A stretch of 34,864 nt of DNA from Limisphaerales bacterium (GTDB lineage: Bacteria > Verrucomicrobiota > Verrucomicrobiia > Limisphaerales > JADLHS01), in the NCBI GenBank assembly GCA_020848635.1, contig JADLHS010000119.1:1-34864 (forward strand). Reading direction: 5' to 3'. How positions within the stretch are numbered: position 1 is the first letter of the stretch; each line of letters starts with the position of its first letter. The notes under the pieces are model-generated. The model did not search any database and was not told the origin of the DNA. It was given only the letters and a program-made list of their open reading frames with translations. This document shows positions 1 to 34,864 of this stretch, piece after piece. Both the position numbers and the translations under genes were made by a program.

Positions 1-1
1 C

Positions 2-766
2 GAGAACCATCTTTTCCTGTTCGGCCAGGTGAATGGTCGCCGCCGCAGTTGTCTGGTGGATACGGGGTGGTCCTTCACCACCCTCAGTACCAACGCCGCC
101 CAGGGCCTCGCCACGCGGGGCTTGGTGAATGAGCTCAAACTCGGCCGCGTCAGACTCACCAACGAAACCGTTCTGGTGCAAGATCTGCGAGTGAATGGTC
201 AACCCACTTCGTTCGACCTGGTCTTGGGTTGTGATTTCCTGATTCGCCATCATGCGGTGATCGACTGCGCACACCGGCGGCTTTACTTACGGCGGGAACC
301 GCTGACCGGCAAACCGGTCAACCAACTGACGGCAGCCTTGCAGCAATGCAGACTGGTCGCTGTGAAATTAACGCGCCACGATCCGCTGGCATTGACCTGC
401 ACGGTGCAAATCAATGGCCGGGCGGTGGAATTTCTTGTGGACAGCGGAGCGATGTGGAGTTGCCTCACCACCGAAACTGCGCACGCGTTGGCGCTTCCAA
501 TATTCCCTTCCGCAAATCGAATCACCGGCGCCGCGGTCGCCGGGAAACGCGGCTTTGGAGTAACAACCGTGAGGGACTTCGAACTGGGTGGCCGGCAAGA
601 AGCGAGGGTAACTCTCGCCGTGCTGGAACTGGGCGATTGGGGACTCGGACCAAACGGTCGCACTTTGCGCGCGGTCGGAGGAATCCTCGGTGGTGATCAA
701 CTGTCGGCGCGCGCAGCGGTCATTGACTGCGGCCAACTCAAACTCTGGCAGCGTGACCGGCATTGA
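2..766 (+). CDS. Two-lobed retropepsin-like aspartic protease, 5' partial
   Basis: The reading frame is already open at the first bases of the window, so the N-terminus lies upstream; a GTG at 29 is inside the first domain and is unlikely to be the true start. Two retropepsin-like lobes are visible. Lobe 1 has the catalytic Asp-Thr-Gly at 59-67 and, later, an LGCDFL stretch followed by VIDC. Lobe 2 has Asp-Ser-Gly at 440-448 (context FLVDSGAMWS) and near the C-terminus ILGGDQL followed by VIDC. In the family each lobe supplies one catalytic Asp and two lobes make one active site, so one chain carrying two lobes could be self-sufficient. The substrate is unknown and no membrane anchor is visible in the part present. 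It ends 3 bp before the convergent gene at 770-1105. Confidence 0.75.
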   Translation, partial: ENHLFLFGQVNGRRRSCLVDTGWSFTTLSTNAAQGLATRGLVNELKLGRVRLTNETVLVQDLRVNGQPTSFDLVLGCDFLIRHHAVIDCAHRRLYLRREPLTGKPVNQLTAALQQCRLVAVKLTRHDPLALTCTVQINGRAVEFLVDSGAMWSCLTTETAHALALPIFPSANRITGAAVAGKRGFGVTTVRDFELGGRQEARVTLAVLELGDWGLGPNGRTLRAVGGILGGDQLSARAAVIDCGQLKLWQRDRH

Positions 767-769
767 GCG

Positions 770-1105
770 TCAGAGTTGGTCGTAATAGGTTTCCGCATCC
801 CCGGTGTTCTCGACGAGACCTTTGAAATTCCGTCCGCTGCGCTGGAGGATGCTGGCGATCTGCGGTGAAATCCATCGTTTGGTGGCCGGCCGTTCGGGGA
901 TGGGTTTGAGGCGGTACATGTTGCTCTCGTCCGTTTCCAGAATGCCGCGCTCGATCATCCGCAACAGCACCGGACGGACCCAATCGAGTTGTGCGCGGGA
1001 TTTATGTTCGCCGCCCGCATGCCGCCGGATGGCAATAGCCGACACGAACAGGTCGGCTTGTCCATTCAGGTAAAAAAACACATCGCGCTCTTCGGAATCC
1101 ATCAT
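770..1105 (-). CDS. Small conserved-looking protein of unknown function
   Basis: A minus-strand gene of about 111 residues, convergent with the protease gene and only 3 bp from its stop. I do not recognise a family. The start is uncertain: two adjacent ATG codons lie at 1105 and 1102, and the frame can be extended to a GTG at 1141. I prefer the internal ATG pair because the sequence from MDSEERDVFFYLNGQ onward looks like a compact globular protein, but there is no good Shine-Dalgarno for any of them. The protein is mixed charged and hydrophobic, with no signal peptide or transmembrane segment. The middle part (WVRPVLLRMIERGILE) would suit a winged-helix or helical bundle fold, but that is only an impression. 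Function unknown. Confidence 0.5.
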   Translation of the reverse strand: MMDSEERDVFFYLNGQADLFVSAIAIRRHAGGEHKSRAQLDWVRPVLLRMIERGILETDESNMYRLKPIPERPATKRWISPQIASILQRSGRNFKGLVENTGDAETYYDQL

Positions 1106-1318
1106 AAAGCCAAATCCATCGTTCAACCAACACGCTATCACCCTTAATGCATCCGTGCATCGGAAATAGTTGTTGACGCGCGAATAATCGCCAATCGCAG
1201 CGCGAAGAGCATAAAGTGTCGCACGCTTCAGCTGGTTGGGTTTGGCCCACCGCGGCTTTCGTCATTGCCCTGCCGCGGTTGATTTGTAACATCCGAATAG
1301 TTGAAAACTCAATTCGCT

Positions 1319-2638
1319 ATGAAACTTCTCCCCCGCCGCCAGTTCATCCGCAACTCCACCCTCGCCCTCGGCGCGTCCGTACTCGCCGGTCCGTTCATCC
1401 GCTCCGTCCGCGCCGGGGAACCCGGCCCCAACGACAAAATCCGCCTCGGACTGATTGGTTCGGGCGGCATGGGGTGCGGCGACCTCGAATGCTTCTTCGG
1501 CAATCCGGAGGTGGACTGCGTGGTCATTGCCGACGTGGATGAGGCCATGACAGCGAAGGGCTTGAAGGTCTGTGAGACCGCGGGCCGCAAAAAGCCCGAT
1601 ACCGTGCAAGATTTTCGTCGGGTGCTGGATCGGAAGGACGTGGATGTCGTCCTGATTGCCACGCCGGATCACTGGCATGCGATCCCGACCGTCATGGCCT
1701 GTCAGGCGGGCAAGGATGTGTATGTGGAAAAACCTTTGGCCAAGACGATTGACGAAGGCCGCGCCATGGTAACCGCCGCGCAAAAGCACAACCGTGTCGT
1801 GCAGATGGGTTCTCAATGGCGCAGTTGCCAGCACATGATTGAGGCTGCGGAGTTCGTGAAATCCGGTAAACTCGGCAAACTCGCGATGGCACGTGGTTGG
1901 GCATATCTCGATTGGCTGCCCAGCATCGGCAAGCCGGCGGATGGCATTCCTCCGGCAACCGCCGATTATGATATGTGGCTCGGCCCGGCGTCAAAACAAC
2001 CGTTCAATCCGAACCGCTTCCACTTCAACTTCCGCTGGTTTTGGGATTATGCCGGGGGCTTGATGACCGATTGGGGCGTGCACTTGCTGAATATGATTTT
2101 TATGGGCACCCCGTCCGAATGGCCGAAGAACATCGTGTCGAGCGGTGGCAAGTATGTCCTCGACGACAACTCGGAAACGCCCGACTCCCAGATCACGACT
2201 TACGAATTCCCCAGCTTTATGCTCGTGTGGGAGCACAAAGCGGGACTCGGAGTGGGCATCAACAATCATCCGTGGGGTGTTGCCTGGTATGGCACCGAGG
2301 GCACGATCATCATGGATGACTCCGGTTGGGAGGTCATTCCAGAGCATCGAAAGTCAAACCTGGAGCCGGAAAAACACAAGAGCAGCGGCAATCCACGTCC
2401 CGCGCATGTCCGTAACTTTCTCGACTGCGTCAAGTCGCGGCAACAACCCGTACTCAATCTCGAACGCGGACATTACGTTTCCACTGTCGCGCATTTGGGC
2501 AACATTGCATTCCGCACCGGGCAAAAGATCACTTGGGATGCCGAACTGGAGCAAATTACCGGCAATCCACAGGCGGACAAGCTTGTGAGCGTTCAATATC
2601 GTGCGCCGTGGAAGCTGGATTACATGAAACGGAGCTGA
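1319..2638 (+). CDS. Gfo/Idh/MocA-family oxidoreductase with Tat signal
   Basis: A 439-residue NAD(P)-dependent oxidoreductase of the Gfo/Idh/MocA superfamily, which typically acts on sugars or cyclitols. The N-terminus is a twin-arginine signal (RRQFIR at about residues 6-11, then a hydrophobic stretch), so it is probably exported folded. The ATG at 1319 is chosen over a TTG at 1301 because it places the Tat motif at the usual distance. The Rossmann segment IRLGLIGSGGMG follows at about residues 41-52. The family's EKP motif is at residues 137-139, with Lys138 the expected catalytic or nicotinamide-contacting residue. A GVHLLN segment resembles the conserved Gly-x-His region of the C-terminal domain. 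Exported members are very common in Verrucomicrobiota and Planctomycetota; the substrate cannot be read from sequence. It appears monocistronic. Confidence 0.9.
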   Translation: MKLLPRRQFIRNSTLALGASVLAGPFIRSVRAGEPGPNDKIRLGLIGSGGMGCGDLECFFGNPEVDCVVIADVDEAMTAKGLKVCETAGRKKPDTVQDFRRVLDRKDVDVVLIATPDHWHAIPTVMACQAGKDVYVEKPLAKTIDEGRAMVTAAQKHNRVVQMGSQWRSCQHMIEAAEFVKSGKLGKLAMARGWAYLDWLPSIGKPADGIPPATADYDMWLGPASKQPFNPNRFHFNFRWFWDYAGGLMTDWGVHLLNMIFMGTPSEWPKNIVSSGGKYVLDDNSETPDSQITTYEFPSFMLVWEHKAGLGVGINNHPWGVAWYGTEGTIIMDDSGWEVIPEHRKSNLEPEKHKSSGNPRPAHVRNFLDCVKSRQQPVLNLERGHYVSTVAHLGNIAFRTGQKITWDAELEQITGNPQADKLVSVQYRAPWKLDYMKRS

Positions 2639-2688
2639 TTGGCCTTGAGACGGCGAACAATCCGACGAGAAAATTTATGAAAATTCGG

Positions 2689-2716
2689 TTGACAGGCAGC
2701 GACTCGATCCTAGACT
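2689..2716 (+). promoter_or_regulatory. Candidate sigma-70-type promoter for the FecR gene
   Basis: A perfect TTGACA at 2689-2694 is followed after 16 bp by TAGACT at 2711-2716, a 4/6 match to the -10 consensus. It lies 38 bp before the ATG of the FecR-domain gene and about 50 bp after the preceding stop codon, which fits a dedicated promoter. Confidence 0.5.
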
Positions 2717-2754
2717 GGTGTGGTAAGTTACAAAAATCTCAATAGAAAGCCATT

Positions 2755-3582
2755 ATGAAACTAACGAACAAGACCCTCACTTGGTTGGTAGCTGGCATGG
2801 TTTCCATCGTGCTGGTCGCCAGCGCAAACGCTCAAACCACCAAAGAACGCACCGGCAAGGTGGTGCGAATCAAAGGTGCGGCCCGTTATTCCACCGGCAA
2901 CAAAACTTGGCAACCACTTAAGGTCGGCACCATTCTCAAGTCTGGTTCAGTTATTCAAACGGCGGCTGACTCGTATGCCGACATCGTTATCAACGAAGAG
3001 GCGACGGCTGACGCTGTGATCATGCCCCGCCCTTCCACTCAACCGTCGTCCGCAAGCGCTTCAGGCGGCGGTGCCGGTGGCGGCGCTGGCGCCAAGTCTC
3101 CGGAATACGATGTCGTGCGGGTCCAGGACGACACCGTGTTGGCCATTGACAAACTTTCGGCGACGGACACGGGAGCTGATCGGGTTACCGAAACTGAACT
3201 CGATTTGCGCACGGGCTCAATCTTCGGTTCGGTCAAGAAGCAAGCCGCAGCCTCCCGGTTCGAGGTGAAAATTCCCAATGGCGTGGCTGGAATTCGTGGA
3301 ACGATCTTCTCCATCAATGCCAATGGTTTAATCTCCTGCCTCACTGGCTCGGTAGTCTCGGCCTTCACTGATGATTCAAACAAGGTTACGACCCGAGTGG
3401 TGCCCGCCGGATTTCAATTCAACAGTCGAAATGGTCAAATGGGAGCCATGGGCAGTGCTCTCCTTGGCCAACTGCAGGGGATTGCGAGTGACATCAGTTA
3501 CAATTTTTCGGGCGGACGCCGACCGGACTTTAATAACTACATGAACCTTGGCCGTGAATGGGTGTCCCCAACGCAGCCTTGA
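2755..3582 (+). CDS. Secreted FecR-domain protein
   Basis: A 275-residue protein with a clear Sec signal peptide (short basic n-region, hydrophobic core WLVAGMVSIVLVASANAQ, probable cleavage after ANA near residue 26). The mature part begins with a FecR-type segment (GKVVRIKGAARYSTGNKTW, then LKVGTILKSGSVIQT). A Ser/Gly/Ala-rich linker sits near residues 98-115. The second FecR half (ELDLRTGSIFGSVKK, then FEVKIPNGVAGIRGT) is typical of periplasmic FecR domains. There is no TonB-receptor or ECF sigma factor gene beside it, so it is probably not a classical FecR anti-sigma sensor. The next gene encodes a CHASE2 adenylate cyclase, an extracytoplasmic sensor, so a role as a periplasmic partner is plausible but inferred. 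The candidate promoter is at 2689-2716 and an intrinsic terminator follows at 3628-3667. Confidence 0.88.
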   Translation: MKLTNKTLTWLVAGMVSIVLVASANAQTTKERTGKVVRIKGAARYSTGNKTWQPLKVGTILKSGSVIQTAADSYADIVINEEATADAVIMPRPSTQPSSASASGGGAGGGAGAKSPEYDVVRVQDDTVLAIDKLSATDTGADRVTETELDLRTGSIFGSVKKQAAASRFEVKIPNGVAGIRGTIFSINANGLISCLTGSVVSAFTDDSNKVTTRVVPAGFQFNSRNGQMGAMGSALLGQLQGIASDISYNFSGGRRPDFNNYMNLGREWVSPTQP

Positions 3583-3627
3583 ATCACAAATAGTGGCGGC
3601 GAGTAGTACGAGATAATTATTCTTCCC

Positions 3628-3667
3628 AACCCCAGAGCAGCCTTGAGTTGCCCTGGGGGTTTTGTTT
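3628..3667 (+). terminator. Intrinsic terminator after the FecR gene
   Basis: CCCCAG at 3630-3635 pairs with CTGGGG at 3653-3658. After a one-base mismatch, GCA (3637-3639) pairs with TGC (3649-3651). The stem is followed by TTTTGTTT at 3660-3667. It lies 45 bp after the FecR stop and ends only 5 bp before the ATG of the cyclase gene. Confidence 0.75.
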
Positions 3668-3672
3668 AGTTC

Positions 3673-6045
3673 ATGCCGGTGAAATACCGGCCCTACAAGC
3701 ACCCCCCTGTAATTATCGCCTTCGGGGTCATCTCGCTGGTTTGTCTGGCGCGCCTCGGCCAGTTCGATTTCTTTGATCGGCTCGAGCGGATGACCTACGA
3801 TTGGCGCGCTCGGGTGACGGTGAGTTTTCCCCAGACGGTCGCCACGAATCTTGGCTTTGTGGCCATTAGCGATACCAGCATCGCTACGCTCAACGACGGC
3901 TCCCTCGGCTTTCGCTTCGGACTTTACTGGCCGCGTCAGGTCTATGGACGAGTTTTGCGGGAACTCTCCGCCCAAGGCGCCCAGGTTGTTGCGTTCGACG
4001 TATTGTTTTCCGGACGGCGGTACGATCATGGAACCGTTCCGGTCTCCACTTCACAATGGCCGGACCTTGCAGAATTCGTGGCCCACCTCCCTCCCGTCCA
4101 GCAGCCAGCTACCTACAAAGTCGAATCCAGTGGCGAAACAATGACCCTGCTGGAATCGGACGATTACTTCGCCTGGCAACTCAAACGCTCGGGCGTGGCC
4201 GTGCTCGCAGCGGAGCGCGGGGTCCTGCCGCTCCCGCTCTTTGCCACCAATGCGTTATCGCTCGGGGATATTGCCGCCGAAGCAGACTCGGACGGGGTGC
4301 TGCGCCGCGCGCGCGCCTTCCACGACTACCGTCGCTGGCATCCAGCCTTCCTTCAGGTGGCGGCCGACAAAGCGTTCGGCGTAGACCTTGATTGCGTGCG
4401 CTTTGAACCGGGTTTAATCGTGCTGCAACGCACGAACGGCCTCGACGACATTAAAGTGCCTGTGGATGCGGAAAATAATTTTGCCCTTTCCGTTTTTTCC
4501 GCTGACAAATACCCGACCGGCACTCCGAAACAGGCGAAAGCCTTTACCACGGAGCGTGTCTGGCACATGGGCATCGTGTTGGCCGCGCGCAGACTGAATC
4601 TCGACCTCGGCAACGCCCAGGTGGACCTCGCACAAGGCAGAATCATTTTACGCGGAACGAACAACGTCGTCCGAACCTTGCCGGTGGATGACAAAGGTTA
4701 CTTTTACATAAACTGGGAGATTCCGCCCACGGATTCGCGACTTACGGTCGAGGCGTTTGAACATCTTCTACGCCAGGATCAGCTCCGCGCCGCCGGCCAA
4801 ACGGAAGGCTTGACCAATGCTTGGAACGGTAAACTGGTGGTGATCGGCTCCAGCGCCACGGGCAATGACCTGACTGACCGCGGCGCCACCGCCCTCGAAA
4901 AAAGCACCTTGCTCGTCAGCAAGCATTGGAATGTGGCCAACTCGGTCATCACCGACCGCTTTGTCCGACCAGCTAGCCTGGGTTGGGATCTCGCGCTCAT
5001 CGTGCTGCTGGGGAGCCTGACCGCTGGTTTGACGTCGCAATTGCGCGTGCTCCCCGGACTCCTTGGCGTGCTGCTACTGGCAGCGCTCTACCTGGGAGTC
5101 TGCGTATTCCTGTTCGTTCAAAACCGTTACTGGCTGCCATTGGTGCTGCCGGTCGGGGGCACAATCTTGGTCAATTATGGATTGCTCACCACGTATCGCG
5201 CGCTCTTCGAACAGCGCGAGCAACGACGAGTAAAATCCATTTTTTCACGGGTTGTTTCGCCGAACATCGCAAAGGAATTGCTGGGGCGGGAGCGACTGTC
5301 TGTTAGCGGGGCTCGTTGTGAGGTCACCGTGCTTTTCGCCGATGTGCGCGGCTTCACCGAACTCACCGACACAGCGCAGGTGCAAGTAGCTGAATCCATC
5401 CGCGCCCAAAATCTCACCGGCGAGGCCGCGGAGGCCGCCTACAACGAATCCGCCCGCGAAACGCTGAACACGGTGAACACCTACCTCGCGACGGTTGCGG
5501 ACATTGTGAAGAAGCATGACGGCACGCTGGACAAATATATCGGCGACTGCGTGATGGCGTTTTGGGGCGCACCCACGCCTCATGCCAATCACGCCCTGGC
5601 TTGCGTCCGCGCGGCAATTGAAGCCCAACGCGCCATCGCCGAGTTGAATCTTCAGCGCACGACGGAAAACCAGGGGAACCAACTGGAGAACCAAGCCCGG
5701 GTTTCCGCCGGCCTCGCACCAAAACCGGCACGCTCCATCCTCACTTTGGGGACGGGCATCAATTCCGGCACGGTCACGGTTGGGTTAATGGGTTCCGACG
5801 CCCACATTCTCAACTACACCGTGTTCGGGCGCGAAGTCAACCTGGCGAGCCGGCTCGAAGCGGTTTCGGGCAGCGGGCGAATCATCATCGGCGAAACCAC
5901 CTTTCAGCAAATGCTGCGGGATGATCCCGCACTCGCCGCCACTTGTATTGAGCAAGAACCCACCCGGCCCAAGGGTTTTCAGAAGCCCATCCGCAATTTT
6001 GAAGTTCCGTGGCGACCCCCGAACGAAAAGCCCGCCGCTTGTTGA
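3673..6045 (+). CDS. CHASE2-domain class III adenylate cyclase
   Basis: A 790-residue membrane sensor cyclase. A hydrophobic segment at about residues 12-28 precedes a long extracytoplasmic CHASE2-type domain (about 30-430), then three close transmembrane helices (about 439-457, 459-482 and 486-506) and a cytoplasmic class III cyclase domain from about 545. Metal-binding aspartates are expected at Asp557 (in FADVRGFT) and Asp625 (in YIGDCVMAF). Lys621 and Thr716 occupy the purine-specifying positions and point to ATP rather than GTP. Asn723 and Arg727 (VNLASRLE) are the transition-state residues, so the active site looks complete. An insertion of about 35 residues follows the first metal motif. 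The product would be cAMP in response to an envelope signal. The start codon lies just beyond a terminator, with no visible Shine-Dalgarno. Confidence 0.92.
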   Translation: MPVKYRPYKHPPVIIAFGVISLVCLARLGQFDFFDRLERMTYDWRARVTVSFPQTVATNLGFVAISDTSIATLNDGSLGFRFGLYWPRQVYGRVLRELSAQGAQVVAFDVLFSGRRYDHGTVPVSTSQWPDLAEFVAHLPPVQQPATYKVESSGETMTLLESDDYFAWQLKRSGVAVLAAERGVLPLPLFATNALSLGDIAAEADSDGVLRRARAFHDYRRWHPAFLQVAADKAFGVDLDCVRFEPGLIVLQRTNGLDDIKVPVDAENNFALSVFSADKYPTGTPKQAKAFTTERVWHMGIVLAARRLNLDLGNAQVDLAQGRIILRGTNNVVRTLPVDDKGYFYINWEIPPTDSRLTVEAFEHLLRQDQLRAAGQTEGLTNAWNGKLVVIGSSATGNDLTDRGATALEKSTLLVSKHWNVANSVITDRFVRPASLGWDLALIVLLGSLTAGLTSQLRVLPGLLGVLLLAALYLGVCVFLFVQNRYWLPLVLPVGGTILVNYGLLTTYRALFEQREQRRVKSIFSRVVSPNIAKELLGRERLSVSGARCEVTVLFADVRGFTELTDTAQVQVAESIRAQNLTGEAAEAAYNESARETLNTVNTYLATVADIVKKHDGTLDKYIGDCVMAFWGAPTPHANHALACVRAAIEAQRAIAELNLQRTTENQGNQLENQARVSAGLAPKPARSILTLGTGINSGTVTVGLMGSDAHILNYTVFGREVNLASRLEAVSGSGRIIIGETTFQQMLRDDPALAATCIEQEPTRPKGFQKPIRNFEVPWRPPNEKPAAC

Positions 6046-6248
6046 TAGAGGAGGGGTGAATACGCCCCATTGCACGACGCAATCCAATCCGGCACTCCTA
6101 GCCCACGCTTGCCGCCCCACTCGCATCATCCAATCATCGCAATGCGATCCGACAATTGTTTGAGATTGGGAATATTGTATCCCCTGGGCATGCTTGGGCT
6201 TTTGTTCTCGTCCTCGACATCGTCCATCACTTAGCTAGACTGCCATGG

Positions 6249-6737
6249 ATGCGCACCGCGATCTATCCCGGCAGTTTTGATCCGTTCACCAACGGGCATC
6301 TGGATGTTGTTCAACGCGCCACGCGACTGTTCGACCGCGTCGTCGTGGCCGTCGCCCGGAGCGACAGCAAACATGCCTTGTTCACGGTGGAGGAACGGCT
6401 GGGACTGGTGCGCGAATCCATCCGCAGCATGCCAAACGTGGAGGCCGACGCGTTTGAAGGGTTGTTAGTGGAATACGTCCAACGCCAGTCGGCTCAGGCG
6501 GTGGTGCGTGGCCTGCGCGCCATTTCGGATTTTGAATTCGAGTTTCAAATGGCCCTAATGAACCGCAAGCTCAACGAAAACTTCGAAACTATCTTTATGA
6601 TGCCGAAAGACACCTACACCTTTCTCAGTTCGCGTATCGTGAAGGAAATCGCGCGCCTCGGAGGGGACGTGAGCCCGTTCGTCCCCCCACATGTGCAATC
6701 CGCTCTCGCAGCGCGGCTTGCGACGGAGAAAGCCTAG
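6249..6737 (+). CDS. coaD: Phosphopantetheine adenylyltransferase
   Basis: A 162-residue enzyme, matching the usual CoaD length of about 160. It transfers AMP from ATP to 4'-phosphopantetheine to give dephospho-CoA, the penultimate step of CoA synthesis, in the cytoplasm. The N-terminal GSFDPFTNGHL carries the nucleotidyltransferase (T/H)xGH signature. The segment NRKLNENFETIFM and the later FLSSRIVKEIARLGGDVS are also characteristic. The frame stays open upstream to 6156, but MRTAIYPGSFDP at 6249 is where family proteins begin, so that ATG is chosen. It heads a tight run with yceD, rpmF, plsX and fabH (8 bp to yceD), linking CoA supply with lipid synthesis. The 203 bp before it hold no convincing gene or promoter. 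Confidence 0.96.
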   Translation: MRTAIYPGSFDPFTNGHLDVVQRATRLFDRVVVAVARSDSKHALFTVEERLGLVRESIRSMPNVEADAFEGLLVEYVQRQSAQAVVRGLRAISDFEFEFQMALMNRKLNENFETIFMMPKDTYTFLSSRIVKEIARLGGDVSPFVPPHVQSALAARLATEKA

Positions 6738-6745
6738 GCAGCACC

Positions 6746-7234
6746 ATGGCGCTTCGCATCAACCTGCGTTACTTGGAACGTGATGATCTCACCCTCAAGG
6801 GGGAGTTGCCCGTCGCGGAGTTGGATCTCGACCTCCGCGATGAGATGATCCGCCCTGAAAAACCGCTGGTTTATGAACTCCTGATTCAAAAGCTGGACGA
6901 CAACCTGCTCGTGCGCGGACGGCTGTTCTTGCCCATCGCCTGCGAGTGCGTACGCTGTCTGAAAGCCTTCGAATACGAGTTGGACCTGCCTGAGTGGACC
7001 TGCCTCCTGCCGCTTGCCGGCGAGGAAAAGGTAACGATCACGAGCGATTCCGTGGACTTGACGCCGTTTTTGCGGGAGGATATTCTCCTAGAGTTGCCGC
7101 AACATCCGTTGTGCAAGCCGGAGTGCGGCGGTCTTAAGAAACCGACCCCGGAAAGACCAAAATCGAGCAGCCTGCGCCGGACGGAACCGTCCGCTTGGGC
7201 TGAATTAAACAAACTGAAAGTTAGAAACGAGTAA
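6746..7234 (+). CDS. yceD: YceD/DUF177-family protein
   Basis: A 162-residue member of the DUF177 (YceD) family, which is nearly always encoded immediately before rpmF. In E. coli and in plant plastids, members have been linked to 23S rRNA processing or accumulation. Here the characteristic cysteines are Cys66, Cys68 and Cys71 (CECVRCL) and Cys123 and Cys127 (CKPECGG), consistent with a metal site. The tail is Ser/Pro/Lys-rich and ends just before the L32 gene, 3 bp away. The ATG at 6746 follows the coaD stop by 8 bp. Translation is probably coupled along this run. Confidence 0.9.
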   Translation: MALRINLRYLERDDLTLKGELPVAELDLDLRDEMIRPEKPLVYELLIQKLDDNLLVRGRLFLPIACECVRCLKAFEYELDLPEWTCLLPLAGEEKVTITSDSVDLTPFLREDILLELPQHPLCKPECGGLKKPTPERPKSSSLRRTEPSAWAELNKLKVRNE

Positions 7235-7237
7235 TTT

Positions 7238-7426
7238 ATGGGTGTTCCCAAACGTAAACCGTCAACAAGCCGTCAGCGCATGCGCCGCGCCTACAACAGC
7301 GTGCTGAAACTTCCCCAACTCGGCGTCTGCTCGCAATGCGCGGCCCCTTGCCTGCCGCATCGGGTCTGTCCCGCCTGCGGATTTTATAAGGGTCGCCAGG
7401 TTCTGACGGTTACCGCAGGCGCGTAA
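7238..7426 (+). CDS. rpmF: 50S ribosomal protein L32
   Basis: A 62-residue ribosomal protein. The N-terminus MGVPKRKPSTSRQRMRRA is the typical basic L32 start. A zinc-ribbon of Cys31-x2-Cys34 and Cys44-x2-Cys47 follows, with an extra Cys38 between, so this is the zinc-binding (C+) form of L32. It sits between yceD and plsX, the order found in most bacteria, which couples ribosome and lipid synthesis genes. Confidence 0.97.
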   Translation: MGVPKRKPSTSRQRMRRAYNSVLKLPQLGVCSQCAAPCLPHRVCPACGFYKGRQVLTVTAGA

Positions 7427-7474
7427 TTGCGGTGCGCCCGGCGCACCGCAAGGCGTGGCCGCGTTCCCTCAGCT

Positions 7475-8509
7475 ATGCGAATCGCAGTGGATGTCATGGG
7501 CGGCGACCACGGTTGTGCGGTCGTCATCGGCGGCGTCAAACTCGCGCTGCAAGCCGATCCCCGCATCACCTCTCTGTTGCTGGTTGGCCAGGAAGACAAG
7601 ATCCGCCCCGCCCTCGCGGCCACCGGACTGAACGATCGGCGAACCCAGATTGTTCATGCCTCCGAGGTTCTCACGATGGACGACAGCCCCGTTGAGGGCA
7701 TTCGCCGGAAGAAGGATTCCTCCATGGTCCGAGCGATTGACTTGGTGCGGGATGCCAAGGCCGACGCCGTAATTTCCCCCGGTAACACCGGCGCACTGGT
7801 CGCCGGTTCCATGAAACTCCGCCGACTCGAGGGGGTGGAACGACCCGCCATCACCGTGCGGATGCCGTCGCGCACCGGCGATTTTGTCCTGCTCGACGCG
7901 GGCGCCAATCCTGTGTGCGAACCGCAGCACCTTGCCCAGTTTGCGGTGATGGGCGACATCTATGCCCGGGAGATTCTGGGCATCGCCAAACCCCGGGTCG
8001 GCGTTCTCAGCAATGGTTCCGAGGAATCCAAGGGCAACGATCTCACGCGTGAAGCCGCCCGGCTCTGCGCCCTGCTGGATTTGAATTTTATCGGCTACGT
8101 TGAAGGCTTTGATCTGTTCAACGACACGGTGGACGTGGTCGTCGCCGACGGCTTTACCGGGAATGTCGTCTTAAAGACCGCCGAAAGCCTCAGCTCGGCC
8201 ATGATTAAAATGCTCAAGGCGGAGTTGACTGCCAATCCGCTGCGCAAATTTGGCGCCCTCCTTTCCCAAGGCGCGTTTCGCTCCCTCAAGCGTCGGCTCG
8301 ACCCTGAAGTCCATGGCGGGGCCGTGTTGCTGGGCCTCAATGGCAACGTCATCAAAGCCCACGGCTCCTCCCGGGAGCGAGCGATCATGGGGGCCATTCG
8401 GGTGGCCGCCGAAGAAGTGCAGCACGGCCTGAACGAAATCATTTCGCGCCAGATCGCGGTGGCAAACCAGCGGCTAGCCGGCCAGACCGCCACCACCGTT
8501 TCCATATGA
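7475..8509 (+). CDS. plsX: Phosphate acyltransferase PlsX
   Basis: A 344-residue enzyme that converts acyl-ACP and phosphate to acyl-phosphate, the donor for PlsY in phospholipid synthesis; it is peripheral to the membrane. Family hallmarks in order: MRIAVDVMGGDHG at the N-terminus, SPGNTGALVAGSM, LLDAGANPVC, NGSEESKGND, and a C-terminal VVVADGFTGNVVLKTAES. The frame opens at 7427, directly after rpmF, but the ATG at 7475 is chosen because the family begins at MRIAVDVMGGD. The last four bases overlap the fabH start as ATGA (8506-8509), implying translational coupling. Confidence 0.96.
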   Translation: MRIAVDVMGGDHGCAVVIGGVKLALQADPRITSLLLVGQEDKIRPALAATGLNDRRTQIVHASEVLTMDDSPVEGIRRKKDSSMVRAIDLVRDAKADAVISPGNTGALVAGSMKLRRLEGVERPAITVRMPSRTGDFVLLDAGANPVCEPQHLAQFAVMGDIYAREILGIAKPRVGVLSNGSEESKGNDLTREAARLCALLDLNFIGYVEGFDLFNDTVDVVVADGFTGNVVLKTAESLSSAMIKMLKAELTANPLRKFGALLSQGAFRSLKRRLDPEVHGGAVLLGLNGNVIKAHGSSRERAIMGAIRVAAEEVQHGLNEIISRQIAVANQRLAGQTATTVSI

Positions 8510-9537
8510 GTGCCGCCCCCAAATTCAAGAACCCCCGCGCCCGGTACAATTACCAGGGCCGCAGCGTCTCCATTACCGGCGTCGGCGCCTACGTGCCCGC
8601 CAAGGTCCTTACCAACTTCGAGTTGGCCGGCATGGTGGACACCAACGACGAGTGGATCACTTCCCGCACCGGCATCAAGGAACGTCGGATTGCCGCGAAG
8701 GACGAATTCACTTCCGACCTCGCCACGAAAGCCGCCCAGCGCGCAATGAAAGCCGCGGGCGTCACTGGCGACCAAATTGATCTCATCATCATAGCCACCA
8801 TCACGCCGGACATGGTTTTCCCGTCCACGGCGTGCCTCGTGCAGCAGAAGATCGGCGCGCTGCGGGCCGCTGCGTTTGACCTGGAAGCCGCCTGCTCCGG
8901 TTTCATCTACGGACTCGAAATCGCCCAGCAATTTATCATGTCGCGCACTTACGACACCGTTCTGGTCATCGGCGCGGAAAAGCTTTCTTCCATCGTGGAC
9001 TGGCAGGATCGCAACACCTGCGTTTTGTTCGGGGACGGAGCGGGTGCCGCCGTGCTGCAAAACCGCCCCAATTCCCACGGGTTGCTTACAGCGGTGATGG
9101 GCGCGGATGGCAGCAAGGCCGAATTGCTGCACATGCCCGGCGGCGGCAGCCGTTGTCCGACCACCGCCCAATCGGTCGCCTCCCGCCTCCACTACCTGCG
9201 GATGGAAGGCAAGGAAACTTACAAACACGCCGTACAGGCGATGGTGAGCGCCGCCACCGAGGCGCTTCGCCGCTGCGATCTGGAGATCAGCAAGATCAAA
9301 TGCATCATTCCGCATCAGGCCAATCGCCGCATCATTGACACTGTGGGCGAACGCCTCGGCGCCCGACCCGACCAATTGTTTGTGAACTTGGATCGCTACG
9401 GCAACACCTCCGCTGCCTCCGTCGCCATCGCGTTGGACGAAGCCGTAAGTTCCGGGCGGATCCACCGGGGCGATCTGATTCTGCTGGTGGTCTTTGGCGC
9501 CGGCCTGACCTGGGGCGCGGCCGTGATTGAGTGGTAG
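8506..9537 (+). CDS. fabH: Beta-ketoacyl-ACP synthase III
   Basis: A 343-residue KAS III that condenses acetyl-CoA with malonyl-ACP to start fatty-acid elongation. The catalytic triad is intact: Cys130 in LEAACSGF, His270 in IIPHQANRR and Asn300 in YGNTSAASV. The N-terminus carries about 18 extra residues (MSAAPKFKNPRARYNYQGRS) before the usual ITGVGAYVPAKVLTN start. The C-terminal AGLTWGAAVIEW is standard. The start overlaps the plsX stop by four bases. A gap of 161 bp follows, which contains the candidate promoter of the next transcription unit. Confidence 0.96.
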   Translation: MSAAPKFKNPRARYNYQGRSVSITGVGAYVPAKVLTNFELAGMVDTNDEWITSRTGIKERRIAAKDEFTSDLATKAAQRAMKAAGVTGDQIDLIIIATITPDMVFPSTACLVQQKIGALRAAAFDLEAACSGFIYGLEIAQQFIMSRTYDTVLVIGAEKLSSIVDWQDRNTCVLFGDGAGAAVLQNRPNSHGLLTAVMGADGSKAELLHMPGGGSRCPTTAQSVASRLHYLRMEGKETYKHAVQAMVSAATEALRRCDLEISKIKCIIPHQANRRIIDTVGERLGARPDQLFVNLDRYGNTSAASVAIALDEAVSSGRIHRGDLILLVVFGAGLTWGAAVIEW

Positions 9538-9615
9538 CGGTGACGCGAAGGAGGTTCGAGTGAATCCGAGACCGTTATCGTTGACCCTTCGTGGAGCAAT
9601 TGTAAGATGTTTATA

Positions 9616-9643
9616 TTGACAACCCCGTTTCGCGGGCAATAGT
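9616..9643 (+). promoter_or_regulatory. Candidate promoter for the secreted CBM/Ig protein
   Basis: A perfect TTGACA at 9616-9621 and AATAGT at 9638-9643 (4/6 match to -10) are separated by 16 bp. They lie 55 bp before the ATG at 9699. The same -35 and spacing occur in the promoter proposed at 2689-2716. Confidence 0.45.
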
Positions 9644-9698
9644 TCATCAAGTTCACCCGCCTGCAAAACGCACCGGGAAACCAAAAAACCAGCCGTCT

Positions 9699-12383
9699 AT
9701 GGAAAATTGTATTAGCTTCGTCCCGGACAACTGTCCGTCGTCCCGGAATCCAATCAAGAGACTGAAATCCAGGACTCTTAACTTCTCGCTCTTGGCCCTG
9801 GCCGCATTCTTGATGCTGGCCGCCAGCCCAGCTCACGCCAGCAATCTGCTGGTTAACCCCGGATTCGAAAGCAGCAGCGGTCGAGTCGTCCCCGTGGGCT
9901 GGACTCGTTTTGCCCCGACCAACGCCCAATCCCCTGGCAATTATTGGGTTGAAGCGCCCGCACATTCGGGCACGGTCGGTTGGAAACAGTGGGGTGCGGC
10001 TTATGCGGCGGGCCAGACCAACGTCGCCGGTTTGTCGCAAAGTCTCAGTAGCGCGCCAGGATCGATTTACCAAGCCAGCGGTTGGATGTACACAAAGAGC
10101 GGGGATACTTTAGGTACGGATTGCATGACTTGGGTGGAAGTTTCGTTCCTAGGAGCCGGAAGCCAATTGCTTGCGCTGTACAAGTCCGACAACTTCACCG
10201 CCGCAGCGGGAACGGACACTTGGCTGCAATACCCAGTAACACGGGTTTGCGATATTTCCGCTCCTCTGCCACCCGGCGACCTGAATTATCCAACCTACGC
10301 GGTGACCGGCACTGTGAGTCAAATCGTGGCGCCGCTCGGAACGACAACCATCCGTTACCGCTATGCTTATAGCCAGGCCGGCACCTCAGGCGGCTCTGCC
10401 AATTTCGATGACGCATTGCTGAATCAAATCAGCGGGCCGATTCCGCCTGTCATCAGCGGCCTGTTCCCGGTGAATATGATTTTCGTCAACCCGAGTGATG
10501 GCATCAGCTTCACCGCCAGCTCGCCGAGCGGTTTTACGATCAACAACTCTGCCATTCACCTAATCGTGAACGGGGTGGATGTCTCCGGTGACCTGTCGAT
10601 CAGCGGTCCCGCTTCCAGCAAGACCGTCACGTATGATGGACTTCAATCCAACCTGACTTACACGGCGTCCATCACGGTGACGGATAGCTTCAATTTCACC
10701 GCCAGTGCTGACACATACTTCGAAACGACCTGGGTTGGAATCGAACCGATCACTTACCTCTGGGAGGCCGAGGATTTCGATTTTGACAGCGGACAGTACA
10801 TCAACAATCCCGACCTCTGCAGTGTCAGTGGCAATCCCAACTGCTATTTTGGGAAAGTGGGCGTGGAAGGAATTGACGAGCATAACTTGAATGGCGGCGG
10901 CAGCCACCAATACCGCCCGGATGATCTGATGGCCACCTCGGTTTCGGGAGACTACTCGCGCAAGAACCTGTCCGCTGCCGGCAGGCTCGATTACAGAATC
11001 GACCCGTTCAACTTCAATGAGTGGGTGAACTACACCCGCGACTGGCCGAACAGCACCAACTGGGTGATCGCCCGGCTCGCAACGGATATCGGGCTCTCCG
11101 GAACCATCACCTTGAGCCGGGTGAACCCCGATACGAGCACCACGGATCTGGGCACTTTCACCGTGGCCAATGGCCGCGGTTGGAGCACGTTTGACAATGT
11201 TTATCTGAAAGACACCAACGGCTTCCTCGCGAATGTGGTGCTCAATGGCAAGGAAACGCTGCGCGTCACCAGTGGGGGCAACCTCTTGCCGGGTTTCTTT
11301 ATGCTCGTGGCGGCCCAAGTGGATTTGCCACGGTTAAGCAACCTCTATCCCACCGGCACGCGCCCGTTTGAGTTCACGAACACGCTGAGTTTTGCGGTTG
11401 CCACGACAGGGGCCTCCTTCCCTGCCGGAGGAATCAAGGTGAATCTGGACGGTCGCGATGTCTCCGCGGGTCTGGTGATTACCGGTTCGGCCTCGGCTAA
11501 AAACGTGGTTTATCCCGGACTGCTACCCAACGCAAACCACACGGCTATCATCACCGTGACCAACTCCCTTGGTCACGGCATCGGCGTAACGAATCACTTC
11601 GACACGTTCAGCGAGACCAACTACATGGTGGAGGCGGAGGATTTCGACTTTGATGGCGGGCAGTTCGTGGGAAGTTGGTACCCGGAGGCATATTTGTATT
11701 TGGGCGCAACGACCAACATCGACTTCCAACACAGCCCGTTTGACAGCGAAGGATTTTTGTACCGTTTGGATGGCATTCCCGAAGACAAGACCCACGATTC
11801 TCTGCGCGAAACATTTCTCAGTGTGGGAGCATTTGATTATGACCTGACGTGGTTTGGTAACGGGGACTGGGCCAACTACACGCGGGTCTATCCGACGGGG
11901 AATTTCTACGTGTATGGGCGATTTTCCGGACTTGGCGGCTACTCAATGTATCTGGACCAGATCATCAGCGGAGCGGGAACGACCAGCCAGGTGACCAAAC
12001 GGCTCGGGCACTGGGGAACGGTCGGCCTCGGCTACAGCAGCTATGATTGGGTGCCATTGACGGACGACGGCCTGGCAGCGCCGGCCATCGTAAAGTTGAA
12101 CGGGCTCAGCACGCTGCGAATCGCAACCACCGGCAACAGCAATCCAAATTACTTCATGCTGGTGCCAGCTACCGACATCACCTTGACCGCCGGGCGCTCG
12201 GGCAACAACATCGTGGTTTCCTTTCCGACCCAGTCCGGGGTGATCTATCGGGTGTTCGCTCGGGATAATTTAACGACCGGTAACTGGTCACTGCTGACCA
12301 CCGTCGTCGGTGATGGCACCGTCAAACCTGTAAGCGACCTTGCGACGGCAACCGGACGGTTCTATAAGGTCGTCGCGCCGTAA
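9699..12383 (+). CDS. Secreted modular protein with repeated Ig-like and CBM6-like modules
   Basis: An 894-residue exported protein with no visible catalytic domain. A long N-terminus (about 28 residues) precedes a hydrophobic signal core (SLLALAAFLMLAASPAHA). The first mature module, starting NLLVNPGFESSSG, resembles CBM4_9-type modules. Then comes a duplicated unit: an Ig-like segment (VNGVDVSGDLSISGPASSKTV at about 288; VNLDGRDVSAGLVITGSASA at about 582) followed by a CBM6-like module beginning EAEDFDFDSGQY and EAEDFDFDGGQF, each with a later WVNYTR or WANYTR. The C-terminus (SGNNIVVSFPTQSGVIYRVF ending GRFYKVVAP) matches a domain often found at the end of verrucomicrobial secreted proteins. 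Binding of a plant or microbial polysaccharide is inferred; the ligand is unknown. It probably works with the GH144-like hydrolase just downstream. Confidence 0.8.
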   Translation: MENCISFVPDNCPSSRNPIKRLKSRTLNFSLLALAAFLMLAASPAHASNLLVNPGFESSSGRVVPVGWTRFAPTNAQSPGNYWVEAPAHSGTVGWKQWGAAYAAGQTNVAGLSQSLSSAPGSIYQASGWMYTKSGDTLGTDCMTWVEVSFLGAGSQLLALYKSDNFTAAAGTDTWLQYPVTRVCDISAPLPPGDLNYPTYAVTGTVSQIVAPLGTTTIRYRYAYSQAGTSGGSANFDDALLNQISGPIPPVISGLFPVNMIFVNPSDGISFTASSPSGFTINNSAIHLIVNGVDVSGDLSISGPASSKTVTYDGLQSNLTYTASITVTDSFNFTASADTYFETTWVGIEPITYLWEAEDFDFDSGQYINNPDLCSVSGNPNCYFGKVGVEGIDEHNLNGGGSHQYRPDDLMATSVSGDYSRKNLSAAGRLDYRIDPFNFNEWVNYTRDWPNSTNWVIARLATDIGLSGTITLSRVNPDTSTTDLGTFTVANGRGWSTFDNVYLKDTNGFLANVVLNGKETLRVTSGGNLLPGFFMLVAAQVDLPRLSNLYPTGTRPFEFTNTLSFAVATTGASFPAGGIKVNLDGRDVSAGLVITGSASAKNVVYPGLLPNANHTAIITVTNSLGHGIGVTNHFDTFSETNYMVEAEDFDFDGGQFVGSWYPEAYLYLGATTNIDFQHSPFDSEGFLYRLDGIPEDKTHDSLRETFLSVGAFDYDLTWFGNGDWANYTRVYPTGNFYVYGRFSGLGGYSMYLDQIISGAGTTSQVTKRLGHWGTVGLGYSSYDWVPLTDDGLAAPAIVKLNGLSTLRIATTGNSNPNYFMLVPATDITLTAGRSGNNIVVSFPTQSGVIYRVFARDNLTTGNWSLLTTVVGDGTVKPVSDLATATGRFYKVVAP

Positions 12384-12489
12384 AGCTCATTCAGCGGGGG
12401 AAGCTGCAGCCACCGGATGGGACCTGCCCACCCGCTCAACCTTCCGGCGCAAAGTGATAACTTGAGATCCAGCTTAGCCCTGATCGGAT

Positions 12490-12645
12490 ATGAAACGCTC
12501 CTTCGTACTCTACGCTCTTCTCCTGGCGGGCACTTTTTGCGCCGCGGTCGCCATCGAGGCCCCAACGGGGTTGGTGAGCCGGACTGGAGATCGAAGCATC
12601 GTTTTGCATTGGGACAAGAATAGTGAGTCCAACCTTTCGGGCTAG
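12490..12645 (+). pseudogene. 5' fragment of the GH144-like gene, cut by an amber codon
   Basis: The ATG at 12490 begins a signal peptide (MKRSFVLYALLLAGTFCAAVA, cleavage probably after AVA) and the start of a fibronectin type III-like module (APTGLVSRTGDRSIVLHWDK). At 12643-12645 a TAG stops it at codon 52. The frame then continues without interruption into the hydrolase at 12700-14310: the residues after the stop are RVYRSPNSGG, which normally follow a Tyr in such modules (GYRVYRS). The stop therefore replaces an expected Tyr codon by one base. Without it the protein would be about 606 residues. Possible causes are a sequencing error, a recent nonsense mutation or amber readthrough. Confidence 0.75.
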
Positions 12646-12699
12646 CGCGTTTACCGTTCGCCAAACAGTGGCGGCCCTTTTGTCGCGCAGAGTCCGAGC

Positions 12700-14310
12700 T
12701 TGATGGCCTCCCCGGGCTTCTGTGATCTCAGCGCTAGTGTCGTGAACGGGCTGACAAATTTTTACCGGGTCACAGCGTTGACGACCACCGCCGAGGAAAG
12801 CCTCCCTTCGGCCATCCTCGCCGCCGTGCCGCATGCGTTTGCGAGCGATGATGAATTCCTGGATTACGTCCAGCAGTGCCACTTCGATTACTTTTGGTAC
12901 CTGGCGAATCCACGCAATGGTTTGATCCCGGATCGGAGCACGACCAACTCCCCGTGCAGCATTGCGGCGGTGGGGTTCGGGTTGACGGCGATTGGTATTG
13001 GTGTTGACCACGGCTGGATCTCCCGAACCCAAGGTGTGGCGCGGGTTCTGACGACTTTGAATACTTTCCTGAACGGTCCGCAAGGGCCCAGCTCCTCAGG
13101 GACGATCGGTTACAAAGGTTGGTTCTATCATTTTCTGGATATGAACACCGCCTTGCGCTCCCCCTCCACGGAGTTGTCTTCCATTGATACGACCTTGTTG
13201 CTGGCCGGAATCCTCTACGCCAAGCAGTTTTTTGATGCCACCAACACCGACGAAACAACCATTCGGGCAATGGCGGATGCGATATTTAGCCGCGTGGACT
13301 GGAATTGGATGGCTCAAGGAACGAATGTTGTATCCATGGGCTGGTTTCCCAGTTCGGGTTTTATCCCAAACAACTGGGTTGGGTATAATGAGGGATTGCA
13401 TCTTTACTGTCTCGGCTTGGGCGCGCCGACGAATCCGTTGCCGGCGTCCGCTTGGACCCGCTGGACCAGCGGATATGTTTGGAGTACCAATTATGGTCAG
13501 GCCTACGTGCCCTTTCCACCCTTGTTTGGTCACCAATACTCCCACTGCTGGATTGACTACCGCCATACCGCGGACGCCTACATGAACGGTCGTAACAGCA
13601 CTTACTTTCAGAACTCCCGGCGGGCCACTCTGGCCCAACGGGCTTACTGCATTACCAACCCATCGGGCCGGGTTGGGTACAGCAGCAATGTTTGGGGCTT
13701 GACCGCTTGTGACGGGCCGTCGGGCTATGCCGCGCGCGGTGCGCCACCGGCCGAAAATGATGACGGCACGATCGCCCCCACAGCCGTCGGGGGATCCATT
13801 GCCTTCACCCCTGAATTCTCTTTGCCGACCTTGCGTTACTTTTACACTCAATACCGGCCACGCATATGGACGGCGTATGGGTTCCGAGATGCCTTTAACC
13901 TTGGCGCCCAATGGTACGGTTCCGATGAGTTGGGTATTGATCAAGGTCCGATCGTCATCATGATCGAGAATTATCGCACGCAACGCGTCTGGCGTCGGTT
14001 TATGCGAAATCCGGAGGTGCAACGCGGGTTAGAGCGGGCGGGTTTTGTCCCGCTGGCGTTCACGAAGCCCGCGTTGCAAATGCTAACGGAACAGAGCGCG
14101 GTCAGCTTAACTTGGAACGCTTTGGTCGATCGGGCCTACCAAGTCGAATACTCGCCTGACCTTGTTAATTGGTTTGCTTCGCCAACCGGGGAGTTAATGG
14201 CCACGGCTCCCAGCGCAAATTGGACCGACGCCGGACCTCCAGCCACCGCCGCCGATCCGTTCACAGTGTCCCAAAGATTCTATCGTATCTTCCAGTTTGG
14301 CTATCCGTAG
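12700..14310 (+). CDS. GH144-like (glycoamylase-like) glycoside hydrolase, main reading frame
   Basis: A 536-residue frame with the Pfam 'glycoamylase-like' domain; characterised members belong to GH144 and are endo-beta-1,2-glucanases. Family signatures in order: FLDYVQQCHFDYFWYLANP near residue 53, GWFYHFLDMNTALR, ELSSIDTTLLLAGILYAKQFF, the GYNEGLHLYCLGLG block, and near the end IDQGPIVIMIENYRTQRVW with FMRNPEVQRGLERAGF. A C-terminal beta-rich domain (VSLTWNALVDRAYQVEYS, ending QRFYRIF) follows. The first initiators after the upstream amber codon are TTG 12700 and ATG 12703, but they lie inside a fibronectin type III-like module, so the true N-terminus with its signal peptide is at 12490. 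If translation starts here, the enzyme would lack an export signal. Substrate assignment to beta-1,2-glucan rests on family membership only. Confidence 0.85.
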   Translation: MMASPGFCDLSASVVNGLTNFYRVTALTTTAEESLPSAILAAVPHAFASDDEFLDYVQQCHFDYFWYLANPRNGLIPDRSTTNSPCSIAAVGFGLTAIGIGVDHGWISRTQGVARVLTTLNTFLNGPQGPSSSGTIGYKGWFYHFLDMNTALRSPSTELSSIDTTLLLAGILYAKQFFDATNTDETTIRAMADAIFSRVDWNWMAQGTNVVSMGWFPSSGFIPNNWVGYNEGLHLYCLGLGAPTNPLPASAWTRWTSGYVWSTNYGQAYVPFPPLFGHQYSHCWIDYRHTADAYMNGRNSTYFQNSRRATLAQRAYCITNPSGRVGYSSNVWGLTACDGPSGYAARGAPPAENDDGTIAPTAVGGSIAFTPEFSLPTLRYFYTQYRPRIWTAYGFRDAFNLGAQWYGSDELGIDQGPIVIMIENYRTQRVWRRFMRNPEVQRGLERAGFVPLAFTKPALQMLTEQSAVSLTWNALVDRAYQVEYSPDLVNWFASPTGELMATAPSANWTDAGPPATAADPFTVSQRFYRIFQFGYP

Positions 14311-14323
14311 GTCCAAGAGCATC

Positions 14324-14345
14324 ACGCGCTGGGCGCGTTTCTTCA
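14324..14345 (+). terminator. Short hairpin after the GH144-like gene, possible terminator
   Basis: ACGCGC (14324-14329) and GCGCGT (14333-14338) form a perfect 6 bp stem with a TGG loop. It is followed by the pyrimidine stretch TTTCTTC, with T-runs broken by C. It starts 14 bp after the stop codon at 14310, so termination is plausible, but the U-tract is weak. Confidence 0.4.
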
Positions 14346-14660
14346 CAATGCGATCCTCTTCCCGCCAATCGCTCATTAGCGCTGAGGTGACTCGTAGTCG
14401 AAGAAATGCTTGCCAAAGAACTTAGCCCGCCAGCCCGGTCCAGCGCACCAGCCGTCGCCAACTTCCATCATGCAGGCGCGGGCCCGGGCGGTTTAGGCCT
14501 CGGCCCCATCCGCATGGGTTGAGAAGATTCACTTGTTGACCTCGATTCGACTAGCAGGCTAGCCGATAATTGTTGCGTAAAGGCAAGCCATTGACGATCC
14601 GATCGAGGACCGCAAATTGCCTTAATCATTTATTGCCGCCCGTTCACCAATCCAGTAAAA
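14346..14660. other. Intergenic region before gltB, no convincing gene
   Basis: About 315 bp without a supported gene. Two short minus-strand frames of 31 and 60 codons (14376-14471 and 14194-14376) abut as TAATG; the second runs antisense into the hydrolase gene, and neither resembles a known family. Promoter-like words are present (TTGACC at 14536, GATAAT at 14565, TTGACG at 14591), but none pair at a proper spacing. The gltB promoter probably lies here. Confidence 0.5.
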
Positions 14661-14689
14661 GCTAATCAGGTTATTTCAAACCGATTAGC
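14661..14689 (+). promoter_or_regulatory. Hairpin or dyad in the gltB leader
   Basis: GCTAATC at 14661-14667 is the exact inverse complement of GATTAGC at 14683-14689. Inside them, after a single bulged A, GGTT (14669-14672) pairs with AACC (14679-14682) around the loop ATTTCA. That gives 11 base pairs ending 20 bp before the gltB ATG. It could be a transcription-factor operator or an RNA hairpin that affects translation of gltB; no known riboswitch class was recognised. Confidence 0.55.
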
Positions 14690-14709
14690 CGGACGGCAGA
14701 GCAGAAGCA

Positions 14710-17700
14710 ATGAATATCAGAAGTAACGAACAGAATTCACCCGAACACGTTCGCCTCGGACCACCCGCGAAACAGGGCCTCTACGATCCGCAGTACGAGC
14801 ACGACTCGTGCGGCGTCGGGTTCGTGGTGAACATGAAGGGCCGCAAGTCACATGATATCGTCGCGGACGCGCTGCAGATTTTGGTCAATCTCGACCATCG
14901 CGGCGCGTGCGGTTGCGAGACGAACACCGGGGACGGCGCGGGCATCCTCATGCAAGTGCCGCATGATTTCCTCCTCGCGGCCACCCGCAAGCTCGGCTTC
15001 GAGCTTCCCGCGCCCGGCCAATACGGTCTCGGGATGTTGTTCATGCCCCCGAATCCGGGGGAACGAGCAGCCATCCAGGCGATCATCGAAAAAATTATTT
15101 CCGGCGAAAACCAAACCCTGCTCGGCTGGCGTGACATTCCGACGGATAATTCTTCGCTGGGCAACGGTGCGAAAAGTTCCGAGCCATTCATGATGCAGTT
15201 GTTCATTGGCCGCAACGCGGCGATCAAGGATGACGCGGCCTTCGAGCGGAAGCTTTATGTCATCCGCAAAATCGCGGAGCAGACAATTCGTTATGGCGGC
15301 AAGGTTGCGGGCGGTAAATGGTTTTACGTTTCGAGTCTTTCGGCGCGCACGGCAATTTACAAAGGGATGCTCATGCCGGAGCAGGTGGCGAAGTATTTCC
15401 CCGACTTGCGCGACCCAAGCATGGTTTCGGCGTTGGCCCTCGTCCATTCCCGGTTTTCTACGAACACGTTTCCGAGCTGGGATCGCGCTCATCCGAATCG
15501 TTACATCGCCCACAACGGCGAGATCAACACGCTGCGCGGCAACGTCAACTGGATGCGCGCCGGCCAGCACAACTTCAAGTCCGAGCATTTTGGCGACGAG
15601 ATCAAGAAGGTGATTCCGGTGATCAACACGGACGGCAGCGACTCGACGATGTTCGACAACTGCGTCGAGTTGCTGGTCATGGCGGGCCGCGAACTGCCGC
15701 ACGCCATGATGATGATGATCCCCGAGCCATGGGAAAATCACGAGAGCATGGACGCGGAACGGCGGGCGTTTTATGAATTTCATTCCTGTCTCATGGAGCC
15801 GTGGGACGGCCCGGCCTCGATTGCCTTCACGGACGGCATTCGCATTGGCGCTTGCCTGGATCGCAACGGCCTGCGCCCCTCGCGCTACTACGTCACCAAG
15901 GACGACCTGGTCATCATGGCTTCCGAGGCGGGCGTGTTACCCATTGCACCTGAGCGCGTGGCGACCAAGGGCCGGCTGCAACCCGGGCGCATGTTCCTCG
16001 TGGACACGGAGCAGGGTCGCATCATTGCCGACGAGGAACTAAAGAAAAAATACGCAAGCGCGCACCCCTATCAGAAGTGGCTCGACAAGCACCACGTCCT
16101 GCTCGAAAACCTCCCCGAACCGCCGCAGGGCACCGATCCGGAACATCGGACGGTTCTACAGCGCCAACAGTGCTTCGGCTATACGTTCGAGGATTTGCGT
16201 TTCATCGTCGGCCCGATGGCCAATGACGGGGTGCAACCGCTCGGCTCCATGGGCACGGATACGCCGTTGGCCGTGCTCTCAAACAAGCCACAACTGCTCT
16301 ACAATTATTTCAAGCAACTCTTCGCGCAGGTCACGAACCCGCCGATTGATCCAATTCGCGAAGAAATCGTAACCTCAACGGAAACGATGGTGGGAGCGCG
16401 CGGTGGCCTGTTGAATCCCACGCCCCAAAGCTGCGCGCTCATCAAGCTGGCGCATCCGCTACTCACCAACGAGGAGTTGGAGAAACTCCGGCACGTGGGC
16501 CAACTCAACCGCAAGGGATTCAAAGCCGCGACGCTGCCAATTCTTTTCCAGGCGGCGGACAAGACCAATGGTCTCGAAACGGCCCTGGCAAAAATGTTTT
16601 CCGACGCGGATCAGGCCATCAAGGAAGGCGCGACGGTAATCATTCTTTCAGATCGGGGCATTTCGGAAACCGTCGCCCCGATCCCCGCTTTGCTGGCCGT
16701 GGCGGGCTTGCATCATCACTTGATTCGCAGCGGCAAACGTTCCCGCATCGGACTGGTGCTTGAATCCGGCGAACCGCGCGAGGTGCATCATTTCGCGCTG
16801 CTCATCAGCTATGGCTGCAGCGCCATCAACCCTTATCTCGCGTTTGCCACGATTGACGATCTCATCGCCCAAGGCATGCTCGTCAACACGGACCATAAAA
16901 CTGCAGTTAAGAATTTCATCAAAGCGGCGGTCAAAGGCGTGGTGAAGACCATGGCCAAGATGGGCATCTCCACGGTTCAGAGTTACCGCGGCGCGCAAGT
17001 CTTCGAAGCCATCGGTATTAACAGCGAAGTCGTGGACAAGTATTTCACCTGGACCCCTTCGCGAATTCAGGGCGTCGGGCTGGACGTCATTGCGGAGGAA
17101 GTGCTCAAGCGCCACCGACACGCGTTCCCCGACCGGCAGGTCAACGGCGAACTCGACGCGGGCGGCCAGTATCAATGGCGCGACAATGGGGAGTATCACC
17201 TATTCAATCCGCAAACGATTCATAAGCTGCAGAGCGCCTGTCGCACCGGCAACCTTAAGATTTTTTCGGAATACTCTGACTTGGTAAATAATCAAGCCAA
17301 ACACCTTTGCACGTTGCGGGGTTTGCTCGATTTCAAGTTTGCAGAAAAGCCTGTGCCCCTCGCGGAGGTGGAATCCGTCGAGACCATAGTGAAGCGGTTC
17401 AAGACCGGCGCGATGAGTTATGGCTCGATCAGCAAGGAGGCCCATGAGGCGCTGGCCATCGCGATGAATCGCCTCGGCGGCCGTTCGAACACCGGCGAGG
17501 GCGGCGAAGACCCGGCGCGCTACGTTCTCGAAGCCAACGGCGACTCCAAGAATTCCGCGATCAAACAGGTCGCGAGTGGTCGTTTTGGCGTGACGAGCCA
17601 CTACCTCGTCAACGCGAAAGAACTGCAGATCAAGATGGCGCAGGGCGCCAAGCCCGGCGAAGGCGGCGAACTGCCCGGAAAAAAAGTGTTTCCGGAGATT

Positions 17701-19338
17701 GCCAAGACGCGCGGCACCACCGCGGGCGTCGGTTTAATTTCGCCGCCACCGCACCATGACATATACTCCATCGAAGATTTGGCGGAATTGATTCATGACC
17801 TGAAGAACGCCAACCGCCACGCCCGCATCAGTGTAAAACTAGTGTCGGAAGTTGGGGTGGGAACAATCGCGGCGGGCGTCTCCAAGGCGCATGCGGATGT
17901 GGTGCTCATCAGCGGCCACGACGGCGGCACAGGCGCTTCGCCGCTCTCCTCCATCAAACACGCGGGCAGCCCGTGGGAACTCGGACTCGCCGAAGCGCAC
18001 CAGACACTCGTGTTGAACAATTTGCGCAGCCGCATTTATGTCGAGGCGGACGGCCAATTGAAAACCGGCCGCGATGTCGCGGTGGCCGCGTTGCTTGGAG
18101 CGGAAGAGTTCGGCTTTGCGACCGCACCGCTCGTAACGCTCGGCTGCCTCATGATGCGCGTCTGCCATCTGAACACCTGCCCGGTGGGCGTCGCCACGCA
18201 GGACCCGAAGTTGCGCGCCAAGTTCAATGGCGACCCCAACAACGTGGTCAATTTCATGCGCTTCATTGCACAGGAGCTTCGCGAACTCATGGCCAAGCTC
18301 GGCTTCCGCACCATCGAGGAAATGGTGGGACGCACTGACAAGTTAATCCCTTGGAAGGCGATTGAACATTGGAAGGCGAATGGCCTCGACCTTACGCCAA
18401 TTTTGCATCAGCCCGACGTCGCCGCCGATGTCGGACGTTTTCGTCAGCAGGATCAGGATCACGGACTCGAAAAGTCGCTCGACATCACGAAGCTCCTGGC
18501 AATTTGCCAGCCAGCCATCGAGCGCGGGGAGCAGGTTCGCGCCGAGTTGACCATCCGCAATGTCAACCGCGTGGTCGGCACGATCACGGGCAGCGAAGTG
18601 ACCCGCAAGCACGGCCCGAACGGACTGCCTGAGGACACGATTCAACTCAAGTTTAACGGCAGCGCGGGCCAGAGTTTTGGTGGTTTCATGCCGCGCGGAA
18701 TGACGCTCGAGCTCGAAGGTGACGCGAATGATTATTTCGGCAAAGGTTTGAGCGGCGGCAAACTCATTGTTTATCCGCCCAAAGCGGCGACGTTCAAGGC
18801 CGAAGACAACATGATCGTCGGCAACGTCGCGTTTTATGGCGCGACCAGCGGCGAGGCCTATATTCGCGGCATGGCGGGCGAACGCTTCTGTGTTCGCAAC
18901 TCTGGAGTGAACACCGTGGTCGAAGCCATTGGCGATCACGGTTGTGAATACATGACCGGCGGACGCGTGGTAATTCTCGGCCCGACGGGTCGCAACTTCG
19001 CCGCCGGCATGAGCGGGGGCGTGGCTTATGTCTTGGACGAGGCGGAGAATTTCGCCGACCGTTGCAACATGGAAATGGTTGGGCTGGAACCATTGACGGA
19101 CGCCGACGAGATTGAGGAGGTCTGGAAAATGATTCAGCGGCATCAGACCTACACCCAAAGCGTGCTCGCGGCCAAGATCCTGGCCGACTGGAAAAAATTC
19201 ATCCCGAAATTCGTAAGAGTGATGCCCACCGATTACAAACGGGTTCTGGAGTCACTCAAGAAAGTCAGAGAGCAGGGCCTGACGGGGGACGAGGCGATTT
19301 TGGCCGCGTTCGAGCAAAACTCCCGCGCGGGTAATTGA
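14710..19338 (+). CDS. gltB: Glutamate synthase large (alpha) subunit
   Basis: A 1542-residue GOGAT large subunit, close to the usual 1500. With GltD it makes two glutamates from glutamine and 2-oxoglutarate, the assimilation step after glutamine synthetase. An amidotransferase domain begins at Cys34 (HDSCGVGF), which becomes the N-terminal nucleophile after removal of a 33-residue propeptide; GNVNWM lies further on. The central domain is followed by the FMN-binding synthase barrel ([37 protein letters not shown]). The 3Fe-4S cysteines are Cys1146, Cys1152 and Cys1157, with spacing as in E. coli GltB. A C-terminal GxGxG helix domain (about 1280-1470) completes it. gltD follows after 29 bp, so the two are cotranscribed. 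The hairpin at 14661-14689 may regulate it. Confidence 0.98.
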
Positions 19339-19367
19339 TCGAACGATTTTCAGGAAGGTAACAACCC

Positions 19368-20852
19368 ATGGGTAAACCAACAGGATTCTTGGAATTTCAA
19401 CGCGAACTGCCGGCGGATCGCTCCGCGGCTGAACGCATCGCCGACTGGAAGGAGTTCCACCTCCACATGCCCGAGGCGGATCTTCGCAAGCAGGGGGCGC
19501 GGTGCATGGATTGCGGCATTCCCTTCTGCCACACGGGCCAACTGGTCACTGGCATGGCCAGCGGCTGCCCGATTCACAACCTCATTCCCGAATGGAACGA
19601 CCTTGTCTATCGCGGCCTGTGGAAAGAGGCCCTGGTGCGGCTGCACAAAACGAATAATTTCCCGGAGTTCACCGGTCGCGTGTGCCCGGCGCCCTGCGAA
19701 GGTTCGTGCGTGCTCGGCATGAACGAACCCGCCGTCACCATTAAGAACATCGAATGCACGATCATTGATCACGGCTGGGAAAATGGCTGGGTCAAGCCCG
19801 AACCACCGAAGAAGCGCACCGGCAAAAAAGTCGCGGTCATCGGCTCCGGCCCGGCGGGCTTGAGCGCCGCCGCGCAACTCAACAAGGCGGGTCATCTAGT
19901 CACCGTTTTTGAACGCGCCGACCGCCCCGGAGGGTTGCTCATGTATGGCATCCCCAACATGAAGCTCGACAAGAGCGAAGTCGTGCTCCGGCGCTTGAAT
20001 TTACTGGAGAAAGAAGGCGTGAAGTTCGTTTGCAACACCGAGGTGGGTGTCAATCTCCCGGCGGAAACACTTTTGAAGGCATTTGATGCGGTGCTTCTGG
20101 CCACCGGCGCAACCAAGCCCCGCGACCTGCCGATCGAAGGCCGCCCGCTCAAGGGCGTTCACTTCGCAATGGATTTTCTGACCGCGAACACGCAAGCGGT
20201 GCTCGATGGCCACAAAAATGGTAGTTTCATTGACGCCGCCGGCAAGGATGTCGTGGTCATCGGCGGCGGAGACACCGGCACAGATTGCGTCGGCACTTCA
20301 ATGCGCCACGGCTGCAAGAGTCTGGTGCAGGTGGAGATTTTGCCGAAGCCGCCGCAACATCGGGCCAAGGACAATCCGTGGCCCGAATGGCCGAAGACTT
20401 ACAAGTTGGATTATGGGCAGGAGGAAGCCGCCGCAAAATTTGGCGCGGACCCGCGCGTCTATCTCACCACCGCTACGAAATTCGAAGCCGACACCCATGG
20501 CCACGTTAAAGCTGTCCACACCGTGCAAGTGGAGTGGACGAAGAACGAAAAAGGCCAGTTCATCCCCAGGCACTTGCCCGGCACGGAAAAAATCCTGCCC
20601 GCGCAACTTGTCCTGCTGGCGATGGGTTTCCTCGGGCCGGAACAGCCGCTGCTCGAATCACTCGGCATCGAACGCGACCCCCGCTCGAACGCCAAAGCCG
20701 ACTTCGAAAAGTACACCACGAACATCAAGGGCGTCTTTGCCGCCGGAGATTGCCGCCGCGGCCAGAGCCTCGTTGTGTGGGCGTTCAATGAAGGCCGTGG
20801 CGCCGCACGCGAGTGCGACCGCTATTTGATGGGCACGACGGACTTACCGTAA
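19368..20852 (+). CDS. gltD: Glutamate synthase small (beta) subunit
   Basis: A 494-residue NADPH-oxidising subunit that passes electrons through FAD and Fe-S clusters to GltB. The N-terminal cysteines Cys46, Cys49, Cys54 and Cys67 and Cys106, Cys110 and Cys114 (with Cys130 further on) are the cluster ligands expected in the family. The FAD-binding VIGSGPAG is at residues 157-164. The NADPH-binding motif [12 protein letters not shown] is at about 293-304. The C-terminal [16 protein letters not shown] contacts FAD. It is preceded by AGGAAGG at 19352-19358, nine bases before the ATG, one of the few clear Shine-Dalgarno sites in this window. Confidence 0.97.
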
Positions 20853-20962
20853 GCTTGAAGAGGGGATGAGGCGATGGCGGGACCGGAAGTGGGGACGCGG
20901 TGTTTTTTTTGCCCTGCGCACCACCCTTGCCAGTGCCGTTTTGCCAGCTACAATTCCCGGCT

Positions 20963-22096
20963 GTGATTGGCTTGAGCAAAACGCGCGTCATCTGTGGCAT
21001 GAGCGGAGGAGTGGATTCCTCCGCAACGGCGGCGCTCTTGCTGGAGCAGGGCTATGAGGTGGTGGGCATCACACTCAAACTCTGGCCGCAGGATTGCGTG
21101 TCGCGAGCCGAGGACAAGTGTTGCGGGCCGCAGGCCGTGACAGATGCGCGGTCAGTCTGCCACAAGCTCGGGATTCCTTACTATCTCATTAACGAGGCGG
21201 ACCAGTTTCAAAAGCAGGTCATCCAATACTTCGCATCCGAGTACAAAGCCGGGCGCACCCCGAATCCGTGCGTCATGTGCAACCAGAATTTGAAGTTCGG
21301 CCGGCTCATTGACCGGGCGGATCAGCTCGGGGCGGAATTCATAGCCACCGGACATTTTGCACGGATTGAACGTCCCCCTGCCCCGCCCCACTCCGGATCG
21401 GCTGAAGCGCGGGTGAACAGCATACCGGGGGCGGGGCGGTATTTGCTAAAGCGCGGCCGCGATTTGAAGAAGGATCAAAGTTATTTCCTCTTCTCGCTCC
21501 GGCAGGATCAGCTCGCACGGGCCATGTTCCCGCTCGGCGAAAAGACCAAAAGCGATACGCGCGAAGTGGCGCGGCACTGCAATCTCAAAACCGCCGACAA
21601 AGCGGAGAGCATGGAAATCTGCTTCGTGCCAGATAATGATTACGGCGGGTTTCTGCAGCAGGCCAACCTGGTCCAGAAGCATCGTGGCGAGATCGTGGAC
21701 CTGCGTGGCCAATTGCTCGGACATCACGATGGCATTGAGTTTTACACCATCGGCCAGCGGAAAGGGCTGGGGCTTTCCTCGCCCCAGCCGCTCTATGTCG
21801 TTGAATTGGACGCGGAGCACAACCGCGTTGTGGTCGGGGATGACTCGGCGCTGGACCAGGACGAATTCATCGTGGACCGTTGCAACTGGATCCCATTCGA
21901 CATGCCGCCAGATTCGATCCACGTGACGGCGAAGATTCGCTACAACCATCCGGGCACCCCGGCGACCGTAACGTCACAACCGGACGGGCGGGCAAAGGTG
22001 AAATTGCACACCCCGCAACGCGCCATCACGCCAGGACAAGCGGCGGTTTTTTACCAGGAGGATCTGGTTATCGGCGGTGGCTGGATTACCCGCTAG
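20963..22096 (+). CDS. mnmA: tRNA-specific 2-thiouridylase MnmA
   Basis: A 377-residue enzyme that thiolates U34 of tRNA Lys, Glu and Gln. The PP-loop is GMSGGVDSS at residues 12-20. The segment TPNPCVMCNQNLKFG has Cys103 and Cys106; Cys106 aligns with the E. coli active-site Cys102, while Cys103 replaces the E. coli Asp99. The sulfur-carrying Cys220 is in MEICFVPD. Family motifs GHFARIE and YTIGQRKGLG are present. A short Pro/Gly-rich insertion follows GHFARIE. The frame is open back to a GTG at 20900, but VIGLSKTRVICGMSGG at 20963 (GTG; a TTG at 20972 is another option) matches family starts. It lies where rimP would normally precede nusA. Confidence 0.93.
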   Translation: MIGLSKTRVICGMSGGVDSSATAALLLEQGYEVVGITLKLWPQDCVSRAEDKCCGPQAVTDARSVCHKLGIPYYLINEADQFQKQVIQYFASEYKAGRTPNPCVMCNQNLKFGRLIDRADQLGAEFIATGHFARIERPPAPPHSGSAEARVNSIPGAGRYLLKRGRDLKKDQSYFLFSLRQDQLARAMFPLGEKTKSDTREVARHCNLKTADKAESMEICFVPDNDYGGFLQQANLVQKHRGEIVDLRGQLLGHHDGIEFYTIGQRKGLGLSSPQPLYVVELDAEHNRVVVGDDSALDQDEFIVDRCNWIPFDMPPDSIHVTAKIRYNHPGTPATVTSQPDGRAKVKLHTPQRAITPGQAAVFYQEDLVIGGGWITR

Positions 22097-22156
22097 GGGA
22101 AGTCAGAACCACTTTCTCGGGTGGGTCATTCGGCAAAAATCATCTACCCTTTGAGC

Positions 22157-22260
22157 TTGACGACGCAATGTCGGGTTTCCTAAGTTACCTATTGAACGGT
22201 AAAGTTGCCGGGTGAAACCGGTGGGCCAAGTCGGAAGAGTAACAATCTGCCGGCTTTTTT
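22157..22260 (+). promoter_or_regulatory. Possible promoter and structured leader of nusA
   Basis: TTGACG (22157-22162) and TAAGTT (22181-22186, weak -10) are 18 bp apart. Downstream, CCGG (22208-22211) can pair with CCGG (22218-22221) across a GTGAAA loop. Alternatively, GCCGG (22207-22211) can pair with CCGGC (22250-22254), which is directly followed by six T residues. The two pairings exclude each other, as in an attenuator, but the second has a 38-base loop. This reading is tentative. Confidence 0.3.
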
Positions 22261-22291
22261 GTTCCCCCGATGGGACTACCGTTACGAGCTT

Positions 22292-23572
22292 ATGAACGCC
22301 GATTTTTTAGCAGTCTTGGAATTCTGGGAGCGCGAGAAGGGCATCAGCCGGGATGTCCTGGTGGGTGCTGTCCAGGAAGCGTTGTTGTCCGCTGCAAAGA
22401 AGGCGGTTGGCCCGGCGCGTGAACTGCGCGTGGCCATTGACCCCAAGAACGGCGACATTAAGGCCTTCGCCAAGCTCATTGTCTCGGAGAAAGTCATCTC
22501 CAAACACGACCAGATTTCCGTCTTTGACGCCCGGCGCATCAAGGCCGATGCCCAAGTCGGCGAGGAAATGGAGATCGAAGTCACGCCCACCGGCTTTGGG
22601 CGCATCGCTTCCCAGTACGCCAAGCAGGCATTGATGCAGCAACTCCGCCGGGCGGAAAAGGCGCTGATCTTCGCTGAGTTCAAAGACCGCGTCGGCGACA
22701 TCATCAGCGGAACCGTGCGGCGCTTTGACCGGTCGGACGTCTTGGTGGACCTCGGCAAATACGAGGCGCTGCTTCCCAACAAAGAACGGGTGCCGACCGA
22801 AGAATATCAGGTGGGCGAGCGCATTCGTTGCTTCGTCAAGGCGGTGGAGCAAGGGCCGCACGGACCGGAGATTATTTTGTCCCGCGCCGACCCGCGTTTT
22901 GTCATCAAGCTGTTTCAGGTGGAAGTCTCCGAAATTAACGACGGCACAATCGAAATCAAGGGAATCGCACGGGAACCCGGTTTCCGCACCAAGCTCGCGG
23001 TGTGGACGCGCGACGCCAAGGTGGATCCCGTCGGAGCGTGCGTCGGTTTGCGCGGTCAGCGCGTGAAGAACATCGTGCGCGAGCTGAACAACGAGAAGGT
23101 GGACATCATTCGCTGGGATTCGAACATCCGCACCTTCATCACCAATGCACTGTCACCGGCCACGCTCAAGACTTTTGAATTGGACGAACCCCGCAAGCGC
23201 GCCCGAATCATTGTCAGCGATGATCAACTCTCGCTTGCCATCGGCAAACGGGGACAAAATGCCCGGCTCACTTCGAAGCTCACCGGCTGGCAGGTGGATA
23301 TCGAGGCGGAAGTCGTGGTTACCCACGGGTTTGAAGAGAAAGTGGCCGAAGCTGTGGAGTTACTGGCGGCCATCGAAGGCATTACCCGGGAGCAAGCGGA
23401 TGCTCTCGTGCATGCCGGCCTGACGCGTTTGGAAGACTTGTTGCAGGCCGAGGAAACTGACCTCGCCGATATTCCGCAAATCGGTGAGCAGGCGGGCACC
23501 GTGCTGAACGCCGCCCGCGCGGAATCCCTGCGCCGCAAGTTTAAAGATGGCGAAGCACCGGAAACGAATTAG
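22292..23572 (+). CDS. nusA: Transcription termination/antitermination factor NusA
   Basis: A 426-residue RNA polymerase-associated factor for pausing, termination and antitermination. The N-terminal polymerase-binding domain starts MNADFLAVLEFWEREKGISRD. An S1 domain (SGTVRRFDRSDVLVDLGKYE) follows at about residues 130-200. Two KH domains carry GLRGQRVKNIVREL and GKRGQNARLTSKLTGW. A C-terminal helix-hairpin-helix region (GLTRLEDLLQAEETDLADIP) closes the protein. The frame opens at 22205, but the ATG at 22292 starts the recognisable domain. It heads the nusA-infB-rbfA-nrnA-truB cluster; rimP, usually just upstream, is not in this window. Confidence 0.95.
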   Translation: MNADFLAVLEFWEREKGISRDVLVGAVQEALLSAAKKAVGPARELRVAIDPKNGDIKAFAKLIVSEKVISKHDQISVFDARRIKADAQVGEEMEIEVTPTGFGRIASQYAKQALMQQLRRAEKALIFAEFKDRVGDIISGTVRRFDRSDVLVDLGKYEALLPNKERVPTEEYQVGERIRCFVKAVEQGPHGPEIILSRADPRFVIKLFQVEVSEINDGTIEIKGIAREPGFRTKLAVWTRDAKVDPVGACVGLRGQRVKNIVRELNNEKVDIIRWDSNIRTFITNALSPATLKTFELDEPRKRARIIVSDDQLSLAIGKRGQNARLTSKLTGWQVDIEAEVVVTHGFEEKVAEAVELLAAIEGITREQADALVHAGLTRLEDLLQAEETDLADIPQIGEQAGTVLNAARAESLRRKFKDGEAPETN

Positions 23573-23660
23573 CCGTGGCGGTCGTGTCACCGGTGCCATT
23601 CGGTTCGATTTAGCCCTATGAAGGCGTATTGCCCAAATAGGTGGTTGGTTTGGAAGAATT

Positions 23661-26123
23661 ATGCCCGTACGCATTTACGATATCTCGAAAAAGCTCGGCT
23701 TGGAGAACAAGGAAATCATCTCCAAAGCCAAGGCTTTGGGCATTGCCGCCGCGAAAGTACCCTCCAGCTCGCTCGATAAAATCACCGCCGAGTATCTCGA
23801 AGAGCAGATTCTCAAAGACCATCCAGAGCTTTCCGCACCCAAGCCGCCGCCGGAACCACCCAGACCGGCGACACCTGAGCCAATCATCATCGTCTCCGCG
23901 CCGCCCCCCCCTCCACCACCGCCACCAGCACCAGCCGAGCCTCCCATCATCACCGAGCCGGTAGCTGTTAACCCGGTGACCGAGCCTACGCCCGTCGAGG
24001 CCGTTGAACTACCACCCACCGCTGCTCCAGTCGCCCCCCCGGCGGCCCCGGTTGAGCCGCCCAAACCCAAGGTCGGTGAGAAGGTCGGCTTCATTCAACT
24101 CGCGCAAAGACCCGCCCCCCGGCCCGGTGATCGTGGTGGCAATGTCAGACCCACCAACCGACCAGCCGAACCCGGTCGCACGGAGTTCTTGCGGCGAGGT
24201 GATAATCGTCCGGTACGCGGCGTCGCCGGCGGCCCAGGCCAGCGATTTCCCGGCCAGCAAAGACCGACCGGCGGCCAGAGGCCAACCGAGCCCGCCAAAC
24301 CAGCCGCCCCGAAATTCATACTCCCCGAAGGTGCGCAGGTCATCATCATCAAGCCTCCCATCATCGTCCGCGAACTGGCCGAACAGCTGAAGCAGAAGCC
24401 GTTCAAGATCATTGCCGATCTGATGGAGGCGGGCGTTTTTGCCAACGTGAACCAGGCAATTGACGAAAAAATCGCGCAGCAGATTTCCGCCAAGTATGGC
24501 TTCAAATTTGAGGTCGAGAAGCGCGCCAAAGGCGAGGGTCAGGTTCACGCGCCCGTCAAAAAGATCGAAGTTGATACCGAGGATAAACCGGAACAACTCA
24601 AGCCGCGTCCGCCCGTTGTCACCATCATGGGCCATGTAGACCACGGCAAGACCTCGCTCCTCGACGTGATTCGAAAAGCCAACGTCGCCGCAGGCGAAGC
24701 CGGCGGCATCACGCAGCACATTGGCGCCTACACTATTTCCTTCCCACACCCGGAGCGAAAGAAGGATCTGCAACAGATCACCTTCCTCGATACGCCCGGC
24801 CACGCCGCGTTCAGTTCCATGCGGGCGCGCGGGGCCACCGTGACCGACATCGTCGTGCTCGTGGTCGCTGCCAATGATGGGGTAATGCCGCAGACGATCG
24901 AGGCGCTCAACCACGCCAAAGCCGCGCGGGTCCCGATTCTGGTGGCCGTCAACAAGTGCGACCACCCGAACGCAAACCCGATGAAGGTCCGCCAGCAGTT
25001 GCAGGAAAAAGGGCTCGTGCCCGATGATTGGGGCGGCGAAACCATTTTCGTGGATTGTTCCGCCCTGACGAAGCAGGGCGTGGACAAGCTGCTCGAAATG
25101 ATTTTGCTCCAGGCCGATTTGCTGGAGCTGAAAGCCAACCCGGACCGCATGGCTAAAGGCAACGTGATCGAATCCGGCATCGAGCCCGGCGGTCCCATCG
25201 CGACCGTCCTCGTGCGCAAAGGCACGCTCCGCGTCGGTGACGTCATCCTCTGTGGGGAGTTTTACGGCAAGGCTCGGGCGCTCATCAACGAGGAAGGCAA
25301 GCGACTGAAGGAAGCCTCGCCGTCCGTCGCCGTAAAAATTCTTGGTCTCAACGGTGTGCCCGACGCCGGTCTCGAATTCACCGTATGCGAGAACGAACGC
25401 TCCGCCCGGGATCTCGCCGCCGAACGCGCCCAGGCCGATCGCACCGAAAATCTCGAGGCGAAATCAAAAGTCACACTGGAGAATCTCTTCGCCACCCTCG
25501 ACTCCCAGGCTGGCAAAACCCTCAAGGTCGTTGTTAAAGCCGACACACAAGGTTCGGTCGAAGCCATCGTCGAGGCGCTCAAGAAGATTGATACCGACAA
25601 AGTGGCGCTCGAAGTCATCCACAGTGACGTCGGTACGATCAGCGAAAACGATGTCGCCCTGGCCTCAGCGTCCCACGGCGTCATTCTCGGCTTCCACACG
25701 CGATTGGACAGCACCGCCGCGGAAAAGGCCAAGCACGCCAATGTGCAGGTCAAACTTTACGCCATCATATACGAACTCATTGATCAGGTGAAGGACGGCA
25801 TGGCGGGCTTGCTCGATCCGATTGCCAAAGAAGTCATCGTTGGCTCCGCCGATGTGCGACAGGTGTTTGAACTCTCCAAAGGCATGCCGGTGGCCGGATC
25901 GATGGTCACGGTTGGCCGGATCGTGCGGGGCAAGGTGCGCGTGCGGCGCCGCAAAGATGTCATTTACGAAGGCGTCACCCAGTCGCTGCGCCGCTTCCAG
26001 GACGAAGTCAATGAAGTGCGCGCCGGGCTCGAATGCGGCATTCGCATTGAAGGCTTCTCGGAAATCCAAGTGGGGGACGTGGTCGAGTGTTACACCATCG
26101 AAAAAGTGGCGGCCAAGTTGTAA
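23661..26123 (+). CDS. infB: Translation initiation factor IF-2
   Basis: An 820-residue GTPase that delivers initiator tRNA to the 30S subunit and promotes subunit joining. An N-terminal IF2-N domain ([18 protein letters not shown]) is followed by a long Pro/Ala-rich linker (about residues 55-215) containing a run of nine prolines. A second IF2-N segment ([20 protein letters not shown]) comes next. The GTPase motifs are intact: GHVDHGKT at 324-331, DTPGH at 377-381 and NKCD at 431-434. The remaining C-terminal domains extend to the end. It follows nusA by 88 bp. The linker is normally variable, so its unusual richness in Pro is not a defect. Confidence 0.98.
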
Positions 26124-26209
26124 AATGAGAATGTTGGCGACCAAGAGAAGACTCAAGCGGGTGTCCCCAAACGCCCACGCACTAGCCGCCTGATTGCAAG
26201 CGCGATTCT

Positions 26210-26218
26210 GGTTATACT
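26210..26218 (+). promoter_or_regulatory. Possible -10 element upstream of rbfA
   Basis: TATACT at 26213-26218 matches the -10 consensus in 5 of 6 positions and has a TG two bases upstream (26209-26210), close to an extended -10. A TTGCAA lies at 26194-26199, but its 13 bp spacing is too short for a standard -35. It is 13 bp before the rbfA start. Confidence 0.25.
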
Positions 26219-26231
26219 CTCCTAAACCGGC

Positions 26232-26606
26232 ATGCCTAACCTCCGTCAACAACGAGTCCGCGAGTTGCTCAAGCGCGCCATTGGCGAGGCCATCCGCCGG
26301 GAATTCAACGTGAGCGAAGCTGGGCTGATCTCCGTCAACGACGTTGACTGCACTGGCGACCTCAAATCCGCCGTTGTTTTCATCAGCATTCTGGGCAACG
26401 CCGATCAGCAGAAGCGCGGGTTGGCGCTGCTCACCGAACATCGTTCGCGCCTCCAGGGACTCGTGGCCAAGTCGGTAATCCTGCGCTATACGCCCACGCT
26501 CCGCTTCGTCGTGGACGACTCGATTGTCCGGGGCAATCGTGTCATGCAAATCATTGAAGAGCTGGACAAGACCGCGCCTGTTCCTGAACAAACTCCCGAG
26601 CCCTGA
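26232..26606 (+). CDS. rbfA: Ribosome-binding factor A
   Basis: A 124-residue 30S maturation factor, a single KH-like domain. The N-terminal RQQRVRELLKRAIGEAIRRE helix and the C-terminal LRYTPTLRFVVDDS motif are typical of RbfA. In the middle, ISVNDVDCTGDLKSAVVFIS corresponds to the family's beta hairpin. The start codon is the ATG at 26232, 108 bp after infB. nrnA follows after 20 bp, so it is probably cotranscribed. Confidence 0.95.
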   Translation: MPNLRQQRVRELLKRAIGEAIRREFNVSEAGLISVNDVDCTGDLKSAVVFISILGNADQQKRGLALLTEHRSRLQGLVAKSVILRYTPTLRFVVDDSIVRGNRVMQIIEELDKTAPVPEQTPEP

Positions 26607-26626
26607 GGCCGCCCGGCCGCCCGCTG

Positions 26627-27610
26627 ATGAAAAGCCACCCGCAAATTGTTGTCCGCATCCTCGAAGCCATCCGGGCCGCGCGCACCATTTGCATCGTCGG
26701 CCACATGCGGCCCGACGGTGACTGTGCCGGTTCCCAACTCGGCCTCATGCTCGCCTTGCGCGCTGAGGGCAAGAAAGTCGTCTGCTGGAATCAGGATTCC
26801 CTGCCGCAGAAATATAAGTTTCTCGATCCGGACGGCGACATCCAAAAACCCCGGCATGGTCAAAAGTTTGATCTCGTCATCGCCACTGACTGCGCCAGCT
26901 TCGAACGACTCGGGACGGTAGGCAAATACGTTACCCAACGGAAGCAGCTCCTCAACATTGACCATCACGAAAGCAACACCCGGTACGGGGATTTGAACTG
27001 GGTTTCCCCGCGTGAGCCTTCCACCGGCGAGTTGATCTTCCGCCTGCTCAAAACCGCCCGCTGGCCGATCACCAAACCCATCGCCGATTGCCTGTTCACC
27101 GCAGTCTCCACCGATACCGGTTCGTTTCAGTACCCGAACACGCGGCCCGGCTCCTTCCACGTCGGCGCGGAACTCGTCACTCGCGGCGCCAACCTCGCGA
27201 AGATTTGCGATGAGGTGTACCAGTCCTATCCCCTGCCCCGGGCCCGGTTGCTCAAGCACGTTTACAACAAGTTTCGGCTTACGCACGACGACCGCATCGC
27301 CTACTTCTGGCTTAAACAAGCTGATTTCTCCCGTACAGGCGCGGACAGCGCGGACTCCGAGGGGCTGATTGACCACATTCGCGCCATTGAGCCCGTCGTT
27401 GTTGCCTGCGTCTTCGAAGAGCTCGAGCCGGAGGTTACGCGCATCAGCCTCCGCTCCAAGAGCAACCAGGTGAACGTCAGCGATATTTGCGGCCAGTTCG
27501 GTGGGGGCGGTCATCCGGCCGCTGCCGGCGCGCGCATCGTTGGCAGCCCGCTCTCCACACAACGCCGGGTCGTGGCCGCCATCAAAAAGGCGATCAACGC
27601 CGCGCGGTAA
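26627..27610 (+). CDS. nrnA: DHH-family oligoribonuclease/pAp phosphatase
   Basis: A 327-residue DHH/DHHA1 phosphoesterase of the NrnA type. It degrades short oligoribonucleotides and/or 3'-phosphoadenosine 5'-phosphate and uses divalent metals. Motif I is GHMRPDGDCAGS, including His26, Asp30 and Asp32. The family DHH motif is Asp112-His113-His114 (DHHESN). The DHHA1 substrate-binding motif GGGGHPAAAG is at residues 292-301. The order rbfA-nrnA-truB is widespread in bacteria and this copy fits it exactly, 20 bp after rbfA and 7 bp before truB. Confidence 0.92.
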   Translation: MKSHPQIVVRILEAIRAARTICIVGHMRPDGDCAGSQLGLMLALRAEGKKVVCWNQDSLPQKYKFLDPDGDIQKPRHGQKFDLVIATDCASFERLGTVGKYVTQRKQLLNIDHHESNTRYGDLNWVSPREPSTGELIFRLLKTARWPITKPIADCLFTAVSTDTGSFQYPNTRPGSFHVGAELVTRGANLAKICDEVYQSYPLPRARLLKHVYNKFRLTHDDRIAYFWLKQADFSRTGADSADSEGLIDHIRAIEPVVVACVFEELEPEVTRISLRSKSNQVNVSDICGQFGGGGHPAAAGARIVGSPLSTQRRVVAAIKKAINAAR

Positions 27611-27617
27611 TTTCGCC

Positions 27618-28334
27618 ATGCAAGAATTCAACGCGCTCGACGGCGCCCTGCTCATTGACAAACCCAGCGGCCCAACCTCCCATGACGTCGTGGATGCCAT
27701 CCGCCGCCAGTTTCGGATCAAGAAGGTCGGCCACTGCGGCACGCTCGATCCGAATGCCACCGGTTTACTCATCATCGTCCTGGGCCGGGGCACGAAGCTT
27801 TCCGAAAAGCTCATGGGCGACGACAAGGTCTATGAAGGCACGATGAAATTCGGTGAGACCACCGACAGCTACGACGCCGACGGCGAGCTCATCGCCTCCC
27901 TGCCCGTCCCGCCGATCACGCTGGAAGAGCTTAACGAATCCGCCGCCACCTTCATCGGCGACCAGATGCAAGTTCCGCCGATGGTTTCCGCCATCAAGAA
28001 AAACGGGGTACCCCTTTACAAACTGGCCCGCAAAGGCATCGAGGTGGAGCGCGCCCCCCGCCTCATCCACATTTACAACTTTCGGTTCATCGAATACCAG
28101 GAACCGATGGCAACGTTCAAACTCGCCAGCACCAAAGGCACGTACGTTCGCAGCATCGCCCACGACTTGGGTCAGAAACTCGGCTGCGGCGCGCACTTGA
28201 CGACTTTGCGCCGCAGCGTCTCCGGCAAATTCGACGTCGCCAACGCGACCCCGCTGGATGACGTTTTGAAGCTCACAGCAGCCGAATTGCAAAAGCAGAT
28301 CATCCCTTTCCTGAAATTGGCGGCGGGCGCTTGA
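27618..28334 (+). CDS. truB: tRNA pseudouridine-55 synthase
   Basis: A 238-residue enzyme that makes pseudouridine 55 in the T-loop of tRNAs. The N-terminal LIDKPSGPTSHDVV is characteristic. The catalytic aspartate is Asp44 in GHCGTLDPNATG. The segments MKFGETTDSYDADGE and STKGTYVRSIAHDLG are also family motifs. The frame opens upstream at 27501, but the ATG at 27618 begins the domain and lies 7 bp after nrnA. The protein is shorter than E. coli TruB (314 residues) and seems to lack the C-terminal PUA domain. No ribF is visible beside it. It ends 56 bp from the convergent GT81-like gene. Confidence 0.95.
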   Translation: MQEFNALDGALLIDKPSGPTSHDVVDAIRRQFRIKKVGHCGTLDPNATGLLIIVLGRGTKLSEKLMGDDKVYEGTMKFGETTDSYDADGELIASLPVPPITLEELNESAATFIGDQMQVPPMVSAIKKNGVPLYKLARKGIEVERAPRLIHIYNFRFIEYQEPMATFKLASTKGTYVRSIAHDLGQKLGCGAHLTTLRRSVSGKFDVANATPLDDVLKLTAAELQKQIIPFLKLAAGA

Positions 28335-28390
28335 AGTCCGACCGATGACCGCCGCTAAACCGCACCGCGAGGCCGGCTCCCGCCCGTTGA

Positions 28391-29602
28391 CTACTCGTTG
28401 TCCGCCCGCACCGCGTCGTTCAGTTCGTCGAGAAACTTGGGCAGCGCGGATTCCACCCGATTCCAGTTGGGAATCAGTGGCGCACCCAGCGGGTCGTCGA
28501 GAAAAGCCTTGGCAGCTGCGCGAATGCTGCGCGCGAAAGTGGCCACGGCCAACTCCTCTTCGTGGCGTCCGAAAGTCATGCCGTTGACCAGGGCGTCGGC
28601 ATTGTAGTGGCGGAGGGTGTCTTCGGCCCGGCGCACATAGGCGCTTAACAGCGTGTCGAACAGGCCCGCGTCCATGCGGATGCCCTCGGCCGCCATCACC
28701 CGGAAGATGACCTTGGCAACGTCGGTCGCCATGCGGTTCAGTCCCTTTTCCGGATCGCGGGCGGAGAGTTCCTGATGCTTGTGATCGTAGCTTTCGGCAA
28801 GCTCGCTCTGGCAAATGGCGCGGGCGGCCGAATTGCGAAACACCTCCGCCAGCATGCCGACTTCCAGCCCCCAGTCCGACGGGACCCGCACGCGACGGAT
28901 GAGGTCGGTATCCAGGCAAATTTCGCCGGAGAGCGGGTAGCGGAAGGTGTCGAGATAGACCAGCAAGGGGTGCGCGCCGAGGATGGATTCCAGCGAGCGG
29001 ATGAGTGGCGTAAACATCAGGCGCATGACCCGTCCATTAAGCTTGGTTGTGTAGCGCGCCGTGTAACCCTTGCAGAAGTCCAGGCCGAGGCTCGGATGGG
29101 CCACCGGGTAGCACAGCCGGGCCAGCAATTCGCGATTGTAGGTGAGAATATCGCAATCGTGCGCGGCCACCATGCGCGCTTGCTCGCTCGCGAGCACATA
29201 GCCGAAACAAATCCACACGTTGCGCCCCTTGCCGGTCGGGCCGGAGGAGATGTCAGCTGCCTCCAACTTCTCGAACAGGGCGCACATGCGCGGGCCGTCA
29301 TTCCAAAGGAGCCGCGGCTTCTGCGGCATCACGCGGAAGAAATGCCGGGCTTTCTGCCACTGCCGCACGCCGCGCGCGCCGTCGATGCCCACGACAATTT
29401 GCTTGAGATAAGAAACGCGTGACAATTCGCGAATGATGCCCTTGAGCGCCTTGCTGCCCACTTCGTTGATGTGGCAGGGCAGCACGAGCGCGATGGGAGT
29501 TTCCTTGGCGAATTCCTGCAGTTCCCGTTCCAGCCGCGGCAGGTCCGTCTGCCCGAGGCGGTGCAGCGTGGCGATCGCGCCGGTTTGAAAGAAGTCAGAC
29601 AT
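28391..29602 (-). CDS. GT81-like glucosyl-3-phosphoglycerate synthase
   Basis: A 403-residue GT-A glycosyltransferase resembling GpgS (GT81), which transfers glucose from an NDP-glucose to 3-phosphoglycerate for glucosylglycerate synthesis. An N-terminal ALVLPCHINEVG begins the nucleotide-binding fold. The GPTGKGRNVW segment carries Gly-Lys-Gly at 124-126. The divalent-metal DxD motif is Asp149-Cys150-Asp151 (AAHDCDILTYN). PSDWGLEVGML, near residue 240, corresponds to the family's GxE region. No signal peptide or transmembrane segment is visible. The gene starts with the ATG at 29602. It converges with truB and its promoter region contains repeat copy 1 (29671-29726). It could belong to another closely related GT2/GT81 subfamily. 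Confidence 0.72.
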   Translation of the reverse strand: MSDFFQTGAIATLHRLGQTDLPRLERELQEFAKETPIALVLPCHINEVGSKALKGIIRELSRVSYLKQIVVGIDGARGVRQWQKARHFFRVMPQKPRLLWNDGPRMCALFEKLEAADISSGPTGKGRNVWICFGYVLASEQARMVAAHDCDILTYNRELLARLCYPVAHPSLGLDFCKGYTARYTTKLNGRVMRLMFTPLIRSLESILGAHPLLVYLDTFRYPLSGEICLDTDLIRRVRVPSDWGLEVGMLAEVFRNSAARAICQSELAESYDHKHQELSARDPEKGLNRMATDVAKVIFRVMAAEGIRMDAGLFDTLLSAYVRRAEDTLRHYNADALVNGMTFGRHEEELAVATFARSIRAAAKAFLDDPLGAPLIPNWNRVESALPKFLDELNDAVRADNE

Positions 29603-29670
29603 GTATTTGAGTGATCACTTGACCAAGATGCTTTCGCCCACCGGACAAAGACGTGGACGAATTTGTTAAT

Positions 29671-29726
29671 GGATGGCGGCCCGACCATCTCGCTTGCCTC
29701 CAGAAGATAGCTCTCCCAGACCCTTT
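29671..29726. repeat. Interspersed repeat, copy 1
   Basis: A 56 bp element starting GGATGGCGGCCCGACCATC. It matches copy 2 (30787-30841) at 47 of 56 aligned positions by eye, including an identical first 19 bases and an identical last 12. It can form a first hairpin (GGATGG with CCATCT, closed by a G-T wobble) and a second hairpin (GAAGA with TCTCC, one mismatch). It lies 69 bp before the minus-strand GT81-like gene. Confidence 0.85.
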
Positions 29727-29804
29727 GCAAATCAGCATTAGCTTACGTGGCGGCTATCGCCCGACGCAAGCCGTCGCGCAAAAAAGCTCTCTGCGTCATT
29801 GCAA

Positions 29805-30167
29805 TTACTTTTCACGACTACGCCCCTGCAAAAAGTTGACCAGTTGCCCAATGCCGAACGCCAATAGCAATGTCAGGGTCATCGCCACTGGTTTGAATGC
29901 ATCATTCCCACTCTTGATTTCCAGCCAAGCTATGACGGCTTGAATCAACAACAGAATGTCCACGAGAATCAACGTGCTGATGGGCCAGATCCGCCACCGA
30001 AACCCCCTCAGCCCCAGCACGCCCCAAAACACTGACGCAAGGCCACCCGCGATTCCCGTAATAAGAATCGCATTGCCGAAATCGGGAGCGAGCCGGTGCG
30101 CCAGCACACCGAACCCCGCCAGCATGACTCCGTAGAGCAGCAGATCGAAATCGAGATTTGGGTTCAT
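29805..30167 (-). CDS. Small four-helix membrane protein, paralogue B
   Basis: A 120-residue membrane protein with four predicted transmembrane helices (about residues 8-26, 32-52, 60-82 and 92-113). No family is recognised. It is a clear paralogue of the upstream protein at 30164-30610: about 30 of 74 aligned residues are identical by eye, including LAG-x-G, a shared AP-x-FG and W-R-x-W. Its ATG overlaps the stop of that gene by four bases (ATGA at 30164-30167), so the two are translationally coupled. The tail is short and basic (GRSREK). The fold and function are unknown; no catalytic residues stand out. Confidence 0.78.
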   Translation of the reverse strand: MNPNLDFDLLLYGVMLAGFGVLAHRLAPDFGNAILITGIAGGLASVFWGVLGLRGFRWRIWPISTLILVDILLLIQAVIAWLEIKSGNDAFKPVAMTLTLLLAFGIGQLVNFLQGRSREK

Positions 30168-30610
30168 CGCTTGGACCGCGTGTCCCGCGATTGCGGCTCT
30201 TTCCCGCTCGAAAACGGATCGGGGTTACGGGTTGCTGCTTTTTGATAGAACTCCGCCGGGCGCTCACCATGGAGTAGATACATGAGCATGCCGATCGTCA
30301 GAACCAACATCCCCACCACCAACAGACGGACCGTGAGGCTGGCTGAATTTTCCCCTGCGGATGCCATCCAGACATTGACTGTCTGGTGCAACAACACGAA
30401 AGCCACTGCAATCATAGTGAGAACAGCCCACGCCCGCCACTTCATACCCGCCAACGCAGCGATGCCCCAAAGCTGGCACAACCCACCGACGACGAGACCG
30501 GCGATAAAGGTGACTTTGCCGAACACCGGTGCGATTTGATGGAGAACGAAACCGAGACCGGCCAACCCGCCGCCGTATGCGATCAGGATACTTGCCATCT
30601 TCTTGCTCAT
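30164..30610 (-). CDS. Small four-helix membrane protein, paralogue A
   Basis: A 148-residue membrane protein with four predicted helices at about residues 6-24, 33-53, 60-80 and 95-113, then a polar, charged tail of about 30 residues. The ATG at 30610 (MSKKMASILIAYGG) is chosen because the upstream extension to 30694 is hydrophilic and unlike a membrane N-terminus; no Shine-Dalgarno is seen. It is the first gene of a two-gene operon with paralogue B. The polar tail is the main difference from B. Its function is unknown. Together the two look like a tandem duplication that may form a heteromeric membrane complex, which is inference. Confidence 0.78.
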   Translation of the reverse strand: MSKKMASILIAYGGGLAGLGFVLHQIAPVFGKVTFIAGLVVGGLCQLWGIAALAGMKWRAWAVLTMIAVAFVLLHQTVNVWMASAGENSASLTVRLLVVGMLVLTIGMLMYLLHGERPAEFYQKAATRNPDPFSSGKEPQSRDTRSKR

Positions 30611-30749
30611 AACTGGAAGGACTCGGCTGTGGGTTGAATCAATACCCGACTTGAGAAGGGAAACGCAGTGCGCGTGTCGTCTCGCGATGCTCAAAGCGAA
30701 GCGATCAAAACCCTTCTCAGTGGGAATGTTAATTCAGGCACAACAATGT

Positions 30750-30788
30750 CCGATGTTTCATTGCATTAAATGCAATTCATTTCATCGG
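30750..30788. promoter_or_regulatory. 39 bp dyad between divergent genes
   Basis: CCGATG at 30750-30755 is repeated as CATCGG at 30783-30788. Within it, ATTGCATT (30760-30767) and AATGCAAT (30769-30776) form a second perfect inverted repeat separated by one A. It lies between the minus-strand paralogue A gene (start 30610) and the plus-strand glycosyltransferase (start 30962), and its right arm overlaps repeat copy 2. As DNA it resembles an operator; as RNA it would fold into a hairpin with a 4/6-base internal loop. Confidence 0.6.
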
Positions 30789-30841
30789 ATGGCGGCCCGA
30801 CCATCCAGTTTCCTCCAGGGGAAGGCTCCCCCAGACCCTTT
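30787..30841. repeat. Interspersed repeat, copy 2
   Basis: A 55 bp element in the same orientation as copy 1 at 29671-29726, on the other side of the membrane-protein pair. It forms hairpin 1 (GGATGG with CCATCC, perfect) and hairpin 2 (GGGGA with TCCCC, perfect). Position 3 of hairpin 2 is G-C here and A-T in copy 1, a pair-preserving change. The rest of 30611-30961 holds the dyad but no gene; a TTGACA at 30851-30856 has no matching -10. Confidence 0.85.
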
Positions 30842-30961
30842 TACGCTGCGTTGACAAAGTAACGGGCAAAGACTCGAAGCGCAAGGTAAGGCGAAAGAAA
30901 GTACGGCACGCCCAACGCAAACGATTGACCATCGCGAGTTGTTGGCGACACTAATGTATCT

Positions 30962-32527
30962 GTGACGCTGGTCATCGTTCATTATCACCTTCGACCCGGC
31001 GGCATTCGGCGCATCATCGAACTCGCCACGCCGCACCTCGTGCGCAATGCTCCACGCCCCATCACGAAGGTCGTGATCGCGACTGGCGAACCTGCCGACC
31101 ACCCATGGCACGATCACTTCGCGCACCAACTCGCCGGTGTGCCCATTGCGGTGTTGGTCGAACCGTCATTCAACTACCTCTCCGAACAGCGCGGTTCACC
31201 GGAACGAATCATCACGCGAATCCGCCGCACGGTGAAAAAGTTGTTCGCCAATTCCAACACCGTAAACTGTCTTGTCTGGGCGCACAATCTGGGCGTGGGT
31301 CGCAATCTGCTCCTCACTCGCGAACTCACCGCTGCCTGCGCCGGGCGCGACATCCCACTCGTCGCGCATCATCACGATTGGTGGTTCGACAACCGCTGGG
31401 TTCGTTGGCCGGAGATGCGCCGCAGCGGCGTCCGCAGGCTGGCCGACGCCGCGCAGGCCGTGTTCCCGCCACAAAACCGCGTTCTTCATGCGGCCATCAA
31501 TCATGCCGACGCAGCCATTCTCACGCGTCACTTCGGAAAAAGTGCGCTCTGGCTGCCCAACTTCACGGAAGCCGCACCGTTGCCGTCCCTAACTCGCATT
31601 CATTCCGCCCAGCACTGGTTGCGGAGCAAGCTGGGGCACGCCGACGCGCCCGTGTGGTTGCTTCCGTGTCGCACGCTCCGGCGGAAGAACATCGCCGAGG
31701 CGTTGTTGCTCACGCGCTGGCTACGGCCCGAAGCGTGGCTGGTGGTGACCGGGGCGGCGAGTTCGGCCGACGAGTTGCCTTACTTTGACGCCTTGAAACG
31801 CACCGCGCACCAGCATCACAGACGCTTGCGCCTCGGGGTGCTGGCCGGCAAAGAATCCCGCAAACCCAGCATCCCGGAGTTGCTGGCCGCGAGTGAAGCC
31901 GTGTTGCTCACCTCGATTCAAGAAGGCTTTGGTCTGCCCTACCTGGAAGCCGCCGCCGCCCAGCGACCGCTGATCGCACGCCACCTGCCGAACATCGCAC
32001 CCGATCTCGACCGCTTTGGTTTTCGCTTCCCGCAGGCGTACGACGAAATCCTGATCGCACCCGAGTTGTTCGATTGGCCAGCCGAGCGCGCCCGACAGCA
32101 AAAGCGGTTCAACGAATGGCGGGCTACCCTGCCGGCGTTTGCCCGCAAGCGGGCATTGCCTCCGCCAGTGCTCGCCAACGCCCGCCCGCGCACCGTGCCC
32201 TTCAGTCGGTTGACACTCACCGCCCAACTGGAGGTGCTGACGCACCCAGCTAAAGAAACGTGGGGGGCCTGCGCGCCACTGAATCCATGGCTTGAAACAT
32301 GGCGCGGCCGCGCGGCGGCGGGAAAGCTGCGGGTGACCCCGTGGCCGCGCCGCGCCAAAAGCTGGTTGGACGGCGCAGCCTACGCGCGGAGGTTTTTTGC
32401 CGCGCTGACCGCGAATTCCGGTTCCCGCCCGCCAGCGTTCTCGCCGGTGAAGGTTCAATCTGATTTCATCGCCAGCAAACTGGACGCGCGAAATGTCTAT
32501 CCGCTTTTATGGAGCAAGAACGCATGA
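30962..32527 (+). CDS. GT4-like glycosyltransferase
   Basis: A 521-residue GT-B glycosyltransferase. The N-terminal LVIVHYHLRPGGIRRIIE is typical of the acceptor-side Rossmann domain of GT4 enzymes. The donor-side domain begins near WLLPCRTLRRKNIAEAL. The conserved ExxxxxxxE motif is in SIQEGFGLPYLEAAAAQRPLI. About 100 residues follow after the GT core and match nothing I know. The GTG at 30962 is the first plausible start. The stop overlaps the following HAD gene by four bases (ATGA at 32524-32527), so the two are coupled. Sugar donor and acceptor cannot be read from sequence. Confidence 0.78.
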   Translation: MTLVIVHYHLRPGGIRRIIELATPHLVRNAPRPITKVVIATGEPADHPWHDHFAHQLAGVPIAVLVEPSFNYLSEQRGSPERIITRIRRTVKKLFANSNTVNCLVWAHNLGVGRNLLLTRELTAACAGRDIPLVAHHHDWWFDNRWVRWPEMRRSGVRRLADAAQAVFPPQNRVLHAAINHADAAILTRHFGKSALWLPNFTEAAPLPSLTRIHSAQHWLRSKLGHADAPVWLLPCRTLRRKNIAEALLLTRWLRPEAWLVVTGAASSADELPYFDALKRTAHQHHRRLRLGVLAGKESRKPSIPELLAASEAVLLTSIQEGFGLPYLEAAAAQRPLIARHLPNIAPDLDRFGFRFPQAYDEILIAPELFDWPAERARQQKRFNEWRATLPAFARKRALPPPVLANARPRTVPFSRLTLTAQLEVLTHPAKETWGACAPLNPWLETWRGRAAAGKLRVTPWPRRAKSWLDGAAYARRFFAALTANSGSRPPAFSPVKVQSDFIASKLDARNVYPLLWSKNA

Positions 32528-33270
32528 AGATCCAGGTGGTCATCTTCGACATTTATTCGACGATCCTTGATGTCGGCCCGCCGCCCACCAACGCCGACGC
32601 CCTCTGGCAGCGACTCTTTGAAGCGACGCTCCAGACCCCGCCGCCCGTCAGCCGGACGGAATTCTCGGTGCGCGCCGCCCGGATCATTGCACGCCAACAC
32701 GCGGCGGCGCGCGCGCGCGGGATTCAGTGGCCTGAAATTCAGTGGCCATCGGTGGTGCTGGAGGCGATTCCCAGCCTCGCCCGCCTGGCCGCTCCCACGC
32801 TCGACGAGTTCCTCTATCGGCAAATGCAACTGGGCCGCACCTTGCGATTGGCTGATGGCGCCGAGGCATGTCTGCGGCAGCTGAATGACGACGGAATCCT
32901 GCTCGGCATCGCCTCCAACGCGCAGGCTTACACGCTCCGCGAACTCACCGCCGCGCTCCAGGCCCCCGGACTGAACCTCTCCCTGTTCGACCGCGGACTT
33001 CGTTTTTGGTCCTTTGAACACGGATTCAGCAAACCCGACCCCCATGTCTTCCGCATCCTGACCGCGCGCCTCGAAGCGCGTGGCATCCGCCCGGCCGAGA
33101 CGCTCATGGTCGGCGACCGCCGCGACAACGACATCGAGCCGGCCCGCGCACAGGGCTGGCAAACGTGGCAGGTGGGGCCGGCGGCGGATGGAAACTGGGC
33201 CGCCTTGCGCGACCGGTGGTTTCTTCCCAAGCCGGAAATCAAGTTGAAACGATCTTTCCGCCCCCTGTAA
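32524..33270 (+). CDS. HAD-superfamily hydrolase with Asp-x-Tyr motif I
   Basis: A 248-residue HAD-fold hydrolase. Motif I is IFDIYSTI, with the nucleophile Asp9 but Tyr11 where most phosphatases have a second Asp; this DxYxT form is common in haloacid-dehalogenase-type members. Motif III carries Lys170 (SKPDPHVF), and motif IV is MVGDRRDND with Asp198. A helical cap inserts after motif I. The ATG at 32524 overlaps the GT gene stop and is preceded by GGAG at 32511-32514; an alternative ATG at 32509 would add five residues. Coupling with a glycosyltransferase suggests action on its product, but the missing second Asp makes a simple sugar-phosphatase role uncertain. Confidence 0.82.
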
Positions 33271-33283
33271 GTTCAATCGAGCC

Positions 33284-34753
33284 ATGTCAAATTCAACCTT
33301 CAGCCCCGGTACGAACGACGTCTCGAGCGCGGGCCACTCGTTGCGGCGGCGCATCATGAATACAGCTTTGTCGTGGACTTTGATCTTGGCGGGCACTGGC
33401 TGCTTGGCCGACAATACCGCCGGAGACGCAGGCCGCATCCAGCCGTGGACCTCAAACCCGCGGTACTGGCAATACAAGGGCCAACCAGTGTTGTTGTTGG
33501 GCGGAAGCAAGGACGACAACCTGTTCCAGATTCCGGACCTCAAGGCACACCTCGACGAAATCCTTGCCCCCGGCGGTAATTACATCCGCAACACGATGAG
33601 CGATCGAGCGGACCTGGGCTTTGAGGTTTACCCTTTTGGTCATTTGCCGGACGGCAAATACGATCTCGACGAGTGGAACGAGGAATACTGGCGGCGCTTC
33701 GAAAACCTGCTGCGCTGGACGGCTGAGCGCGACATTATCGTGCAAATCGAAGTCTGGGACCGCTTCGATTACTCCACCAAGAACTGGCCCCCACATCCTT
33801 ACAACCCAAAGAACAACATCAATTACACCACCGAGCAATCCGGCCTGGCGGTGGAATATCCCGATCATCCCGGTCAGAACCGGCAGCCGTTCTTTTTCAC
33901 CACGCCCAAGCAGCGTAACAACACCGTGGTCCTGAAGTATCAGCAGCGGTTCGTGGACAAGATGCTCTCCTACTCGCTCAAGCACGACCATCTGCTGTAT
34001 TGCATGGACAACGAGACGTCCGCCCCGGAGGCGTGGGGGGACTACTGGGCGGAATACATCAAGCAAAGCGCCCGCGAGGCCGGCAAACAGGTTTGCGTGA
34101 CCGAGATGTGGGATGCCTGGGACCTCAAGGCCGAGGAGCACAAGCGCACCTTCGATCATCCCGAGCGCTATGACTTCTGCGATGTGTCGCAGAATAACCA
34201 GAAAAAGGCCCAGGAACATTGGAACAACTTCCAATGGGTGCGGGTGCGGGTGGCCAGCCAGCCGCGTCCGCTCAACACCGTGAAAACCTACGGCGCCGAT
34301 ACGGGACGCTTCGGCAACAACCGCGACGGTCTGGAGCGATTCTGGCGGCACGTCATCGGCGGAGCGGCCGCGGCGCGATTTCATCGCCCCGGTTCCGGAT
34401 TGGGCCTTTCTCAACCGGCGGTCGCCACGATCCAGGCGGCGCGCAAGCTGGAGTCGCTCATCAAGCTCTGGGATATTGAACCCGCCAACGAACTTCTCAG
34501 CGACCGTGAGGGCAACGAAGCCTACCTCGCCGCCCAGCCGGGCCGGGCTTACGCGCTCTATTTCACGGATGGCGGGGCGGTCGGCTTGGACCTCAAGCAT
34601 GCACCGGGCCGCTTCGGCGTGCGGTGGATTGATATTGGTAGTGGCGAGTGGGGACAATCCGAACGGTTGGACGGTGGGAGGACGGTTACCGTCACCGCGC
34701 CCGCAAAGGGCCAATGGGTGGCAGCCATTGTGCGCTTAGCCGGAACGATGTAG
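33284..34753 (+). CDS. Secreted TIM-barrel glycoside hydrolase-like protein
   Basis: A 489-residue exported protein. The N-terminus has a basic RRR patch followed by a hydrophobic core ([15 protein letters not shown]); the ATG at 33284 is kept because it includes that patch, but a start at 33356 is possible. The mature part reads [19 protein letters not shown], an opening found in DUF4038/GH140-like and related clan GH-A barrels. A probable acid/base Glu lies in MDNET (Glu244), and TEMWDAWD near residue 270 is the best candidate for the second carboxylate region. The C-terminal residues from about 410 form a beta-rich domain seen at the end of similar proteins. The family assignment is tentative. 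It may be cotranscribed with the HAD gene 13 bp upstream. Confidence 0.72.
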
Positions 34754-34864
34754 TTGAAAAGGGGCCACGATTAGGAATTGATTGTTGGTGAATGAAACAC
34801 AAGCAATCGGTGGGCACACGCCCGGTTCACCAAACGGTGGCTGGGGAATTTGAGTTCAAAACTA

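Follow-up and report, generated by a model that had tools for sequence, protein, structure and literature searches.

Predicted nhaA-I riboswitches precede a gpgS homologue and a pair of small membrane protein genes in a Limisphaerales bacterium

Introduction

The nhaA-I motif was reportedly first described by Weinberg et al. in 2017. The family has been biochemically characterised as the Li+-I riboswitch (White et al. 2022; PMC9646797), with Li+ validated as the ligand of nhaA-I RNAs and Na+ as that of rare, terminator-bearing deltaproteobacterial variants that carry C54 rather than the common U (Na+-II). Members of the class behave as ON switches, and terminator-bearing versions were found only in Deltaproteobacteria; which of the two ions is sensed at osmotic-stress genes, Li+ or Na+, was left open by the same authors (PMC9646797). 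A further riboswitch with a similar two-stem architecture is Na+-I, the DUF1646 motif (PMC9337991).

Here, we describe a locus of a Limisphaerales bacterium (GCA_020848635.1, contig JADLHS010000119.1) within an analysed stretch of 34,864 nt, referred to as the window. It carries two adjacent minus-strand leaders that we read, with a probability of roughly three in four, as salt-induced nhaA-I riboswitches, one for a pair of membrane protein genes (family A; copy 2 of the element) and the other for gpgS (copy 1).

Two window repeats match the nhaA-I model

Both repeats matched the full 55-position model of nhaA-I (RF03057) on the minus strand in cmscan, copy 2 at 30787..30838 with 50.5 bits and copy 1 at 29671..29723 with 45.3 bits (model positions 1-55 in each case; gathering score 37 bits). 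With the whole window searched against all of Rfam, the E-values of the two copies were 2.8e-7 and 5.1e-6, which excludes a chance match, and we assign the repeats, on their sequence and fold, as predicted new members of a known riboswitch class, nhaA-I (Li+-I / Na+-II). A first-pass annotation had already recorded two same-orientation repeats identical at 47 of 56 positions, and both the positions and the identity were reproduced exactly. The two-stem fold proposed there was likewise real, but it had been drawn on the plus strand, whereas the Rfam match places the functional RNA on the minus strand. A pair thought to be lost in copy 1 is in fact a G.U wobble of the minus-strand RNA, which appeared as an A.C mismatch because the complementary strand had been folded; on the RNA strand, P1 of copy 1 has the same eight pairs as that of copy 2. 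In copy 2, P1 is formed by 30827-30834 with 30815-30822 and P2 by 30800-30806 with 30787-30793, the latter carrying the conserved CGGGCC loop.

The window RNAs share with described Li+-I / nhaA-I riboswitches the two hairpins, GGGU before P1, AGG after P1, the CGGGCC loop of P2, the full-length model match and the leader position. They differ in the base of P1, which is Y-G in the window (GGGUY...GAGG) and G-C in the known members (GGGUG...CAGG), and in their targets, since elements of the window type precede gpgS, MscS, family A and NhaD genes, whereas the known ones precede mainly nhaA. Moreover, the main text of PMC9646797 does not list the phylum of the window among those that carry the motif.

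Given that the consensus models of the two motifs have been described as similar and that DUF1646 RNAs occur in Verrucomicrobia, the elements could instead be Na+-I riboswitches misassigned as nhaA-I. Na+-I shares with the window RNAs a similar two-stem architecture, and some of its targets are osmoprotectant and antiporter genes. However, its conserved nucleotides differ at the P1 base and in the P2 loop by that group's account (PMC9337991), and Rfam searches yielded nothing but nhaA-I for the two window copies at E-values up to 5 and for the elements at 13 related loci up to an E-value of 10. We consider such a misassignment very improbable and retain nhaA-I as the class of both copies.

Covariation and genomic distribution

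The first-pass annotation had proposed looking for compensatory changes in homologues, and these were found. Across 19 elements from the order Limisphaerales and its neighbours, 97.5% of the stem cells were paired, as compared with 30-60% in slid-alignment controls, and 10 of the 15 stem pairs had changed on both sides, with 50 such cells observed versus 14.8 in shuffled controls. The core loop and the upper P2 pairs were nearly invariant among the 19 elements, and relatives kept the stems and the core loop while their flanks differed.

The source genome assembly (5.85 Mb, 706 contigs) contained three nhaA-I copies in all, the third lying on a different contig, where it precedes a putative lipoprotein gene truncated by the contig end. 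Matches were present in 13 of 57 related genomes, in 15 of 388 genomes spread across the phylum and in 30 of 297 genomes from the phylum of a Syntrophaceae genome. A pattern scan of contigs yielded real elements together with chance matches, and solely those with a pairing P1 were kept. Four Desulfobacterota loci (L114, L119, L122 and L127) carried nhaA-I elements in tandem, with two or three of them in a span of ~350 bases.

Two near-identical, same-orientation copies only 1.1 kb apart might suggest a mobile non-autonomous element or a REP-like repeat that resembles nhaA-I, an option that the first-pass annotation had raised alongside dispersed regulatory RNAs and leader elements. Yet there are just three copies in 5.85 Mb, each before a gene, they match the covariance model over its full length with covarying stems around a fixed core loop, and gene families that follow the element in one phylum are found behind it in others as well, so that copy number, gene context and covariation together rule this option out for practical purposes. 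The reading as regulatory leaders, by contrast, held up: each of the three genome copies lies upstream of a gene, and members of the same families of genes follow the element in different genera and phyla.

Genes behind the two window copies

Both repeats precede minus-strand genes, as had been noted, with gene starts at 30610 and 29602. The two copies are not the borders of a mobile unit; rather, copy 2 heads the two-gene unit and copy 1 heads the next gene, encoding a GpgS homologue. The first gene behind copy 2 (30164..30610, minus strand) is an open reading frame for a family A membrane protein of 148 aa with four long predicted helices, preceded by a leader of about 176 nt. It is followed by a second family A gene (29805..30167, minus strand; 120 aa), and the earlier suggestion that the two are paralogues was borne out by 34% identity over 116 aa (E 1e-17). 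Family A had no Pfam family above cutoff, no significant match among PDB sequences and, with a model of moderate confidence (pLDDT 72.6), nothing significant in Foldseek. A profile search of the 57 genomes recovered 25 family A genes. The nine best-scoring ones, which include the two of the window and belong to seven transcription units, all lie behind an nhaA-I element, which stands 146-211 nt ahead of the first gene of the unit; the tenth-best begins at the edge of its contig, and no element precedes the weaker homologues.

Another small membrane family, designated family B (~110 aa, three predicted helices, pLDDT 83.6), was observed behind elements with a G-C base at ten loci of the same phylum (L024-L027, L029, L030, L033, L035, L036 and L038) and at one in Desulfobacterota (L113). 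The two families had no profile similarity to each other.

The gene behind copy 1 (28391..29602, minus strand; 403 aa) starts 68 nt downstream of the aptamer and matched the glucosyl-3-phosphoglycerate synthase (GpgS) family NCBIfam NF040724 over its full length (E 4.7e-96), although the 322 bits fall below the equivalog cutoff of 700; we therefore call the predicted product a GpgS homologue, its exact reaction lying below equivalog-level proof. No match was found among PDB sequences. Fifteen genomes of the order encode a GpgS of at least 70% identity, with the element directly upstream in 3 and upstream via an intervening family A gene in 2 of these 15, meaning that gpgS genes behind an element are a minority within the order. 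Separately, many Verrucomicrobiota (loci L178-L179, L181-L183 and L185-L192) have the GpgS homologue in an open frame of ~1000 codons, which may reflect a fusion with a further domain.

Beside the riboswitch units, the window also holds a divergent pair of plus-strand genes for a GT4 glycosyltransferase (30962-32527) and a HAD hydrolase (32509-33270). Such a pair likewise neighbours gpgS and/or an nhaA-I element at L142, L145 and L154, as does GT4 alone at L143. The window GT4 has a weak match to mannosylglucosylglycerate synthase, and the pair may belong to the same solute pathway.

Genes behind the element in relatives

As with the window copies, elements of relatives lie in leader position before cation and osmotic-stress genes. 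The element is followed by family A and then GpgS at L007 and L011, by family A and then NhaD at L013 and by family A and then MscS at L018, and it directly precedes GpgS (L012, L021), MscS (L006, L020), NhaD (L010) or Na_H_antiport_3 (L015); the antiporters of PF16980/CitMHS type are those that we read, from their domain matches, as probable NhaD. Further genes behind elements of relatives encode a Na+/H+ exchanger, NhaA, trehalose-6-phosphate synthase (PF00982) and a Na/Ca exchanger. One contig (L141/L142) carries three elements within 18 kb, the first heading a unit of family A, MscS, a sucrose-phosphate synthase-like glycosyltransferase, a sucrose-phosphatase-like protein and a PfkB kinase, and the other two preceding a solute-binding protein gene and a GpgS gene with TrkH and TrkA nearby. 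Outside the phylum, the element is followed by GpgS in one Desulfobacterota genome (L111) and by trehalose-6-phosphate synthase in Elusimicrobia and Omnitrophota (L090, L091). Some downstream genes, namely those for secreted proteins and the putative lipoprotein, are not obviously osmotic.

Two side observations concern these genes. At L041, L090 and L091, a membrane/Cache-like sensor segment (sCache_3_2 in L041) precedes the trehalose-6-phosphate synthase domain, and at L016, L019 and L023 the elements lie before genes for secreted, repeat-rich proteins with no obvious tie to ion stress.

A candidate expression platform

Downstream of copy 2, we identified a candidate OFF-state hairpin (30749..30789, minus strand) with the stem UCCGAUG...CAUCGGA and an inner AUUGC...GCAAU pairing. 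This hairpin and P2 cannot fully co-form, because it overlaps the 3' arm of P2. In seven family A leaders, 98.8% of its cells were paired and two pairs had changed on both sides; for copy 2, folding of the P2 3' arm with the downstream RNA gave -21.7 kcal/mol, compared with -9.4 for P2 alone, and the alternative fold was the more stable one across these leaders. At L006 (about 1540-1590) and L020, a T run follows the alternative hairpin over the P2 3' arm, resembling an intrinsic terminator, and, unlike the terminator-bearing versions described in PMC9646797, these two lie in Verrucomicrobiota. At L112 and L095 the alternative hairpin is a long terminator hairpin, while at L012 pairing is possible between the 3' arm of P2 and the stretch immediately upstream of the gpgS start. 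Around either window copy, neither a U-tract terminator nor a sigma-70-type promoter was found, and for copy 1 the search for an OFF structure yielded no evident alternative hairpin with P2.

By analogy with characterised members, the window RNAs would bind a ligand and act as alkali-cation ON switches. Salt stress would raise the intracellular alkali cation, which would bind between the P1 base and the P2 loop and stabilise P2; the stabilised P2 would then withhold its 3' arm from the alternative downstream hairpin, and the gene would be expressed. Without ligand, the alternative hairpin would form and expression would be low. The expected outcome is that salt induces glucosylglycerate synthesis and the membrane proteins.

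Which cation might be sensed

The base of P1 fell into two types among 83 tabulated elements. The G-C type (GGGUG...CAGG) occurs with proteobacterial antiporters and with the family B small membrane proteins, and the Y-G type (GGGUY...GAGG) accompanies gpgS, MscS and family A and is also that of almost every Desulfobacterota element with a terminator. RNAs of the Y-G type were found in Verrucomicrobiota, Desulfobacterota, Elusimicrobiota and Omnitrophota. A strict split between gene classes by P1 type was considered and dropped, being broken by L041 (trehalose synthase, G-C) and L095 (nhaA, Y-G).

The closest tested Na+ sensor, Na+-II of Desulfobulbus propionicus (PMC9646797), shares with the window RNAs the fold and an alternative hairpin that uses the P2 3' arm, and the terminator-bearing Desulfobacterota relatives, the group of this published sensor, share the Y-G base of the window. 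In contrast, the window copies have no U-tract terminator, and where the tested example carries C54, most likely model position 42 as judged by construct-length arithmetic, both window copies carry U. The window RNAs thus combine Y-G with U42. Variants with C42 and a good P1 were almost all of the Y-G type. The C42 form was also seen in Elusimicrobia, Omnitrophota and Verrucomicrobia (L094, L091, L102, L103 and L108), where the genes behind it were for a sodium/hydrogen exchanger, for trehalose synthase and for GpgS.

The window copies might be ordinary Li+-I riboswitches, and the osmolyte and channel genes might belong to a response for Li+ tolerance. Those nhaA-I members with U that have been assayed are Li+-selective, responding to the ion both in vitro and in cells (PMC9646797), the window copies have this common nucleotide at the specificity position, which lies in the P2 loop region, and the same work suggested that Li+ may act through trehalose synthesis. 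However, the targets are general osmoadaptation genes and not only Li+ exporters, orthologous gpgS genes lie behind aptamers with U (L012, L021) or with C (L103, L108), and the P1 base of the window is unlike that of the proteobacterial antiporter-linked members. We judge this reading to be unlikely. As for the ligand itself, gene content and P1 type point to Na+, which we infer to be the probable physiological ligand of the predicted riboswitches; the loop base and the assayed members point to Li+, which we regard as a rather doubtful candidate, and there is a slight chance of both ions or of another ligand.

A bolder and more tentative proposal, to which we give somewhat less than even odds, is that the Y-G nhaA-I RNAs are a distinct Na+-sensing osmoadaptation subclass, set apart from G-C, antiporter-linked Li+ sensors.

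Implications

While the riboswitch class is known, its place before gpgS, MscS and family A genes in Verrucomicrobiota is new; the regulon is mostly unreported, and the question of ion choice is sharpened. The locus is most likely a small salt-stress operon turned on by the switch, including an enzyme for the protective solute glucosylglycerate. It offers two compact, adjacent natural RNAs, before gpgS and before a membrane pair, alongside relatives with a U or a C aptamer before gpgS, and therefore the choice between Li+ and Na+ is directly testable. The finding ties direct RNA ion sensing to glucosylglycerate synthesis, probable sucrose synthesis and mechanosensitive channels in Verrucomicrobiota, and it draws attention to a membrane family, the closest members of which all sit behind an nhaA-I switch. 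If the proposed Y-G subclass is real, it would control MscS, NhaD, a new small membrane family and the synthesis of glucosylglycerate, trehalose and sucrose, and the P1 base, rather than the reported loop position alone, would largely determine the ligand.
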